Part shown: positions 1-64,000 of the stretch, in pieces
Layout: the number at the start of each line of letters is the position of its first letter
Position numbering within the stretch: the first letter of the stretch is position 1
Source of the DNA: Roseburia hominis
GTDB taxonomy: Bacteria > Bacillota > Clostridia > Lachnospirales > Lachnospiraceae
Direction of reading: 5' to 3'
Length of the DNA stretch: 64,000 nucleotides
Assembly: GCA_021771815.1 (NCBI GenBank)
Contig: JAETOE010000009.1
Location: 1 to 64,000 of the forward strand
Position numbers and translations under genes: made by a program
The notes under the pieces: generated by a model
The model's input: the letters and a program-made list of their open reading frames with translations, nothing else
What the model was told of the DNA's origin: nothing
Database searches by the model: none

Positions 1-30
1 TTTCGTGCTGTCAAGGGTGGCGATAGCTTA

Positions 31-79
31 CCTCAGACTAAAATATCTGCAATTTTCAAGGTTCTTCTGAGGCTTTTTT
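31..79 (+). terminator. possible terminator at the left edge
   Basis: CCTCAGA at 31-37 and TCTGAGG at 66-72 are perfect inverted repeats followed by CTTTTTTC, which fits a rho-independent terminator for a rightward gene lying left of the window. The loop is long (28 nt) but holds a short AAAAT/ATTTT inner pairing. Plus-strand frame 1 is open from base 1 to the TAA at 133-135 (44 codons without recognised similarity), so a gene tail could read into this point. Weak call. Confidence 0.35.
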
Positions 80-114
80 CTTTGCCCAGTTTTTTCATAG
101 GTCATTTGACACTA

Positions 115-1551
115 TCAGATTCTATCTTTGCTTAAGCCGACGACCATGTTGGATGCTCCGCCGCTCTTGGTGATTTCAAGCTGTGAGACGCCGAGTTCGC
201 GTGAGAGAATTTCCATGGTACGCGGGGAGCAGAAGCCAGCCTGACAGCGCCCCATACCGGCTCTTGTGCGGCGTTTTACGCCGTCCAGGGATTTTGCGCC
301 TAAGGGGCGTCGGATAGCGTCGATGATTTCACCCTCTGTAATCATCTCGCAGCGGCAGATGATATTGCCGTAAGCAGGCTGCTCTTTGATGAGGGCAGCG
401 TAATCTTCCTCGGATAGTTCCTTCGGATTTAAAATACCTTTTCTGGCGCCGTTAAACGCAGGATTCTCCGCTGCATGGAAAAGATTCGATACAATTTCGG
501 CAACGCGCTCTCCGATTGCCGGGGAACTGGTAAGTCCCGGGGATTCAATGCCTGCACAGTCTACGAAGAACGGTGCGTCGGAAAGCTCCTCGATGATAAA
601 TTCGTGGTTGTCCTCATGGGCGCGGTTACCGGAGAAGGATGTAATGACCTGACGTACCGGGACGGACGGAACGGAGCGTTTCGCTGCAGTGCATACGTGG
701 TCGAGTCCTGCTGCGGTCGTGTTGGTCGCTTCTTTGTCGTCATGATCGTCCGCGGTAGGTCCGATTAAGGTATTGCCGTGAACAGTCGGTGTGACAAGGA
801 TTCCCTTGCCGTATTTGCCCGGAAGCTGGAAAATCGTCTTGTCTACAAGACCTCCTGTCGAGCGGTCGAGCAGGCAGTATTCGCCGCGGCGCGGCGTGAT
901 ATGAATCTTCTTTGCGCTTACCATGTTGTGGAAGACATCAGCGTAAACGCCGGCAGCATTTACGACGCATTTTGTGAGAATATAGCCCTGATTTGTCGTA
1001 AGCTGGTAACCGTCTTCCTTGCGTGTGATGTCTGTGACCTCTGTATGAAAACGGAATTCTACGCCATTTGTAGCGGCGTTCTCGGCAAGTGCGATATTTA
1101 ATCCGAACGGACATACGATACCTCCGGTCGGGCAATAGATAGCTGCAACGACTTCATCGGAGATATTCGGCTCCATCTCATGCACTTCTTTGGAATCTAA
1201 GATACGGATATCCGGGATTTTGTTTGTAACGCCCTGCTGATAGAGCGCTTCTAACTTCGGACGGTCCTCTTCGGCAAAGCATAGGATCAGAGAGCCGTTT
1301 CTGCGGAATTCAAAGTCGAGATCTTTGGAGAGCTGCTCCATAAGTTCGTTTCCGCGGATGTTCATCTCTGCCATAAGAGTGCCGGGCTTACAGTCGATAC
1401 CCGAGTGGACGATAGCGCTGTTCGCCTTGGAAGTTCCGCAGCAGACATCCTCTTCTTTTTCTACGACACAGACAGACAGGTTATACCTGGAAAGTTCGCG
1501 TGCGCAGGCACTGCCTGAAACACCTGCGCCGATGATTACAACATCATACAT
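115..1551 (-). CDS. FAD-dependent oxidoreductase with C-terminal [2Fe-2S] domain, GlpA-like
   Basis: A 478-residue flavoprotein of the DAO/GlpA family, probably the glycerol-3-phosphate dehydrogenase of this operon. The N-terminus carries a Rossmann GxGxxG dinucleotide motif (VVIIGAGVSGSACA). The C-terminal quarter has CxC (ICRCEM) followed by CxxxxC (GRCQAGFC), the cysteine pattern of BFD-like [2Fe-2S] domains in anaerobic GlpA and related enzymes. I chose ATG 1551, preceded by AGGAGG at 7 nt spacing, over an upstream in-frame ATG inside the leader. It is third after glpK and glpF on the minus strand. GlpB and DUF1667 partners often follow in related bacteria, but nothing of that kind is visible in the 114 bases left. 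L-2-hydroxyglutarate oxidase-like activity is an alternative; context favours glycerol 3-phosphate. Confidence 0.85.
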   Translation of the reverse strand: MYDVVIIGAGVSGSACARELSRYNLSVCVVEKEEDVCCGTSKANSAIVHSGIDCKPGTLMAEMNIRGNELMEQLSKDLDFEFRRNGSLILCFAEEDRPKLEALYQQGVTNKIPDIRILDSKEVHEMEPNISDEVVAAIYCPTGGIVCPFGLNIALAENAATNGVEFRFHTEVTDITRKEDGYQLTTNQGYILTKCVVNAAGVYADVFHNMVSAKKIHITPRRGEYCLLDRSTGGLVDKTIFQLPGKYGKGILVTPTVHGNTLIGPTADDHDDKEATNTTAAGLDHVCTAAKRSVPSVPVRQVITSFSGNRAHEDNHEFIIEELSDAPFFVDCAGIESPGLTSSPAIGERVAEIVSNLFHAAENPAFNGARKGILNPKELSEEDYAALIKEQPAYGNIICRCEMITEGEIIDAIRRPLGAKSLDGVKRRTRAGMGRCQAGFCSPRTMEILSRELGVSQLEITKSGGASNMVVGLSKDRI

Positions 1552-1564
1552 AATTTTTCCTCCT

Positions 1565-1616
1565 AAAAGAGCCATGCAGTTAAGACATCATTTCTGATGT
1601 AATCGCTGCCTGGCTC
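1565..1616 (-). terminator. intercistronic hairpin with U-tract between glpF and the oxidoreductase gene
   Basis: GAGCCA (1569-1574) pairs with TGGCTC (1611-1616), GCAG (1576-1579) with CTGC (1606-1609), and ACATCA (1585-1590) with TGATGT (1595-1600), giving one long three-tier hairpin. Read on the minus strand it ends in TTTT immediately before the AGGAGG of the oxidoreductase gene. It is likely a partial terminator or mRNA-stability stem that lowers expression of the third gene relative to glpK and glpF. Confidence 0.55.
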
Positions 1617-1676
1617 TCTTCTCTGACATTCGATATTGAATTTAGACTGTGGATGCGGTTTGCATCATGCGTGTGT

Positions 1677-2387
1677 TTAGAAAATTGCTCCGTATAAAAG
1701 TACAGCTACGATTGCGCCGATGATAGGTCCGATGATTGGAACAACAAGACCGTATCCAAAATTGGAGGAGCCTTTTCCCTTGATTGGAAGTACGGCATGT
1801 GCAAGGCGCGGACCCAAGTCTCTCGCCGGGTTGATCGCATATCCGGTAAGACCGCCTAGGGACATACCTACAGATACGATAATGGCGAATACCAGGAATT
1901 TTCCTGTGCCGTCTGCAAGGTCAGGTACCTGTGCAAGACCCTTGATTGCAAATACGAGTACGAAGGTTCCAACAGTCTCGCTTAAGATATTAAGCGGCAG
2001 ATTCGGAACGGAAGGTCCGGTGGAGAATACGCCGAGTTTTGTTCCGGCATCCTCTGTCGCGTCGAACTGCTCCTTGAACAGGATAAATACAAGACATGCA
2101 CCGAGGAATGCTCCTGCCATCTGTGCGATGATATAGCCAGGAACCATGCTCCATGCAAGACTTCCGTCTACTGCAAGCGCGATAGTAAGCGCCGGGTTAA
2201 AGTGTGCGCCGGAAGCAGCACCGAAGATGAATGCGGGAACAAGTACGGCAAGACCCCATGCAAATGTGATCTGAATGGAGCCGGCACCCTTCATGCCGGA
2301 TTTGTTTAAGGTTACGTTGGCAACAACGCCGTCACCTAAAAGGATGAGCATCATTGTGCCGACGAACTCTGCGATATATGGTGTCAT
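1677..2387 (-). CDS. glpF: glycerol uptake facilitator (MIP/aquaglyceroporin)
   Basis: A 236-residue membrane channel of the major intrinsic protein family for passive glycerol entry. Both half-helix motifs are present: NPA at residues 64-66 (HFNPALT) and NPARD at 186-190; the Asp after NPAR is the usual mark of glycerol-conducting members rather than water-only aquaporins. About six hydrophobic segments are visible in two repeats, the normal architecture at a slightly short length. The start at 2387 follows a GAGGGGG ribosome binding site. It lies 21 bases downstream of glpK, so the two are certainly co-transcribed, and glycerol entering is trapped by GlpK as glycerol 3-phosphate. Confidence 0.95.
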   Translation of the reverse strand: MTPYIAEFVGTMMLILLGDGVVANVTLNKSGMKGAGSIQITFAWGLAVLVPAFIFGAASGAHFNPALTIALAVDGSLAWSMVPGYIIAQMAGAFLGACLVFILFKEQFDATEDAGTKLGVFSTGPSVPNLPLNILSETVGTFVLVFAIKGLAQVPDLADGTGKFLVFAIIVSVGMSLGGLTGYAINPARDLGPRLAHAVLPIKGKGSSNFGYGLVVPIIGPIIGAIVAVLLYGAIF

Positions 2388-2408
2388 AATATTTCCCCCT
2401 CTATGAAA

Positions 2409-3974
<1,566 letters not shown>

Positions 3975-4021
3975 TTAACTTCAAGTAAAAAGAAAGTCTT
4001 TAGACAGAATCATTGGAATGT

Positions 4022-4061
4022 AAAAGTGACGATTCGTTTTTTACACATGTGCAAAAGTGAC
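4022..4061. promoter_or_regulatory. direct repeats and palindrome in the divergent glpK/chemoreceptor region
   Basis: AAAAGTGAC occurs at 4022-4030 and again at 4053-4061, exactly 31 bases apart (about three helical turns), with the palindrome CACATGTG at 4044-4051 between them. The cluster lies between glpK and the divergent chemoreceptor promoter, so it may bind a regulator of either gene. The regulator is unknown. Confidence 0.35.
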
Positions 4062-4098
4062 AAAAAAGCATAAAGAAGGCAATAAATGTTAACAATTA

Positions 4099-4127
4099 TC
4101 GACAAAAAGGTGTATAGATGGTACAAT
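4099..4127 (+). promoter_or_regulatory. sigma-A promoter for the first chemoreceptor
   Basis: TCGACA (4099-4104), 17-base spacer, TACAAT (4122-4127). It is 32 bases upstream of the coding start, with an AAGGAG ribosome binding site between. Confidence 0.75.
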
Positions 4128-4158
4128 AGCATTATCATATGAAAAGGAGCAAGGTTAT

Positions 4159-5937
4159 ATGAAAAACACAAGTGTAAAGGTAAAAATGATTCTCATGTCG
4201 ATCATTACATTGATCGGTCTGCTGGCGCTGGGAGGTTTTATGATTTCACAGCTTAAGAATTTTGAAGAATCTGCAACAATTCTTTTGGATGAAAGCATCC
4301 GGGCGGATTATGATCAGAGTATCCGGGAGCAGGTGCAGAATGCAATTTCCATGCTGGACAGCGTATATGCGGGGTATGAGGCAGGCAATTATACATTGGA
4401 AGAGGCAAAAGAGATGGGTGCGGATCTGCTTCGCGATCTTCGCTACGGTGAGGCAGGATATTTCTGGGCGGATACCTACGAGGGGAACAATGTAGTATTG
4501 CTCGGAAGCGATACCGAGGGAACGAACCGTATGGATACAAAGGATGCGGCGGGCTACGATATGGTCAGGAATATCATTGCAGTAGGTCAGGAGCCGGAGG
4601 GCGGATTTACGGATTATGTATTTCCGAAGGAGGGAGAGACGGAATCATCTCCGAAGCGTTCTTATAGCAAAGCGTTCGAGCCGTTCGAATGGGTCGTTGG
4701 AACTGGTAATTATATTGATTATATTGACGCGACGGTGCAGGAAGAGACAAAGGAGCTTCGCGAGAAATTGAACCGGACTATTGCAGTCGTACTTGTGATC
4801 GAAGTTTTCGTTATCATAATTACAGTAGGCTTAAGCTTATATATCGGAATCACATTGAGCGAGGCATTCAAAAAGTCACTGGAATATATCGGACATATCG
4901 CAAAGGGAGATTTTACGCATGAACTTCCGGCGCAGCTGACAAAGCGCAGAGATGATTTCGGGGTACTGGGAAATCAGCTTGAAAATATGAAGGATCAGGT
5001 TGGTGCTCTGATCAGGGAAGTAAAGAATCAGGGTATTGCGATCAATGGTATCGTGGATACGGTAAAGGATAATGTGCAGATGCTCAGCGGGGATGTTGAG
5101 AATGTGGCAGCTACGACACAGCAGTTGGCGGCAGGTATGGAGGAGACAGCAGCTTCTTCTGAGACGATTAAGAATATGTCACATGAGATTGAGGAGGCAG
5201 CCAGGAATATTGCGCTCAGATCGCAGGACGGTGCAGAGCAGGCGGCGAGTATTCATGATCGCGCGACAAAAGCCCGGGAGGATACAAAAGAGCAGAGAAG
5301 TCATGCCGGTATGATGCACAGCGAATTGAGTGAGAGCTTAAACCGTGCATTGGAAGAAGCTAAGGTTGTAAAGGAGATTGAGGTGCTTTCTTCCGCTATT
5401 ATGGAGATTACAAATCAGACGAATCTGTTGGCGCTGAATGCGTCAATCGAGGCGGCGAGGGCAGGAGAAGCGGGAAGAGGATTTGCAGTTGTAGCTACCG
5501 AGATCGGCGGTCTTGCGGAGCAGTCTAAGCAGGCGGTGACGAAGATCCAGAGCGTTACGGAGGAGGTCACGCTTGCCGTGCAGAATCTTTCCAACGATGC
5601 ACAGAGGCTTTTGGAGTTCGTGGCAACAGATGTCGAGGCGAGTTACGATATGTTTGATAATGTCGCAAGGGCGTACAATCAGGATGCGGAGGATATTGAT
5701 GCATTGATCTGCGACTTCAGCGCGACATCAGAAGAACTTTTGGCTTCCATCGACGGTGTGCTTGAAGCGATGAACGGAATCGCTACTGCGACGAACGAGG
5801 GTGCACAGGGCACATCGGACATCGCAGAGAGGAGTACCGATGTAAAGAGCAGGACAGATGTGGTCAGCGAAGAGATAGAGAAGTGCAACGATACGGCAAA
5901 GAAGCTCAATGAGGAAATCTCCGTATTTGTAATCTAG
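4159..5937 (+). CDS. methyl-accepting chemotaxis protein, single Cache sensor
   Basis: A 592-residue transmembrane chemoreceptor. It has an N-terminal membrane helix (about residues 9-30), an extracellular single-Cache domain (roughly 35-195, with the [14 protein letters not shown] and [14 protein letters not shown] signatures of sCache_2), a second membrane helix (about 200-225), a HAMP region, and a cytoplasmic signalling domain whose hairpin tip ([19 protein letters not shown]) binds CheA/CheW. sCache_2 receptors commonly bind small organic acids. The gene is divergent from the glycerol operon and has its own promoter. No che genes are in the window, so signalling partners lie elsewhere. 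The ligand cannot be named from sequence. Confidence 0.93.
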
Positions 5938-5947
5938 CAGAAAGATG

Positions 5948-5976
5948 TTCATTTTTCCCGGCCGGTGTGCTAAAAT
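5948..5976 (+). promoter_or_regulatory. possible promoter for the SseB-domain gene
   Basis: TTCATT (5948-5953), 17 bases, TAAAAT (5971-5976). The -35 is weak, but position (39 bases before the start) and spacing fit. Confidence 0.45.
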
Positions 5977-6014
5977 AGGGTCATGTATGTTTTGGGAGAA
6001 AGGATATTTGTAAA

Positions 6015-6917
6015 ATGGATGAGAAAGTAACAATGGAGATTACAAACGATAGATTGGAGGAAGCAATCAAGGAGTACGCCGCAGAGCGCACCAAGGAGAA
6101 CCTCAGTACGGTGTTAAATCTCCTGCGCCCGACGAAGTTGTTCGTTCCGGCAATGTTAAAGGCACCGGATCAGCCGATGCCCTGTTTCATTAAGAATAAC
6201 AGTGGAGAGCAGTTTTTTGTGGCATATACTTCCAAGGAGCAGATCCCCGCGGAACCGAAGAGTCAGGCATTGCTGTCAATGCCGTTTCCGGCATGCAATA
6301 ATATTGTAGTGAAGCCGGAGCTGAAGCTGAACGGAATGGTCATCAACCCGTTTTCGGACAATCTGGTTCTTAAGATTGAGTTGATTCAGAAGCTTCATGA
6401 GGCAGATCAGAAAGTGCCGCAGATGAAGCAGGTGAAAATGACGCCGCAGCAGTTCAATGTGTTTGTAAAGAAACAGGTCGAGTTCGGGGTGATGCCGAAG
6501 CGCCTCTTTGCAGAGACAGATACGTTTGTAGAGAGACTTTGCGAGGAGAGAGAAGCGTTTGTAAATGAGATTTTTGCAGAGACTTATAAGGAAGCGAAGT
6601 TAAATCCGTACACAGAGGCGGATTACTCCGTGATGGCGCTTGATATCGCGGAGGATCTGACGTTGATCCGTGTGGATCTGCCGGAAAAGGGAATGATACC
6701 GACGCTCTGTTACCGTGTGTACATTACTGTGAACCCGCAGACAAAGAAAGCGGGATATTACACAATTGAGATGACGAAGGAGAAGGATGTGCACATGCTG
6801 GCGCAGATTCTTCCGAGCGGCAAGCGCGAGGAAATCGGCGAGGCTCCGGTTGAGGGAGCTGAGCTGCAGAAGATTATGGATCTTGCACGTTATGAAGACG
6901 GAGAGATGACGAGCTAG
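6015..6917 (+). CDS. SseB-domain protein
   Basis: A 300-residue soluble protein with no signal peptide. Residues about 10-130 match the SseB N-terminal fold: an N-terminal helix of the type seen in FVPAMLK, a strand with FFVAYTSKEQI and the GMVINPFSDNLVL signature. The C-terminal half resembles the second SseB-type domain only loosely. SseB-domain proteins are widespread in Firmicutes but have no established biochemical role. ATG 6015 follows an AGAAAGGAT site; a second in-frame ATG at 6033 is possible. It probably has its own promoter, although the gap to the chemoreceptor is only 77 bases. Confidence 0.75.
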   Translation: MDEKVTMEITNDRLEEAIKEYAAERTKENLSTVLNLLRPTKLFVPAMLKAPDQPMPCFIKNNSGEQFFVAYTSKEQIPAEPKSQALLSMPFPACNNIVVKPELKLNGMVINPFSDNLVLKIELIQKLHEADQKVPQMKQVKMTPQQFNVFVKKQVEFGVMPKRLFAETDTFVERLCEEREAFVNEIFAETYKEAKLNPYTEADYSVMALDIAEDLTLIRVDLPEKGMIPTLCYRVYITVNPQTKKAGYYTIEMTKEKDVHMLAQILPSGKREEIGEAPVEGAELQKIMDLARYEDGEMTS

Positions 6918-6960
6918 ACAGAGAGAGGTCGGCTCGTCGATCCGGGTGATTCGCGGCAGC

Positions 6961-7446
6961 TTATTCGCCGTGGCGTATGACATCGGCATACCGTCCGCGG
7001 ACGATGGAAAGCAACGCGTTTGGCGCTACTGTAATGGTCGTGCCAACGCGTCCGCCGCTGATGTAGATTTTATCGAAGGAAGCGGCACTTTCGTGCACAA
7101 TGGTCGGGAACTGCTTTTTCATGCCAAGCGGGGAACATCCGCCGCGCACATATCCGGTGACGGCGGTGATATCCTTGACGTGCAGCATTTCGACAGACTT
7201 TTCTTCGACCGACCGCGCAGCGGCTTTCAGATCAACTTCTTCGGCAATCGGGATCACGAACACATAGTATTGTCTGCTTTTCCCCTGCATGACAAGAGTC
7301 TTGAAGGACTGTTCTATCGGAGCTCCAGTCAGTTCGGCGGTGTGGAGCCCGTCAATGAATTCGTTGCATTCATAATTTATAATCTCATATGGAATCTTGT
7401 TCTTATCAAGAATGCGCATAGCATTCGTCTTAATTTCTTTTCCCAT
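6961..7446 (-). CDS. ybaK: aminoacyl-tRNA deacylase, YbaK/EbsC (Cys-tRNA(Pro) deacylase) family
   Basis: A 161-residue cytoplasmic editing protein that hydrolyses mischarged Cys-tRNA(Pro). The full single-domain YbaK fold is present, including the lysine-containing TLVMQGK segment, the GYVRGGCSPLGMKK signature loop and IYISGGRVGTTI near the C-terminus. Length is typical (155-165). The start has GAGG about 6 bases upstream. It is convergent with the SseB gene and monocistronic. Assignment at family level is secure; the exact tRNA substrate is inferred from closest resemblance. Confidence 0.93.
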   Translation of the reverse strand: MGKEIKTNAMRILDKNKIPYEIINYECNEFIDGLHTAELTGAPIEQSFKTLVMQGKSRQYYVFVIPIAEEVDLKAAARSVEEKSVEMLHVKDITAVTGYVRGGCSPLGMKKQFPTIVHESAASFDKIYISGGRVGTTITVAPNALLSIVRGRYADVIRHGE

Positions 7447-7669
7447 GTTATCCTCGTTTCTATGATAGTTTCACTTATGATATTCTACGCATGACAGTTA
7501 TTACTGCGGATGGATAAAAGCGCAGCTTTGTCCGGAAATAGTTTAGTGGATGGGCGCGGGAATGTCAAGAAGGGGAAAATAGCAGAGATAACGATGAATA
7601 ATGTGAAGAATAAAGGAAAAATTATACGAAAGTACACTTTTGGCATTGAGGAGAGAACGTAAGAATTTA

Positions 7670-7698
7670 TTGAGGAAACGATACAAGCATAGTATAAT
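7670..7698 (+). promoter_or_regulatory. promoter before the DUF1016 remnant; rest of 7447-7747 empty
   Basis: TTGAGG (7670-7675), 17 bases, TATAAT (7693-7698). The whole 7447-7747 stretch shows no gene I can support; besides this promoter I see only AT-rich sequence. The promoter may be a survivor of the intact ancestral gene. Confidence 0.65.
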
Positions 7699-7747
7699 AT
7701 GTTTGTGGAAATGCAAAGATGATTTACAAAGAGAATTTTACATTTAG

Positions 7748-8191
7748 ATGGTAAAGCGATATGGTTGGACAAAGCGTGTACTAACTAATTTTATTGAAGC
7801 ACAAACATATGAAAAGTATTTGCTGAATCAGACTAATTTTGATATGACACTACCGGAAGAGAGAAGAGTACAGGCAAAATTAGCAGTAAAGGATAAATAT
7901 AGCTTTGATTTCGCTGAACTCTCACCGGAATATTTAGAACACGAGTTGGAGATGCAGTTGTATTTGACGGCATTGGATGAACAAGCCAAATTACCGGGTG
8001 AAAATCCATCTATTGGCATTATTATTTGTAAGAGTAAGGATAAAACTTATGTAGAATATGCCTTGAAGCAAATTAATGCATCGATTGGGGTGGCTACATA
8101 CCAGTTACGAAATGCACTGCCAGAGGAGATGAAAGCAATGTTGCCGGAACCGGAGGAAATTGTGAAGAGGTTGAGGATATTTGAGGAATAA
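7748..8191 (+). pseudogene. remnant of a DUF1016/YhcG-type PD-(D/E)XK nuclease gene
   Basis: The 147-residue frame matches two separated parts of DUF1016 (YhcG) proteins joined together. Residues about 3-65 resemble the region around YGWTKRVLTNFIEAQTYE, NFDMTLPEERRVQAKLA and YSFDFAELS. Directly after EHELE it continues with the far C-terminal part, LTALDEQAKLPGENPSIGIIICKSK and YALKQINASIGVATYQL. The roughly 70-residue nuclease core normally between them, with the catalytic acidic residues, is missing, and a stop codon sits immediately before the ATG, so the long N-terminal domain is gone too. No convincing ribosome binding site is present. It is most likely a non-functional in-frame deletion relic; expression as a small adaptor-like protein is possible. 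Confidence 0.8.
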
Positions 8192-8207
8192 GAAAGTCTT
8201 GTAATAT

Positions 8208-8420
8208 ATAGAAACTCCGGCAGCCGTTATGATCAGTGATGAACTGGCAGAATTCGTAGATTTCTTTAGTATCGGAACGAATGACCTTACCCAATATACG
8301 CTGGCGATAGACAGACAGAATCAAAAGCTGGAGGATTTTTACCAGCCGCATCATGAGACAATTCTACGTATGATTAAAATCGTTGTGGACAATGTGAACG
8401 TCCCCCGCAACGGTTCTTAG
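8208..8420 (+). pseudogene. fragment of PTS enzyme I gene (ptsI)
   Basis: The frame reads [41 protein letters not shown], then [18 protein letters not shown] before drifting into unrelated sequence and a stop. This is the C-terminal PEP-binding barrel of enzyme I (the [12 protein letters not shown] signature), normally preceded by about 450 residues and followed by the catalytic-cysteine segment; both are absent. A stop codon lies just two codons upstream, with no start signal. It is a relic of a duplicated or displaced ptsI, not a functional protein, and it adjoins the DUF1016 remnant in a decayed patch. Confidence 0.85.
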
Positions 8421-8461
8421 AGTTTTGCGGATAAAACTGCGGAAACTCAAGGACATTATCC

Positions 8462-8490
8462 TTGTTAATGTATGTAAAGCGGTTTATAAT
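8462..8490 (+). promoter_or_regulatory. sigma-A promoter for the second chemoreceptor
   Basis: TTGTTA (8462-8467), 17 bases, TATAAT (8485-8490), 35 bases before the coding start. Confidence 0.8.
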
Positions 8491-8525
8491 TAATATATTA
8501 ATTGAACATTAGGAGGAAAGGTTGC

Positions 8526-10556
8526 ATGGGGGACAAAAAAGGAAAGCGAACGCACGGAAAGCGTCGTATTGCAGATGAAATTCTTCAACAGATAGGAAAA
8601 AGTGTATTTCTTGTTTTTGGAGTGGTGGCGTTAGTTACAATTTTTATGGTATGGATGTCTATTACATCCGCACGTGAGACGGAATTAACGCTTGAGTCGC
8701 AGGCTGCAACAAATCAGCTGGTAGGTTTTCTGGAGAAGTATGGCAGGGAAGCGGAAACGCTTGCAGTCAATCCGGAAATTCAGGCAGTGTTTGAGGAGAC
8801 GAAGCCGGGAGACAGCATTCTTGATGCAAAGGATATAAACACTGTTTTTGATAATATGACGCGCATGGCGGACGCGGATCCGGAAAATATTCTGGTGGTC
8901 TGGATGGCAGATATGGATGCCAGTATATTTGCCCAATCGGACGGAAGCACTTCGGGAGACGACTGGGATATTACCGGACGCGTGTGGTATGAATGCCTTG
9001 AAACAGGGGAGACGGTTTTGACGGAGCCGTATCTGGATCCCAGCGGACAGGTAGTACTTAGTGTGGTTGCGCCGGCGTTTGATGAAAACGGCAAGGCATT
9101 GGGCGTAGTCGGTGTAGATCTTTCTTTGTCTCATATGATAGATGTTATGCGTGAATATAAGATAGGTAAAAATGGTTATATGCTATTGCTGTCATCAGAC
9201 GGTATCATCATTTATCACCCGGATGAGAAACTGACGCAGCAGAATATTGCGGATACCGGGGCATCCTCCAACCTTCTTAGCGCGCTGGATACCGGAGAAA
9301 ATCAGTTTATGAAATATAAACTGGGAGGCAGCTCTAAGTACGGCATGGTGCAGGCGGTAGGCGATACAGGTTATATCATAATCAGCAGTATGCCGGTACT
9401 GGAATACTATTCGACCTTAATAGAGATTATAGCTGCACTGGCAGTTGTTTTTATTGTTGGTGTATTTGTCGTAATGAAGAGCATCCAAAAGAGCGCATCA
9501 GCGCTTGCAAGACCGATTATGGATCTGAATGCAACGGCACAAAAGCTTGCGGAGGGCGATTTGGATGTTGTGCTGGATGTGAATGAGGAGAACGAGATTG
9601 GGGAGCTTGGAGATTCGATTGGAGAGACGGTAAAGCGTCTGAAAGAATACATCGTTTATCTAAACGAGGCATCCCACGCACTCGATCAGATTGCGGATGG
9701 AAAGCTTGGAATTGAACTGGAGCAGGAATATGTCGGAGAGTTCCAGATATTAAAGACATCGCTGTTAAACATTTCAAGTTCAATGAACGATGTGATGCAG
9801 GGAATCAGCGAGAGTGCGGGAATGGTATCATGCAGTGCCGGAGAGCTTGCAAAAGCGGCACAGGGGTTGGCAGAAGGCGCCGGAACGCAGGCCGCGGCAG
9901 TGGAGGAACTGGTTGCAACCGCAACATCGGTGACAGAACAGGTAGAACAGAGCAAAGTGGATGCGGAGTGCTCTGCGGATGAGACGGAAAAAGTCACAGG
10001 ATTGATGGAACAGAGTCAGGAAAAAATGAATCTGATGATGCAGGCGGTTCAAAAGATAAAAGAGACCTCAGAACAGGTGGTTGGAATTATCCAGACAATC
10101 GAAGAGATTGCAGATCAGACAAATCTTCTTTCACTGAACGCATCCATTGAGGCGGCAAGAGCCGGGGAAGCCGGTAAGGGCTTTGCGGTGGTTGCGGATG
10201 AGATTGGGAAACTCGCGTTGGAGAGTTCTAAAGCAGCGAATATGACAAGAAATCTGATTGGTATATCCATGGAAGAGATCGGAAAAGGAAATGCGGTTGC
10301 CAATGACGTTATGAATTCATTGATAGAAGCCGTGACTGCTGTGGATAATGTAAATGTGATGATTCAGAAAACAGCAGAAAATGCGACCGTTCAGGCACAG
10401 AATATGGAGCAGATTCGTATCGGAATCGAGGAAATTTCACAGGGTGTTCAGGATAATTCTGCGATTGCGGAGGAAAGTTCTGCGACATCCGAAGAATTGG
10501 CGTCACAGGCAACATTGCTCAATGAGATGGTGCAGAGATTTGAACTGATGAAATAG
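8526..10556 (+). CDS. methyl-accepting chemotaxis protein, double Cache sensor
   Basis: A 676-residue chemoreceptor. It has a basic N-terminus, membrane helix about 23-45, an extracellular double-Cache (dCache_1) domain about 50-300, a second membrane helix near 305-325, HAMP, and a signalling domain with the conserved tip ([19 protein letters not shown]). In the membrane-distal Cache pocket, RVWY at 152-155 followed by TEPYLD at 166-171 resembles the R-x-W-Y...Y-x-D amino-acid-binding pattern, so an amino acid ligand is plausible. An in-frame TTG at 8502 would place the start on top of AGGAGG, so ATG 8526 (8 bases after AGGAGGAAA) is preferred. A strong terminator follows. Confidence 0.93.
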
Positions 10557-10578
10557 AGAAGATAAAAAATGAAAGAGT

Positions 10579-10621
10579 AAAAGCGGCGGAGATGTGAAAA
10601 ATACAATAATCCGCCGCTTTT
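10579..10621 (+). terminator. rho-independent terminator after the second chemoreceptor
   Basis: AAAAGCGGCGGA (10579-10590) pairs perfectly with TCCGCCGCTTTT (10610-10621); 12-bp stem ending in a T-run, 19-base loop. Confidence 0.85.
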
Positions 10622-10695
10622 GCGTATTTTTTCCATAGACAACATGATTTAGGAAAAGTTCGTGCGTTGTGAGCGAAAACCCCGCAACGGCTATC

Positions 10696-10724
10696 TTGAA
10701 ATCTCCCTTCAAATAGAGTATAAT
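10696..10724 (+). promoter_or_regulatory. sigma-A promoter for the DUF308 gene
   Basis: TTGAAA (10696-10701), 17 bases, TATAAT (10719-10724); near-consensus, 65 bases before the start. Confidence 0.85.
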
Positions 10725-10789
10725 GGCGAAAAAAATAATATGCCGTGTATTTGCGGCATGGCATAGTGAAAGAGGGAGAGAACAAAGGG

Positions 10790-11383
10790 ATGAAGGAGAC
10801 ATTAAAGAGGATCAAGGCGGATATTGTTGCATCGGCGCTTTTGTGTATTGTGCTCGGCGTGGTTCTTTTGATCTGGCCGGCGGAGACGATAGGCATCTTT
10901 TGCAGAGTACTTGCAATCGGTCTGGTGATTATGGGCGTGATCGATATTACTTCATATTTTATGGATAAGAACATACACCCGTTTGCGGGAGTGCTCGGGC
11001 TGATCGTGCTGTTGGTGGGCATATGGGTGTTCATCCGCCCGGAGAGTGTGGTGAGCCTGATTCCGATCGTGATCGGTGTGATTTTGTGCGTGCATGGCAT
11101 TCAGGACATGAAGCTTGCGGCGGAGACGAAGGGGAACGGCTATGAGAAATGGTGGAGTCTTCTGATTATTGCAGTGATCAGTCTGGTGTTCGGCGTGCTC
11201 TGCATCGTCAATGCGTTTGGCATGGTAAAGCTCGCACTGCAGTTTATCGGGATTGCGTTGATCTATGACGGCGCTTCGGATCTGTGGGTTGCCAACCGCG
11301 CGGTGCACTCGGCAAAGATGATGCGGCAGGAAGCAGAAGCGGTAGATGTCGAATATCGGGAAGTGGATGACGACAAAGAATAG
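10790..11383 (+). CDS. DUF308/HdeD-type membrane protein
   Basis: A 197-residue integral membrane protein with about six hydrophobic helices arranged as three repeated helical hairpins, as in DUF308/HdeD proteins (for example LLCIVLGVVLLIWP and LIVLLVGIWVFIRP). The tail is charged and ends VEYREVDDDKE. In enteric bacteria HdeD is linked to acid resistance; in Firmicutes the role is unknown, so no function is claimed. The first in-frame GTG at 10745 is rejected because ATG 10790 follows GAGGGAGAG at suitable distance. Monocistronic between its own promoter and terminator. Confidence 0.8.
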   Translation: MKETLKRIKADIVASALLCIVLGVVLLIWPAETIGIFCRVLAIGLVIMGVIDITSYFMDKNIHPFAGVLGLIVLLVGIWVFIRPESVVSLIPIVIGVILCVHGIQDMKLAAETKGNGYEKWWSLLIIAVISLVFGVLCIVNAFGMVKLALQFIGIALIYDGASDLWVANRAVHSAKMMRQEAEAVDVEYREVDDDKE

Positions 11384-11411
11384 AAGTGATGATAAAGAGT
11401 AAGGCGGAACA

Positions 11412-11440
11412 AAAATAGCGGTGGGTTACACCGCTATTTT
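11412..11440. terminator. terminator after the DUF308 gene, possibly bidirectional
   Basis: AAAATAGCGGTG (11412-11423) and CACCGCTATTTT (11429-11440) form a perfect 12-bp stem with a 5-base loop; A-tract before and T-tract after. Confidence 0.85.
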
Positions 11441-11477
11441 CCGTTGCTCAATGTGTTTGCTGCAAATCGGAAATATC

Positions 11478-11506
11478 TTGAGAATTGAAAGGTATTATAC
11501 TATAAT
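11478..11506 (+). promoter_or_regulatory. sigma-A promoter for the small gene at 11568
   Basis: TTGAGA (11478-11483), 17 bases, TATAAT (11501-11506). Confidence 0.8.
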
Positions 11507-11567
11507 GAAAAGCATATAGCAGTAGTAGGAAATACTTATAAAATATAGTGAAAACAGGGATTTTAGA

Positions 11568-11798
11568 ATGCGTAGAGAAGAGTTTAAGATGGAGCGGACG
11601 GGACTTTTGAATGTGGGTGACGTGCTTCCGATTACAGAGGGAAAGCTGCCCAATTCCTACTATTATACGTTGGGCAAGGCGTATGCGATGTCGGCAAATT
11701 ATGTGGTGAGTGAGCGGATCAAGTCGCAGGAGGGCACTGTCGTGGACGTTAAGGAGACGCCGAAAGGATACTTTGTGACAGTTGAATTTGATGAGTAA
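11568..11798 (+). CDS. small conserved hypothetical protein
   Basis: A 76-residue soluble acidic protein without a recognised domain. It contains a compact, well-conserved-looking core: LLNVGDVLPITEG, SYYYTLGKAYAMSANY, then a beta-rich end (GTVVDVKETPKGYFVTVEFDE). I believe similar proteins occur in other Lachnospiraceae, but that is from memory and gives no function. Two starts are possible: ATG 11568, with a weak AGGG, or ATG 11589, with GAGAAGAG in front. A near-consensus promoter lies upstream, which supports it being a real, expressed gene. Confidence 0.7.
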   Translation: MRREEFKMERTGLLNVGDVLPITEGKLPNSYYYTLGKAYAMSANYVVSERIKSQEGTVVDVKETPKGYFVTVEFDE

Positions 11799-11869
11799 AT
11801 GCGCTAAAATATCTATTGATCCTATCGCAAAATGACATCAATTAGAGCTTTGAGGCACAAGAGGGAATT

Positions 11870-12436
11870 ATGGCAGGGCAGGGTAAAGGTGCGATCGATA
11901 TGCTTCTGGCGGCAAGTTTTAAGGAATTGACGTTAAAGGAGCCGATCGAGAAGATTACAATTAAAGAGATCACAGATAAGGCGGGCGTCATTCGCCCGAC
12001 CTTTTACAATCATTTTCAGGACAAATACGATCTGCTGGAGTGGATCATCAATAAAGAACTGCTGGAACCGGTGGAGATGCTGATTACGAACGGCATGGTG
12101 AATGAGGGGCTGGTTCTACTGTTCACGGAGATTGAGAGGGACAAGGAATTCTACATGAGGGCGAGCCGGCTGGAAGGACAGAACTCATTTGGAAGCATCG
12201 CGCAGGATTGTGTCGAGCACGTGCTGTTAAAAGTTATCCACAGTTCTTCCGCGGGCAAGAAGCAGAAATACGTCTGGCTGACTCCGGAGCGGATCGCGGA
12301 ATATTATGCACAGTCGATGTGCTATGTCGTCATTACATGGATTCAGTCGGGGATGACGATTTCGGCGAAGGAACTGGCGGAAATCTACGGGTACATTATC
12401 AAGCGATCGATGGACGACATTCTGGCGGAATTATAG
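11870..12436 (+). CDS. TetR/AcrR-family transcriptional regulator
   Basis: A 188-residue DNA-binding repressor. The N-terminal helix-turn-helix spans about residues 22-60 (ITIKEITDKAGVIRPTFYNHFQDKYDLLEWI, a textbook TetR recognition region). The C-terminal half is a helical ligand or dimer domain of the TetR_C type common in Firmicutes. It sits directly upstream of an MMPL transporter and its repeat-protein partner in the same orientation, the usual position for their regulator. A terminator-like hairpin and an AT-rich palindrome separate it from the transporter, so it probably controls that promoter. Confidence 0.9.
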   Translation: MAGQGKGAIDMLLAASFKELTLKEPIEKITIKEITDKAGVIRPTFYNHFQDKYDLLEWIINKELLEPVEMLITNGMVNEGLVLLFTEIERDKEFYMRASRLEGQNSFGSIAQDCVEHVLLKVIHSSSAGKKQKYVWLTPERIAEYYAQSMCYVVITWIQSGMTISAKELAEIYGYIIKRSMDDILAEL

Positions 12437-12483
12437 AAAAAGCAGTCGCAGCACATTATACAATTTCAAAAATGTGTCAACAT

Positions 12484-12497
12484 AAATATACATATTT
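12484..12497. promoter_or_regulatory. candidate TetR operator
   Basis: AAATATACATATTT is a perfect 6-bp-arm inverted repeat with a 2-base centre, lying between the tetR-family gene and the MMPL gene. Flanking ATGTGT copies (before and after) add partial symmetry. Assignment to the neighbouring TetR protein is inference from position. Confidence 0.4.
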
Positions 12498-12531
12498 GCA
12501 GATGTGTATACTTTGATGCTACAGGATAAAG

Positions 12532-12564
12532 GGATTGAATATTTTCATATTCAGTCCTTTTTTT
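12532..12564 (+). terminator. terminator between the tetR-family gene and the MMPL gene
   Basis: GGATTGAATAT (12532-12542) pairs with ATATTCAGTCC (12547-12557), one G-U pair, 4-base loop, then seven T. Transcription of the MMPL gene therefore probably restarts, or depends on readthrough. Confidence 0.8.
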
Positions 12565-12600
12565 ATACAATGAATCCATTGAAAAAGAAAGTGAGGGACA

Positions 12601-14721
12601 ATGATGATTAAGTTTGGAAAAGCGGTTGTTAAGCTGCGGATACCGATTCTGATTCTTAGCATTTTGTTGCTGATTCCGGCGGGTATCGGTTATCTGAACA
12701 CGAGGGTCAACTATGATATTTTGACCTATCTTCCGGAAGATATCGAGACGATGAAGGGGCAGGATATTCTGCTGGAAGAGTTCGGGACAGGGGCATTTTC
12801 CTTTTGTGTAGTAGAAGGAATGGAACCCGGGGATGTCGCTGTGATGCGTGAGCAGATGGCGGAGGTGTCTCATGTGAAATCCGTGATCTGGTACGATTCT
12901 CTGGCGGATATCAGTATTCCGATAGAAATGCTACCCGATGAAATCTACGAGTTCTTTAATAATGATGAAAAGGACAGCACGATGCTTGCGGTGCTCTATG
13001 ATACTTCGATGTCGGCGGATGAGACGATGGATGCGATCGAAGAGCTGCGTGAGGTCGTGCAGGGGCGCTGTTATATCAGCGGTATGTCGGCAGTCGTCAC
13101 GGATACGAAGAACCTTTCGAATCAGGAGACGCCAATTTATGTTTTGATCGCGGTTGTGCTGGCAGTCGTCGTGCTTTCCCTTACGATGGATTCCGCAATC
13201 GCACCGCTGTTCTTTTTGCTTAGTATCGGAATGGCGATCGTTTATAATCTCGGAACGAATGTATTACAAGGTGAAATTTCCTATGTGACGCAGGCGCTTG
13301 CGGCGGTACTGCAGCTCGGTGTTACGATGGATTATTCGATTTTCCTGTGGCATAGCTACGAGGAGCAGCAGGGGCGTTTCCCGGGGGATAAAAAGCGCGC
13401 GATGGCGCACGCGATCTCAAATACGATCACTTCTGTGGTCGGCAGTTCCATCACGACGGTAGCAGGCTTTATCGCACTTTGCTTTATGAGCTTTACATTG
13501 GGAATGGATCTTGGAATCGTTATGGCAAAGGGCGTGGTCTTTGGAGTTATCTGCTGTGTCACCGTGCTTCCTTCGATGATTCTTGTTTTCGATAAGGCGG
13601 TAGAGAAGACAAAGCATAAGGTTATTATCCCGGATCTGGGTAGAATCGCAGACTGGGTTGTGCGGCATTACGCAGTCTTTCTTGTAGTATTCCTTGTAAT
13701 TTTAGGCCCGGCGCTTTACGGCTACAATCATACGGACGTTTATTATGACCTTGCCGGAACGCTGCCGAAGAGTCTGGACAGTATTGCAGCGAACGACAAG
13801 CTGAATGAGGATTTTGAGATGGGGGCCACCCATATGATTATCGCGGACAGCAGCCTTTCGTCGAAGAACGCGAGAGCAATGCTTGATGAAATCGGCAAGG
13901 TGGACGGCGTAAAAATGGCGCTTGGCTTTGATTCCCTTGTAGGACCGGGAATCCCGAAGGAATTTATACCGGACGACGTGAAGGAAGTCATGATAAATGG
14001 AGACTACCAGATGATGCTGGTCGGATCGGAGTATGCGGTTGCGTCGGATGAGGTCAATGCGCAGTGTGAGGAGATTAACCGGATCATCAAGAAATATGAT
14101 ACCTCCGCAATGCTGATCGGTGAGGCGCCGTGTACGAAGGACTTGATTGAGATTACGGATCAGGATTTTAAGACGGTCAGTATCGTATCGATCGGAGCGA
14201 TTTTTGTGATTATCGCGTTGGTGTTCAAATCGGTTTCGCTGCCGATTATTCTGGTGGCAGTGATCGAGTTCGCTATTTTTATCAATATGGGAATTCCGGC
14301 GTATACGAACACGACCCTGCCGTTTATTGCATCCATTGTAATCGGTACGATACAGCTTGGTGCGACTGTGGACTATGCAATCCTTATGACAACGAAATAT
14401 AAGAAGGCGAGATACCGCGGCGCGGATAAGCGCGACGCAGTCGTAACAGCACTGCAGAACTCGATTCAGTCAGTCATTGTCAGTGCGTTCAGCTTCTTTG
14501 CAGCAACATTTGGCGTGGGTATGTATTCCAATATTGATATGATCAGTTCCCTGTGTCTTCTGATGGCGCGCGGAGCAATCATAAGTATGTTTGTTGTTAT
14601 CTTTATCCTGCCGTCCATGTTCATGGTCTTTGACAAAGTGATCTGTGCGACCAGCGCAGGATTTCGCAGCAGGAAAGTAAAAGAAATAGACGTGACAGAA
14701 AATAATGTATCAATGCAGTAA
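12601..14721 (+). CDS. MMPL/RND-family transporter
   Basis: A 706-residue membrane protein of the MMPL (RND superfamily) type, predicted to use the proton gradient to export lipids or other hydrophobic molecules. It has the usual duplicated plan: a single helix (about 14-31), an extracellular domain (about 32-180), five helices (about 183-335), then the same pattern again (helix about 356-372, loop to about 525, five helices to about 690). TMDYSIFLWHSYEE and TVDYAILMTTKYKK are the paired TM4-type motifs with the acidic residue needed for proton relay. GAGGG precedes tandem ATGs. It forms a two-gene unit with the coiled repeat protein 25 bases downstream. Confidence 0.92.
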   Translation: MMIKFGKAVVKLRIPILILSILLLIPAGIGYLNTRVNYDILTYLPEDIETMKGQDILLEEFGTGAFSFCVVEGMEPGDVAVMREQMAEVSHVKSVIWYDSLADISIPIEMLPDEIYEFFNNDEKDSTMLAVLYDTSMSADETMDAIEELREVVQGRCYISGMSAVVTDTKNLSNQETPIYVLIAVVLAVVVLSLTMDSAIAPLFFLLSIGMAIVYNLGTNVLQGEISYVTQALAAVLQLGVTMDYSIFLWHSYEEQQGRFPGDKKRAMAHAISNTITSVVGSSITTVAGFIALCFMSFTLGMDLGIVMAKGVVFGVICCVTVLPSMILVFDKAVEKTKHKVIIPDLGRIADWVVRHYAVFLVVFLVILGPALYGYNHTDVYYDLAGTLPKSLDSIAANDKLNEDFEMGATHMIIADSSLSSKNARAMLDEIGKVDGVKMALGFDSLVGPGIPKEFIPDDVKEVMINGDYQMMLVGSEYAVASDEVNAQCEEINRIIKKYDTSAMLIGEAPCTKDLIEITDQDFKTVSIVSIGAIFVIIALVFKSVSLPIILVAVIEFAIFINMGIPAYTNTTLPFIASIVIGTIQLGATVDYAILMTTKYKKARYRGADKRDAVVTALQNSIQSVIVSAFSFFAATFGVGMYSNIDMISSLCLLMARGAIISMFVVIFILPSMFMVFDKVICATSAGFRSRKVKEIDVTENNVSMQ

Positions 14722-14746
14722 TGATAGAAAAGTGGAGGTCTAAATC

Positions 14747-16993
14747 ATGAAATTACCAGAGTTAAAATCGAAGTTCAAAAATAAATACGCGATCAGGATT
14801 ATTGCAGGTATGCTGGTGGTGACGCTTGCAGCGACCGGAACCTCTGTCTATCAGGTCAGCGCGGCAAAGGGGGATGATGCGGCGACCGAGGCAGCCGCAG
14901 AGGAGAAAGAGGCGGATGCAGATGCAGAGGCTGAAAATACGGTGGGCAGTCTGCAGGATGAGCTTATGGGAAATATCAGCGTCAATGAGAAGGAGATCGG
15001 AAAAGAGGAGACGGTCTATGTCATTGCCGACAGCACGGGAAAAGAGCAGAAGGTCATTGTATCCGACCATCTGATCAACAACGACAACAAAGCGACGATC
15101 GGGGATGCGTCCACACTTACCGATATTGAAAATGTAAAGGGCGACGAGACGTTCACGCAGAACGGGACGAAGCTTGTATGGCAGGCGGACGGAAATGACA
15201 TTTACTATCAGGGAACGTCCACGGGGCAGCTTCCGGTCAGTCAGAAGATCACATATTCTCTGGATGGAAAAGAGATTTCCCCGGAGGAGCTTGCCGGAAA
15301 ATCCGGGAAGGTCACGATTCGTTTTGATTACACGAACAATGAGAAGGTAAAGGCGAACATCGGCGGGAAGGAAGAGGAGATTTGCGTTCCGTTCGTAGCG
15401 TTAAGCGGGATGGTCCTGGGAGATGAATTTACCAATATTGAAGTAGAGAACGGCAGGGTCGCGGCAGACGGAAACAACAACATAGTCGTAGGTTATGCGC
15501 TTCCGGGTTTAAAGGACAGTCTTGACGTGGACGCAGGAGACTTCGACGCGGATATCACGATTCCGGAATACGTGGAGGTTACGGCGGACGTTGAGAATTT
15601 CTCACTGGGCGCGACGATGACGGTTGTTATGAACGCGACGAACTTCGTCAGCGCGGAGGGTGAGGGCGATACTTCTTCGATCGATGAATTGTTAGATACG
15701 CTGACTGATGCGACAAATCAGCTCGAGGATGGTTCCGCCGAGCTGGCAGACGGTGTCGATACCTTAAAGGACAATCTTGGAGAGTTTCAGGACGGCATGA
15801 GTACTTTAAAGGATGGTATTGCAGCTTATACGCAGGGAGCAGATACGTTAAATACCGGAATCGGAAGCTTAAAGGGCGGAATCGATACGCTTGCGGACAA
15901 TGTTCCGGCACTGACGAGCGGTGTCGGACAGCTTAAAGACGGAGCGGACAGTGCGGCGGCAGGAGCGGAAAGTCTTGCAACAGGAGCGGCGCAGGTCAGC
16001 GCAGGCGTCGACCAGCTTGTCGGAACAATTCAGGGCATGGGAGCGACGCTTGAGGCGAGCAAGGAAGGCGTGTATGGCAATTTCCAGGCGAGCGCCGGAA
16101 TGACATACGAGCAGGCACAGGCAGTAGTACAATCCTTACAGTCCGCACAGGAGAATTTAAAGACAGGTATCGGCTATGATGCGCAGGCGGCAGCGCTTTA
16201 CGCGCAGGCGGCAAATTATCTGGCAGGCGGCGGAAATGTGGCAGACGATCCGTATGTACAGCTTGTGGGCGGAGCAGGACAGGCGGCAGGCGGAGCGCAG
16301 CAGTATTATGCGGGCGTTGCACAGGCGCTTGCGGCTTCCGGCATGAACTATTCTATCACCAATGCTTCGGAGGCGGCGGCAGTTATCGACGCTCTGGGAG
16401 ACACGATTGCGTCACTGCAGAACGGAATCGGTCAGGTTGACGGTGCATTGAATGCGATTAATCAGGTGGAGGCATCGCTGACCGGAGGGGACAGCATGAC
16501 GCAGCTTACGACCCTGCAGCAGGGCGCGGCACAGGTGGCGGCGGGAGCGTCCGATCTCTCGGAGGGGATCGGCGCGCTGGATGTAGGCATCACGAAGCTG
16601 AACGAGAGCGCGGGAACACTCAGCAGCGGCGTTGGGCAGCTTAAGGATGGAGCGGCACAGCTTGCGAACGGAGCTGCGACACTTGTAGCGAACAATGGTA
16701 CCTTAAACGACGGAGCAGGAAAGCTTAAGGACGGTACGACTGCGATCGCAGACGGCGTCAATCTGCTCAGCGACGGAGCACATCAGCTTGCGGATGGTAT
16801 TGTGACCTTCAACGAGGATGGCATTGAGAAGATCATTAATTCCTACAACGGCGATATGGAGCCGCTTATGGACAGAGTTCAGGCGACTCTGGATGCAGGC
16901 GGGGGCTACCAGAGCTACACGGACATTGCGGACGGCGTGAACGGAAGCGTCAAGTTCATTTATAAGACGGAAGCGATTAAGGCAGAAGACTAA
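14747..16993 (+). CDS. secreted or membrane-anchored YhgE-like repeat protein, partner of the MMPL transporter
   Basis: A 748-residue exported protein. A basic N-terminus and hydrophobic helix (about 16-38, ending near YQVSAAKG) form a signal peptide or anchor, followed by an acidic Ala/Glu-rich linker. A beta-rich region (about 60-300) leads to a long helical part with two blocks (about 315-430 and 590-690) of repeats of the form L-x-D/S-G-x-x-x-L (for example GVGQLKDGA and GAAQLANGAATL), the repeat style of YhgE/Pip extracellular domains. Unlike YhgE, it has no C-terminal membrane helices. The gene overlaps functionally with the MMPL gene just upstream and probably forms a periplasm-spanning or wall-zone accessory for export. 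Function inferred from context only. Confidence 0.75.
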   Translation: MKLPELKSKFKNKYAIRIIAGMLVVTLAATGTSVYQVSAAKGDDAATEAAAEEKEADADAEAENTVGSLQDELMGNISVNEKEIGKEETVYVIADSTGKEQKVIVSDHLINNDNKATIGDASTLTDIENVKGDETFTQNGTKLVWQADGNDIYYQGTSTGQLPVSQKITYSLDGKEISPEELAGKSGKVTIRFDYTNNEKVKANIGGKEEEICVPFVALSGMVLGDEFTNIEVENGRVAADGNNNIVVGYALPGLKDSLDVDAGDFDADITIPEYVEVTADVENFSLGATMTVVMNATNFVSAEGEGDTSSIDELLDTLTDATNQLEDGSAELADGVDTLKDNLGEFQDGMSTLKDGIAAYTQGADTLNTGIGSLKGGIDTLADNVPALTSGVGQLKDGADSAAAGAESLATGAAQVSAGVDQLVGTIQGMGATLEASKEGVYGNFQASAGMTYEQAQAVVQSLQSAQENLKTGIGYDAQAAALYAQAANYLAGGGNVADDPYVQLVGGAGQAAGGAQQYYAGVAQALAASGMNYSITNASEAAAVIDALGDTIASLQNGIGQVDGALNAINQVEASLTGGDSMTQLTTLQQGAAQVAAGASDLSEGIGALDVGITKLNESAGTLSSGVGQLKDGAAQLANGAATLVANNGTLNDGAGKLKDGTTAIADGVNLLSDGAHQLADGIVTFNEDGIEKIINSYNGDMEPLMDRVQATLDAGGGYQSYTDIADGVNGSVKFIYKTEAIKAED

Positions 16994-17087
16994 AATCATG
17001 GAACGAAATGCTCAAAAATCGTATTTCCTATAGAAAAATGACGGGAAGAGAGTATAATAATAAGGAGTCATGTAAAGGAGGACCGAA

Positions 17088-17675
17088 ATGAACTGGATAG
17101 AAAATGTTCTGATTATAGTAGGAATATCGCTTGATATTTTTGCAACGACAGAGTGTCAGGGTTCTCTGGTTGCTAAGATCGATAAAAAGCAGTTGGCGCT
17201 TGTCTGCGCGCTGGTGTCAGTGTGGCAGATTGTCGCGCTTGCGCTTGGCAATTTTCTGTCCGGTCTTCTTTACAGTAATAAGTTGGCACATGATGAAAAG
17301 TTTGTAGGGCTTGTGATCGCGGCGGTCATCTTCTTTGGACTTGGAGTGCGTCAGGTCGTAAAAGCGGTAAAGAACGAGTGGATCAATGAGCACCGGGAGG
17401 AGAAGCTTAATGTGAGACACCTCCTTCAGACAGTGGTGATGACGAGTGTTTATACGCTGCTTGCGGGAATTGCATTCGGATTTCTCGGGACAGATCTCGC
17501 ACTGATGCTGCTTCTTGTTGCAGGGATTACAATCGCAGTCGTAATTATGGGAATGTATACCGGTTATCACATGGGATTCGAGCATAAGACCAAGGCGTAT
17601 GTCGGCGGCGCGCTTCTTTTGTGGATTGCCGGAATCGACGTGATCGTAAGACATATCATGTGTCAAATAGGGTGA
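17088..17675 (+). CDS. MntP-like divalent cation efflux membrane protein
   Basis: A 195-residue protein with six hydrophobic helices. Its first helix contains GISLDIF, matching the Ser-x-Asp position conserved in TM1 of MntP (YebN) manganese exporters, and the last carries GIDVIVRHI like the MntP C-terminus. In the middle it diverges: TTECQGSLVAKID follows TM1, and the second MntP repeat lacks the usual second Asp signature. It may therefore be a distant MntP/YtaF relative with altered specificity. The strong AAAGGAGG site and TATAAT at 17053-17058 indicate an independent transcript, though the -35 is poor. Confidence 0.65.
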   Translation: MNWIENVLIIVGISLDIFATTECQGSLVAKIDKKQLALVCALVSVWQIVALALGNFLSGLLYSNKLAHDEKFVGLVIAAVIFFGLGVRQVVKAVKNEWINEHREEKLNVRHLLQTVVMTSVYTLLAGIAFGFLGTDLALMLLLVAGITIAVVIMGMYTGYHMGFEHKTKAYVGGALLLWIAGIDVIVRHIMCQIG

Positions 17676-17692
17676 GTATAATTGAGATAGGA

Positions 17693-17722
17693 GCCAGAGA
17701 CGGTTGGGGAGCCGTTTCTGGC
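17693..17722 (+). terminator. hairpin after the MntP-like gene
   Basis: GCCAGAGACGG (17693-17703) pairs with CCGTTTCTGGC (17712-17722), one G-U. The following TTGTAGTGTTTT is only partly T-rich, so this is a probable but imperfect terminator. Confidence 0.5.
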
Positions 17723-17755
17723 TTGTAGTGTTTTAAGGAGTCTGCGGGGAAAGCG

Positions 17756-19471
17756 ATGAAGATTTTACTTGTGGCGGTCAATGCCAAATACATTCATTCC
17801 AATCTGGCAGTCTATAATTTGCGCGCGTATGCGAAAGCATATCTGAAATCGGATGTGCAGATTGAGATTGCGGAGTACACGATCAATCATCAGATGGATG
17901 ACATCTTAGCGGGAGTCTATAAAGCAAAGCCGGATGTGCTTTGCTTTTCGTGCTATATCTGGAACCTTCCCTGTGTGGAGGCGGTGTCCTGTGAGTATCA
18001 CAAGTTGTGTCCGGCGGTTCCGATATGGGTGGGAGGACCGGAGGTATCTTATGAGACGGAGAGGTTTCTTAAGGAGCATCCGCAGATGACGGGCGTGATG
18101 ATTGGTGAGGGTGAGCAGACCTTTCTGGAATTGTGCGCGTTTTATGCGGAATGCGACACAAGACCAAGTGGTATGTACAAAAAACCTGCCGGAATCGCAT
18201 ACCGCAGGGGCGAGGAAATTTGTTTTACCGCGGCGCGTGAGCCGATCGACATGAGCACGATTCCGTTCTGTTATGATGATATTACGGATTTTACGAACCG
18301 GATCATCTATTATGAGTCGAGCCGTGGGTGCCCATTCCGGTGCAGTTATTGTCTTTCCTCGGTGGAGAAGCAGCTTCGTTTCCGGGATATCGCGCTTGTG
18401 AAAAACGAACTTTCATTTTTCCTCGAGAAGCGGGTGCCGCAGGTGAAATTTGTTGACCGAACGTTCAACTGTAACCATGCGCATGCCATGGAAATCTGGA
18501 GTTTCCTAAAAGAGCACGACAACGGAGTTACGAATTTTCACTTTGAGATATCGGCGGATCTTCTGACGGAGGAGGAACTTGCGCTGCTTGCAGGCATGAG
18601 AAAAGGGCTGGTGCAGCTTGAAATCGGCGTGCAGTCTACGAATGGCGCGACAATCGGGGAAATTCACCGGACAATGGATCTGACTCGGTTGAAAGCGGTC
18701 GTGCGCCGGATTCAAGAGACGGGAAATATCCATGAGCACCTCGACCTGATCGCGGGGCTTCCCTATGAGGGCTATATGACGTTCGCCAAATCTTTCGACG
18801 AGATTTATGCCTTAAAGCCGAATCAGCTCCAGCTTGGGTTTTTAAAGGTGCTGAAAGGGTCTTACATGTATGAGCACGCCGTAGAGTACGGGCTGATTTA
18901 CCAGAGCCGCCCGCCGTACGAGGTGCTCCGGACAAACTGGCTGGATTTCCCCGAACTTCTCGCCATCCGAAGGGCGGAGGAGATGCTTGAGGTATATTAT
19001 AACAGCGGTCAGTATGAGGTGACGGTGAAGCTGCTTGAAACACAGTTTTTCAGTGCATTTGCCATGTTTGAGAGCATGGGAGCGTTTTATGAGAAACAGG
19101 GCTACTTTGGGATGAGCCATTCGCGGGTAAGGCGGGCGGAAATTCTGCTGGAATTTGCGGAGGAATCTGCACCCGCGGCGGTTCCGATGCTAAAGGAGAG
19201 CCTGGTTTTCGACCTGTATTACCGTGAGAATCTCGGAAAACGTCCGGCGTGGGCGGGAGAGCTTTCGGAGTGGAAAGAATTGACGCGGAAATATTGTAAG
19301 AACGGAAAGCAGTCGCATGTGGAGCGTTTCTTTTACCGTTTTCCGGGAAAGGAGACGCGCACGGTGACGAAGCTGCCGGAGAGAGAAGAAAAGGCGTGTT
19401 ATGTGCTGTTCGATTATACCGCGAGAGACCCGCTGGATCATCAGGCGGCTTACCGGTATCTGGATGAATAA
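17756..19471 (+). CDS. B12-binding-domain radical SAM protein with DUF4080
   Basis: A 571-residue enzyme of the cobalamin-binding radical SAM class. The N-terminal region (about 1-140) is a B12-binding-like Rossmann fold (VNAKYIHSNLAVYNLR, VGGPEVSYE, GEGEQTF). The SAM cluster motif CxxxCxxC is at about 192-199 (RGCPFRCSYC). The radical SAM barrel continues to about 400 (FEISADLL, QLEIGVQS, DLIAGLPYEG), and the remainder is the DUF4080 domain. The substrate is unknown; relatives methylate or rearrange diverse molecules. AAGGAG lies upstream. It is followed 21 bases later by the exonuclease gene, suggesting co-transcription. Confidence 0.9.
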   Translation: MKILLVAVNAKYIHSNLAVYNLRAYAKAYLKSDVQIEIAEYTINHQMDDILAGVYKAKPDVLCFSCYIWNLPCVEAVSCEYHKLCPAVPIWVGGPEVSYETERFLKEHPQMTGVMIGEGEQTFLELCAFYAECDTRPSGMYKKPAGIAYRRGEEICFTAAREPIDMSTIPFCYDDITDFTNRIIYYESSRGCPFRCSYCLSSVEKQLRFRDIALVKNELSFFLEKRVPQVKFVDRTFNCNHAHAMEIWSFLKEHDNGVTNFHFEISADLLTEEELALLAGMRKGLVQLEIGVQSTNGATIGEIHRTMDLTRLKAVVRRIQETGNIHEHLDLIAGLPYEGYMTFAKSFDEIYALKPNQLQLGFLKVLKGSYMYEHAVEYGLIYQSRPPYEVLRTNWLDFPELLAIRRAEEMLEVYYNSGQYEVTVKLLETQFFSAFAMFESMGAFYEKQGYFGMSHSRVRRAEILLEFAEESAPAAVPMLKESLVFDLYYRENLGKRPAWAGELSEWKELTRKYCKNGKQSHVERFFYRFPGKETRTVTKLPEREEKACYVLFDYTARDPLDHQAAYRYLDE

Positions 19472-19492
19472 AAGAGAGGGCGGAGGAATAGA

Positions 19493-20209
19493 GTGTTAGA
19501 GGATTATGTAGTTGTAGATCTGGAAATGACGGGGCTGAATGCGAAGACGGATGCAATCCTTGAGGTAGGCGCAGTCCGCGTGCGCGGCGGAAGACAAGTG
19601 GAGGAGTACGGCGCACTGCTTAGAACCGAAAAGCCGCTTGCCGATAAGGTGCAGGAGCTTACCGGGATCACGCGGGAGATGGTACAGACCGGCGCGGATC
19701 CTGAGCGGGCGATGGCGGAATTTTTTGATTTTTTGGGAGCGGATATCCTTGTCGGGCAGAATGTGATCTTTGATTACGGCTTTTTGAAGCAGTGGGCGGT
19801 GAACCATGGAATTGCGTTTGAGCGGGAAGCGGCGGACACCTTGAAGCTCGCAAGGCGTTTCCTGCCCGCCGAACGGAAGAAGGACCTGGAGAGCTTATGC
19901 GCGTATTATCAGATCAAACGGGCAAGAGCGCACCGCGCGCTCGATGATGCAAGAGAGACGGGGGAGATTTTCGAACGGCTGAAAGCGGAGTATGGGGCGG
20001 CATGCCCGGAAGCATTTTTGCCGCATCCGCTTATATATCGGGCAAAAAAACAGACGCCCGCGACGGGGCGTCAGATGGATGGTTTGAGGCGGTACGCAGC
20101 CTATTACGGAATCGCTGAAGCAGAGATTCCTGTGCAGATGACGCGCAGCGAGGCGTCGAGACTTTTGGATCGCTGGATCTTAAAGTACGGACGGATGCCA
20201 AGACGCTAG
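19493..20209 (+). CDS. DEDDh 3'-5' exonuclease (DnaQ/PolC epsilon-like)
   Basis: A 238-residue cytoplasmic nuclease. The exonuclease motifs are in order: ExoI VVDLEMTG (D9, E11), ExoII GQNVIFDYGFL, and ExoIII AHRALDDARET with the His of the DEDDh class. The C-terminal 60 residues are extra, after the standard about 170-residue domain, and are of unknown role (a helical segment rich in Arg and Ala). Translation starts at GTG 19493 with GGAGG 7 bases upstream; no ATG fits. It lies close behind the radical SAM gene and is convergent with the TPR-like gene. Confidence 0.9.
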   Translation: MLEDYVVVDLEMTGLNAKTDAILEVGAVRVRGGRQVEEYGALLRTEKPLADKVQELTGITREMVQTGADPERAMAEFFDFLGADILVGQNVIFDYGFLKQWAVNHGIAFEREAADTLKLARRFLPAERKKDLESLCAYYQIKRARAHRALDDARETGEIFERLKAEYGAACPEAFLPHPLIYRAKKQTPATGRQMDGLRRYAAYYGIAEAEIPVQMTRSEASRLLDRWILKYGRMPRR

Positions 20210-20240
20210 ATTTGCGCGTCTTCCTTCTTGCGCAGCCGCC

Positions 20241-20858
20241 TTAGTCAGAAGTATGCTCTGCGCTTTCCTTCTCGCGCAGACGTCTTACGATGGAGTCACG
20301 CTGCGGGGAATCAAGCAATTCTGCCTGTGCAATGAGCGTCTTAAGTGCCCCGGTATCCCCTTCTTCAAGATAAAGGTCAGCGAGCAGCAGATAATTTAGG
20401 CTGTGGTCAAGTCCGCAGGCGACGCCGCCTTCAAGCACGGTCTTCGCTTCCGCCTTATGTCCGAGTGAAAGAAGAGCCTGTGCGTATGAGACGACGGTAC
20501 GGCAGAGAAGCGCGTAATTGTCGTCGCATTCAGTAAGCGTTTCGAGGTTGGCGGGACCGTATTTTAACTTTAAGTCGGTGTTGCTCTGTCCTCCAAGATT
20601 TAATATTTTCTTTTCGGATAAGCCGGTGAGCGTCTCTTCACACGCTTTTATTTCAGAATTGTCATAGATACCCATTGGAAAATTTTCGAAAGGTATGGTA
20701 ATATAGGGAAGTCCGCTGATATCCTGGCGGCGGGTACGGTTCGCTTCGTTTTCGCGTGCCCAGAATTCTTCTTCGGCGTTTGTCTGGATTGCGCTGCTCT
20801 TTTTCCGCAGGTAGGCGAATAAGAAGATGAAAAATATAAAAAGACCTAAAAATATCAT
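20241..20858 (-). CDS. membrane-anchored TPR-like hypothetical protein
   Basis: A 205-residue protein with an N-terminal membrane helix (about 1-17, MIFLGLFIFFIFLFAYL), a basic stretch, then a cytoplasmic domain. Residues about 110-190 form helix pairs with TPR-like spacing (YAQALLSLGHKAEAKTVLEGGV, YLLLADLYLEEGDTGALKTLI). No catalytic motif is visible. TPR modules usually mediate protein contacts; the partner is unknown. AAAGGAATT precedes the ATG. Its start codon overlaps the plus-strand ATG of a short rejected frame, and a small membrane gene is divergent just to the right. Confidence 0.7.
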   Translation of the reverse strand: MIFLGLFIFFIFLFAYLRKKSSAIQTNAEEEFWARENEANRTRRQDISGLPYITIPFENFPMGIYDNSEIKACEETLTGLSEKKILNLGGQSNTDLKLKYGPANLETLTECDDNYALLCRTVVSYAQALLSLGHKAEAKTVLEGGVACGLDHSLNYLLLADLYLEEGDTGALKTLIAQAELLDSPQRDSIVRRLREKESAEHTSD

Positions 20859-20938
20859 GAGGAAATTCCTTTCTTGTGAGTGTTGTGGAAAGACCTGTCC
20901 GCTATATGCGCGCAGGCATCGGAAAGGCGGTAATAAGC

Positions 20939-21043
20939 ATGTATGATTTTGGTAAGAAAAAGAACAGAAAGCTGCTTGCTGGCGTTGTAATTGTCATCGT
21001 AGCGACAATGCTTCTGACAACAGTGCTTGCGGCGTTCCTGTAA
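20939..21043 (+). CDS. 34-residue single-pass membrane protein
   Basis: A short frame with a basic N-terminus (MYDFGKKKNRKLL) and one hydrophobic helix that reaches the C-terminus (VVIVIVATMLLTTVL). AAAGGCGG lies about 8 bases before the ATG. Short peptides with this N-terminus plus a single helix are, to my recollection, common in related Lachnospiraceae. Function unknown. It ends just before the promoter and tandem-repeat region of the VanW gene. Confidence 0.65.
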   Translation: MYDFGKKKNRKLLAGVVIVIVATMLLTTVLAAFL

Positions 21044-21123
21044 GATGATTTTCACCAATCCGCTTTCATGTAAAATATACTAAAAATAACGGGGCGCGTC
21101 AAATATATTCGTGGTTATGCACC

Positions 21124-21151
21124 TTGAAAATGAAAGCAATTATGTTATAAT
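21124..21151 (+). promoter_or_regulatory. promoter upstream of the VanW-domain gene
   Basis: TTGAAA (21124-21129), 16 bases, TATAAT (21146-21151). The -10 is the left arm of the palindrome that opens the 71-bp repeat, so a second TATAAT-like box lies on the opposite strand as well. Confidence 0.65.
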
Positions 21152-21304
21152 GTCGGCAGACATTATAACTGCCGGATGGCATAAGCTGCCATGCAGGGCA
21201 TGTGCGAAGCACATGGCATAATGTCGGCAGACATTATAACTGCCGGATGGCATAAGCTGCCATGCAGGGCATGTGCGAAGCACATGGCATAATGTCGGCA
21301 GACA
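21146..21304. repeat. 71-bp tandem repeat, two copies and a partial third, hairpin-rich
   Basis: The unit beginning ATAATGTCGGCAGACA starts at 21147, again at 21218 and again (16 bases only) at 21289: exact period 71 with no visible differences. Each unit contains the palindrome TATAATGTC-GGCA-GACATTATA or its near-complete form, then CTGC..ATGGCA-TAAGC-TGCCAT-GCAG, then ATGTGC-GAA-GCACAT, i.e. three successive hairpins. The repeat lies between the promoter and the ribosome binding site, so it would form a structured leader of the VanW mRNA. An almost identical palindrome occurs at 61750-61771. Confidence 0.9.
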
Positions 21305-21342
21305 ATCGTTCGTTGAAGCTATTTTTATTTAGAGGGAAGAAT

Positions 21343-22959
21343 ATGAAGAAGAGAAATAAAATCCTGGCTATATGCTGTGGAGCTGCGGCACTTGGTATGG
21401 CGCTTGCCGTTCCGGTCACGATGCAGGCTAAGGAGGCGGATACCATCGCGGATGGTGTGTACATCGGAAATATTTATGTCGGCGGTATGACGGAGGAGGA
21501 AGCTGTTGCGGCGGTGGATGCCTATATCGCGGGCGCAGGGGAGGCAGAGCTTACGCTCTGCGCCGGAGAGCGGAGCGTATCCGTTCCGGCGGAGAGTCTT
21601 GGCATCACATTTTCGGATATGAATGTGGTGAAAGAGGCGATCGACGTAGGCAGAAGCGGTAACCTGATTAAGCGCTACAAGGACAAAAAGGACTTGGAAT
21701 ATGGCGATAAGATCATAGAACTGGAGCTTTCGGTTGATTCTGAGGCGGTGTCTACGCTTCTTGAGGAGAAGGCGCAGGAACTTAATCAGGAGGCGGTGGA
21801 CAACGGTCTTGTGCGTGAGGACGGAGCGTTCCGCATCATCAAGGGCGCGCAGGGAATCGAGGTCAATACACAGGATTCCATTGCGGCGATCGAGGATTAT
21901 ATCAGTCATGAGTGGACCGGCGGCAGTGCCGAGATTGAGCTTGTGGCGGAGATCGTAGAGCCGAGAGGAAGCGAGGAGGAGCTTGCACAGATCACGGATC
22001 TGCTGGGAAGCTACACGACGAATTACAGCGATTCCGGCAGCAACCGCTGTACGAATATTTCTGTCGCGGCAGGGAAAATCAACGGAACGGTTCTCTATCC
22101 GGGAGAGGAATTCTCTGTGTATGAGACGATCGGTCCCCTCGACGGGACAAACGGTTATGAGCTTGCAGGCGCTTATGAGAACGGACAGACGGTAGAGTCC
22201 TACGGCGGCGGTGTATGCCAGGTATCTACGACGCTGTACAACGCAGTGATTTTAGCGGAGCTTGAGGTGACGCAGCGTTCCAACCACTCCATGATCGTCA
22301 GTTATGTCAAGCCGTCGATGGATGCGGCAATCGCAGGCGATTACAAGGATCTGCGCTTTGTGAATAATTATGACATTCCGATTTACATTGAAGGTTATAC
22401 ACAGGGAAAGAATGTATACTTTAATATTTTTGGACATGAAACAAGACCCGCGAACCGTGTAGTTACTTATGAGAGCGAAGTTATTTCGCAGCAGGATCCG
22501 GGAACGCAGTTTGTCGGAACCGGTGATCCGGCGGGCTACATCGGAGTGGCGCAGGGTAAGCATATCGGTTACGTGGCAAGACTCTGGAAAGTTGTCACCG
22601 TAGACGGAGTGGAGGAGAGCCGCGAGATCTATAATAAGAGTACGTATAATGCGTCGCCGAAGATTATAAATGTCGGTACCGCGTCAGCAGACCCGAATGT
22701 CTCTGCCGTAATCGGAGCGGCGCTGGCGACCGGGGACGAGGCAACGATCTATGCGGCAGTCGCGCCGTATGTGGCAAGCGCAACGGCGATTCAGGCTCCG
22801 GTGCAGGAGACGCCGCCGCCAACGCCCGAGGAGCAGGCGATTGTCGGAACGGTGGATGAAAGTCAGGTGACGGGCACAGATGTGCCACAGGAACAGCCGC
22901 CGGTCGATCAACAGCCGCCAGCCGATCAGGGGCAGAATGCACCGGCAGACGGACAATAA
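21343..22959 (+). CDS. VanW-domain surface protein with peptidoglycan-binding-like repeats
   Basis: A 538-residue exported protein. Signal peptide about 1-29 (basic, hydrophobic, then MQAKEAD). Two putative PG_binding_4-like modules follow (about 30-215; for example IYVGGMTEEEAVAAVDAYI). The VanW domain is at about 235-370 with the hallmark YPGEEFSVYETIGP, GGGVCQVSTTLYNAVILAEL and RSNHS motifs. A G5-like stretch comes next, and a Pro/Gln-rich disordered tail ends the protein. VanW proteins occur in vancomycin clusters and widely in Clostridia; their activity is not settled. ATG 21343 with AGAGGGAAG is chosen; an earlier ATG at 21262 would translate repeat DNA. Confidence 0.9.
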   Translation: MKKRNKILAICCGAAALGMALAVPVTMQAKEADTIADGVYIGNIYVGGMTEEEAVAAVDAYIAGAGEAELTLCAGERSVSVPAESLGITFSDMNVVKEAIDVGRSGNLIKRYKDKKDLEYGDKIIELELSVDSEAVSTLLEEKAQELNQEAVDNGLVREDGAFRIIKGAQGIEVNTQDSIAAIEDYISHEWTGGSAEIELVAEIVEPRGSEEELAQITDLLGSYTTNYSDSGSNRCTNISVAAGKINGTVLYPGEEFSVYETIGPLDGTNGYELAGAYENGQTVESYGGGVCQVSTTLYNAVILAELEVTQRSNHSMIVSYVKPSMDAAIAGDYKDLRFVNNYDIPIYIEGYTQGKNVYFNIFGHETRPANRVVTYESEVISQQDPGTQFVGTGDPAGYIGVAQGKHIGYVARLWKVVTVDGVEESREIYNKSTYNASPKIINVGTASADPNVSAVIGAALATGDEATIYAAVAPYVASATAIQAPVQETPPPTPEEQAIVGTVDESQVTGTDVPQEQPPVDQQPPADQGQNAPADGQ

Positions 22960-22977
22960 GAGGATTGTGCTTTTTCT

Positions 22978-23002
22978 AAGGCTGTCTCAGAGAGACAGCC
23001 TT
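22978..23002. other. perfect hairpin between the VanW and AIR synthase-like genes
   Basis: AAGGCTGTCT (22978-22987) and AGACAGCCTT (22993-23002) form a 10-bp stem with a 5-base loop. No T-run follows on either strand, so it is a stability or processing stem rather than a clear terminator. Confidence 0.5.
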
Positions 23003-23025
23003 AAGCCTTAAACAGGAGAAGATGA

Positions 23026-24009
23026 ATGAAAGTAGGAAAAGTACCGGAGAACGTGTTGAAACGTTCCGTGTTCAAAGAAATTCATACGAGGCGTCCTGAG
23101 GTACTGCTCGGAGCAGGCGTGGGAGAGGACTGCGCGGCGGTAAAGCTTGCCCCGGACGAGACACTTGTCATGTCTACGGACCCGATTACAGGAACGGCAA
23201 AGGACATCGGTACGCTTGCAATTCTGATTACAGTGAATGATCTGGCAAGCTCCGGCGCGACTCCGGTCGGTGTGCTGCTCACGGTATTGCTGCCGGAGTC
23301 GGTGGAAGAGCCCGAATTGAGGAAAATGATGGCGCAGGTCGAAGCTGCATGCGCCCAGGCAGACGTACAGATTATGGGAGGTCACACGGAGGTGACTCCG
23401 GTCGTAAACCAGCCCGTGATTTCCGTGTGCGGTGTCGGCAAGGTAAAGGACGGCAGGCTGATTTCTACTGCGGGGGCGAGACCCGGTATGGATATTCTTG
23501 TGACAAAGTGGATTGGAATCGAGGGAACAGCGATTCTTGCAAAGGAAAAGGAAGGAGAGCTTCTTGCGAAGTTTTCCGCGCCGTTTGTAGAGAAAGCGAA
23601 GGCGTTGGATGTGTATATTTCGGTACAGTCGGAGGCCGCAGTCGCCGTCAGGTCTGGCGTTAGTGCAATGCATGACGTCACGGAGGGCGGGATATTCGGT
23701 GCGCTCTGGGAAATGGCAGAAGCATCTGGCGTCGGACTTGAAATCGACATGAAGAAGATACCGATCCGTCAGGAAACGGTAGAGGTCTGCGAATTTTTCG
23801 GACTAAATCCTTATCAGCTTATTTCCAGCGGCTGTATGCTGATGGCAGCATCGGACGGGAATACGCTGGTGCGCGAGCTGGCAAAAGCGGGCATTCCAGC
23901 GGCGATTATCGGAAAAGCCACGGAGGGGAATGACCGCGTGCTCTTAAATGAGGAGGAACGGAGATTTCTGGAACCGCCGAAGACGGATGAATTATATAAA
24001 GCGATATAA
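23026..24009 (+). CDS. AIR synthase-related protein (HypE/ThiL-like fold)
   Basis: A 327-residue cytoplasmic protein of the PurM/HypE/ThiL superfamily of ATP-dependent enzymes. The N-terminal ATP-binding half shows GVGEDCAAV, STDPITGT and NDLASSGATPVG with conserved acidic residues; GGHTEVTP and a C-terminal half (MHDVTEGGIFGALWEMAE, SSGCMLMA) complete the fold. It lacks the C-terminal PRVC-type cysteine tail of true HypE and no hydrogenase genes are nearby, so its substrate is unknown. AGGAG lies 9 bases before ATG 23026. The Lrp-family regulator follows after 77 bases. Confidence 0.85.
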   Translation: MKVGKVPENVLKRSVFKEIHTRRPEVLLGAGVGEDCAAVKLAPDETLVMSTDPITGTAKDIGTLAILITVNDLASSGATPVGVLLTVLLPESVEEPELRKMMAQVEAACAQADVQIMGGHTEVTPVVNQPVISVCGVGKVKDGRLISTAGARPGMDILVTKWIGIEGTAILAKEKEGELLAKFSAPFVEKAKALDVYISVQSEAAVAVRSGVSAMHDVTEGGIFGALWEMAEASGVGLEIDMKKIPIRQETVEVCEFFGLNPYQLISSGCMLMAASDGNTLVRELAKAGIPAAIIGKATEGNDRVLLNEEERRFLEPPKTDELYKAI

Positions 24010-24086
24010 AAGACGGTGGGCGTGCAGGAAACGGCTTTGCGGAGATTGTTTCAAACTGCACGACATCATAAAATGGAGGATCAGAA

Positions 24087-24563
24087 ATGAGAGAAAAGAT
24101 TTTGACGTTCATAGAGAAGAACAGCCGGATTGATATCAAGGAGTTGGCGATTGTCCTCGGTGTGGATGAGGCGGCAGTGCTGAACGAATTGGAGCAGATG
24201 GAGCAGGAACATATCATCTGCGGATACCATACCCTGATTGACTGGGATAAGGCAGGCATTGAGAAGGTGACGGCGTTGATCGAGGTCCGCGTCACACCAC
24301 AGCGCGGCATGGGCTTTGACAAGGTAGCGGAGCGCATCTACAACTATCCGGAGGTAAATTCTGTTTATCTGATCTCTGGCGGCTTTGATTTTATGGTGAC
24401 GATTGAGGGAAAGACGCTGCGCGAGGTATCACAGTTTGTTTCCGATAAGCTTTCCCCGCTTGATTCGGTACTCAGCACCAAGACGAACTTCATCTTAAAG
24501 AAGTACAAGGATCACGGAACCGTAATGACAGAGCAGCCCAAGGATGAAAGGATAGAGATGTAG
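24087..24563 (+). CDS. Lrp/AsnC-family transcriptional regulator
   Basis: A 158-residue regulator: N-terminal winged helix (about 1-55, IDIKELAIVLGVDEAAVLNELEQMEQEHII) and a RAM ligand-binding domain (about 70-140, LIEVRVTPQRGMGFDKVAERIYNYPEVNSVYLISGGFDFMV). Strong TGGAGG ribosome binding site. It ends one base before the aminotransferase gene, so the two are translationally coupled; such pairs typically have the regulator respond to the amino acid the enzyme handles. Confidence 0.95.
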   Translation: MREKILTFIEKNSRIDIKELAIVLGVDEAAVLNELEQMEQEHIICGYHTLIDWDKAGIEKVTALIEVRVTPQRGMGFDKVAERIYNYPEVNSVYLISGGFDFMVTIEGKTLREVSQFVSDKLSPLDSVLSTKTNFILKKYKDHGTVMTEQPKDERIEM

Positions 24564-24564
24564 C

Positions 24565-25743
24565 ATGAGAGATCCACTAAATAAAACGATTACAGAGATT
24601 CAGCCGTCCGGTATCCGTAAGTTCTTTGACGTGGTACATGAGATCGACGGGGCGATTTCCCTGGGCGTGGGCGAGCCGGATTTTGATACGCCGTGGCACA
24701 TTCGCGACGAGGGAATTTATTCGCTGGAAAAGGGAAGGACGCATTATACTTCCAATGCGGGCTTGAAGGAGTTAAAGATAGAGATTGACCGATATTTGAC
24801 GAGACATTACGGAATTTCTTATGATTATAATCATGAGATTATGGTGACGGTAGGCGGCAGTGAGGCGATCGACGCGGCAATGCGCGCGATGCTCGACCCG
24901 GGGGATGAGGTACTGATTCCGCAGCCGAGTTATGTGTCTTATGTTCCGTGCGCGGTCCTTGCGTGCGCGAAGCCGGTCATTATTGAGTTAAAGGCAGAAA
25001 ATGAATTCCGGCTGACCGCGGAGGAGCTTCGTGCGGCGATTACGCCAAAGACGAAGCTTTTGGTGCTCCCGTTCCCGAACAATCCGACGGGCGCGATTAT
25101 GGAGAAGAGCGATCTTGAGAAAATCGCGGAGGTAATAAAGGAGCATGATTTATTTGTCTTAAGCGATGAGATTTATTCCGAGCTTACATATCTGGAAAAG
25201 CATGTGTCGATTGCGTCGCTGCCGGGTATGTGGGAGCGCACGATCGTGATCAACGGTTTCTCGAAGTCGCATGCCATGACGGGCTGGCGACTTGGCTATG
25301 CCTGCGGTCCGCGTGTGATCATCGAGCAGATGCTAAAGATTCACCAGTACGCGATTATGTGCGCGCCCTCCACGAGCCAGTACGCAGGCGTGGAAGCACT
25401 CCGAAACGGAGATGAGGATGTGGCGGCAATGCGCGAGGAGTACAACGGCAGACGGCGCTATCTTTTGCACCGCATGAAAGAGATGGGACTTTCCTGTTTC
25501 GAGCCGTTCGGCGCGTTCTATATGTTCCCGTGTATCAAGGAATTTGGCATGACGTCGGATGATTTTGCGAACGAGCTTCTGCGGGCACAGAAGCTTGCAG
25601 TCGTTCCGGGAACGGCGTTCGGCGAGTGCGGAGAGGGCTTTGTCCGTATTTCCTATGCGTATTCACTGGAAAGCTTAAAGACGGCGATGGATCGTCTCGA
25701 GGCATTTGTGACAGAATTGCGCAGCAAAAATAATTGTGTATGA
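24565..25743 (+). CDS. PLP-dependent class I/II aminotransferase
   Basis: A 392-residue fold-type I aminotransferase. Visible hallmarks are GVGEPDFDTP near the N-terminus, FPNNPTGA for the cofactor-binding Asn, VLSDEIYSEL for the Asp contacting the PLP ring nitrogen, and NGFSKSHAMTGWRLGY with the Schiff-base Lys. Length is standard. Closest in style to PatA/aspartate-aromatic aminotransferases of Firmicutes; the exact amino acid is not decidable by eye. Paired with the Lrp-family gene immediately upstream. Confidence 0.94.
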   Translation: MRDPLNKTITEIQPSGIRKFFDVVHEIDGAISLGVGEPDFDTPWHIRDEGIYSLEKGRTHYTSNAGLKELKIEIDRYLTRHYGISYDYNHEIMVTVGGSEAIDAAMRAMLDPGDEVLIPQPSYVSYVPCAVLACAKPVIIELKAENEFRLTAEELRAAITPKTKLLVLPFPNNPTGAIMEKSDLEKIAEVIKEHDLFVLSDEIYSELTYLEKHVSIASLPGMWERTIVINGFSKSHAMTGWRLGYACGPRVIIEQMLKIHQYAIMCAPSTSQYAGVEALRNGDEDVAAMREEYNGRRRYLLHRMKEMGLSCFEPFGAFYMFPCIKEFGMTSDDFANELLRAQKLAVVPGTAFGECGEGFVRISYAYSLESLKTAMDRLEAFVTELRSKNNCV

Positions 25744-25791
25744 ACAGATGCCGGATTGTGATGCGTATTGCAGTCCGGCGCAGGAGATAAC

Positions 25792-26295
25792 ATGGCAGAG
25801 CTGAATATTGTGTTATATGAGCCGGAGATTCCGGCAAATACCGGAAATATCGGCAGAACCTGCGTGGCGACCGGGACGAGACTTCATCTGATCGAGCCGC
25901 TCGGGTTCCGGTTAAATGAGAAGTCCATCAAACGCGCAGGCATGGATTACTGGAATGAGTTGGATGTGACTACTTATCTAAATTGGGACGAGTTCTGCGA
26001 GAAAAATCCGGGTGTGAAAATTTATATGGCGACGACGAAGGGCAGGCATGTCTATACTGAGGTGTCCTATGAGCCGGACTGCTATATCATGTTCGGCAAG
26101 GAGAGCGCGGGGATTCCGGAGGAAATCTTAAAGGCAAATCCGGATACCTGCGTGCGGATTCCGATGATTGGGGAGACGCGCTCTCTGAATTTATCCAATT
26201 CCGTTGCGATTGTGCTTTATGAAGCGCTGCGGCAGAATCAGTTTGACCATATGAAGCTGCAGGGAGAACTGCACCGGCTGCACTGGGAGGATTAA
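25792..26295 (+). CDS. trmL: tRNA (cytidine(34)-2'-O)-methyltransferase
   Basis: A 167-residue SPOUT-class methyltransferase that methylates the wobble base ribose of tRNA-Leu species using SAM. The N-terminal NIVLYEPEIPANTGNIGRTC motif and the knotted C-terminus (MFGKESAGIPEEIL, RIPM and SLNLSNSVAIVLYEALRQ) are diagnostic. ATG 25792 follows AGGAGATAAC; an earlier in-frame codon is rejected. One base separates it from ecfA, so it heads or continues the ECF transcript. Confidence 0.95.
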   Translation: MAELNIVLYEPEIPANTGNIGRTCVATGTRLHLIEPLGFRLNEKSIKRAGMDYWNELDVTTYLNWDEFCEKNPGVKIYMATTKGRHVYTEVSYEPDCYIMFGKESAGIPEEILKANPDTCVRIPMIGETRSLNLSNSVAIVLYEALRQNQFDHMKLQGELHRLHWED

Positions 26296-26296
26296 G

Positions 26297-27163
26297 ATGG
26301 GAATTATCAAGGCAAGACAGTTGGTTCATGAATATATCAGGCGCGACGAGGAGGGCAATGTAGAGTCCATCCAGACGGCGCTCGATCATGTCGATCTGGA
26401 TGTGCAGGCGGGAGAATTTATCGCGATTCTCGGACATAACGGCTCAGGAAAGTCCACGTTGGCGAAGCACATCAACGCGCTGCTCTCACCGAGCGAGGGT
26501 TCGCTCTGGGTGGATGGGAAGGATGTCTCCGAGGAGAAAAATATTCTTCCTGTGCGCCAGACGGCGGGAATGGTGTTTCAGAATCCTGACAATCAGATCA
26601 TTGCGAGCGTTGTCGAGGAGGATGTGGGGTTTGGACCGGAGAATATCGGCGTGCCGACGGATCAAATATGGCAGCGTGTGGAGGAGAGCCTCGGCGCGGT
26701 CGGAATGCTAAAATATCGTCATCATTCGCCGAACAAGCTTTCCGGCGGGCAGAAACAGCGCGTGGCAATTGCGGGTGTTGTGGCAATGCAGCCGAAATGT
26801 ATTGTACTGGACGAGCCGACGGCGATGCTCGACCCGAACGGGCGGAAAGAAGTCATTCGAACGGCGCATGAGCTGAATCAGAAAAAGGGTGTGACGATTC
26901 TTCTGATTACACATTATATGGAAGAAGTCGTAGATGCGGATAAGGTCATTGTGATGGATCAGGGCAAGGTAGTGATGCAGGGAACGCCACGAGAGATATT
27001 TTCACAGGTCGGGAAACTCAAGGAATATCGGCTGGATGTTCCGCAGGTGACGATTCTTGCCGATCTGCTGCGGCAGTCGGGAATTGATGTGCCGATCGGT
27101 GTGCTGCGGCGGGAGGAGCTTGTGGATGCGATTCTGCGCGCGGCGCAGATTTCCGGGGAGTGA
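26297..27163 (+). CDS. ecfA1: energy-coupling factor transporter ATPase 1
   Basis: A 288-residue ABC ATPase of a group II ECF vitamin transporter. Walker A GHNGSGKST (about 49-57), Q-loop VFQNPDNQI, signature LSGGQKQR, Walker B CIVLDEPTAMLD, and H-loop ITHYM are all intact. The C-terminal domain is of the EcfA type. It acts with EcfA2 and EcfT as a shared energising module for several substrate-binding S proteins encoded elsewhere; none is in this window. Confidence 0.96.
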   Translation: MGIIKARQLVHEYIRRDEEGNVESIQTALDHVDLDVQAGEFIAILGHNGSGKSTLAKHINALLSPSEGSLWVDGKDVSEEKNILPVRQTAGMVFQNPDNQIIASVVEEDVGFGPENIGVPTDQIWQRVEESLGAVGMLKYRHHSPNKLSGGQKQRVAIAGVVAMQPKCIVLDEPTAMLDPNGRKEVIRTAHELNQKKGVTILLITHYMEEVVDADKVIVMDQGKVVMQGTPREIFSQVGKLKEYRLDVPQVTILADLLRQSGIDVPIGVLRREELVDAILRAAQISGE

Positions 27164-27166
27164 GAT

Positions 27167-28045
27167 ATGTCAATTATTTTAGATAAAGTAAATTATGTAT
27201 ACAGTGAGGAAACCGCATATCAGATTCAGGCATTGAAGGATGTGAATCTTGAGATCGGCGACGGACAGTTCATTGGGATCATCGGTCATACCGGCTCCGG
27301 GAAGTCGACATTGGTTCAACATCTGAATGGTCTGATCAAAGCGACTTCGGGTGCGATTTATTTCCATGGACAGGATATCTATGACGACGATTTTGACCTC
27401 CGTGAGCTGCGCAACCGGGTAGGACTCGTGTTCCAGTATCCGGAGCATCAGCTTTTTGAGACAACGATTTTCGATGACGTATGTTTCGGGCCGAAGAACC
27501 AGGGACTGAGTAAGGAGGAAGCGGGGCTGCGTGCTTTTGAAGCGCTGCGCAATGTCGGGCTGCCGGAGGAGCTTTACTATCAGTCGCCGTTTGACCTTTC
27601 CGGCGGGCAGAAACGCCGCGTGGCGATCGCGGGAGTGCTTGCTATGAAGCCTGAAGTTCTGATCTTGGACGAGCCGACGGCAGGACTTGACCCGGCGGGA
27701 CGCGATGAAATTCTTGATTTGATTGCGCGGATGCACAGGGAGCGCGGAATTACCGTAATTCTCGTTTCTCACAGCATGGAGGATGTTGCGAAATATGTGG
27801 AGCGAATTATCGTGATGAATCAGGGACAGGTGATGTTCGACGGTGTGCCGAAGGAAGTGTTCCGTCATTATAAGGAGCTTGAGACGATCGGGCTTGCCGC
27901 GCCGCAGGTGACGTATCTGATGCATGAATTAAAGGAGCGCGGGCTGAACGTTGACACGGATGCGACGACTGTTGCGGAGGCGCGCGCCAGTCTGATGCAG
28001 GCATTGACGGGAGTTGGTTACGGCAGGACAGATATACACCGGTAG
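27167..28045 (+). CDS. ecfA2: energy-coupling factor transporter ATPase 2
   Basis: A 292-residue paralogue of the preceding ATPase, 3 bases downstream. Walker A GHTGSGKST, Q-loop VFQYPEHQLFE, signature LSGGQKRR, Walker B LILDEPTAGLDP and the His of VSHSMED are present. The longer sequence MSIILDKVNYVYSEETAYQIQALKDVNLEI is characteristic of EcfA2. The heterodimer with EcfA1 drives uptake through EcfT. Confidence 0.96.
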   Translation: MSIILDKVNYVYSEETAYQIQALKDVNLEIGDGQFIGIIGHTGSGKSTLVQHLNGLIKATSGAIYFHGQDIYDDDFDLRELRNRVGLVFQYPEHQLFETTIFDDVCFGPKNQGLSKEEAGLRAFEALRNVGLPEELYYQSPFDLSGGQKRRVAIAGVLAMKPEVLILDEPTAGLDPAGRDEILDLIARMHRERGITVILVSHSMEDVAKYVERIIVMNQGQVMFDGVPKEVFRHYKELETIGLAAPQVTYLMHELKERGLNVDTDATTVAEARASLMQALTGVGYGRTDIHR

Positions 28046-28058
28046 GAGGAAGTAATTT

Positions 28059-28871
28059 ATGTTGAGAGATATCACACTGGGGCAGTATTATCCTGCGGAT
28101 TCCATCATTCATAAGCTGGACCCGCGTGTAAAATTGTTTGGCACGATGGTCTATATCATATCGCTGTTTACGTTTCGGGGAGTAGCCGCGCTTGCGATTG
28201 CAACGGTATTTATGCTTGCCGTGATAAAGCTGTCAAAAGTTCCGTTCAAATTTATGGTAAAAGGCTTAAAAGCAATCATGATTCTGATGCTGATTACGGC
28301 GGCGTTCAATCTTTTTCTGACGCCGGGCGAGGAACTTGTAAGTTTCTGGAGGCTAACAATTACGAAGGAAGGTCTTACCAATGCGGTGCTCATGGCAATC
28401 CGTCTGACCTATCTCATTCTCGGCACGTCGGTCATGACGCTTACGACGACGCCGAATCAGCTTACCGATGGATTGGAAAAGTCATTGATGCCGCTTTCGA
28501 AAATCGGGATTCCGGTGCACGCGATTGCGATGATGATGTCGATCGCGCTGCGTTTTATCCCGATTCTGATTGAGGAAACGGATAAGATCATGAAAGCGCA
28601 GATGGCGCGCGGAGCGGATTTCGAGAGCGGGAATCTGTTAAAGAAGGTAAAGAGCATGATACCGCTTCTCGTACCGCTGTTCGTATCGGCATTTCGGCGT
28701 GCAGACGATCTTGCGATGGCGATGGAGGCGCGCTGCTATAACGGCGGCGAGGGCAGAACCAAGATGAAACCGCTTCGCTATGAGGGAAGGGACAGATTGA
28801 GTTATCTGATTTTGCTGCTGTATTTTGCGGCGATTATTTTGTGCCGGATTTACGTGCCGTTTCCGCAGTAA
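28059..28871 (+). CDS. ecfT: energy-coupling factor transporter transmembrane protein
   Basis: A 270-residue membrane scaffold with about five to six hydrophobic helices and cytoplasmic coupling helices. The two short Ala-Arg-Gly type motifs of EcfT appear as AQMARGADFE and AMEARCYNGG, which dock the ATPases. AGGAGG precedes the start, 13 bases after ecfA2. A large hairpin with TTTT follows, likely ending the trmL-ecfA-ecfA-ecfT transcript before truA. Confidence 0.95.
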   Translation: MLRDITLGQYYPADSIIHKLDPRVKLFGTMVYIISLFTFRGVAALAIATVFMLAVIKLSKVPFKFMVKGLKAIMILMLITAAFNLFLTPGEELVSFWRLTITKEGLTNAVLMAIRLTYLILGTSVMTLTTTPNQLTDGLEKSLMPLSKIGIPVHAIAMMMSIALRFIPILIEETDKIMKAQMARGADFESGNLLKKVKSMIPLLVPLFVSAFRRADDLAMAMEARCYNGGEGRTKMKPLRYEGRDRLSYLILLLYFAAIILCRIYVPFPQ

Positions 28872-28900
28872 ACAAAAAATAATGAGATAAAACAGGTAAG

Positions 28901-28965
28901 GAGTTGTCATTTTAACGCATAGAATTATGTCTGTCAAAAGCAGGCGTTAAGGTGACAGCTCTTTT
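28901..28965 (+). terminator. long hairpin after ecfT
   Basis: GAGTTGTCA (28901-28909) pairs with TGACAGCTC (28953-28961) with one G-U, and TTAACGC (28912-28918) with GCGTTAA (28944-28950); TTTT follows. The loop is 25 bases, so it may be a partial terminator or a truA leader structure. Confidence 0.55.
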
Positions 28966-29026
28966 GGCGGATAAGAAGGGTGAAAAACAAATTTTGTCCG
29001 GGAGCAGGCACATGGAGGTTCGGGAT

Positions 29027-29767
29027 ATGAAACGGGTGAGATTGATTGTCGCCTATGATGGCACAAACTATAAAGGCTGGCAGGTGCAGCCGAACGGCAT
29101 TACCATCGAGGAGGTCTTAAACCGTGAACTGTCGAGGCTGCTTGGGGAAGAGATTGTTGTAAGCGGTGCGAGCCGAACGGATTCCGGGGTGCATTCGCTT
29201 GGAAATGTGGCGGTCTTTGATACAGAGACGCGAATGCCTGCGGAGAAGATTTCCTTTGCTCTAAATCAACGGCTGCCGGAGGATATCGTCGTGCAGGACT
29301 CGTGCGAGGTGGAAGCGGACTGGCACCCGCGGTTCGTACCCAGCAGAAAGACCTACGAGTATCGTATTCTAAACCGCACGTTTCGTATGCCGACAAGACG
29401 GCTTGATACTTATTTCTATCACTATCCGTTGGATGTGACGAAGATGCAGGAGGCGGCTTCTTATCTGGTGGGTGAGCACGATTTTAAGAGCTTCTGCGCG
29501 GTCGGTGCGCAGGTGAAGACGACCGTGCGCACGATTTATGCCTGTGATGTATTTCGTGAAGGGGATATTATCACAATCCGCGTAACGGGAAACGGTTTTT
29601 TATATAATATGGTGCGCATTATTGCCGGAACGCTGATTAAAATCGGCGGCGGGGAACTGCCGCCGGAAGAGATAAAGGAGATTCTTGCCGCCTGCGACAG
29701 AAGCGCTGCGGGACCGACAGCTCCCGCACATGGGCTTACGATGATGGGAATAGGATTCGAGGAATAG
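29027..29767 (+). CDS. truA: tRNA pseudouridine(38-40) synthase
   Basis: A 246-residue RNA modification enzyme that isomerises uridines 38-40 of the anticodon arm. The catalytic Asp lies in SGASRTDSGVHSLG; YDGTNYKGWQVQPN and the late GNGFLYNMVRIIAGTL motif are typical. ATG 29027 follows GGAGG; ATG 29012 is possible but overlaps that site. The order ecfT-truA-rplM-rpsI is the conserved Firmicute arrangement. Confidence 0.96.
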   Translation: MKRVRLIVAYDGTNYKGWQVQPNGITIEEVLNRELSRLLGEEIVVSGASRTDSGVHSLGNVAVFDTETRMPAEKISFALNQRLPEDIVVQDSCEVEADWHPRFVPSRKTYEYRILNRTFRMPTRRLDTYFYHYPLDVTKMQEAASYLVGEHDFKSFCAVGAQVKTTVRTIYACDVFREGDIITIRVTGNGFLYNMVRIIAGTLIKIGGGELPPEEIKEILAACDRSAAGPTAPAHGLTMMGIGFEE

Positions 29768-29844
29768 TAACAGAGGAAAGAGAAATGACGGAAAGTGTAT
29801 TTCCCGTCAGGATATGCATTTTCAGGGGAAATAGAAAAAAATGA

Positions 29845-29873
29845 TTGACACGCGAGGGGTCGTGTAATATAAT
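29845..29873 (+). promoter_or_regulatory. consensus sigma-A promoter for rplM-rpsI
   Basis: TTGACA (29845-29850), exactly 17 bases, TATAAT (29868-29873): full consensus, as expected for a ribosomal protein operon. Confidence 0.95.
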
Positions 29874-29902
29874 ATCTAAGTCTGTGATAGTGAATAAGTG
29901 CA

Positions 29903-29975
29903 GTTCCAAAGCCCCGGAACAGCATTTAACTATAAACAATGATATGGAGGACAGTGTGTCCGGACATTCACGCTG
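29903..29975 (+). promoter_or_regulatory. structured leader of rplM, possible L13 autoregulatory element
   Basis: The roughly 130-base 5' leader holds GTTCC/GGAAC (29903-29920) and CAGTGTG/CACGCTG (29952-29958 with 29969-29975, one G-U). L13 leaders are known in Firmicutes, but I cannot confirm a match to that family by eye. Confidence 0.4.
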
Positions 29976-30010
29976 CCTGACATGAACAGTATTTTCTAGG
30001 AGGAAGAACG

Positions 30011-30439
30011 ATGAAGACTTTTATGGCTAGCCCAGCTACCATCGAGAGAAAATGGTATGTAGTTGACGCTACTGGTATGACATTAGGACGCCTGGCATCT
30101 GAAGTTGCCAAGGTATTAAGAGGAAAGAATAAGCCAATCTTTACACCGCACATCGATACCGGCGATTATGTAATCGTTGTAAACGCTGAGAAGATTAAGG
30201 TAACCGGTAAGAAGTTAGATCAGAAGATTTATTACAATCACTCTGATTATGTAGGCGGTATGAAAGAGACCACATTAAAAGAGATGATGGCAAAGCACCC
30301 GGAGAGAGTGATCGAGCATGCAGTTAAGGGAATGCTTCCGAAGGGACCGTTAGGAAGAGAGATGTACACGAAGTTATTCGTATACGCAGGACCGGATCAC
30401 AAGCACGCAGCTCAGAAGCCAGAAGCTTTAACATTTTAA
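30011..30439 (+). CDS. rplM: 50S ribosomal protein L13
   Basis: A 142-residue ribosomal protein of normal length. Begins [20 protein letters not shown] and contains [17 protein letters not shown] and the [11 protein letters not shown] signature. AGGAGG precedes the ATG. Codon use is highly biased (many TTA Leu and AAG Lys), matching the downstream rpsI, as expected for highly expressed genes. Confidence 0.99.
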
Positions 30440-30456
30440 TGAGGAGGTAAAAGACA

Positions 30457-30849
30457 TTGGCTAACGCAAAATATTACGGAACAGGAAGAAGAAAATCATC
30501 TGTTGCCAGAGTATACTTAGTACCAGGTACAGGCAAGGTTACCATCAATAAAAGAGATATGGACGAATATTTCGGATTAGATACTTTAAAGGTTATCGTT
30601 CGTCAGCCGCTTGCAGCTACTGAGACTGCTGACAAGTTCGACGTTTTAGTAAACGTTCGCGGCGGTGGATATACAGGACAGGCAGGAGCTATCCGTCATG
30701 GTATCGCTCGTGCGTTACTGAATGTTGACGCTGATTACAGACCGATCTTAAAGTCCGCAGGATACTTAACAAGAGATCCGCGTATGAAAGAGCGTAAGAA
30801 GTATGGTCTTAAAGCAGCACGTAGAGCGCCGCAGTTCTCCAAGAGATAA
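30457..30849 (+). CDS. rpsI: 30S ribosomal protein S9
   Basis: A 130-residue ribosomal protein ending in the invariant basic tail APQFSKR, with [14 protein letters not shown] at the N-terminus. The start is TTG 30457 behind GAGGAGG; no ATG fits. It is 17 bases after rplM and terminated by a clear hairpin. Confidence 0.99.
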
Positions 30850-30889
30850 TCATACGTTTCAGAACATACAATTTCAAAAGACATTTTCA

Positions 30890-30922
30890 AACCTCTCAGA
30901 ACTTCGGCTCTGGGAGGTTTTT
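30890..30922 (+). terminator. terminator of rplM-rpsI
   Basis: AACCTCTCAGA (30890-30900) pairs with TCTGGGAGGTT (30909-30919), one G-U, loop with a TTCG-like core, then T-run to 30922. The accessory AT-rich island begins just after it. Confidence 0.92.
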
Positions 30923-30987
30923 AATTGTGTATTTTTAAGAGCGGATATGATAGAATAACAATATCACTAGGTATTGGAGGAATAACC

Positions 30988-32232
30988 ATGGAACAGACTT
31001 TTTTAACAGATATTCATATAAAAAAAGTTCGTCATTTAGAGAACATTTCCATTCCTTTAGATAAAGAAAAAAGAAAGCATTTGATATTAACAGGTAAAAA
31101 TGGAAGTGGAAAAACAAGTGTTTTGGAAGCTATGGTTAAATACGTTCAGAACTTTTTGGATGAAAATGGAACAACATTAGAACATGCAACAGATATGTAT
31201 AATCGTTGCTTAGAAAGTAACAGGCTAAGTTTACCGGAAGATTCGGAAGAGAATAGAAAACAAATTTATGAAGCAAAAAAGAATGTGGAATTCTGGGAAA
31301 GTAAACTAAAAAGATTAGATTCAGGAATTTCCTTCGAAAGTACTTCCAATGTTTTATTAAAAGAAAAATATGATCAGGGGAATTTTGTTTTTGCGTATTA
31401 TAAAGCTGAAAGAGAATTTCAGGTAGAAAAGTATAAAAATATTGAAAAAGTAGAATTACAGGACAAATATAATATCACTGAGAAGCCGGGTGCAAAACTT
31501 ACAAAATATCTTGTTGACTTGAAAGCTACGCAGGCTTTTACAAAAAATGATGAAAAAATTGAAAAAATAGATAAATGGCTGCGTACATTTGAAAATATTT
31601 TGAAAACAATTTTTGAGGATAATGATCTTGAGTTAAAATTTAATGATGAAACTTTTCAGTTTACTATCTGCGAATCAGGTAAAGAGCCCTTTGATTTTAA
31701 TACGATGTCCAGCGGATATGCGGCAATATTTGATATTATTAATGATTTGATTATAAGAATGGAAGCCAGGTCAGGACTGCGGACAGAGTTTGATATGGAA
31801 GGTATTGTTTTGGTAGATGAAATAGAGACACATTTGCATATTGAGCTACAGAAAGTGATTCTGCCTATTTTAACCGGGCTTTTTCCAAACATACAGTTTG
31901 TAATTACTACTCATTCACCGTTTATTTTAAGTTGTTTAGATAATGCTGTTATTTATGATCTTGAAAATGAAACCCTTGTAAAAAACGGATTAAAAAATTT
32001 GCCATATGAAGGTATTGTAGAGGGTTATTTTAAGGCGGACACATTGTCAGAGGAATTAAGAGAGAAATTTGAAAGATATAAGGCGCTGGTTTCTAAAGGT
32101 GAATTAACTGATGAAGAATATGGAGAAATCGATCAGTTGGAATACTATTTAGATGAAATACCCGATTATCTTGCGAAGGAATTGACGGCAGAGTATAGTA
32201 GGTTAAAATTAGAATTTTCCAATAGGGGGTAA
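30988..32232 (+). CDS. ptuA: Septu-type defence ATPase (PtuA-like)
   Basis: A 414-residue cytoplasmic ATPase of the ABC-like AAA_15/21 class. It has Walker A TGKNGSGKT (35-43), a long helical insert (about 60-220), an ABC-type signature region at MSSGYAAIF (about 240-250), Walker B ILLVDE-like GIVLVDEIETHLH (about 270-282) and the His switch FVITTHSPF (about 303-311). Together with an adjacent HNH protein this is the layout of Septu anti-phage systems. TTGGAGG lies 9 bases before ATG 30988. The coding sequence is visibly AT-rich, with frequent AAA, GAA and TTT codons, unlike its GC-richer neighbours, which points to horizontal acquisition. Confidence 0.8.
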   Translation: MEQTFLTDIHIKKVRHLENISIPLDKEKRKHLILTGKNGSGKTSVLEAMVKYVQNFLDENGTTLEHATDMYNRCLESNRLSLPEDSEENRKQIYEAKKNVEFWESKLKRLDSGISFESTSNVLLKEKYDQGNFVFAYYKAEREFQVEKYKNIEKVELQDKYNITEKPGAKLTKYLVDLKATQAFTKNDEKIEKIDKWLRTFENILKTIFEDNDLELKFNDETFQFTICESGKEPFDFNTMSSGYAAIFDIINDLIIRMEARSGLRTEFDMEGIVLVDEIETHLHIELQKVILPILTGLFPNIQFVITTHSPFILSCLDNAVIYDLENETLVKNGLKNLPYEGIVEGYFKADTLSEELREKFERYKALVSKGELTDEEYGEIDQLEYYLDEIPDYLAKELTAEYSRLKLEFSNRG

Positions 32233-32237
32233 GGAAT

Positions 32238-32894
32238 ATGGTGAAAATAGATAGGAATCCTGTTCCTCCTCCATCGCTGGAGGTTGAAAAGCAAAAATCT
32301 AATGGGCTTTACAATAAAGCAGACGTAATACAGCAGTTGAAAGAAGACTCCCATGATAAGTGCTATATTTGTGAACTGGGAGGATTGTCAGATCCGGAGG
32401 TAGAACATTTAAGGCCGCATCATGGAAGGAAAATAGCGGAAAGAGTTTTTGATTGGAATAATTTATTCTATGTGTGTCCGCATTGCAATAATTTGAAAAA
32501 GGAAGCAAAATATGATGATAAAATTATAGACTGCTGTGTTGATGATCCAGAAGAAATGTTGGAACAATGTTATGAAAATGGGCATGTGAAGGTACATAAT
32601 ATAGTAAATGAAGAATGTGCTATTATGACTGCAGAACTGATTCAGGAGAGTTTTGAAAAATGCAATACAGGGATTCGAGAAGCGGCTTGTCAATATAGAA
32701 TAGATCGTTTAGCAGAGTCAATGAGTATTTTATACAAAATATTGGAAAATCATAAAAAGAATCCAGATTCAAAACGCTATATGAAAAGTTTAAGATTTGC
32801 ATTAAGCAGGCAGAGTGCTTTTGCAGCATTTAAGAGAGGCTATATAAGAAAGCACATTGTTGATTATCCGGATTTAGAAGAATTTTTGGCATAG
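32238..32894 (+). CDS. ptuB: Septu-type HNH endonuclease (PtuB-like)
   Basis: A 218-residue HNH nuclease with zinc-binding cysteine pairs C42xxC45 (CYICELGG) and C80xxC83 (CPHCNNLKK), the catalytic EVEHLRPHHG segment (E56, H57) and the WNNLF Asn (74-75). This arrangement is that of PtuB and the TIGR02646-type retron-associated HNH proteins. Five bases separate it from the ATPase gene, whose end contains the GGGGGTAAGG site, so the pair is translationally coupled. It probably cleaves nucleic acid when the ATPase partner senses infection. AT-rich like its partner. Confidence 0.8.
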   Translation: MVKIDRNPVPPPSLEVEKQKSNGLYNKADVIQQLKEDSHDKCYICELGGLSDPEVEHLRPHHGRKIAERVFDWNNLFYVCPHCNNLKKEAKYDDKIIDCCVDDPEEMLEQCYENGHVKVHNIVNEECAIMTAELIQESFEKCNTGIREAACQYRIDRLAESMSILYKILENHKKNPDSKRYMKSLRFALSRQSAFAAFKRGYIRKHIVDYPDLEEFLA

Positions 32895-32966
32895 CAGAGG
32901 TGTGGTGAAGATTAAAGAAGGGTGATGCGTTTGTAACGTGTTTGCAACATCACCAAGAATATGGAA

Positions 32967-33000
32967 GGGCTGTCGCATTAAGTGCGGCAGCCCCGTTGTT
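32967..33000 (+). terminator. terminator after the Septu-like pair
   Basis: GGGCTGTCGCA (32967-32977) pairs with TGCGGCAGCCC (32983-32993), one G-U and 5-base loop, followed by the moderately T-rich CGTTGTTTACT. The stem GGGCTG..CAGCCC resembles the pflB/pflA intergenic hairpin (49577-49616). Confidence 0.6.
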
Positions 33001-33040
33001 TACTTGGAACTCATGGATACACCCGTATTTTCCATTGAAA

Positions 33041-33892
33041 TTACCTCCGCTTACGGTACTGCAGCGGAGACAACCCGTATGTCCGCCCAAAACTCCGAAT
33101 AAAATAACTTACGTTCGTAAAACCACAGGCGAGCGCTATATCGGTGACAGAAAGATTTGCGGATTCCAACAGATGCTTCGCGTGGGACAGGCGCAGGTAA
33201 CTGATATACTGGGTCACAGTCAGGTGAAACTGTTCTTTAAAGAAACGTGACACGTACTTTTCGGACAGATGGAAATGAGACGCCAGGTCCTTTAAACTGA
33301 TGTGATTACAGTAATTTTGCTGAAGATAAAAGAGCATCTCCTTTTGGATTCCGGCAGGATTCCCCGGACTATCATGGCGCAGCCCGTTATGCTCCGCCAG
33401 CAATTCCAGAAATTTCAGCAGAACAATCCGGACGCCGAGATGCTTTTGGTAGGAAGTTTTGCGATTCGCCTCAATCAGTTCTTCCATTAAGGATACAAGC
33501 TCTGCCAGAAGTTCGGCGTCCGTGATTTCAGGGATAAAGCGCATACTGTGGCTGCGAAGAGGAAAGAGAAGTTCGTTCTCCAGCCAGTCCTTCGATTGGA
33601 AGGACACAAATTCCAGCGGGAATAAAAGCGTAAAATAATCAACAGGTTCTTCGGAAGCGCTCATAAGGTGCAGCTCGCCGGGGCTGACAAGGTGTATGGA
33701 GTGGTCTGCGCCGATGTATTCCTGTCCGTCAATGACGAGAGACAGAGGGCCCTTTCGCACATAAATGATTTCTGCTTCGTCGTGCCAATGTACCGGAATT
33801 TGAAAGGCATGTGGATGGGGGTTCATATGGTATTCGCTGAAGGGATAATCCTTTGTTCCATGTGGGTGATTTTCTTTTAATTCTAAGTACAT
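33041..33892 (-). CDS. AraC-family transcriptional regulator
   Basis: A 283-residue regulator. The N-terminal cupin-like sensor domain (about 20-110) has histidines typical of ligand pockets (PVHWHDEAEIIYV, ELHLMSASEEPVDYFTLLF). The C-terminal double helix-turn-helix (about 180-283, LKDLASHFHLSEKYVSRFFKEQFHLT and VTDIALACGFTNVSYFIRSFGRTYGLSPLQYRK) is classical. AAAGGAG precedes the start. It is divergent from a MATE transporter gene and probably regulates it. Confidence 0.93.
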   Translation of the reverse strand: MYLELKENHPHGTKDYPFSEYHMNPHPHAFQIPVHWHDEAEIIYVRKGPLSLVIDGQEYIGADHSIHLVSPGELHLMSASEEPVDYFTLLFPLEFVSFQSKDWLENELLFPLRSHSMRFIPEITDAELLAELVSLMEELIEANRKTSYQKHLGVRIVLLKFLELLAEHNGLRHDSPGNPAGIQKEMLFYLQQNYCNHISLKDLASHFHLSEKYVSRFFKEQFHLTVTQYISYLRLSHAKHLLESANLSVTDIALACGFTNVSYFIRSFGRTYGLSPLQYRKRR

Positions 33893-34008
33893 CCAAAACT
33901 CCTTTGAAATCTAAAATTGTTTTTCTGCCATGATTATACCGGGAAAGTAGAAAAAGTGCAATTATTTGCGGAAAATGTGCAAGAGTTTTTCGAAATTAAG
34001 GGGTAAAA

Positions 34009-34033
34009 TGTAAAATACAAAAGATATTTTACA
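34009..34033. promoter_or_regulatory. inverted repeat before the MATE gene
   Basis: TGTAAAATA (34009-34017) and TATTTTACA (34025-34033) are perfect 9-bp arms around a 7-base centre, ending just before TAGGAGG. A candidate operator for the divergent AraC regulator, or an mRNA hairpin adjoining the ribosome binding site. Confidence 0.5.
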
Positions 34034-34050
34034 TAGGAGGATACAGGTCG

Positions 34051-35367
34051 ATGGAAGAACAGAGAAAAACATTATCCCAGCTTTTTATTCCGATTTGCTT
34101 TGAAACTTTATTTTATATGCTGTCGGGCATGGTAGATACACTGATGCTCTCCTCCGTGGGTGATTATGCGGTAGGAGCTGTAGGTACGGCAAATACTTAT
34201 ATTGGAATTTTTATTATTATGTTTTCGATTATTTCATCCGGCATGATGGCGGTCATGACACAGAATATCGGTGCGGGAAGACCGGGGATTGCTTATCAGG
34301 CGAGACAGCTCGGGCTGCTTTTTAATGCTGTGGTGGGCTTTTGTATGGCGTTTTTTCTGTTTACATGTTCCGGTACGATTCTTGATATGGTAGGGATTGC
34401 AAAAACGCTGCGCGATCCGGCGGTTACTTACCTTAAGATAGTGGGAGGCGGTTGTATTTTAAATGCACTGATTCCTATTTTCTCGGGCTATCTGCGTGCG
34501 TTCGGATATACAAAACAGCCGCTGTTTGCTACGTTTATTGCAAATGTAATGAATCTTATTTTAAACGCGGTGTTTCTTTTTGTACTTCATACGGGTGTGC
34601 AGGGAGTTGCGATGGCAACGGTGATTTCCAGAGTGATAAATTTACTGATTGTAGTGATATTCAGTCATTTGCTGGTTCACGCAAAACAGAGTCCGGAGAG
34701 AAGCGAAAACAGGAAGGTATTGGGGCAGATTGTCAGTGTGGGCTTGCCGTCCGCCTGTGAGACTGCACTGTATAATGTGGCAATGACGCTGGTGATCCGC
34801 TTTCTGAATCAGATGGATGCGGAGGGGCTTAATGTAACAGCGCGGTCTTATGCAATGCAGATTACCGATTTTTCCTATTGCATTGGGGCGGCGCTGGCGC
34901 AGGCGAATGCGATTATGACAGGCTGGTATGTGGGTGCTGGTGAGTATGACGCCTGTGATAAGGGAACGAAAAAGGCTGCTGTGACGGGGGTTGCGGTTGC
35001 AGCTTGTCTGTCTGTGCTGTTTGCAGTCTGTGCGGGATGGATCATGAAGCTCTTTACGGATGATCCGGTCATGATCGCATTGGTGACAAAGCTGCTTATG
35101 ATAGATATTGTGCTGGAGATGGGGCGCGTGACGAACCTTGTGTTTGGTCAGGCGCTAAAAAGCAGCGGCGACGCCGTATTTCCGGCAGTACTTGCGGCAG
35201 TTTTTGTGTTCGTGTGCGCAGCCGGCGGTACATATTTCTTTGGGATTCATCTGGGACTTATGGCTGTGGGAGCTTATATTGGACTGGCAGGCGACGAATG
35301 TGTCAGAGCGGTGGGAATGGTGCTGCGCTGGAAAACCGGGAAGTGGAGGGGCAAAAGACTGGTATGA
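34051..35367 (+). CDS. MATE-family efflux transporter
   Basis: A 438-residue membrane protein with twelve hydrophobic helices in two six-helix bundles, typical of Na+ or H+ coupled multidrug MATE antiporters. The N-terminus (LFIPICFETLFYMLSGMVDTLMLSSVGDYAVGAVGTAN) and IFSGYLRAFGYTKQPLFAT are family hallmarks. AGGAGG lies 9 bases upstream. Divergent AraC regulator suggests inducible expression. Substrate unknown. Confidence 0.94.
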   Translation: MEEQRKTLSQLFIPICFETLFYMLSGMVDTLMLSSVGDYAVGAVGTANTYIGIFIIMFSIISSGMMAVMTQNIGAGRPGIAYQARQLGLLFNAVVGFCMAFFLFTCSGTILDMVGIAKTLRDPAVTYLKIVGGGCILNALIPIFSGYLRAFGYTKQPLFATFIANVMNLILNAVFLFVLHTGVQGVAMATVISRVINLLIVVIFSHLLVHAKQSPERSENRKVLGQIVSVGLPSACETALYNVAMTLVIRFLNQMDAEGLNVTARSYAMQITDFSYCIGAALAQANAIMTGWYVGAGEYDACDKGTKKAAVTGVAVAACLSVLFAVCAGWIMKLFTDDPVMIALVTKLLMIDIVLEMGRVTNLVFGQALKSSGDAVFPAVLAAVFVFVCAAGGTYFFGIHLGLMAVGAYIGLAGDECVRAVGMVLRWKTGKWRGKRLV

Positions 35368-35484
35368 GTGCGATTTGGAGGAATCCGTATCACAGGTGAT
35401 ACATTGGGAGAGGTTCCTATTAATTCTGAAATGTATTTTGTGAATATAACTGTGTCAAACTAGAATATAAATCTAAATAAGATA

Positions 35485-35550
35485 AAAACTATTATAGTAC
35501 AAAAAGCATATATATTATAATAGTTTTTGTATTGCTATACAAAAACTATT
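35485..35550. promoter_or_regulatory. three-arm overlapping inverted repeats before the DUF4143 gene
   Basis: AAAACTATTATA (35485-35496) is the exact reverse complement of TATAATAGTTTT (35516-35527), while AATAGTTTTTGTA (35519-35531) is the exact reverse complement of TACAAAAACTATT (35538-35550). The central arm can pair with either side but not both. The TATAAT in the middle arm may also be a -10. Either an operator array or a switch. Confidence 0.6.
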
Positions 35551-35596
35551 GAATTTTATGAAGTTTTTGCGTAAAATATAGGCATGAGGTGATGGC

Positions 35597-36808
35597 ATGG
35601 AGATTATAAGGAAAGAATACTTTGAACGATTAATCGGATATAAAGATAAGAAAATTATTAAGGTAGTTACCGGAGTGAGACGTTGCGGCAAGTCGACGTT
35701 GTTAAAAATGTTTCAGGATTATCTGTTGGCGCACGAAGCGGAGCAGGAGCAGATTATCAGTATAAATTTTGAAGATTTTGAATACGAATCGCTCTGGGAT
35801 GCGAAAGCGTTGTATGAATATCTGAAGGGGAAGATTCTTCCGAACCGCATGATGTATCTGATTTTGGATGAGATACAAAACGTGAAAGACTTTCAAAGAG
35901 TGGTGGATAGTTTCTTTATAAAAGAAAATGTAGATATTTATATAACGGGTTCCAATTCATATATGTTGTCGGGAGAACTGGCAACACTGTTGTCCGGCAG
36001 ATATGTGAGGATTGAGATGTTACCGTTTTCATTCTCCGAATTTGTTCGGGCGCATCAGTTGGAACATAATCTGGAGCGGGCGTACCAGAGTTATATAGAA
36101 ACAAGTTCTTTTCCGTATGCAATACATCTGGAGGCGGCGCAAAATCAGATTCAGGATTATCTGCACAGCATTTATGATACAATCATATTAAAAGACGTGG
36201 TCAGCCGAAAGAAAATCACGGATACGATGATGCTGGAAAGTGTGGTGCGTTTTCTGGCGGACAACATAGGAAATCCGCTTTCTACAAAGAAAATCAGTGA
36301 TACGATGACTTCAAATGGAAGGGGCATTAATGTCAGAACCGTAGAATCGTATATTTCTTCTTTTATGGAATCGTATATTGTGTACCAGGCAAAGCGATAC
36401 GATATAAAAGGAAAACAATATTTGAAAACAATGGAGAAATATTACTTTGTGGATATGGGGCTTCGCAGTGTGATGCTTGGAAACAGAGGGAATACGGATG
36501 TAGGTCATGTTTTGGAGAATGTCATATATCTGGAATTGATTCGCAGAGGATATGAGGTGTACATTGGAAAAATGGAAAGTATGGAAGTGGATTTTGTCGC
36601 AAAGGATATGCAGGGTATCAAATACATTCAAGTAGCAGCAAGCGTGCGCGAGAAAAGCACGTTGGAGCGGGAACTAAGACCGCTGCAGAAAATAGCCGAT
36701 AATTATCCTAAATGTATTATGACTTTGGACATAGACCCGGCGGCAGATTATGAAGGAATCAGAAGGATCAACGCATTGGATTATCTTATGAGCAGTGTAG
36801 ACATATAA
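35597..36808 (+). CDS. AAA_14/DUF4143 ATP-binding protein
   Basis: A 403-residue ATPase. Walker A is VTGVRRCGKST (about 24-34), Walker B MYLILDEIQN (about 87-96), with an arginine-finger-type region and ITGSNSYMLSGE sensor motif (about 117-128). A DUF4143 winged-helix/PD-(D/E)XK-like C-terminus follows (about 200-400; ENVIYLELIRRGYEVYIGK, MEVDFVAK, YIQVAAS). Such proteins are common in Clostridia and archaea, often next to mobile or stress genes, without a settled role; the C-terminal DFVA..IQVA pattern looks nuclease-fold. GAGGTGATGGC precedes the start. Confidence 0.85.
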   Translation: MEIIRKEYFERLIGYKDKKIIKVVTGVRRCGKSTLLKMFQDYLLAHEAEQEQIISINFEDFEYESLWDAKALYEYLKGKILPNRMMYLILDEIQNVKDFQRVVDSFFIKENVDIYITGSNSYMLSGELATLLSGRYVRIEMLPFSFSEFVRAHQLEHNLERAYQSYIETSSFPYAIHLEAAQNQIQDYLHSIYDTIILKDVVSRKKITDTMMLESVVRFLADNIGNPLSTKKISDTMTSNGRGINVRTVESYISSFMESYIVYQAKRYDIKGKQYLKTMEKYYFVDMGLRSVMLGNRGNTDVGHVLENVIYLELIRRGYEVYIGKMESMEVDFVAKDMQGIKYIQVAASVREKSTLERELRPLQKIADNYPKCIMTLDIDPAADYEGIRRINALDYLMSSVDI

Positions 36809-36829
36809 GAAAGAAACCGGAGGTAACCT

Positions 36830-37777
36830 ATGATTCTTAGCGTCAGCAGACGAACCGATATTCCAAATTACTATTCCGACTGGTTCTACGAACGTATCAG
36901 CGAAGGCTTTCTATATGTGCGCAATCCGATGAATCCACATCAGGTCAGCCGAATCACGCTGTCGCCGGAGGTAATTGACTGCATCGTGTTCTGGACGAAG
37001 AATCCCAGGCCGATGATGGCGCGGCTCTCGGAGCTTTCCGCCTATCCGTACTACTTTCAGTTCACGCTTACGGGGTATGGCACGGACATAGAGCCGGGAG
37101 TGCCGCATAAGCGGAAAGAAATGATTCCTGTTTTCAGAGAACTTGCGGAGAAAATCGGAGCAGACCGCATAATCTGGCGGTACGACCCTATCTTTTTTAA
37201 TGAGACATATACGGGTGAGTATCACGAGCGGGCGTTTCGTGAAATTGCGGAATCGCTGCGCGGGTATACAAAAAAATGCGTGATAAGCTTTGTGGATATT
37301 TACGCGAAGAACCGGAAGAACATGAATGCGCTCGGCATGGAGGAATGTGGGGAAGAAGAATTACGGAAATTTGCACGGAGGCTTGCACAGATTGCAAATG
37401 CGAATCAGATGGAGGTCGCGTCCTGTGCGGAAATGATCGACCTCTCGGCGAGCGGGATTGTTCCGAATAGCTGTATTGACAAGGGTCTGATTGAAGACAT
37501 GTTGGGATGCCGCATCACAGCAGGGAAGGACGCCGGGCAGAGAGCAGAGTGCGGCTGCATTGAGAGTGTGGAGGTGGGAAGCTACCATACTTGCAGGAAC
37601 GGCTGTAAATATTGCTATGCCAATGTCAGTGAGGAGTGCATACGGCAGAATGCGCTGCGTTACGACTCGTCATCGCCGCTGCTGTGCGGGGAACTTACCG
37701 ATGCGGATAAGATCACGGAACGCCGGATGAAATCGCTGCGTGATCCGCAGATTTCCTGCAAGGATTTTGGAAATTAG
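36830..37777 (+). CDS. DUF1848 protein with C-terminal cysteine cluster
   Basis: A 315-residue protein of DUF1848. The N-terminus ILSVSRRTDIPNYYSDWFYERI and IVFWTKNPRPM are diagnostic. A TIM-barrel-like core continues with FQFTLTGYG and IWRYDPI. Near the C-terminus a CxxxCxxC cluster (TCRNGCKYCYAN, about 254-261), preceded by other cysteines (AECGCIES), has the spacing of a radical SAM [4Fe-4S] site but at the wrong end of the protein. The family is uncharacterised. GGAGG lies upstream; it follows the ATPase gene by 21 bases and may be co-transcribed. Confidence 0.9.
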   Translation: MILSVSRRTDIPNYYSDWFYERISEGFLYVRNPMNPHQVSRITLSPEVIDCIVFWTKNPRPMMARLSELSAYPYYFQFTLTGYGTDIEPGVPHKRKEMIPVFRELAEKIGADRIIWRYDPIFFNETYTGEYHERAFREIAESLRGYTKKCVISFVDIYAKNRKNMNALGMEECGEEELRKFARRLAQIANANQMEVASCAEMIDLSASGIVPNSCIDKGLIEDMLGCRITAGKDAGQRAECGCIESVEVGSYHTCRNGCKYCYANVSEECIRQNALRYDSSSPLLCGELTDADKITERRMKSLRDPQISCKDFGN

Positions 37778-37807
37778 CATAAAAACGGCGATTTATGAAA
37801 GAAAAGG

Positions 37808-37835
37808 TAGACAATACACGTTAATGTGCTATACT
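37808..37835 (+). promoter_or_regulatory. promoter for the DUF4234-DUF2752 pair
   Basis: TAGACA (37808-37813), 16 bases, TATACT (37830-37835), 39 bases before the start. Confidence 0.7.
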
Positions 37836-37874
37836 GAGAAAGTGAATTTATAAATGTGCAAAAGGAGAATAGTT

Positions 37875-38216
37875 ATGATTCAAAACAGAAACATTGCAGT
37901 ATGTATTATCCTGTCGATCGTGACATGCGGTATCTATGGAATTTACTGGTTTATCTGTCTTGCAAACGATACGAACATGATATCAGGAAGAACCGGTGAT
38001 ACCTCGGGCGGTATGGCATTTCTTTTAACGATCGTGACCTGTGGTATTTATGGCTTTTATTGGGCATTCAAGCAGGGCGAGAAGATTGACGAGGCAAAGA
38101 TAAGCCGCGGCATTCCGTCCAGCAACAGCGGTATTTTATACCTTCTGCTGAGCATTTTCGGTCTGAGCATTGTAGCGTGGGCGCTGATGCAGAACGAGCT
38201 GAATAAAATGGCATAA
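37875..38216 (+). CDS. DUF4234-type small membrane protein
   Basis: A 113-residue protein with three hydrophobic helices. The paired IVTCGIYGIYWFICLANDTN and IVTCGIYGFYWAFKQGEKID segments are an internal duplication typical of DUF4234. AAAGGAG precedes ATG 37875. Stop and start of the next gene overlap (TAATG), indicating coupling. Function unknown. Confidence 0.85.
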   Translation: MIQNRNIAVCIILSIVTCGIYGIYWFICLANDTNMISGRTGDTSGGMAFLLTIVTCGIYGFYWAFKQGEKIDEAKISRGIPSSNSGILYLLLSIFGLSIVAWALMQNELNKMA

Positions 38217-38602
38217 TGATGAAGAGAAAGCGTTTGGTACGAATTGTTATTTATGCGCTTATCGTAGTGATGGCGGGGCTTGTGTACGGCATATTTGTAA
38301 AGTATACGGGACTCGCCATTCCGTGTTTCTTCCGCAGGGTGACGGGGTTAAAATGTCCGGGCTGCGGTATTACCGGAATGTGCGTTGCGCTTATGCAGTT
38401 TGATTTTAAAGAGGCGTTCCGGTGTCACCCGATGCTTTTCGTATTGCTTACGCCGCTTGGAATTGTTTTTGCGAGAAGCGCGGCGACTTATGTGCAGGAG
38501 GGAACATGGAGAACGAAGCGCTGGCAGGATGTGATACTTTATATCTGTATCGCATTGCTTGTGGGATTTGGCGTGGTGCGGAATATCATTGAGAGAATAT
38601 AA
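38216..38602 (+). CDS. DUF2752 membrane protein
   Basis: A 128-residue protein with about three membrane helices and the family motif LKCPGCGITGM (about 42-52), where most relatives have CPGCGxTR; the Arg is replaced by Gly here. The cysteine pair suggests metal or redox binding at the membrane face. Translationally coupled to the DUF4234 gene by a one-base overlap. Function unknown. Confidence 0.85.
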   Translation: MMKRKRLVRIVIYALIVVMAGLVYGIFVKYTGLAIPCFFRRVTGLKCPGCGITGMCVALMQFDFKEAFRCHPMLFVLLTPLGIVFARSAATYVQEGTWRTKRWQDVILYICIALLVGFGVVRNIIERI

Positions 38603-38705
38603 CGGCGGCAATATGAGAATGGAGCAAAGAACATCCAATTTGTCGTGCGATATAATTCCGGCGTTACGAATAGCGGCAGATCATACATTTATGGAGGGAA
38701 ATAAA

Positions 38706-39038
38706 GTGCCTGTTACAGTGAATATTTATTATAGCGGCGTGAATGGAAACGCCAAAAAATTTGCAGAAGAAATGATTTCAAGCGGCATTGTCAATGATAT
38801 CCGTGCAGAAGACGGAAATATCAGATATGAGTATTTTTTCCCAATGGAAGATGCGGAAACAGTGCTTTTGATTGATAGCTGGAAAGACCAACAATCAATA
38901 GACGTACACCATGCTTCGCCCATGATGAAAAGGATTATGGAACTTCGTGAGAAATATGATCTGCATATGAAAGTGGAACGGTATATATCTGATGAAGCTG
39001 GAATTCCTGCAACAGACAAAGCGTTTATAAAAGAGTGA
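38706..39038 (+). CDS. antibiotic biosynthesis monooxygenase (ABM/YgiN-like) domain protein
   Basis: A 110-residue single-domain protein. Its ferredoxin-like ABM fold is suggested by VTVNIYYSGVNGNAKKFAEEM, YEYFFPMEDAETVLLIDSWKDQQSIDVHHASPMMKRIMEL and the closing strand MKVERY. Relatives include quinol monooxygenases and heme-degrading proteins. I place the start at GTG 38706 because GGAGGG lies exactly 7 bases before it; the longer frame reaching back to 38559 has no initiation signal. Confidence 0.8.
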   Translation: MPVTVNIYYSGVNGNAKKFAEEMISSGIVNDIRAEDGNIRYEYFFPMEDAETVLLIDSWKDQQSIDVHHASPMMKRIMELREKYDLHMKVERYISDEAGIPATDKAFIKE

Positions 39039-39063
39039 CCTTAATGCGGAATATGGTTAAACG

Positions 39064-39098
39064 GCGATAAATCTATCACAGTTTTATCGCTATTTTTT
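39064..39098 (+). terminator. terminator after the ABM-domain gene
   Basis: GCGATAAA (39064-39071) pairs with TTTATCGC (39083-39090), then TATTTTTT. Confidence 0.75.
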
Positions 39099-39175
39099 AC
39101 CCTAAAAAGGGAAAGACCATATGCAGAAAACAGGCAGTGCTACCATCAGCATACAGCCTTTTCGCGAGATTTATT

Positions 39176-39460
39176 TTAGAAGCCGGATTTATGCAGTAAT
39201 TTTTCTATATCAGCGGGCTTTAATACTTTACCCATAGATACTGTTTTTTCATTTACAACAAGCGCAGGCATACTCATAACGCCATATTCCATAATTTTCT
39301 GTAAATCAGTTATATATTCCACTTCCACGGAAAGCCCCATATTTTGAACAGATTTCTTTGTGTTTTCATATAATGCATGGCAGGACGCACAACCTGAGCC
39401 TAAAACTTTAATGCAGTAAATGTCGTTTTCTTTTTCCTTTTTCTTTCCCGATAATGTCAT
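39176..39460 (-). CDS. thioredoxin-like small redox protein (CASC)
   Basis: A 94-residue cytoplasmic protein with a thioredoxin fold: IKVLGSGCASCHAL holds the redox pair C24-x-x-C27, followed by the cis-Pro segment VMSMPALVVN and a short C-terminal helix. It resembles the redox-active disulfide proteins found beside arsenical/ArsP-type permeases. Last gene of the leftward arsR operon; likely supplies reducing power or shuttles thiol-bound metalloid. Confidence 0.85.
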   Translation of the reverse strand: MTLSGKKKEKENDIYCIKVLGSGCASCHALYENTKKSVQNMGLSVEVEYITDLQKIMEYGVMSMPALVVNEKTVSMGKVLKPADIEKLLHKSGF

Positions 39461-39491
39461 AATAGGTTACCTCCCAGTATTGTCTGTTAAA

Positions 39492-39935
39492 TTATTCGTA
39501 TTCATTTAGTAATTTCTCTGCTATTTCGGTTGCAGAGGCTACCATTTTAGGACAGAATTCCGTAAACAAATGATGTTCTTTGGCATACATCTTGCCATCA
39601 TTTGTTGCTAAATCACAGCCTAACAATTCTCGGCACAAATATGAGCCGTTTTTATTCTTAAATGCTTCGAGGAATTTTACTGTTATATCATTGGTTTTTG
39701 ATTTCCTGTCCACATCGCCAACTTCACATTGACCGAATTTCAAACCTAATGCCATCAATGCACCTGTGCAGGCGCCGCAAACTTCGCCTTTACACATACC
39801 GCCGCCAAAACAAGCTCCTAATTTAAGCGCCTGCTTTTCAGTTAAGCCAAGTTCCTCTGCAAATGCTGCCAAAACAGCCTGTGAGCAGTGAAATTTTTGA
39901 CCGAATAACTCCTGTGATTTTTCAATGTGCGTCAT
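39492..39935 (-). CDS. C_GCAxxG_C_C family redox protein
   Basis: A 147-residue cysteine-rich protein. Cys17 (HCSQAVL), Cys42, Cys48, and the defining VCGACTGAL (C53, C56) give the C-GCAxxG-C-C pattern, with further cysteines near 100-130 (YLCRELLGCDL, FCPKM). The family is presumed redox-active or metal-binding; its activity is not established. GAGAGG lies 10 bases upstream of the ATG. It lies between the permease and the thioredoxin-like gene in the same operon. Confidence 0.88.
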   Translation of the reverse strand: MTHIEKSQELFGQKFHCSQAVLAAFAEELGLTEKQALKLGACFGGGMCKGEVCGACTGALMALGLKFGQCEVGDVDRKSKTNDITVKFLEAFKNKNGSYLCRELLGCDLATNDGKMYAKEHHLFTEFCPKMVASATEIAEKLLNEYE

Positions 39936-39952
39936 GTTTTCTACCTCTCTTT

Positions 39953-40966
39953 CTAAATAATAAAGGGTTGTATTACATTAAAGAAATATCCAACAAAGAT
40001 AATTCCAAGTGTACAGATTGTAATAAAAATAGTAAGCAATTTAGGTTTAACAGCTTTCCGCAGCATAATCATAGACGGCAGGGACAATGTTGTTACTCCC
40101 ATCATAAAGGCTAAGACGACTCCAAGCCGTGCACCTTTTGTCAACAGAGCTTCGGCAATCGGGATTGTGCCAAAAATATCCGCGTACATAGGAACACCCG
40201 CAACTGTAGCAATAATGACACCGAAGGGATTGCCCGTTCCGAGAACACGCACGATAAAATCTTCGGGTATCCAGTTATGGATAAATGCACCGATAGCGAC
40301 ACCGATTAAAACGTACGGTACAACCTTTTGGGCTGTAGATACGACCTGCTCCCATGCGTATTTCATACGGTCTTTGAAGTGCAGTTCCTCCCCGGCAACA
40401 TCAGCGGAATGTCCCTTGCGTATAAATTCCTCCACATAATTGTCAAGGTGTAACTTCTCGATTATCGTACCGCCTGCGACAGCGATAACAAGCCCAAGAA
40501 CAACGTAGGTTATCGCGACTTTCCAACCAAATATGCTCATTAACAGAACAAGCGAGCCAAGATCGACCATGGGGGAAGAAATCAGAAATGAAAACGTCAC
40601 GCCTAATGGCAGTCCTGCGCTCGTAAAGCCCATAAATAACGGAATAGACGAACAGGAGCAGAATGGCGTTACCGTACCAAGCAAAGCCGCTAATACGTTG
40701 GCACCGATACCATGAAAGCTTCCGAGAATTTTCTTTGTTCTTTCTGGCGGGAAATAACTTTGAATATACGAAATAAGCAATATCAGAACGCCTAAAAGCA
40801 CCATGATTTTGATTGTATCGTAGAGAAAAAACTGGACGCTTCCGCCTAGTTTGCCAGCGGTATCTAACCCACAGGCATCAAGCAGACTGCCAATGAAACG
40901 GTTTAACCACTTCATACCAAGAATCTCATCTTGAAAAAAAATCCAACCTGATTTTAATGTTTCCAT
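39953..40966 (-). CDS. permease of the ArsP/DUF318 (YraQ) family
   Basis: A 337-residue membrane protein with eight or more helices in two halves. The conserved GTVTPFCSCSSIPLFMGF loop, GVPMYADIFGTIPIAEALL and ALGVTTLSLPSMIML-type signatures define the ArsP/DUF318 permease family, members of which export trivalent organoarsenicals. ATG 40966 with GGGGG is chosen; the longer frame begins in an AT-rich leader. Regulated by the preceding ArsR gene. Whether the substrate is arsenical or another thiol-reactive species is unknown. Confidence 0.88.
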   Translation of the reverse strand: METLKSGWIFFQDEILGMKWLNRFIGSLLDACGLDTAGKLGGSVQFFLYDTIKIMVLLGVLILLISYIQSYFPPERTKKILGSFHGIGANVLAALLGTVTPFCSCSSIPLFMGFTSAGLPLGVTFSFLISSPMVDLGSLVLLMSIFGWKVAITYVVLGLVIAVAGGTIIEKLHLDNYVEEFIRKGHSADVAGEELHFKDRMKYAWEQVVSTAQKVVPYVLIGVAIGAFIHNWIPEDFIVRVLGTGNPFGVIIATVAGVPMYADIFGTIPIAEALLTKGARLGVVLAFMMGVTTLSLPSMIMLRKAVKPKLLTIFITICTLGIIFVGYFFNVIQPFII

Positions 40967-41046
40967 AATAAACCCCCATTCATAGAAATATTGAAATGTA
41001 TCAATACATATTTGCAACAAAAAGCCATGAAGGAATGCAAATACTT

Positions 41047-41367
41047 TTACTTATCACAACATGACTTATGGTTGCCGGAATTATTTATTGATGTGAGGAA
41101 TTGCAGACATTCAGACGCATATGCAACCCCCTCCGGCGAAATGGAATAATGCGCCCATTTTCCTTCTTTACGCATAACCACAATACCTGAATCACAAAGA
41201 ATTTTCATGTGATGCGATAGTGTCGGCTGTGAAATGTGCAGGTTATCCAACAACACACAAGCGCACTTCTCTCCTGTTAATAACTGTTTTAAAATTTGAA
41301 TGCGGTTCTCATCACAAAATGCCTTGAAAACCGTTGGTATCTTTTTTTCGTCAATCAGTTTCAACAC
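41047..41367 (-). CDS. ArsR/SmtB-family metalloregulator
   Basis: A 106-residue winged-helix repressor. The alpha-3 sensor motif KCACVLLD (C35, C37) sits just before the recognition helix (ISQPTLSHHMKIL), as in arsenite-responsive ArsR; a further Cys pair ends the protein (KSCCDK). Metalloid binding is expected to release DNA. The start is awkward: GGGAGG abuts GTG 41367 and TTG 41364, whereas a CTG at 41358 has ideal 8-base spacing, so the first three residues are uncertain. Heads the permease/redox operon. Confidence 0.92.
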   Translation of the reverse strand: MLKLIDEKKIPTVFKAFCDENRIQILKQLLTGEKCACVLLDNLHISQPTLSHHMKILCDSGIVVMRKEGKWAHYSISPEGVAYASECLQFLTSINNSGNHKSCCDK

Positions 41368-41394
41368 CTCCCGATGAACTCTGCTTATAACACA

Positions 41395-41425
41395 ATTATA
41401 TTCATATATTGAAATTTGTCAATAT
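41395..41425 (-). promoter_or_regulatory. arsR operon promoter with overlapping ArsR-type operator
   Basis: On the minus strand TTGACA (41422-41417), 16-base spacer, TATAAT (41400-41395): full consensus hexamers. The palindrome ATATTGA (41406-41412) / TCAATAT (41419-41425) lies across the spacer and -35, the expected place for repression by an ArsR dimer. Confidence 0.88.
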
Positions 41426-41480
41426 AAAGTAGAAAATTTTGATAAATTACAGAAGAGACGTGAGGAACACGAGAACAAGA

Positions 41481-41489
41481 TGTTATAAT
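41481..41489 (+). promoter_or_regulatory. extended -10 promoter for the inositol-phosphatase-like gene
   Basis: TGTTATAAT gives TGn plus TATAAT (41484-41489) without a clear -35. A transcript from here starts close to ATG 41499, supporting ATG 41526 as the real start. Confidence 0.55.
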
Positions 41490-41525
41490 AGAAAGAAAAT
41501 GAGAAGAGAGAGGGAAAATGGCATT

Positions 41526-42296
41526 ATGGTAGAAGCGGAAAAACTGATCGAGATTGTAAAGGGGACAAAGACTTTTTTTGAAAACCGTGCGGCGGCGGGG
41601 AATATCCGGGTAAAAGGCAGGGCAGATTACGCGACGCAGGTGGATGACTCGGTGCAGAAATATTTGTATCGTAAATTTCAAAATCTATACCCGGAAATTA
41701 AATTTATCGGGGAGGAGACATATTCCGGGGAGAAGGTCGAAGGAAGCATGTGGATTGTCGACCCGGTTGACGGAACGACAAATCTCATTCATGATTACAG
41801 ACAGAGCGCGGTATCGGTGGCGCTCGCAGAAGATGGAAAAATTGTGCTTGGAATCATTTATCATCCCTATACGGACGAGCTGTATCTCGCCGAGGCAGGG
41901 AAAGGCGCATACAAAAACGGTCAAAAAATCAGTGTAAGTGCGGTAAGCGATATGGAACACAGCCTGATTTCGGTTGGAACGAGCCCTTATCACCGCGAGC
42001 ATGCGGAAAAGAATTTTGAAATGTTTAAGAGGGTATTTTTACAGTGCGAAGACATTCGAAGAAGTGGATCGGCGGCACTCGATCTGGCGCATGTGGCAGA
42101 GGGAAGCATTGAGGCGTATTTTGAGAGAAACTTAAAGATATGGGACTATGCGGCGGGGATGCTTCTGGTTGAGGAGGCAGGCGGATATGTCACGGATTAT
42201 GAGGGAGCGCGCATAGGAACGGAGGTGGCGGCAAGCGATGTCGCGGCGGTCAATTCAAAATTGCAGAATGCATTATTAAAAATACTGGTCGAATAG
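41526..42296 (+). CDS. inositol monophosphatase-family phosphatase
   Basis: A 256-residue Mg-dependent phosphatase. The three metal-binding motifs are intact: FIGEETYSG (Glu), WIVDPVDGTTNLIHD (both Asp plus the GT of the loop) and IWDYAAGMLLVEEAGG (Asp). Family members hydrolyse inositol phosphates, PAP or fructose bisphosphate; the specific substrate cannot be told here. GAGGG lies 12 bases before ATG 41526. Confidence 0.92.
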   Translation: MVEAEKLIEIVKGTKTFFENRAAAGNIRVKGRADYATQVDDSVQKYLYRKFQNLYPEIKFIGEETYSGEKVEGSMWIVDPVDGTTNLIHDYRQSAVSVALAEDGKIVLGIIYHPYTDELYLAEAGKGAYKNGQKISVSAVSDMEHSLISVGTSPYHREHAEKNFEMFKRVFLQCEDIRRSGSAALDLAHVAEGSIEAYFERNLKIWDYAAGMLLVEEAGGYVTDYEGARIGTEVAASDVAAVNSKLQNALLKILVE

Positions 42297-42374
42297 ATTC
42301 AGAATAAATTAACGGGAAAAACACACAGCTATCACATTCTCTTTTTATACTCTCCTTGTCAGACAAAAGAAGGA

Positions 42375-42389
42375 ACCGTTTCAAACGGT
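42375..42389. promoter_or_regulatory. 15-bp palindrome before the lipoprotein gene
   Basis: ACCGTTT-C-AAACGGT is perfectly symmetric. It lies 35 bases upstream of the lipoprotein start, downstream of a possible -10 (TATACT, 42346-42351) with no good -35. Probable operator; regulator unknown. Confidence 0.55.
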
Positions 42390-42423
42390 ACATAATAGCA
42401 GAAAATGATTCAGGAGAGGAAGG

Positions 42424-44298
42424 ATGCATATGAAGTGGAAAAAGGTTGCGGTATTTGGATGTGTGGCTATGATGACAATGTACACAGTGGCGGGCTGCGG
42501 CAATGATGCGGGAACGGCAGATGCAGCGCAGGGTGTGGCTGTGGCGGAGACAACGGAGACGGCAGAGGCGGAGAGCGGGACGGTAACCGTCCGGGTCACG
42601 GCGGTCGAGGGCGATACGGTCACGGGAGAAATCGGGACGTTGAGCTTACAGGGAGCACCGGACGGAGAGGTGCCGGAAGAAAAACCGGAAGGAGAAGCAT
42701 CAAGCGGAGAGAGACCGGAGGGAGAAGCGCCAAGCAAAGAGATGCCGGACGGAGAAGCGCCGGAGGGAGTGCCAAGCGGACAGAAGCCAGACGGGGAAGC
42801 ACCGGGAGAGAAGCCGGACGGAGTGTCGGGTGAGAAAACGGAAGGGATAGCAGGAGAAAAGCCAGGCGAGGAAGCACCAAGCGGAGAGATACCGGATGGA
42901 GCGCCGGGTGGTATGCCGGGCGGCAGCAGTTTTGAGAGTTCTGGCGAGACGCTCACCTTCTTGCTGACAGACGCGACAGAGATTACGGTGGAATATCTTC
43001 AGGGAAGCGGCGAAGGAACCACAGGGGATATTGCGGTCGGCAGCGTGCTTGAAGTGGCGCTTGATGATGAGAATCAGGCGGTATCGGTTGTCGTGCGGAA
43101 CCTGAATGCAGGCGGCGGTTTCGGGGGAAGCGCTGAAGTCACAAACGGAACAACCGCCAATACCGTCGATGCGGATGCCGCGGGCGAGACATATACCTCA
43201 TCCGGTGATGATGAAAATGCACTGCGTGTGGACGGCGCGACGGTGACACTTAGCGATATCACTGTCGAGAAGACGGGCGGCGCATCGTCGAACACGGAGA
43301 ACGGTGATTTCTACGGTCAGAACGCGGGCTTGCTTGCATTAAACGGCGCGCAGGTGACGATCACGGGCGCGACGGTGAGCACGAGCGCCGTAAACGGAAA
43401 CGGGGTGTTCAGCTACGGCGAGGGCACAGTCGTGAATATTTCGGATTCCACGATCCGTACGACGGAACGTAATTCCGGCGGCATCCAGACGACCGGAGGC
43501 GGCACGACGAACGCGACAAATCTGGACGTTGAGACGCAGGGGAATTCCTCCGCGGCGATCCGCAGCGACCGTGGGGGCGGCACGGTAAACGTGGAGGGCG
43601 GCACGTATGTGACGAACGGAACCGGAAGCCCGGCAGTCTACTGCACAGCGGATATTGCCGTGACCGGGGCTGTGCTCACGGCAAATGCCAGCGAGGGCGT
43701 AGTTGTAGAAGGAAAAAATTCTGTCACGCTGACAGACTGTGTTGTGACCGGAGCTATGGACAATACTTATAACGGAGATTCCGACGAAAATATCCACTGT
43801 ATCATGATCTATCAGAGTATGTCCGGCGACGCGGCAGCAGGCGAGGCATATTTTGCGGCGGAGGGTGGAAGTATTACTTCCCTGTCCGGCGATATGTTCT
43901 ATGTGACGAATACGGACTGTGAAATCTGGCTTAAGGACGTGGCGTTTACGCTGGCAAACGATGTGTTCCTGCGTGTGGAAGGAAACTCCTCTTCGAGAGG
44001 CTGGGGAACGGAAGGTGCGAACGGCGGCGGTGTGACGCTGACGGCAGATGCACAGCAGATCGAGGGAAATATGCTCGTGGACGAGATTTCGTCGCTCAAT
44101 TTTACCATGAAAAACGGCACGGACTTTATCGGGGCAATCAACCCGGACGGCGAGGGCGGAACCGTCGATGTGACGCTGGATGCGGACTCTGCCTGGACGC
44201 TGACAGGAGATTCCTACATTACAAGCTTTGACGGTGCTGTGGAAAATATTACGGCAAACGACTATCACCTCTATGTGAACGGCGAACAGATCGTATGA
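42424..44298 (+). CDS. large lipoprotein with Glu/Gly/Pro repeats and beta-helix-like domain
   Basis: A 624-residue exported lipoprotein: signal peptide about 1-24 with lipobox TVAGC. Residues about 78-165 are a low-complexity array of imperfect 5-11-residue units built from GEAP, PEGEAP, PDGEAP and SGE (Pro/Glu/Gly-rich), likely an extended wall-spanning linker. Residues about 240-560 contain many short Thr/Val/Asn strands spaced 20-25 residues apart (VTLSDITVEKTGG, VNISDSTIRTTERNSGG, NVEGGTYVTNGTGS) as in right-handed parallel beta-helices of adhesins or carbohydrate-binding proteins. No catalytic motif recognised. GGAGAGGAAGG precedes tandem ATGs (42424, 42430). Confidence 0.75.
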   Translation: MHMKWKKVAVFGCVAMMTMYTVAGCGNDAGTADAAQGVAVAETTETAEAESGTVTVRVTAVEGDTVTGEIGTLSLQGAPDGEVPEEKPEGEASSGERPEGEAPSKEMPDGEAPEGVPSGQKPDGEAPGEKPDGVSGEKTEGIAGEKPGEEAPSGEIPDGAPGGMPGGSSFESSGETLTFLLTDATEITVEYLQGSGEGTTGDIAVGSVLEVALDDENQAVSVVVRNLNAGGGFGGSAEVTNGTTANTVDADAAGETYTSSGDDENALRVDGATVTLSDITVEKTGGASSNTENGDFYGQNAGLLALNGAQVTITGATVSTSAVNGNGVFSYGEGTVVNISDSTIRTTERNSGGIQTTGGGTTNATNLDVETQGNSSAAIRSDRGGGTVNVEGGTYVTNGTGSPAVYCTADIAVTGAVLTANASEGVVVEGKNSVTLTDCVVTGAMDNTYNGDSDENIHCIMIYQSMSGDAAAGEAYFAAEGGSITSLSGDMFYVTNTDCEIWLKDVAFTLANDVFLRVEGNSSSRGWGTEGANGGGVTLTADAQQIEGNMLVDEISSLNFTMKNGTDFIGAINPDGEGGTVDVTLDADSAWTLTGDSYITSFDGAVENITANDYHLYVNGEQIV

Positions 44299-44307
44299 AA
44301 AAATCTC

Positions 44308-44338
44308 TTGACTTTGACGCTGCGGAAAGAAGTATGCT
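44308..44338 (+). promoter_or_regulatory. MerR-type promoter with 19-bp spacer
   Basis: TTGACT (44308-44313) and TATGCT (44333-44338) are separated by 19 bases, the overlong spacer typical of MerR-regulated promoters. ACTT near the left and AAGT near the right are symmetric. It overlaps the end region of the lipoprotein gene and precedes the MerR gene, implying autoregulation. Confidence 0.65.
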
Positions 44339-44372
44339 AAGTACACAGAAGGAAAACAGATGGAGGTCGCGT

Positions 44373-45134
44373 ATGGAATACAGTATCAGAGAATTGTCAG
44401 AACTGGCGGGTGTCAGTGCACGGACGCTGCGCTATTATGATGAAATCGGATTGTTGAAGCCATCACGCACAAGCGATGCCGGATATCGTTTTTACGGAGA
44501 AAAGGAAGTGGAGCTTATGCAGCAGATTCTCTTTTACCGGGAGAGAGGATTGGAGTTAGAGCAGATCGCGCAGATTTTTCGTAATCCAGACTTCGATATC
44601 CGAAGCGCACTGGAGGAACACCTTCTGGAACTGGAGCAGCGCAAACGCGAGACGGAGCGGCTGATCCAAAATATCAGACAGACGATTGCGTCAATGGAAG
44701 GAGAATATGAAATGAGCGATAAAGAAAGATTTGAGGCGTTTAAGAAGAATCAGGTGGAGGAGAACGAGAGGCTGTACGGTGAGGAACTGCGGAAAAAATA
44801 TGGTGAGGAAGCGGTGGAGGCATCCAACCGTAAGCGGCTTGGAATGACGGAAGAGGAGTATCAGCGTTATACAAAGCTGGAGCAGGAAATCCTAGACCGT
44901 CTCACGCAGGCGGCGCAGAAAGGCGCCGCGCCCGACAGTGAGGAAATGCAGGCAGTTGCCGCGCTCCACAAGGAATGGCTTTTGATGGTATGGAGCAAAT
45001 ATACAGAGGAAGCGCATGCCGGAGTCGGCAAAATGTATGCCTGCGACGAGCGGTTCAGAGCGTATTATGACAGGAACGCGGAAGGATGTGCAGACTTACT
45101 TTGCGCTGCGATCCAGCATTACTGCCAGGCATAA
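44373..45134 (+). CDS. MerR-family regulator with TipAS ligand-binding domain
   Basis: A 253-residue regulator. N-terminal MerR winged helix (about 1-70, YSIRELSELAGVSARTLRYYDEIGLLKPSRTSDAGYRFY), a coiled-coil dimerisation helix (about 75-115), and a C-terminal TipAS-type helical domain (about 130-250, AHKEWLLMVWSKYTEEAHAGVGKMY and YYDRNAEGCADLLCAAIQHY). TipAS domains bind thiopeptides and other antibiotics. The longer frame from 44295 overlaps the previous gene; ATG 44373 follows GGAGG. Confidence 0.93.
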   Translation: MEYSIRELSELAGVSARTLRYYDEIGLLKPSRTSDAGYRFYGEKEVELMQQILFYRERGLELEQIAQIFRNPDFDIRSALEEHLLELEQRKRETERLIQNIRQTIASMEGEYEMSDKERFEAFKKNQVEENERLYGEELRKKYGEEAVEASNRKRLGMTEEEYQRYTKLEQEILDRLTQAAQKGAAPDSEEMQAVAALHKEWLLMVWSKYTEEAHAGVGKMYACDERFRAYYDRNAEGCADLLCAAIQHYCQA

Positions 45135-45145
45135 AAATGGCGCAT

Positions 45146-45174
45146 TTGACAGTCCTGCCGGAATGCATTAATAT
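45146..45174 (+). promoter_or_regulatory. sigma-A promoter for the Dus-family gene
   Basis: TTGACA (45146-45151), 17 bases, TAATAT (45169-45174). Confidence 0.75.
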
Positions 45175-45253
45175 AACAATGCGAACGAGCAGATACGTGG
45201 CGGAAGAGTCGGTATGATGGACAGAAGATACGCGCGTGCGCATGGAGGTAAGG

Positions 45254-46270
45254 ATGCAGTTTTACATGGCGCCTATGGAGGGGCTTACGGGATATATTTT
45301 TCGAAATGCATATCAGAAGCATTACGGCGGAATCGACCGGTATTTTACACCGTTTATCACAAACAGAAAGTTAAATCACAGGGAGCTGCAGGACGTCCTG
45401 CCGGAGCACAATGCCGGGATGGACGTCGTGCCGCAGATTCTTACGAATCGTGCAAAGGATTTTCTTTGCATTGCAGAGGAATTGGAGAAGCTTGGATACC
45501 GCACGGTGAACTTAAATCTCGGCTGCCCGTCCGGGACTGTCGTGGCGAAGAACCGCGGCGCCGGATTTCTTGCGCTGCCGGATGAGCTGGACGCTTTTTT
45601 GGAGGAGATTTTTCGGGAATGTCCGCTGGGGATTTCGATTAAGACGAGGATCGGAAAAGACAGCGGGGAGGAGTGGGAACGCCTGCTTGCTATTTATGAG
45701 AAATATCCTCTGGAGGAGCTGATTATCCATCCGCGCGTGCAGAAGGATTTCTATAAAAATACGGTCCGGTTGGAGGCGTATGGGATGGCGGTGGATCGAA
45801 GCCGCCATTCACTCTGCTACAATGGAGATATCTGTGCGAAAGACGACTACGGACGTCTCGTCTCGCGTTTTCCGGGGACAGAGAAAATTATGATTGGGCG
45901 CGGGCTGTTAAAGCGCCCGTGGCTGATCGGGGAACTGCGGGGAAGACTGCCGGAAAGTACTGGAAGCTGTGAAGAATTCCGCGGCGCGGATAAAGGAATG
46001 GCGGACGCGCGGGTTGCGCAGCAGGCAAAAACGCATGAGACGGCACAAAAGGAGCGGTTCCTTGCGTTCCATGATGACATTCTGCACGGTTATCTGGCTG
46101 TCATGTCGGGCGATAAGAACACGCTGTTTAAGATGAAGGAGCTGTGGGTCTATTTTGCGGAAAGCTTTACGGACTCTGGGAAGTACATGAAAAAAATCCG
46201 CAAATCCGAACGGATTGCGGAATATGAAGCCCATGTTGCCGCCCTGTTTCGGGAACAGGAACTGAAATGA
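45254..46270 (+). CDS. tRNA-dihydrouridine synthase family protein
   Basis: A 338-residue flavoenzyme of the Dus family, which reduces uridines in tRNA with NADPH. The FMN-binding barrel is visible: YMAPMEGLTGYIFRN, QILTNRAKDFL, NLNLGCPSGTVVAKNRGAGFL with the catalytic Cys, KTRIGKD, IIHPRVQKDFY, YNGDIC and MIGRGLLKRPWLIGE. A roughly 30-residue insertion rich in charged residues follows the last. ATG 45254 follows GGAGG at 6 bases. Confidence 0.93.
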   Translation: MQFYMAPMEGLTGYIFRNAYQKHYGGIDRYFTPFITNRKLNHRELQDVLPEHNAGMDVVPQILTNRAKDFLCIAEELEKLGYRTVNLNLGCPSGTVVAKNRGAGFLALPDELDAFLEEIFRECPLGISIKTRIGKDSGEEWERLLAIYEKYPLEELIIHPRVQKDFYKNTVRLEAYGMAVDRSRHSLCYNGDICAKDDYGRLVSRFPGTEKIMIGRGLLKRPWLIGELRGRLPESTGSCEEFRGADKGMADARVAQQAKTHETAQKERFLAFHDDILHGYLAVMSGDKNTLFKMKELWVYFAESFTDSGKYMKKIRKSERIAEYEAHVAALFREQELK

Positions 46271-46337
46271 GGGCGAAATGCCGGATGAATACGGCAGGAG
46301 ACTGCATAAACAGTGTAGCGTCGAATGTTATCCGCCG

Positions 46338-46784
46338 CTACAGCGGAATGCGCCGAATGGAGTAAGTGTCTTCTCCTAATTCGAGGATTGCCATGCTGCG
46401 TCCATCGCCGCGCGGCTGCCCGGCGCTTCCGGGATTGATGAATACCTTGCCGAAACGGTCGTACTCGGTGTAGCAGTGCGTATGTCCGAAGATCACGAAA
46501 TCCGCGTCGGTCAGATCGAACGGAAGGTCGTTCTTGTTATGTATAATATAAAAGATTTTCCCGCCGATGGGAACGGTCAGAAATTCCGGCAGGAATCTCG
46601 CCCATTCACCGTGGTCGCAATTCCCGCGCACGAAATAGCAGGGAATGCCAAGCACTTTGATTCTGTCATAGCATGTTTTCGTATCGATGTCTCCCGCGTG
46701 GATCAGATAGTCGCATCCGGTCAGAGTAGATACCCAGTCCTCACGAAAAACACCATGCGTATCGGATAATATGCCAATTTTCAT
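46338..46784 (-). CDS. YfcE/MJ0936-type metallophosphoesterase
   Basis: A 148-residue binuclear-metal phosphodiesterase. The metallophosphoesterase motifs are intact: ILSDTHG (D, H), LIHAGDID, VRGNCDHGEW (GNxD/H), IIHNKN, and FGHTHCY. GGAGG lies 8 bases upstream. Single gene, convergent with the Dus-family gene. Substrate unknown (cyclic nucleotides or nucleic acid ends in homologues). Confidence 0.94.
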   Translation of the reverse strand: MKIGILSDTHGVFREDWVSTLTGCDYLIHAGDIDTKTCYDRIKVLGIPCYFVRGNCDHGEWARFLPEFLTVPIGGKIFYIIHNKNDLPFDLTDADFVIFGHTHCYTEYDRFGKVFINPGSAGQPRGDGRSMAILELGEDTYSIRRIPL

Positions 46785-46931
46785 TCTGATTCCTCCGTGT
46801 TTTTGTATATTATAATGCTTTATCTGCCCTAAGTCTACAAAAAAAGCAGGGAATATCTACGAAAATGCTTTCCGGCGTGGACGGATTTCAGGAACGAAAA
46901 TCTGCGTGAAAGTTTTCGTAAAAATTACCTA

Positions 46932-46960
46932 TTGCAAAAAGAGAAAATTCGTTGTAATAT
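46932..46960 (+). promoter_or_regulatory. promoter of the ZTP riboswitch transcript
   Basis: TTGCAA (46932-46937), 17 bases, TAATAT (46955-46960), ending just before the riboswitch. Confidence 0.75.
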
Positions 46961-46962
46961 CA

Positions 46963-47036
46963 GGATGTTATATGACTGACGGAACAAGTGGAAGAACCAC
47001 GTGGAGTATAACGTATCGAATGCCGACCGTCTGGGC
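46963..47036 (+). ncRNA. ZTP (pfl motif) riboswitch aptamer
   Basis: Matches the conserved pfl/ZTP RNA: P1 GTTATA (46967-46972) with TATAAC (47007-47012), the junction segment GACTGACGGAAC, P2 GTGG-AAGAA-CCAC, then GTGGAG, and the nearly invariant 3' segment CCGACCGTCTGGGC (47023-47036). These RNAs bind ZMP/ZTP, which accumulate when 10-formyl-tetrahydrofolate is short, and raise expression of one-carbon genes. Upstream of pflB it couples formate production to folate need. Confidence 0.93.
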
Positions 47037-47063
47037 GATTTACCCGGGCTGTCGGCTTATTTT
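47022..47063 (+). terminator. ZTP riboswitch expression-platform terminator
   Basis: GCCGAC (47022-47027) pairs with GTCGGC (47051-47056) and GTCTGGG with CCCGGGC, followed by TTATTTTTATT. The left arm overlaps the aptamer P3 and CTGGGC, so ligand binding and termination are mutually exclusive: a transcription-on switch. Confidence 0.9.
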
Positions 47064-47172
47064 TATTCAACTCTTTCCTTGAAGTGCAAATCATAGCTTT
47101 CCGATATCTGGAAACAGAGGAAATCCATAGAAAATAAGCCAAAACTAACAATTCGGGTCAGCAAAATTGATG

Positions 47173-47202
47173 TTGACAGACAAATATCCTGTATGATATA
47201 GT
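47173..47202 (+). promoter_or_regulatory. second promoter for pflB, downstream of the riboswitch
   Basis: TTGACA (47173-47178), 18 bases, TATAGT (47197-47202). Transcripts from here bypass the riboswitch, giving a baseline supply of PflB. Confidence 0.75.
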
Positions 47203-47210
47203 CTCATGGA

Positions 47211-47224
47211 TTAGTTAAAACTAA
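47211..47224. promoter_or_regulatory. inverted repeat near the second pflB start site
   Basis: TTAGTT-AA-AACTAA lies at the expected start of transcription of the downstream promoter; AAAACTAAC recurs at 47141-47149 and 47217-47225. Candidate repressor site. Confidence 0.45.
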
Positions 47225-47312
47225 CTAGAGCACAGCATCTATTTTGCGGAAATCCTGTGCCGAAAGGACAGGCAAACATATCAAAACAGTCAGAAAGCAG
47301 GAGGAAGAAGAC

Positions 47313-49541
47313 ATGCAGAAAGAGTGGAGAGACTTTAAGGGCGGAAGCTGGGAGAGGGAAATCAACGTCCGGGATTTCATTCAGAAGAATTACACCCCGT
47401 ACGACGGAGACGCCGGATTTCTTGCGGGGCCGACACAGGAGACGACGGAGTTATGGGATCAGGTGTTGGAACTGTCAAAGCAGGAGCGCGAGGCAGGCGG
47501 TGTCCTGGATATGGACACGAAGATTATTTCGACGATCACATCCCACGGACCGGGATATCTTGATAAGGATAAGGAGAAGATTGTCGGTTTTCAGACCGAT
47601 AAGCCGTTCAAGCGTGCGCTGCAGCCTTACGGCGGAATCCGCATGGCGGTAAAGGCGTGTGAGGACAATGGCTATCATGTAGACCCGGAGGTCGTAGAGT
47701 ATTTTACAACGCACAGAAAGACGCACAATGCAGGCGTATTTGACGCGTACACGCCCCAGATGCGCGCGTGCCGCTCCGCACATATCATCACGGGACTGCC
47801 GGATGCGTACGGTAGAGGACGTATCATCGGCGATTACAGAAGACCGGCGCTTTACGGTGTGGATCGTCTGATCGAGGATAAGGAAGAGCAGCTTGCGACG
47901 ACCCGCACCATCATGTATTCCGATGTCATTCGTGAGCGCGAAGAGTTATCCGAGCAGATTCGTGCGCTTAAGATGTTAAAGGAGCTTGCAAAGATTTACG
48001 GCTGTGATATTTCCAAGCCGGCAAATAACGTGCAGGAGGCGGCGCAGGCGGTGTATTTTGCATATCTTGCAGCAGTCAAGGAGCAGAACGGTGCGGCGAT
48101 GAGTCTCGGACGCACCTCCACCTTCTTAGATATCTACGCGGAGCGTGACTTAAAGGAGGGTACGTTTACCGAGCAGGAGATTCAGGAGATTGTCGACCAG
48201 TTCGTCATGAAGCTTCGCCTTATAAAATTTGCCCGCACGCCGGAGTACAACACCATTTTCGCAGGAGATCCGACGTGGGTAACGGAATCCATTGGAGGCG
48301 TAGGTGTAGACGGCAGACATATGGTAACAAAGATGTCTTACCGCTACTTAAATACCCTAAATAATATCGGAGCGGCGCCGGAGCCAAATATGACCGTGCT
48401 CTGGTCGGTACAGCTCCCGGAGAACTTTAAGCGTTTCTGCACGGAGACTTCCATTAAGCATTCTGCAATTCAGTATGAAAATGATGACATTATGCGTGTA
48501 GTACACGGCGACGACTATGGTATCGCCTGCTGTGTATCGTCCATGCGCATCGGAAAGGAAATGCAGTTCTTCGGTGCGCGTGCAAATCTTGCGAAGTGCC
48601 TGCTCTATGCGATCAACGGCGGTGTTGACGAGATGAGCGGCAAACAGGTCGGACCGAAGTATCGTCCGATTACGTCCGAATATCTGGATTACGATGAAGT
48701 GTGGGATAAATATAAGGATATGATGAAATGGCTTGCGGGCGTATACGTCAACGCGCTCAACATCATCCATTATATGCACGACAAGTATTGCTATGAGAAG
48801 CTCGAGATGGCGCTTCACGATAAGAAGGTGCGCCGCTGGTTCGCGACCGGAATCGCGGGCTTTTCCGTGGTGGCGGATTCCCTGTCGGCAATCAGGTATG
48901 CGAAGGTAAAGCCGATCCGCGACGAGAATGGCATCGCGGTTGACTTTGAAATCGAGGGAGATTTCCCGAAATACGGAAATGACGACGACCGTGTGGATGA
49001 GATTGCAAGAGAGGTGCTTCATACCTTCATCGGTTACATCAAGGGCAACCATACCTACCGCGGCGGCGTTCCGACGACGTCGATCTTAACGATCACCTCC
49101 AACGTGTCCTACGGCAAGAATACCGGAGCAACGCCGGACGGAAGAAAGCGCGGCGTCGCCTTCGCACCGGGCGCGAACCCGATGCACGGACGCGATACCC
49201 ACGGTGCGGTCGCAGCTTTGGCGTCCGTGGCGAAGCTTCCGTTCATGGATTCACAGGACGGTATCTCGAACACCTTCACGATCGTGCCGGATGCGCTTGG
49301 AAAGGATATAGAGAGCGAGAAGAACAATCTCGTGGCAATGCTCGACGCATATGTGGAGCAGGGAGGACATCATCTGAATGTTAACGTCTTAAACCGTGAC
49401 ACGCTCTTAGATGCGCAGAAGCACCCGGAGCAGTACCCGCAGCTTACCATCCGCGTATCGGGCTATGCAGTCAATTTCATTAAGCTGACAAAGGAGCAGC
49501 AGGATGAGGTAATTGCGCGGACCTTCCATGAGCGCATGTGA
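47313..49541 (+). CDS. pflB: pyruvate formate-lyase (formate C-acetyltransferase)
   Basis: A 742-residue glycyl radical enzyme that converts pyruvate plus CoA to acetyl-CoA and formate in anaerobic fermentation. The adjacent catalytic cysteines C406-C407 are in [10 protein letters not shown], and the glycyl radical loop is RVSGYAVNF with G717. The N-terminal Pfl segment, [14 protein letters not shown] and GRIIGDYRR motifs confirm pyruvate specificity over other GREs. AGGAGGAAGAAG precedes ATG 47313; the longer frame is in the leader. Followed by its activase; expression is set by the ZTP riboswitch and a second promoter. Confidence 0.98.
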
Positions 49542-49576
49542 CAGAGAGGTTTGCAGAAAGGCTCATACAAATCATG

Positions 49577-49616
49577 GGGCTGCCGCTTCACGAATTTTCC
49601 GTGAAAGCGGCAGCCC
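49577..49616 (+). terminator. strong intercistronic hairpin between pflB and pflA
   Basis: GGGCTGCCGCTTCACG (49577-49592) pairs with CGTGAAAGCGGCAGCCC (49600-49616), one bulged A. No T-run follows, so it likely stabilises the pflB 3' end or attenuates pflA, matching the lower need for the catalytic activase. Confidence 0.7.
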
Positions 49617-49639
49617 GGTTTATAACAGGGAGAAACGAT

Positions 49640-50413
49640 ATGGGAAAGATTCATTCAATCGAGACGTTCGGAACGGTGGACGGACCGGGCGTGCGGTTTG
49701 TCGTATTTTTTCAGGGCTGTCCGATGCGGTGTCAGTACTGTCATAACCCCGACACATGGCTGCCGGAGGACGGAACGGACGTTACGGCGGATGAGATTCT
49801 TGCGAAGATGGAGCGGAACCGTGCCTTTTACAAAACGGGCGGAATCACCGCAACGGGCGGAGAACCGATGCTGCAGATGGAATTTTTGACAGAGCTTTTT
49901 GCGAGGGCAAAGTCGCTTGGTATTCATACCTGTCTGGACACCTCCGGAATTATGTTCCCGGGGGAGGATGGCTGTCCCAAGGAAGGGGCAGCGCCTGATA
50001 ATAAAGCGGGGCGCATGGAGCAGATTGACGCGTTGCTTTCGGTGACCGATCTTGTCATGCTTGACATTAAGCACATGAGGCCGGAGGCGCACAGGAAGCT
50101 GACCGGGCATTCCAATGAAAATATTCTTGACTTCGCGCGATATCTCGACGCGATGCGTAAGCCCGTCTGGATCCGCCATGTGGTCGTGCCGGACATCACC
50201 TACGACAGCAAGGAACTGACGGAGCTTGGACATTTTCTTGGAACGCTTTCCAATGTAGAGAAGCTTGAGGTACTTCCGTACCATGCGCTCGGGAAGGTGA
50301 AATACGACAATCTTGGCATCGATTATGTGCTGAAAGATACGCCGCAGCTTACAAAGGAGCAGGCGAAAGAGGCGGAACGGATCATCCGGGCGGAAATGGA
50401 AAAAATTTCCTGA
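49640..50413 (+). CDS. pflA: pyruvate formate-lyase activating enzyme
   Basis: A 257-residue radical SAM protein that installs the glycyl radical on PflB. The cluster motif C27xxxC31xxC34 (GCPMRCQYC) and the following GGEPMLQ, ITATGG and VMLDIKHM motifs are standard. A roughly 15-residue acidic insertion (FPGEDGCPKEGAAPDNKA) interrupts the usual DTSG region. ATG 49640 follows GGGAG; the longer frame from 49538 runs through the intergenic hairpin and is rejected. Confidence 0.97.
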   Translation: MGKIHSIETFGTVDGPGVRFVVFFQGCPMRCQYCHNPDTWLPEDGTDVTADEILAKMERNRAFYKTGGITATGGEPMLQMEFLTELFARAKSLGIHTCLDTSGIMFPGEDGCPKEGAAPDNKAGRMEQIDALLSVTDLVMLDIKHMRPEAHRKLTGHSNENILDFARYLDAMRKPVWIRHVVVPDITYDSKELTELGHFLGTLSNVEKLEVLPYHALGKVKYDNLGIDYVLKDTPQLTKEQAKEAERIIRAEMEKIS

Positions 50414-50430
50414 TGTTTTGATTTAAGAAC

Positions 50431-50459
50431 TTGAAGTTATGGGACATTCGTATTATAGT
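50431..50459 (+). promoter_or_regulatory. promoter for the small gene at 50502
   Basis: TTGAAG (50431-50436), 17 bases, TATAGT (50454-50459). Confidence 0.7.
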
Positions 50460-50501
50460 GTAGAGGCGAAAAGAGAATAGGGTGAGAAAGGAGAATGTCT
50501 T

Positions 50502-50738
50502 ATGAAGATCAAGAATATTACGGACATTGACGGATTTTTTAATGTAATCGATTCCTGTGACGGAAAAGTGGAGTTGATTACCGGAGAGGGCGACAGACTG
50601 AACTTAAAGTCAAAGCTGTGCCAGTATGTTTCCCTTGCGAGCATTTTAAAGGTTGGTTCCGAGATACCGGAACTGGAGCTGGTCGCTTATGAGGCGGAAG
50701 ATACGCAGAAGATCATTAATTTCCTGATGAAGGGTTAA
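50502..50738 (+). CDS. small hypothetical protein
   Basis: A 78-residue soluble acidic protein: NITDIDGFFNVIDSCDGKVEL, then beta-like LITGEGDRLNLKSKL and a C-terminal helix (DTQKIINFLMKG). I do not recognise a domain. GAAAGGAG lies 10 bases upstream, with its own promoter and terminator, so expression as a monocistronic gene is likely. Its size and fold pattern resemble small regulatory or phase-associated proteins of related bacteria, but that is speculation. Confidence 0.65.
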   Translation: MKIKNITDIDGFFNVIDSCDGKVELITGEGDRLNLKSKLCQYVSLASILKVGSEIPELELVAYEAEDTQKIINFLMKG

Positions 50739-50743
50739 ACGAC

Positions 50744-50775
50744 GGGCCGTCAGCTATAGTTGGCGGTCTGTTTTT
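50744..50775 (+). terminator. terminator after the 50502 gene
   Basis: GGCCGTCA (50745-50752) pairs with TGGCGGTC (50761-50768) with wobbles, then TGTTTTT. Confidence 0.65.
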
Positions 50776-50779
50776 GCAT

Positions 50780-50838
50780 GTGCGCCTGGTGTCCTGCCTG
50801 ATTATCAATCAGACAAGACACTGGCGGCGCACGTTTTT
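50780..50838 (+). other. extended three-tier hairpin with T-tract
   Basis: GTGCGCC (50780-50786) with GGCGCAC (50826-50832), GTGTC with GACAC, and an inner perfect CTGATT-ATC-AATCAG, ending in GTTTTT (50833-50838). It follows the previous terminator by 4 bases. Either a second, stronger terminator or a stable small RNA or leader element before the DUF2156-GNAT gene. Confidence 0.7.
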
Positions 50839-50932
50839 AACGGATTTGGAATAAAATAAATGAACTGGCAGAGAATATGTGAGAATAGAGGAATTGTCCA
50901 TATTGCTGTACAGATTGGGGAATAAAAGAACT

Positions 50933-52687
50933 ATGGCAACAATAACGGAAGTAAAGTTTCATGATATAACGATCGAAGACAAGGCATGGATGGACGTGCG
51001 TTTCGCGGAGGACGGCAGGAATGCCTGCGAGTACACGTTTGCCAACAATTTTATCTGGAGGAAGGTCTATCAGGTAGAGGTGGCGGAACTACACGGCTGC
51101 CTGGTAATCCGGTTCATAGAGAATGGGAGCTATTGCTATTCTTACCCGGTGGGAGCCGGGGATAAGAAAGCAGCGGTCGAGGAGCTGCTTTTTCAATGCA
51201 AAAAGGACGGAATACCGCTTGTGATGTCGCCCCTGTCGGAGGAGGACCGCACCTGTCTGCTCCGCTGGTTCCCGGGGAAATTTCTCATCGAGGGAGACAG
51301 GGACGACTACGATTATATTTATTCGAGAGAGAAGCTTGCGACGCTTGCGGGCAAGAAGCTGCATGGAAAGCGCAATCATATCGCGCGTTTCATGGATGCG
51401 GGGGACTGGGAATACGAGCCGATGACGGATGAGAACATGGAAGAGTGCCGCACGATGACCTACACATGGATGCGGATGCGCTCCGAGAAGTGGAATGAGG
51501 AGATGGAGGATGAGATCATGGTACTCCACGAGGCGTTCGACCATAGGAAGGAGCTTGGGCTGGTCGGAGGCGTCTTGAGGAAAGCCGGGGAGATTGTCGC
51601 ATTCTGCATGGGTGAACCGCTAAATGACACGACGTTTGTGGTACATTTTGAAAAGGCGTACCCGATGATGCAGGGCGCGTATCCCATGATCAACCAGCAG
51701 TTCGTGCAGCACGAGTGCGGGGAATACGAGTATGTCAACCGCGAGGAGGACACGGGAGATCCGGGGCTGCGCAAGGCAAAGCTTTCTTACTATCCTGAAA
51801 TCCTTCTCACGAAATATGTGGCGACGGAGAGCGACGTCGTCTATGCAGACCGCAAGACGGACGGCGAGGCGATACAGGAGATCTGGCAGACTTGTTTTGG
51901 CGACGAGGAGGAATATATCGAGTTCTATCTGGGGCATCGGATGACAAAGGAGAATATGCTTGTGATTTATGCGGACGGAAGACCTGTATCTATGGCGAGC
52001 TTTCTTCCGGTGGAGTATCTGTGCGAAGGAGAATATTTGGATGCACGCTATGTGTATGCGGTTGCAACGTTGCCGGAGTACAGAGGGCGGGGATTTGCGT
52101 CGAAGATTCTGAATTTTGCGAAGGAAAAGTACGGCGAGCCACTGATTCTCTCCCCTGCCGATGAATCACTGATGCAGTATTACGAGAAGCTTGGATTCAA
52201 ACGGGCATTCCCGGACACCCGGAGCACGATGGACTGTGCCGCCGATATACAGGCTCTGGAGATAAAAGATTCTGAACCGTTTCCATGTATGGAGCCGATT
52301 ACCGCCGGAGAATATCTGGCAGTGCGCGATGAAAAATGCGCGAAGGAGGGCTACGTGCGTTGGGATGAGGATGCGATCGCCTATGCGATGGAGCTGGGCG
52401 AAAGCTGCGGCGGAAATACTGTCGCAGTGACCTGCGAGGACGACCGCAAGCCGGACAAACAGGAGAAGCGGGACATCCTGATGTATGACAAAGAGGACGA
52501 TACGCTTACGATTCTGGAAACAACGCTGTCTAAGGAATGCCTTACGGAAATTATGCCGCAGTTATTGGCGCAGACAGGAGCAAAGCAGGCGGTATATGGA
52601 CAGGCGCCGGGCATGATCTGGCTGCCGGAGTCGGTACACGGGGAGCGCATCAGCACAGACGGCTATCTTGCACTGACGCTCGGCTGA
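50933..52687 (+). CDS. DUF2156 and GNAT acetyltransferase fusion protein
   Basis: A 584-residue two-part cytoplasmic protein. The N-terminal about 290 residues match the DUF2156 domain (LPG-synthase C-terminal-like, GNAT-related fold: YEYTFANNFIWRKVYQ, KLHGKRNHIARFM, YVNREEDTGDPGLRKAKLSYYPEILLTKY). The middle (about 300-420) is a classical GNAT with acetyl-CoA motif A, VATLPEYRGRGFASKIL, and a C-terminal helper-like module (about 430-584) ends the protein. The fusion of two related acyltransferase modules is found in Clostridia; substrates are unknown. Weak ribosome binding site; GTG 50879 is an alternative start. Confidence 0.8.
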   Translation: MATITEVKFHDITIEDKAWMDVRFAEDGRNACEYTFANNFIWRKVYQVEVAELHGCLVIRFIENGSYCYSYPVGAGDKKAAVEELLFQCKKDGIPLVMSPLSEEDRTCLLRWFPGKFLIEGDRDDYDYIYSREKLATLAGKKLHGKRNHIARFMDAGDWEYEPMTDENMEECRTMTYTWMRMRSEKWNEEMEDEIMVLHEAFDHRKELGLVGGVLRKAGEIVAFCMGEPLNDTTFVVHFEKAYPMMQGAYPMINQQFVQHECGEYEYVNREEDTGDPGLRKAKLSYYPEILLTKYVATESDVVYADRKTDGEAIQEIWQTCFGDEEEYIEFYLGHRMTKENMLVIYADGRPVSMASFLPVEYLCEGEYLDARYVYAVATLPEYRGRGFASKILNFAKEKYGEPLILSPADESLMQYYEKLGFKRAFPDTRSTMDCAADIQALEIKDSEPFPCMEPITAGEYLAVRDEKCAKEGYVRWDEDAIAYAMELGESCGGNTVAVTCEDDRKPDKQEKRDILMYDKEDDTLTILETTLSKECLTEIMPQLLAQTGAKQAVYGQAPGMIWLPESVHGERISTDGYLALTLG

Positions 52688-52745
52688 GTCCGGTCGTAAA
52701 AAGAAATGAATTTTCTGAAAAGTTTATGAATTCAGACAAATTTTC

Positions 52746-52773
52746 TTGCTATAAAAGTAAAATATGATATAAT
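52746..52773 (+). promoter_or_regulatory. promoter of hpf
   Basis: TTGCTA (52746-52751), 16 bases, TATAAT (52768-52773), in a very AT-rich stretch. Confidence 0.7.
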
Positions 52774-52822
52774 ATACCTATGATATATCCGTATCAAATA
52801 AACGACAAAGGGGTTGGGCATC

Positions 52823-53353
52823 ATGAGAATTAAGATCACAGGAAGAAACATTGAGTTGACTGAGGGCCTGAAAGCGGCGGTGGAGGATAAGTTGAACAAG
52901 CTTGAGAAGTACTTCACGCCGGATACTGATGTATATGTGACACTGAGTGTGGAGAAGGAGAGACAGAAGGTAGAGGTAACCATTCCCATGAAGGGGAATT
53001 ATATTCGTTCTGAACAGGTCAGCAACGATATGTATGTGTCGATCGATCTGGTGGAGGAAGTGATTGAGCGTCAGCTTAAGAAGTACAGGACGAAGCTGGT
53101 AACGAAGCAGCAGAACGCTTCGGCGGTATTCAAGAAGGAATTCCTCGATGCAGTTTCAGACGAGGATGAGGAGATTAAGATTATCCGCAGCAAGAAGATT
53201 TCAATGAAGCCGATGTATCCCGAGGATGCATGTGTGCAGATGGAGTTGTTGGGACATGACTTCTTCGTATTTATCAATGCGGAGACAGAGGATGTCAATG
53301 TCGTATATAAGAGAAAGGGCAACACCTACGGTCTGATCGAGCCGGAAAACTAG
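52823..53353 (+). CDS. hpf: ribosome hibernation promoting factor, long form
   Basis: A 176-residue HPF of the long type that pairs 70S ribosomes into 100S dimers in stationary phase. The N-terminal S30AE domain (about 1-100, IKITGRNIELTEGLKAAVEDKLNKLEKYF) and the C-terminal dimerisation domain (about 125-176, KKISMKPMYPEDACVQMELLGHDFFVFINAETEDVNVVYKRKGNTYGLIEPE) are both complete. AAAGGGG lies 11 bases upstream of ATG 52823. Monocistronic with a strong terminator. Confidence 0.97.
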   Translation: MRIKITGRNIELTEGLKAAVEDKLNKLEKYFTPDTDVYVTLSVEKERQKVEVTIPMKGNYIRSEQVSNDMYVSIDLVEEVIERQLKKYRTKLVTKQQNASAVFKKEFLDAVSDEDEEIKIIRSKKISMKPMYPEDACVQMELLGHDFFVFINAETEDVNVVYKRKGNTYGLIEPEN

Positions 53354-53396
53354 AAGCGAAGAGATGTGCTGTCTCATAGTGGATATATAGGACATG

Positions 53397-53443
53397 AAAC
53401 CGGGAGCGGTGAGGAGAGAATCCTTACCGCTCCCGGTTTTTTT
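53397..53443 (+). terminator. terminator of hpf
   Basis: AAACCGGGAGCGGT (53397-53410) pairs with ACCGCTCCCGGTTT (53426-53439) and continues inward to AGGA/TCCT; T-run to 53443. One of the strongest in the window. Confidence 0.95.
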
Positions 53444-53618
53444 GCTCTAGGCGCGGAGAATCTGGCAGAGCCGGATTCTATTTGTGTAAACATGCCGAGT
53501 TAAAGTGTGAAATCTGTGCAAAACGGGCAGGGGCTGCACGAAGTGCGTGTTCATCGAGACAGAATGTATAATATAATTGTAGTTGTCGTAGTTGTACGAG
53601 GAAAGGAAAAGGGGAAAG

Positions 53619-53924
53619 ATGGAAAGAGAAATGGAACAAAAGAAAAAGGGAAAAGAGGAGAAGCGGGAACACACGGGCGCATGGATGGATATGATACAGA
53701 AAAGCCCTGGTTTTTTGGACTATATCGCGCGAAATTGTTTGATTGACGAAACAAGAATGTGCTTGTTGCAGAAGATTCTTCTGTCAGAGGAGTACCAGGA
53801 GAAGGAAGAAGAGATTTATTTGTATGGGAGTCTGCTCCGTGGGAAAGATCTGATGGGACGGCAGATTTTTTTATGGCTGCTTGGTATGACGGAAGAGATG
53901 AAACGGAACAGGGGAGAAGAATGA
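53619..53924 (+). CDS. hypothetical protein, highly charged N-terminus
   Basis: A 101-residue protein with a lysine/glutamate-rich N-terminal 30 residues followed by a compact helical part (PGFLDYIARNCLIDETRMCLLQKILLSEEYQEKEEEIYLYGSLLRGK and FLWLLGM). No recognised domain or signal peptide. AAGGGG lies 7 bases before ATG 53619, and TATAAT at 53567-53572 may be its promoter, although no -35 fits. It precedes ddl by 77 bases and could be co-transcribed. Confidence 0.5.
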   Translation: MEREMEQKKKGKEEKREHTGAWMDMIQKSPGFLDYIARNCLIDETRMCLLQKILLSEEYQEKEEEIYLYGSLLRGKDLMGRQIFLWLLGMTEEMKRNRGEE

Positions 53925-54001
53925 ATGTAATATCTTGCCACGAAACGGAAAAAGGTATACTATAAAGCGAGAAAAGTTTTGAAAAAGGAGAAATAGATAC
54001 C

Positions 54002-55051
54002 ATGAAAATTATTGTTCTGACGGGCGGTCTCAGCACAGAAAGAGATGTTTCTTTTAAGACGGGCGAGATGGTAGCAAAGGCACTGAGAGAAAACGGACAT
54101 CAGGTAATCTTACTGGATGTTTTTATGGGATATAGCGATAAGAAGGAGGATCTTACCGGAATCTTTGACAGGGCCAAGGAAGTCAGCGTCAAGGTAGAGG
54201 GGATTCCTGAAGTGGCGCCGGATCTGGCGAAGGTGAAGGCACAGAGAAAAGATCAGTCGGAAAATTTCTTCGGACCAAACGTCATTGAACTCTGTCAGAT
54301 GGCGGATATCGTGTTCATGGCACTGCACGGAGAAAACGGGGAGAACGGCAAGCTTCAGGCGGCGTTCGATCTACTTGGCATCCGTTATACGGGAAGCGGA
54401 TATTTAAGCAGTGCGCTTGCGATGGATAAGGGAATGTCAAAGCAGCTTTTCGCGGACAACGGCATCCCGACTCCGGTGGGGGTTTCCTTAAAACGTGGAG
54501 AGAAGAAAGACCTTGCGGCGCTTGGCATAGACCTTCCGTGCGTGGTGAAGCCGTGTTGCGGCGGCTCAAGTATCGGCGTGTCCATCGTGCGCACGCAGGA
54601 GGAATATGAGGCGGCGCTTCTGGAGGCGTTCCGCTGGGAGGATGAACTTGTCATCGAGAAGTATGTTGAGGGCAGAGAGTTTTCCGTCGGCGTTATTGAT
54701 TATAAAGCGCTTCCGGTCATTGAGATCGCTCCGGTAGAGGGCTTTTATGATTACAAGAATAAATATAAGGCGGGAAGCGCCGTCGAGACTTGTCCGGCGG
54801 ATCTGCCGGAGACGGTGGCAGGGCAGATGCAGCGCTATGCGGAGCAGGTCGCAAGAGTGCTCGGTCTGGACACATATTCGCGCTCGGATTTTCTGCTGGA
54901 TAAAGATAACCGTATCTTCTGCCTTGAGGCGAATACGCTTCCGGGCATGACGCCGACGAGCCTGCTTCCGCAGGAAGCAAAGGCGGTGGGTATGGACTTT
55001 AACCAGCTCTGCGAGAAGCTGATTGAGATTTCCCTTCAGAAATATTCTTAG
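54002..55051 (+). CDS. ddl: D-alanine--D-alanine ligase
   Basis: A 349-residue ATP-grasp enzyme that joins two D-alanines for peptidoglycan. GGLSTERDVSFKTG at the N-terminus, HGENGENGKLQAAFD, GSGYLSSALAMDK, the ATP-loop PCCGGSSIGVS and the EANTLPGMTPTSLLPQEA C-terminal metal-binding segment are standard. The wild-type Tyr/Phe-type D-Ala-D-Ala pocket rather than the VanA/B lactate type is suggested by the intact omega-loop region, but this is not certain by eye. AAGGAG precedes the ATG; murF follows directly. Confidence 0.97.
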   Translation: MKIIVLTGGLSTERDVSFKTGEMVAKALRENGHQVILLDVFMGYSDKKEDLTGIFDRAKEVSVKVEGIPEVAPDLAKVKAQRKDQSENFFGPNVIELCQMADIVFMALHGENGENGKLQAAFDLLGIRYTGSGYLSSALAMDKGMSKQLFADNGIPTPVGVSLKRGEKKDLAALGIDLPCVVKPCCGGSSIGVSIVRTQEEYEAALLEAFRWEDELVIEKYVEGREFSVGVIDYKALPVIEIAPVEGFYDYKNKYKAGSAVETCPADLPETVAGQMQRYAEQVARVLGLDTYSRSDFLLDKDNRIFCLEANTLPGMTPTSLLPQEAKAVGMDFNQLCEKLIEISLQKYS

Positions 55052-55068
55052 ATGTCATGGAGATTAGA

Positions 55069-56481
55069 ATGAAAAATTTGACGTTAAAAAATATCGCCGC
55101 AGTATGCGGCGGGGCATATATCGGCGCCAAAGAAGACAGCGGGCGCGAGATTACCGGAGCAGTGATCGACAGCCGGCTGGTGAAGCCGGGAAATCTCTTT
55201 ATTCCTATCAAGGGAGCGAAGGTGGACGGACACGATTTCATCCCGGCAGTCTTTGAGAAGGGCGCGCTTGCGGTGCTCTCCGAGCACGAATTGGATAATC
55301 CGGCGGGAGCGTACATTCTTGTGGCGTCCGCAGAGGACGCGATGAAGAAACTTGCAGCATATTATCGCCGCTCGCTCGATATCAAAGTGGTAGGTATTAC
55401 CGGAAGTGTCGGCAAGACCAGCACGAAAGAGATGATTGCCTCCGTTCTGGAGCAGAAATACAGCGTGCTCAAAACGGAGGGAAATCTCAACAACGAGATC
55501 GGACTTCCGCTCACGATTTTCAAAATAAGGGAGGAGCACGAGGTTGCCGTGCTTGAGATGGGAATTTCCGAGTTCGGGGAAATGCATCGTCTTGCACAGA
55601 TGGCGCAGCCCGATGTCTGTGTGATAACGAATATCGGGTTATGCCACCTTGAGAATCTCATTACGAGAGACGGCATCCTAAAGGCAAAGACGGAGAGCTT
55701 CGAGCATCTTGCGCCGGAAGGAATCGCTGTGTTGAACGGCGATGACGATAAGCTTTGCGACAGGAGGATGGTAAACGGCAGACCGGCGGTGTTCTACGGC
55801 ATCGGCAGGGAAGCGAAGTCTTTGGAGACGGAAAACGGCAGAAAGCAGCTTGCCGCAAAAGAGGTCTATGCGACGGACATTGCAGCAGACGGACTTACCG
55901 GAACGAAAGCGGTCATTCATATCGGAGATGAGAGCTTTGCAGTGCATATTCCGATTGCCGGGGAGCACAATGTCTACAATGCACTTGCGGCAGCGGCGGT
56001 GGCAAGGCAGCTTGGTCTTAGTGCAGAAGAGATGAAGCGGGGAATTGAAGCGGTGCAGACCATCGGAGGCAGGAGCAACCTGATTGAGAAAAACGGCATT
56101 ACCGTGATCGACGACTGCTACAATGCGAATCCCGTCTCCATGCAGGCGTCCATCGACGTTCTGTCCGGCGCATCCGGCAGACGGATTGCGGTGCTCGGAG
56201 ATATGGGCGAGCTTGGCGCGGACGAAAGAGAACTGCATGCCATGGTTGGCAGACATTTTGCGGGGAAGGAGATCGATGCGCTGTTTGTCACGGGAACGCT
56301 TGCGGCGGAGATCGCAAAAAGTGTGCGTGAGGTAAGTCCCGCGACCGAGGTCTGGGAGGCAGAGTCAAAAGAGGAGTTGATTTCCAGGCTGCAGCAGTAT
56401 CAGAGACGCGGAGATACGATTCTGGTGAAAGCGTCTCATTTCATGGGGTTTGCCGAGATCGTAAAAGCACTCACGGCGTAG
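55069..56481 (+). CDS. murF: UDP-N-acetylmuramoyl-tripeptide--D-alanyl-D-alanine ligase
   Basis: A 470-residue Mur ligase that attaches the dipeptide made by Ddl. ATP loop GITGSVGKTSTKEM (109-122), central motif TEGNLNNEIGLPLT, the EMGISEFGEMHRLA segment and ITNIGLCHLE, and the C-terminal DDCYNANPVSM and GDMGELG motifs are all present. ATG 55069 is chosen because GGAG lies 7 bases before it. Ends in a clear terminator. Confidence 0.97.
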   Translation: MKNLTLKNIAAVCGGAYIGAKEDSGREITGAVIDSRLVKPGNLFIPIKGAKVDGHDFIPAVFEKGALAVLSEHELDNPAGAYILVASAEDAMKKLAAYYRRSLDIKVVGITGSVGKTSTKEMIASVLEQKYSVLKTEGNLNNEIGLPLTIFKIREEHEVAVLEMGISEFGEMHRLAQMAQPDVCVITNIGLCHLENLITRDGILKAKTESFEHLAPEGIAVLNGDDDKLCDRRMVNGRPAVFYGIGREAKSLETENGRKQLAAKEVYATDIAADGLTGTKAVIHIGDESFAVHIPIAGEHNVYNALAAAAVARQLGLSAEEMKRGIEAVQTIGGRSNLIEKNGITVIDDCYNANPVSMQASIDVLSGASGRRIAVLGDMGELGADERELHAMVGRHFAGKEIDALFVTGTLAAEIAKSVREVSPATEVWEAESKEELISRLQQYQRRGDTILVKASHFMGFAEIVKALTA

Positions 56482-56513
56482 ACAATTATGGAAGAGTATA
56501 AGTCTTTTAATAG

Positions 56514-56547
56514 AAAAGAAGGAACACGAAGTGTGTTCCTTCTTTTT
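56514..56547. terminator. bidirectional terminator between murF and plsC
   Basis: AAAAGAAGGAACAC (56514-56527) and GTGTTCCTTCTTTT (56533-56546) form a perfect 14-bp stem with a 5-base loop. Confidence 0.92.
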
Positions 56548-56555
56548 GACATTTT

Positions 56556-57290
56556 TTATACCAAAGGTGCATTTTTCGCTAACATCTCTGCAATGATTTC
56601 CCGGCAGTGTGCGCCGAGTCTGCGTTTTGTCTCTTTGTCCAGTTCGTTCGGATAGATAGGTTTGCCATATTCTAAGACGACGTGCGTCCGCTTTACCTTC
56701 GGGAAATGGTTCTCGAGGATCTCGGCAGAGTTATTGATTGCCATCGGAATGATCGCGCAGCCCGTTTTCTCAGCCATCTTAAAGCTGCCCTCTTTAAACG
56801 GAAGCATCAACTCGTCGGTCTTGTTGCGCGTACCTTCCGGAAAGATGCACATGGAAATGCCGTTCTTGATATTGTCGATTCCGGTAAGAATCGTCTTTAA
56901 TGCTTCCTTGACGTCTTCGCGGTTGATGAACAGACAGTGAAGGCGCTTCATCCAGGCGGAGAGGAGCGGTACCTTCTCCATGTTATTCTTAGCGACATAT
57001 CCGGTCAGCCGCGGACAGCGGGCGTAAGTGATAATGATATCAAAATAACTTTTGTGATTGCCGATGTAGAGTACGGGTTCATCTTTCGGTACGTTTTCTT
57101 CGCCGATGACCGTAAGCTTTGTCCCGCAGATAAAAAGGATGACGCGGAATGCCCACTGTACCATGCGAAGCTGGCTTAAGTCGGCAGCATGCGGGTTGAA
57201 CTTTCCGATAATCCATTCGACGCCCAGAATGGGAATGCCGAAAATTAAGAAAAGAACTGCGAATAGCAAAGCGAGGAAGATTCGTATCAT
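56556..57290 (-). CDS. plsC: 1-acyl-sn-glycerol-3-phosphate acyltransferase
   Basis: A 244-residue membrane-associated acyltransferase that makes phosphatidic acid from lysophosphatidic acid. One N-terminal helix (about 2-25), the catalytic NHKSYFD (HxxxxD), FPEGTRN (substrate contact) and PMAINNS motifs are in the normal order. ATG 57290 follows AAAGGAT; the longer frame to 57416 reads through an upstream leader with no initiation signal. Single gene, convergent with murF. Confidence 0.95.
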   Translation of the reverse strand: MIRIFLALLFAVLFLIFGIPILGVEWIIGKFNPHAADLSQLRMVQWAFRVILFICGTKLTVIGEENVPKDEPVLYIGNHKSYFDIIITYARCPRLTGYVAKNNMEKVPLLSAWMKRLHCLFINREDVKEALKTILTGIDNIKNGISMCIFPEGTRNKTDELMLPFKEGSFKMAEKTGCAIIPMAINNSAEILENHFPKVKRTHVVLEYGKPIYPNELDKETKRRLGAHCREIIAEMLAKNAPLV

Positions 57291-57534
57291 GAGATATCCT
57301 TTCCGGGCATATGCCCCGTAAGATTGCACAGGGAGATGGAAACAAATCCCATGCAACCTAATTATAAGGGCAATCAGGAAGGATGACAAGAGAAGACGCA
57401 GGAAAATAAGCCACATTTTTACTTAAAACGCGAAAGCGGAAAAGCAAAGCGTATTTATTCTGGAAAAATATGCATAATTTTCGGTATGGGTGCATAAAAT
57501 TCAGATAGAAGTCTATAATGGGGGAAGCGGGCAC

Positions 57535-58005
57535 ATGTTCCTTGGAAAAAGAAAAGACAGGCAACAAAAAAGGGTGTTTGGAGCAGACGGCTATGAGCTA
57601 TGGGGGCTTGGAGCGCTGTTCTTACTTGCTGCGTGCTGCGGAATTCTTGGCGGCTGCAGCGTCGAGACGACAAACGGAACGAAAGTGGCGGATCTTGAGT
57701 ACGAGATTGTCGAGGAGACGGACGTTCCGGAGGAAATTTTGACAGAGATCGAAACAAAGAAAGCGGCAGACTTTAAGACGTCGTATGAGTTGGACGGGAA
57801 ACTGTATATAGTGCGCGGTTATGGAGAACAGGAGACAGGCGGATACAGCATCTGCATCCGGGACTGTTATCTGACCTCGAATGCCATTTTGTTCGATACG
57901 GAGCTGGTAGGGCCGAGGAAGGGCGAGAAGGTGAGCGCCAGTCCAAGTTATCCATACATTGTAATAAAAATGGAAAACCGTGACGAAAGTATTATTTTTG
58001 AGTGA
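57535..58005 (+). CDS. PrcB-like lipoprotein or membrane protein
   Basis: A 156-residue protein. A long basic N-terminus leads to a hydrophobic helix (about 23-40, LWGLGALFLLAACCGILGGCS) with lipobox-like LGGC, so it may be lipid-anchored. The extracellular part has the PrcB C-terminal signature GYGEQETGGYSICIRDCYLTSN and SASPSYPYIVIKM. PrcB is a subunit of a dentilisin protease complex in spirochaetes; in Clostridia the domain occurs alone and its role is unknown. GGGGGAAG is upstream. Confidence 0.75.
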   Translation: MFLGKRKDRQQKRVFGADGYELWGLGALFLLAACCGILGGCSVETTNGTKVADLEYEIVEETDVPEEILTEIETKKAADFKTSYELDGKLYIVRGYGEQETGGYSICIRDCYLTSNAILFDTELVGPRKGEKVSASPSYPYIVIKMENRDESIIFE

Positions 58006-58041
58006 ATTTTCTTAATATTTTCGAAAATTTTCTAACTTCAT

Positions 58042-58070
58042 TTGACAAAATTTTAACGCAGTGCTAAACT
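58042..58070 (+). promoter_or_regulatory. promoter of veg
   Basis: TTGACA (58042-58047), 17 bases, TAAACT (58065-58070). Confidence 0.85.
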
Positions 58071-58127
58071 AAAGCGGAATGGTATTCGGTAATAAACGAT
58101 AAGAAGCCGGTACAAGGAGGTAGACGA

Positions 58128-58370
58128 ATGCAACAGGCAGACATCAGTAAAGTGCGCGCTTCCGTATATCAGCAGTGTGGTCGGAAAGTGTTGATTCAGC
58201 TTGACAGAGGACGCAACAAGGTCGACATCCAGGAAGGTGTCATCCAGAATGCATATCCGAGTGTATTTACGATATTGGTGAATGATGACCAGGAACAGAA
58301 TCCACCTCAGTTATTATCATTCAGCTATTCAGATATTATTACACGTGACATCCGCATGAAGCTGTGCTGA
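58128..58370 (+). CDS. veg: Veg family protein
   Basis: An 80-residue protein with the Veg fold: ISKVRASVYQQCGRKVLIQLDRGRNKVDIQEGVIQNAYPSVFTI... (GRKV, GRNK and AYPSVF blocks). In Bacillus subtilis Veg stimulates biofilm gene expression, and the family is conserved in Firmicutes. Strong AAGGAGG ribosome binding site. Ends before a terminator that merges with the next gene start. Confidence 0.96.
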   Translation: MQQADISKVRASVYQQCGRKVLIQLDRGRNKVDIQEGVIQNAYPSVFTILVNDDQEQNPPQLLSFSYSDIITRDIRMKLC

Positions 58371-58417
58371 CAATCAGATAAAACGTCGGAAAAACCGACA
58401 GATAACAGGTATAAAAG

Positions 58418-58472
58418 CCCCCGTATCCGAATAAGATGTTTAGACAGATTTGGATATGGGGGTATTTTTTTT
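58418..58472 (+). terminator. veg terminator overlapping the next gene's initiation region
   Basis: CCCCCGTATCCGAAT (58418-58432) pairs with ATTTGGATATGGGGG (58448-58462) with two G-U pairs, then TATTTTTTTT. The GGGGG in the right arm is also the only ribosome binding site for the TTG start at 58471. Confidence 0.88.
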
Positions 58473-60030
58473 GGAACTGCAAAAAGTAAAGATACATAGA
58501 AAACAGGAAAACGGTTCGGCGGTCAGCCAGATCACGCTGGACGACGATTATAACGTACCGGACTATCGCCCGGATATCATGAAGGTCTTAAAGGAAAAGG
58601 GAGAGCTTCGTTTTGATGAGGTCAAAGCAGGGAGCGGTGCGGTATGGGTCAAGGGAAGTCTGCTCTTTTCCGTGCTCTACCGGAGTGAGGGGGGCAGCGG
58701 GAAGATTAGCTGCTTAAAGGGGGAAATTCCGTTTCAGGAGAAGCTTAATCTGGACGGACTGCAGGAATTTGGAAAGGTGAGGGCAGCCGGGGAGATTGAG
58801 GATATTACGATCGGCGTCATCAATTCCAGAAAGCTCAACGTGCGTGCGCTCGTTGTACTTCGGGCGACCGCCGAGGAGGAGATCGACGAAGAATTTACAA
58901 CAAAGCTGGAAGAACCGGGAGAATACGAGCAGCAAATCGGGAATCTCGAGGCGCTGCATCTGGTGCTGTCAAGCCGGGATATATGCCGCCAGAAAAGTGA
59001 GGTGGTGCTTCCGTCGAGCAAGCCGAATGTGAGGGAAATCCTCTGGAGAAGCGTGGAACTGCGCAATGTGGAGGGAACGGTGCGCGAGGGCAGGGCACTT
59101 GTCACGGGCGAGGTGCTTGTGGCAGTCCTTTACAGCGAGGAGGAGGAAAGCGAGCGTCTGCAATGGTACGAGACGACGGTTCCGCTCGAGTGCGGCGCGG
59201 ATTGTGAGGTGGATGAGGAGAACTGCATTTGTCGGATCGCAGCGTCGCCGCTTGCTGCAGAGCTTGAGATAAAGCCGGATTATGACGGGGAGGAGCGCAT
59301 TCTTGTACTGGAATTGTCGCTGTCTGTGGATATCCGCGTGTGGAGAGAGGAACAGATTGAGCAGCTTACAGATATTTATTCTTTAAAGCAGAAGGTCGTT
59401 CCGGTCCGCAGGGAGCGGACGGCGGAGAAGCTGCTTGTGAAAAATTATGCAAAGTGCCGCCTTGCGGAGCAGATGGAGCTTCCTGAGAGTCAGGAGAAGA
59501 TATTGCAGATCTGTGCCTGCGAAGGGCAGGTCAATGTGGAGAAAAGGGAGCCGGTCGAAAATGGCATCCGGGTGGAAGGAACGATGACGGTGGAACTTTT
59601 GTATATCACGACGGATGACAACATGCCGGTAGGATCGATGCGTGAAATATATCCTTTTTCACAGGTGATAGAGATTCCGCAGATGGGCAATGGGCTGCGT
59701 GTGGAACTGGATTCCGGAATCGAGCAGTTGTCGGCGGTCATGATCGATCAGGAACACATTGAGGTCAAGGCGACGATTCATCTGGACCTGCTTGCATTTT
59801 TGGAACAGCAGATTTCCAATATTGAGGAGCTGACAGAGGAGCCGCTCGATATGGAAGAGCTGATCAACAGCCCGGGGCTTGTGGGCTATATTGCGAAGCC
59901 GGGAGACGACCTGTGGACGATCGCGAAGGAAAATCATACGACAATCCGCGATATTATGGAAACAAACGGGTGGAAGGAGAAGGAACTTGTGCCTGGGGAT
60001 ACGATTCTGATCGTCAAACAAGTGGGATAA
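58471..60030 (+). CDS. SPOCS (DUF3794) and LysM domain protein
   Basis: A 519-residue protein with three SPOCS repeats (about 5-130, 170-300, 325-450; for example SAVSQITLDDDYNVPDYRPDI, SKPNVREILWRSVELRNVEGTV, ESQEKILQICACEGQVNVEKREP) and a C-terminal LysM peptidoglycan-binding domain (about 470-515, GDDLWTIAKENHTTIRDIMETNG). This is the architecture of spore-envelope proteins of the SpoVID/SafA type in Clostridia, suggesting spore coat or cortex morphogenesis. The TTG start at 58471 gives MELQKVK and proper spacing to GGGGG; an ATG at 58456 lies inside the terminator hairpin. Confidence 0.88.
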   Translation: MELQKVKIHRKQENGSAVSQITLDDDYNVPDYRPDIMKVLKEKGELRFDEVKAGSGAVWVKGSLLFSVLYRSEGGSGKISCLKGEIPFQEKLNLDGLQEFGKVRAAGEIEDITIGVINSRKLNVRALVVLRATAEEEIDEEFTTKLEEPGEYEQQIGNLEALHLVLSSRDICRQKSEVVLPSSKPNVREILWRSVELRNVEGTVREGRALVTGEVLVAVLYSEEEESERLQWYETTVPLECGADCEVDEENCICRIAASPLAAELEIKPDYDGEERILVLELSLSVDIRVWREEQIEQLTDIYSLKQKVVPVRRERTAEKLLVKNYAKCRLAEQMELPESQEKILQICACEGQVNVEKREPVENGIRVEGTMTVELLYITTDDNMPVGSMREIYPFSQVIEIPQMGNGLRVELDSGIEQLSAVMIDQEHIEVKATIHLDLLAFLEQQISNIEELTEEPLDMEELINSPGLVGYIAKPGDDLWTIAKENHTTIRDIMETNGWKEKELVPGDTILIVKQVG

Positions 60031-60076
60031 AAGTACCGTTTTACGGCATTGCCGGGCATTTTCGGAAAAGAAAGGC

Positions 60077-60105
60077 TTGTGGTGAAACCAATACTCTGTT
60101 ATACT
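60077..60105 (+). promoter_or_regulatory. promoter of the CD225-like repeat gene
   Basis: TTGTGG (60077-60082), 17 bases, TATACT (60100-60105), with TGT directly before the -10 (extended -10). Confidence 0.7.
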
Positions 60106-60162
60106 AAAGTGGCATTATGAAGGTGCTTATGAAGGAAATTATTAGAATTAGGGAGACGAAAG

Positions 60163-61695
60163 ATGGACGAAAACAAGAGCTACGGTTTTGGCACAGAAAA
60201 CCAGCAGGGAACGGCACAGCCGGATACGTTCGGAACACCGGCGGGAGAGCAGAGCTTTGGGACACCGTCAGAAGAACAGGGCTATGGGGCACAGCCGGAT
60301 GCGTCCGGAACACCGGCGGGCGGGCAAAGCTTTGGAACGCCGGCAGACGGTCAGGCGTACGGAGCGCCGGCGGGAGAGCAGGGTTACGGGGCACAGCCGG
60401 ACGGTCAGACATACGGACAGCCGAATGGTCAGTTCGGGGGTCAGACATACGGACAGCCTGCGGATCAGTTCGGAGGTCAGGCATACGGACAGCCGAACGG
60501 ACAATTCGGAGGTCAGGCATATGGACAGCCGAATGATCAGTTCGGTGGTCAGGCATACGGACAGCCGAATGGACAGTTCGGAGGTCAGACATATGGACAG
60601 CCGAATGACCAGTTCGGAGGTCAGACATACGGACAGCCTGCGGATCAGTTCGGAGGTCAGGCATATGGGCAGACGAATTACGGTATGGGTGCAATGCCGA
60701 TGGATGCCAACGGACAGCCGCTTAAGAACACCTTTGGAATGAAGATGACTTTCTCCATTCTTGAGATTATCTGCTGTTGCTGCTGCAACATTGTCACAAT
60801 GGTGTTAGGTATTATTGCATGCGTATTCACGACCAAGGCAAACAACGCTTATAAGTCGGGAAATGCGCAGGAGTATAAGTCGAATTCCAAAACAGCAAGC
60901 ATCTGCCTGTGGATCGGACTTGGATTTGCAGTGATCTGGCTCATCATCTGTATCGCAGTTGGAAACAGCGATTATGGCAAGGAAATAGAGGATGCATTCT
61001 GGGCAGGCTATTATGGTGTTGACGATTATGACACTGATACGGATGATTTTAGTGATGACGATGATTACGATTACGACTACGATTATGACTACGACGATGA
61101 TTCTGAGGACAGCGAAGACGTTGCAGACAGCGGGGATACTGCAGACAGCGAGGATGCGGATGATGCAGAGCCGCTTGATATAACGCCTGGTGAAGGTTTT
61201 GATGATCCTGCGGTCACGGTTAATGGCGTAGAAGTAGCGTTTCCGCTGGACTATAGTGAGTTCAAGGCACTTGGTTTTTATATCGAGGAAGAGGATGAAA
61301 ATTACGTTGCAAACGGAAGCGAATATTATTATCCCGATTTCTATGATGCATCGGGCAATGAGCTTGGCTATGTATATATCGGCAATGTGACAGATTCTCC
61401 GATCGCCCTTAAGGACGGTGTGGTATTTGGGTTCTGGTTCACTTCGATTGAGTACAATGATGAACTGACCTTAGAGTTCTCAAACGGACTGACATTGGAT
61501 GCAACCCGTGAGGATTTCCTGAAGGCATACGGTGATCCGGATTATTCCTATGAGAGTGACTCCAATGACTACCAGAGCTATCAGTGGTACAATCACAGCG
61601 ATATATGGGAGGATATGGAGGAGAACTCTCTCTCGGTAGATTTCTGGGACGGAGAAGTAGATGAAATCGATCTGATGTACATTGGATGGGATTAA
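60163..61695 (+). CDS. Gly/Gln/Tyr-rich repeat protein with CD225-like membrane domain
   Basis: A 510-residue protein. Residues about 1-180 are low-complexity and prion-like: degenerate FGTPAGEQ-type units, then seven and a half 12-residue repeats (GQTYGQPNGQFG). Two membrane helices follow (about 197-222 and 242-262), the first with five consecutive cysteines C204-C208, giving a CD225/dispanin-like hairpin. Then come a very Asp-rich linker (about 280-330) and a folded C-terminal domain (about 345-505) of unknown family. The N-terminus has no signal peptide, so the repeat region is probably cytoplasmic and the C-terminus may also be inside. GGGAGACGAA lies upstream. Confidence 0.75.
   Translation: MDENKSYGFGTENQQGTAQPDTFGTPAGEQSFGTPSEEQGYGAQPDASGTPAGGQSFGTPADGQAYGAPAGEQGYGAQPDGQTYGQPNGQFGGQTYGQPADQFGGQAYGQPNGQFGGQAYGQPNDQFGGQAYGQPNGQFGGQTYGQPNDQFGGQTYGQPADQFGGQAYGQTNYGMGAMPMDANGQPLKNTFGMKMTFSILEIICCCCCNIVTMVLGIIACVFTTKANNAYKSGNAQEYKSNSKTASICLWIGLGFAVIWLIICIAVGNSDYGKEIEDAFWAGYYGVDDYDTDTDDFSDDDDYDYDYDYDYDDDSEDSEDVADSGDTADSEDADDAEPLDITPGEGFDDPAVTVNGVEVAFPLDYSEFKALGFYIEEEDENYVANGSEYYYPDFYDASGNELGYVYIGNVTDSPIALKDGVVFGFWFTSIEYNDELTLEFSNGLTLDATREDFLKAYGDPDYSYESDSNDYQSYQWYNHSDIWEDMEENSLSVDFWDGEVDEIDLMYIGWD
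60403..60690 (+). repeat. 36-bp tandem repeat encoding 12-residue units
   Basis: Seven full 36-bp units (60403-60654) and one degenerate unit (60655-60690), encoding GQ[TA]YGQP[NA][GD]QFG. Near-identical at DNA level, so copy number may vary between strains. The repeats leave all six frames open, producing spurious ORFs. Confidence 0.95.
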
Positions 61696-61738
61696 TCTAA
61701 AGTATTTGTAAATTTCCGGAAAATATGACAATTTTATA

Positions 61739-61863
61739 GACAGGTATGGTATAATGTCGTCAGACATTATACGCGCCTTGTGCGCATTGGTCGCCCACGG
61801 CGAATGCCATTGAACATACCTGTCCTCTTAAGAGCAGGTATGTTATAATACCTGCTTTTTTTT
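61739..61863 (+). ncRNA. candidate structured leader with mutually exclusive stems before the NlpC/P60 gene
   Basis: GACAGGTATG (61739-61748) and CATACCTGTC (61815-61824) are 10-bp inverted ends enclosing TATAATGTC/GACATTATA (61750-61771), GCGC/GCGC (61773-61785) and TCGCC/GGCGA (61791-61803). AACATACCTG (61813-61822) can instead pair with CAGGTATGTT (61835-61844), which in turn overlaps the 5' arm of the terminator at 61834. This is the logic of a transcription attenuator, although a small repeat element with terminal inverted repeats is an alternative. Confidence 0.5.
61834..61863 (+). terminator. terminator or attenuator before the NlpC/P60 gene
   Basis: GCAGGTA (61834-61840) pairs with TACCTGC (61849-61855), then eight T. 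It lies 73 bases before the coding start. Confidence 0.8.
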
Positions 61864-61935
61864 CGGAAGCAGACCAATTTTACGATTTGACTATGCTTGA
61901 TAGTAAGTGAAATACACACGGATGAGGAGGACAAT

Positions 61936-63243
61936 ATGGGTTTTAAAGCAGCATGGAAGAAACGCTATGTGAGAAAACGGATTCTTGCGGCGCTGTTGGC
62001 CGGAACGCTCGGCATATCCTGTTATGAGTCGGTTGAGGCTTCGGCGCTTGACGATGCACAGAAGAAGAAAAGCGAGGCGCAGGAGGAATTAGACGAAGTC
62101 AATGAACAAATCCAAAGTATTCAGACCGCGCAGAACAGTCTTCAAGCGGAGATGAATCAGTACGACAGCCAGCTCATGAAGCTGCTTACGGATATGGAGA
62201 TTCTCGCGGGAGATATGGAACTGCAGGAACAGGAGATCGCGCAGGCGAACGCGGATCTGGAAACGGCGAAGCTGGAGGAACAGCAGCAGTATGACGCGAT
62301 GAAGCTGCGGATTCAGTATATGTATGAAAATGGAAATCAGTCAGTCTGGACGACGCTTGTGGAAGCCGAAAGCATAACGGATTTTCTGAATCGTGTAGAA
62401 TATGTATCGGACGTGTATGACTATGACCGGGATATGCTCGAAAACTATCAGGCGGTGGTGCAGGAGGTGGAAGACCTGACAGTGCAGCTTGAAACTGAAA
62501 TGGCGGAGATGGAGGAGCTTGAGATAAGCTACGAGGAGCAGCAGAGCTCTCTGGAACAGGTCATTGCGAGCAAGCGTTCCCAGATGGCGAACTTTGACAG
62601 TCAGCTTGCCAATGCACAGAGTCTTGCAAACCAGTATGCGCAGACGATCAAGCAGCAGAATCAGATCATTGCAAATGAGAAGGCGAAGCAGGCAGCGGCA
62701 GCAGCGGCGGCAGCCAAGGCGAACGCAGCGAATAACGCAGGAACGAATGCGGCAGGTACGGCGGGGACAACTGTTGCGGGGAATAATACCGCCGCGGGAA
62801 ATACGACGGCGGGCACGGATCAGACGGCGACCGGAAACACCGGCGGCAGTTCCGTGACCGGGCTGACGGACGGAGGACTCAATCCTTCGTATACTACGGG
62901 TGTGAGCGGCAATGACGTGGTAGCGTATGCGAGCCAGTTCCTCGGGGCACCCTATGTGTTGGGCGGAAACAGCCTTACGGAAGGAACGGATTGCTCTTAC
63001 TATGTTATGGCAGTCTATCAGCATTTCGGAATCTCTTTGCCACGTTCTTCCTATGAGCAGAGCAGCCGTGGACAAGCGGTGAGCTATGAGAATGCGCAGC
63101 CCGGCGACATTATTTGTTATCCGGGGCATGTCGCAATTTATATCGGGGGCGGACGTATCATTCACGCGTCCAATCCGCGGACAGGCGTCTGCTACGGCAA
63201 TGCGACTTACCGCACGATTACATCGGTGCGGCGTGTGTTGTAG
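61936..63243 (+). CDS. secreted NlpC/P60 peptidoglycan hydrolase with coiled-coil domain
   Basis: A 435-residue exported endopeptidase of the CwlO/PcsB type. Signal peptide about 1-36 (AALLAGTLGISCYESVEASA). A long coiled coil (about 40-250, heptads with EELDEVNEQIQSIQTAQNSLQAEMNQY) is the usual regulatory domain. An Ala/Thr/Gly-rich linker (about 250-315) precedes the NlpC/P60 domain (about 325-435), with catalytic C353 in GTDCSYYVMAVY and H398 in YPGHVAIYIGGG. It probably cuts stem-peptide cross-links during cell elongation. GATGAGGAGG precedes ATG 61936. Confidence 0.93.
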   Translation: MGFKAAWKKRYVRKRILAALLAGTLGISCYESVEASALDDAQKKKSEAQEELDEVNEQIQSIQTAQNSLQAEMNQYDSQLMKLLTDMEILAGDMELQEQEIAQANADLETAKLEEQQQYDAMKLRIQYMYENGNQSVWTTLVEAESITDFLNRVEYVSDVYDYDRDMLENYQAVVQEVEDLTVQLETEMAEMEELEISYEEQQSSLEQVIASKRSQMANFDSQLANAQSLANQYAQTIKQQNQIIANEKAKQAAAAAAAAKANAANNAGTNAAGTAGTTVAGNNTAAGNTTAGTDQTATGNTGGSSVTGLTDGGLNPSYTTGVSGNDVVAYASQFLGAPYVLGGNSLTEGTDCSYYVMAVYQHFGISLPRSSYEQSSRGQAVSYENAQPGDIICYPGHVAIYIGGGRIIHASNPRTGVCYGNATYRTITSVRRVL

Positions 63244-63278
63244 AGATATAATTTCAGTGCAGCACTACATACGAAATA

Positions 63279-63287
63279 TGGTATAAT
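63279..63287 (+). promoter_or_regulatory. extended -10 promoter for yqeY
   Basis: TGGTATAAT (TATAAT at 63282-63287) with no clear -35; 34 bases before the start. Confidence 0.55.
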
Positions 63288-63321
63288 AGAAGAATGAATG
63301 AAGAGAAAGAAGGAAAACAAA

Positions 63322-63762
63322 ATGCAGTTTAAACAGTTACAGGATGATATGATCGCAGCAATGAAGGCGAGGGACAAGGTGCGCAAGGATGCGCTTTCAA
63401 CGTTGGTATCTGCTGCGAAGAAGGTTGCAATCGACGAGGGATGCCGTGACGACATCAAGGAAGAATTGGTAGACCGTGTAATCTTAAAAGAGATTAAGTC
63501 GGTGAGAGAGCAGCTTGATACCTGCCCGGATACAAGAGAGGATCTGCGTGCGGAATATCAGGCGCGCTATGATATTTTCATGGAGTATGCGCCGCAGATG
63601 ATGTCTGCTGAGGAAGTGGAGGCATTTATCACGGAGAATTTTGCCGAGGTCGTGGCAGGCAAGAACAAGGGGCTTATCATGAAAACAGTAATGCCGGAGC
63701 TTAAGGGCAAGGCGGAGGGCGGCGTGATTAATCAAGTAGTCGCGAAGCTTTGCCAGTCATGA
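63322..63762 (+). CDS. yqeY: GatB/YqeY domain protein
   Basis: A 146-residue cytoplasmic protein matching the YqeY family, which shares the tail domain of amidotransferase subunit GatB. Helical N-terminus (FKQLQDDMIAAMKARDKVRKDALSTLVSAAKKVAID), a middle EYAPQMMSAEEVEAFI segment and the C-terminal GLIMKTVMPELKGKAEGGVINQVVAKL helix-turn motif are typical. ATG 63322 follows AGAAGGAA; 63298 is an alternative. Its stop overlaps the next start (ATGA). Confidence 0.93.
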   Translation: MQFKQLQDDMIAAMKARDKVRKDALSTLVSAAKKVAIDEGCRDDIKEELVDRVILKEIKSVREQLDTCPDTREDLRAEYQARYDIFMEYAPQMMSAEEVEAFITENFAEVVAGKNKGLIMKTVMPELKGKAEGGVINQVVAKLCQS

Positions 63763-64000
63763 GACAGAAGCTTACACTGACGGCCATTCTGGTCGTTCTG
63801 GTTTTGGTCACGGGCCTTACGGCATACAGGCAACAGGAGAGAAGGCAGAAGCTTTCTTTTCCCGATTCCCTTGAGGTGACGGTGGCGGTTGTTGACGGAA
63901 GGGAACTTACGCTTCGTGATATGGCGTTTTACATTGCTTATGAAGAGACACAGATAGAGGAGACGGCCAGAATTTATAACCCCAAGGATACCAACGAATT
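63759..64000 (+). CDS. PrsA/SurA-like peptidylprolyl isomerase (partial, runs off the window)
   Basis: The first about 80 residues of an exported foldase. Start ATG 63759 overlaps the yqeY stop by four bases (translational coupling). The signal-anchor MRQKLTLTAILVVLVLVTGLTAY is followed by VTVAVVDGRELTLRDMAFYIAYEETQIEETARIY, the N-terminal substrate-binding helix region of SurA/PrsA-type chaperones. The isomerase domain lies beyond the window. Confidence 0.8.
   Translation, partial: MRQKLTLTAILVVLVLVTGLTAYRQQERRQKLSFPDSLEVTVAVVDGRELTLRDMAFYIAYEETQIEETARIYNPKDTNE

Follow-up and report, generated by a model that had tools for sequence, protein, structure and literature searches.

In a 64,000-nucleotide stretch of Roseburia hominis DNA (hereafter the window), two adjoining genes stand directly behind rpsI, the gene of ribosomal protein S9. 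This arrangement raises the question of what the two genes encode, how they reached this place and what they may do for the cell. Our answer, to which we give a probability of about 0.9, is that they form an intact stand-alone Septu system, expected to act as one PtuA-PtuB complex with an infection-triggered nuclease, gained horizontally and lodged at the 3' end of rpsI, where the genus takes up mobile and defence genes. Family, predicted fold, motifs, lack of a linked reverse transcriptase (RT), foreign composition, foreign phylogeny and variability of the site come from the present analysis. As to the complex, its activation, cleavage, defence and substrate, published work on relatives suggests how the pair may behave. 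The features of the locus are the following.

30457..30849, + strand: rpsI (ribosomal protein S9), left flank; open reading frame, with homologues in 52 of the 62 genus genomes
30889..30920, + strand: intrinsic terminator of rpsI; from hairpin folding and similarity of the trailer to relatives
30988..32232, + strand: ptuA, Septu ABC-type ATPase, 414 aa; from a PDLC00268 match, a PtuAB-like fold and conserved ATPase motifs
32238..32894, + strand: ptuB, Septu zinc-finger HNH nuclease, 218 aa; from a PDLC00321 match, a fold like that of solved PtuB and conserved residues
32967..32993, + strand: hairpin that may terminate ptuAB, its T tail being weak; from folding
33041..33892, - strand: AraC-type regulator, right flank; open reading frame, also there in G020 (locus L039), where no ptuAB was found

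The gene pair and its nearest known systems

The start of ptuA was set at the ATG at 30988 because a ribosome-binding site (GGAGG) lies upstream and relatives share the start MEQ.F; the longer version in the list of open reading frames, from a TTG at 30925, is an upstream extension of the same gene. ptuB, also starting with ATG, adjoins it on the same strand, with 5 bases between 32232 and 32238. A simple promoter scan of the + strand from rpsI to ptuA found no sigma-70-like site.

Both products match the PADLOC Septu profiles over nearly their full length, PtuA with E 4.7e-123 to PDLC00268 (residues 3-412 on 2-405 of 411) and PtuB with E 5.1e-85 to PDLC00321 (residues 1-217 on 1-222 of 223). 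Two full-length profile matches of this order (E 1e-123, 1e-85) would not plausibly arise by chance. Pfam recognizes AAA_15 and AAA_21 on PtuA, and its HNH family reaches 19.7 bits on PtuB, just under the cut-off of 21.4. PtuA carries a Walker A motif (G36-KNGSGKT43), a signature (S241-S-G243), a Walker B motif (VLVDE, 274-278) and H309. Across 17 aligned PtuA copies, drawn from the window, the same genus, other Lachnospiraceae-type records and six viral-collection contigs, no substitution is seen in the Walker A residues, among them K42, or in S241, G243, D277, E278 and H309. In PtuB, C42, C45, H57, H61, N75, C80, C83, N84 and K87 are invariant among 15 aligned copies, E56 is found in at least 90% of them and H82 varies; from this conservation, H57-N75-N84 is the likely active set. 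The first-pass annotation of this DNA had described an ABC-like ATPase with intact Walker A, signature, Walker B and His switch, coupled by 5 bases to an HNH protein with C42xxC45, E56-H57 and C80xxC83 in the PtuA-PtuB layout, and had proposed a profile search against PtuA and PtuB. Coordinates, frames and residues agree with that description, and the search returned the expected families.

Thus, the pair has what characterizes Septu in PADLOC: near-full-length matches for both genes, the gene order, co-oriented neighbours, motifs with intact catalytic residues and no linked RT. Nothing in it is contrary to the definition; it differs in that its nearest kin found are 75/78% identical. It is a known kind of system, to which an intact, divergent pair from Lachnospiraceae is added.

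Structure predictions, whose alignments (A6/A7) have 15 and 17 rows, point to the same family. For predicted PtuB (pLDDT 91.1, pTM 0.88), eight PDB matches fall below E 0.001, and every one is retron Ec78/Eco7, retron type I-A or E. coli Septu. Predicted PtuA, a moderate model (pLDDT 80.6, pTM 0.72), gives 976 matches at E<=10 and 158 below E 0.001; the best 50 of the 976 are all PtuA or PtuAB entries, with chain lengths of 336-550 that fit PtuA. Among solved structures, the best sequence and fold matches are the PtuAB proteins of type I-A retrons (Ec78/Eco7 and Ec83; PDB 9kjx, 9e8z and others), which share the ATPase and HNH cores. The E. coli Septu complex (PDB 8ee4/8eea) is, like the window pair, a stand-alone two-gene system with the same folds, but it is remoter in sequence and its PtuA has 465 aa. 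By PtuA sequence, over about 90 residues, retron type I-A PtuAB scores 2e-17 vs 1.7e-10 for E. coli Septu; by PtuB profile, the values are 1.4e-5 to 0.014 vs 0.28. When the single PtuB sequence was compared with the PDB, no PtuB scored better than E 0.97.

This closeness in sequence and fold is the argument for seeing the pair as a relic of a type I-A retron effector, whose RT and RNA were lost. Several results speak against it and leave it highly improbable. A search with PF00078 (E<=1e-5) over 20 genomes gave three matches in the window genome (G000), on contigs C20, C56 and C85, and none on the window contig, C53, of 93,120 bases. A scan of the window at Rfam gathering scores returned a ZTP riboswitch alone and no retron RNA, which by itself does not decide the matter, as some retron RNAs are missing from Rfam. 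The retron Ec78 equivalog profiles NF041760 and NF041761 score far under their cut-offs (127.6 of 500 and 33.9 of 150 bits). The window PtuA, at 414 aa, is without the extra length of retron PtuA, mostly 542-552 aa, and relatives hold ptuA and ptuB adjacent while the neighbours change. Retron membership was therefore rejected, for want of a linked RT; the earlier view of a stand-alone form, with neither RT nor retron RNA in sight, is supported within the reach of these searches.

Composition and phylogeny

The two genes stand apart from their surroundings. GC is 0.312 in ptuA and 0.352 in ptuB vs 0.396-0.542 in the 15 other genes measured around the pair, and GC3 is 0.251 and 0.284 vs 0.362-0.671, so that on both measures the pair lies below the whole range. 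The first-pass annotation had noted that both genes are visibly more AT-rich than what surrounds them when it proposed acquisition and asked for a comparison of the locus among relatives. In that comparison, on a genus sample of 62 genomes, one per species, the pair is not general: in only three genomes (G000, G053 and G022) does a PtuB match cover most of the query. The copies of G053 and G022 are on contigs other than their rpsI contigs, and these two genomes hold two more short PtuB matches, with in-frame stops. In G022, ptuAB adjoins what by eye are ABC-transporter-like genes. In G053, it is clustered with a type III res-like gene on one side and a DNA methylase gene on the other (L056:1363-9981), a stretch that forms a composite defence island.

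At the level of the family, 19 of 348 genomes, the window genome included, have PtuA at E<=1e-60. The best other family PtuA matches, in G380 (75%) and G080 (72%), are both from other genera, and the nearest kin found of PtuA/PtuB, at 75/78% identity, belong to another genus. In trees of 18 PtuA and 18 PtuB sequences, the window and G380 are joined at 98/97 and 100/96, and the copies from G053 and G022 fall in another clade in both. None of 200 bootstrap trees (0%) unites the three same-genus copies. The window's nearest rows are G380, G080, G183 and G186 for PtuA and PtuB alike; such agreement is as expected if the pair moves together.

These comparisons draw on the 18 other genomes with a PtuA match, 13 of which were fetched; the five whose matches are partial or broken (G148, G241, G267, G312, G398) were left out. 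The trees omit G089 and G201, whose ptuB is shortened, L112, L114, L116 and L117, which, judged by equal length, are the same contigs as G331, G053, G258 and G022, and also L113, L122, the damaged loci and, without need, L120. In the 13 fetched family loci (5-18 kb each; tblastn, E<=1e-5), rpsI was not found, so the pair seems not to travel with it.

A resident, vertically inherited and AT-rich pair, lost from most sister species, would account for PtuB relatives in three genomes of the genus. Both trees contradict it, the three copies never forming one group; the copies are mutually 47-57% identical vs 75/78% for the kin in another genus, they stand at three different sites, and the composition is foreign. 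Vertical descent thus seems most improbable. Horizontal gain of the pair, on the other hand, is well supported, because the nearest kin belong to a different genus and the window copy is kept apart from the same-genus copies in both trees. The earlier proposal of acquisition stands on this footing, with the rarity of the pair in the genus and its foreign GC and GC3 alongside. As to a vehicle, a search of 50,697 phage records (E<=1e-20) returned no match, and a plasmid collection gave two distant records (40% and 29%). A scan of viral contigs gave nine loci, seven spanning at least 359 query residues at 24-36% identity and two short ones at 45% over 78 residues. The pair is a clear sign of transfer between genera in a family, the Lachnospiraceae, whose phage defences have to our knowledge been little tested.

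The 3' end of rpsI as a variable site

The rpsI trailer and terminator resemble those of three relatives (L044, L046, L067), and the likeness stops at 30922-30923, the end of the terminator. On these alignments, the variable stretch begins just 3' of the rpsI terminator. The right edge lies at best somewhere in 32895-33040. Folding gives z of -5.0 for the rpsI terminator and of -4.6 for the hairpin 3' of ptuB, whose T tail is weak, and two terminator-like sites were found vs 1.3 expected in shuffles. Of the earlier claim that the pair lies exactly between two terminators, the two hairpins and the left edge stand; the right edge is narrowed to a range, and the second hairpin is a possible terminator. 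In G020 (L039), the same araC and MATE genes follow rpsI, with no ptuAB match. G020 is not a clean empty site, because the 617 bases in between have a different origin. In that rpsI-araC gap, in ptuAB's place, the minus strand of L039 carries at about 11380-11475 a tiny open reading frame of 29 codons for a hydrophobic peptide, which by eye resembles the small membrane peptides that type I toxin-antitoxin systems encode.

Further along the window, an AAA_14-DUF4143 ATPase gene (35597-36808), AT-richer at a GC of 0.396, is found between MATE and radical-SAM-like genes. It was not found in the matching interval of G020 (L039), and is another variable piece of the region that holds the pair.

What stands behind rpsI was compared in relatives by fetching 46 rpsI loci from 45 genomes, rpsI being found in 52 of the 62. 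Seven loci end within 1.2 kb (L041, L045, L058, L059, L083, L089, L090) and the other 39 were clustered. Over 0.1-2.5 kb 3' of rpsI, clustering by DNA similarity separates them into 24 groups, of which 17 have a single member, and clustering by translated similarity into 19, of which 12 do; the largest group holds seven loci by DNA and ten by translation. Judged from these groups, the site varies strongly, yet neighbours are also shared. Neighbour proteins were scanned at 20 of the 46 loci, picked by eye and not at random, with PADLOC run on 10. Genes of mobile, defence or toxin-antitoxin type were found at 15 of these 20. Behind rpsI stand:

L042, L054, L080: tyrosine integrases
L038, L053: ParA-like proteins of one element
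L071: Mutator-type transposase
L047, L055: AbiL/RloB pairs
L062: PrrC-like fragment
L075: AbiEi
L048, L066, L073: zeta-toxin-like proteins
L061: HepT
L060: D12-class DNA methylase

Five loci (L049, L059, L069, L076, L079) show no clear fit to such types. L076 looks like L075 by eye, with no Pfam match, and L059 was tried as zeta-like and dropped, no Pfam cut-off being reached. At other loci, genes that are ordinary by eye, an MFS-type transporter in L044 and ABC-transporter genes in L067, count against a purely defensive site. As far as the sources searched extend, no publication was found that names rpsI a Lachnospiraceae defence hotspot.

Published work reports rpsI as a target of tyrosine-integrase elements (ICE/IME integration at its 3' end) in Streptococcus (PMC4701971, PMC7168690) and in Roseburia hominis (PMC12904643). 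The pair could then belong to the cargo of a cryptic integrative element that has copies of the rpsI 3' end at its borders. In favour of this, rpsI is a known integrase target, also in R. hominis, and genus relatives hold integrases and a second rpsI end. Indeed, in G003 the 3' end of rpsI occurs again 116 kb downstream (L107:463-3070 with L038:792-1181; C1:332163 and 448801), between a 403-aa and an opposed 354-aa open reading frame, both with Phage_integrase matches. Since the reversed rpsI-end pattern has 0 to 2 chance matches per genome on a strand, the argument from G003 rests on the place between the integrases and on a 50-base BLAST similarity to rpsI. This region of G003 probably holds a large element, next to which a second one is stacked at rpsI.

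The window pair differs in having neither integrase nor duplicated end. The rpsI-end pattern (at most 1 mismatch) occurs once in the whole of G000, at rpsI itself, no 13-base seed repeat was found downstream of rpsI in the window, and no integrase open reading frame lies from rpsI to araC. In addition, the repeat triples that go with these integrases are absent near the pair, where the best scores are 1.5 and 5.6 vs 31 to 43 for known triples, values inflated by the use of the same triples as training set. A cryptic element around the pair is thus unlikely, if less so than the retron and vertical readings.

The triples themselves, noticed by eye, consist of an 11-base repeat (GTAACTAACAA-like) that occurs three times in succession next to rpsI-site integrases in L042, L054, L080 and L107; they are also present in L039. 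In G027, G059, G045 and G003 they lie between the integrase and either the terminator of rpsI or the second rpsI end, and they occur too in G020, where no integrase was seen beside the triple (L039), which is perhaps a scar. A supposed triple behind ptuB, at about 32918-32958, was dropped, as it scored -1.8 vs 31 to 43; the best score in the whole window is 12.3, at 4053, far from the pair.

Damaged relatives and putative mode of action

When contigs of named genomes were scanned with a pattern, 22 PtuA relatives turned up, or 20 after merging two near-identical pairs (L118/L119, which do not differ over 1500 bases counted from the start of ptuA, and L125/L126, 98.4% identical over 1040 bases). 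Both genes are whole in nine of the 20 (L111, L112, L114, L115, L116, L117, L120, L121, L130), ptuB starting later or unusually in L117 and L120, and two are cut by contig ends (L113, L122). Nine distinct relatives are damaged, with ptuA or ptuB carrying deletions or having lost an end. A deletion removes the HNH part of ptuB in L118 and L129, and in L123 and L127 it starts within ptuA and reaches the end of ptuB. L124, L125 and L128 lack ptuB together with the end of ptuA, and L131 and L132 are broken inside ptuA. These counts come from a scan that required an intact ptuA start, which leaves 5' losses invisible, and from draft or metagenome assemblies that may add false breaks. In the family sample, G089 has ptuB reduced to a 118-aa remnant. 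As nine of 20 relatives are damaged, two losing just the HNH part, the repeated damage suggests that an intact nuclease is costly.

A broader picture can be proposed, though we hold it at somewhat under even odds. The 3' end of rpsI would be a general defence-gene hotspot of the genus, which tyrosine-integrase elements of at least two kinds had seeded and which was then pared down, cargo such as Septu, AbiE or AbiL being left there without a vehicle; the PtuAB of this clade would be costly and repeatedly disarmed by HNH-removing deletions. The location of the pair at rpsI is mildly interesting, and rpsI gives an address at which to look for further defence genes of the group. What deserves to be retained is this site, together with the recurrent disarming seen among relatives.

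Solved PtuAB complexes suggest, by analogy, that the ATPase PtuA and the HNH nuclease PtuB form one complex that is kept inactive, in which PtuA multimers would hold PtuB and position or release its HNH domain on infection. Phage infection would turn the complex on, PtuB would cut an essential nucleic acid and phage production would stop, probably at a cost to cell growth. In published work on a stand-alone system (PMC13096335), Septu EcB88 cuts the variable loop of tRNA-Tyr and depends on the ATPase as well as the HNH motif, and its defence is lost with a mutation of the PtuA Walker motifs or of PtuB H75 or N91.

The nature of the substrate can be approached in the same way. Host tRNA seems slightly likelier, with nicked DNA as the alternative. 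The lean towards tRNA is due to the better scores vs retron pairs; degradation of tRNA-Tyr is described for retron Eco7 PtuAB (PMC11555353), and tRNA-Tyr is also what the stand-alone Septu EcB88 cuts (PMC13096335). The lean is weakened because, according to PMC11555353, tRNA is likely no target of retron Eco4 PtuAB. That the pair instead cleaves nicked or phage DNA has a substantial chance, a little below an even one: cleavage of nicked DNA is reported for a stand-alone pair, the Septu of E. coli ATCC 25922 (cited in PMC11555353), the HNH core is shared, and the Eco4 pair likely spares tRNA too. Against DNA cleavage, the E. coli pair is the remoter match in both sequence and fold.

Elsewhere in the window, the ZTP riboswitch (46962-47043) lies upstream of a PFL-like glycyl-radical enzyme gene (47244-49541), which is followed by a radical-SAM activase-like gene (49538-50413).
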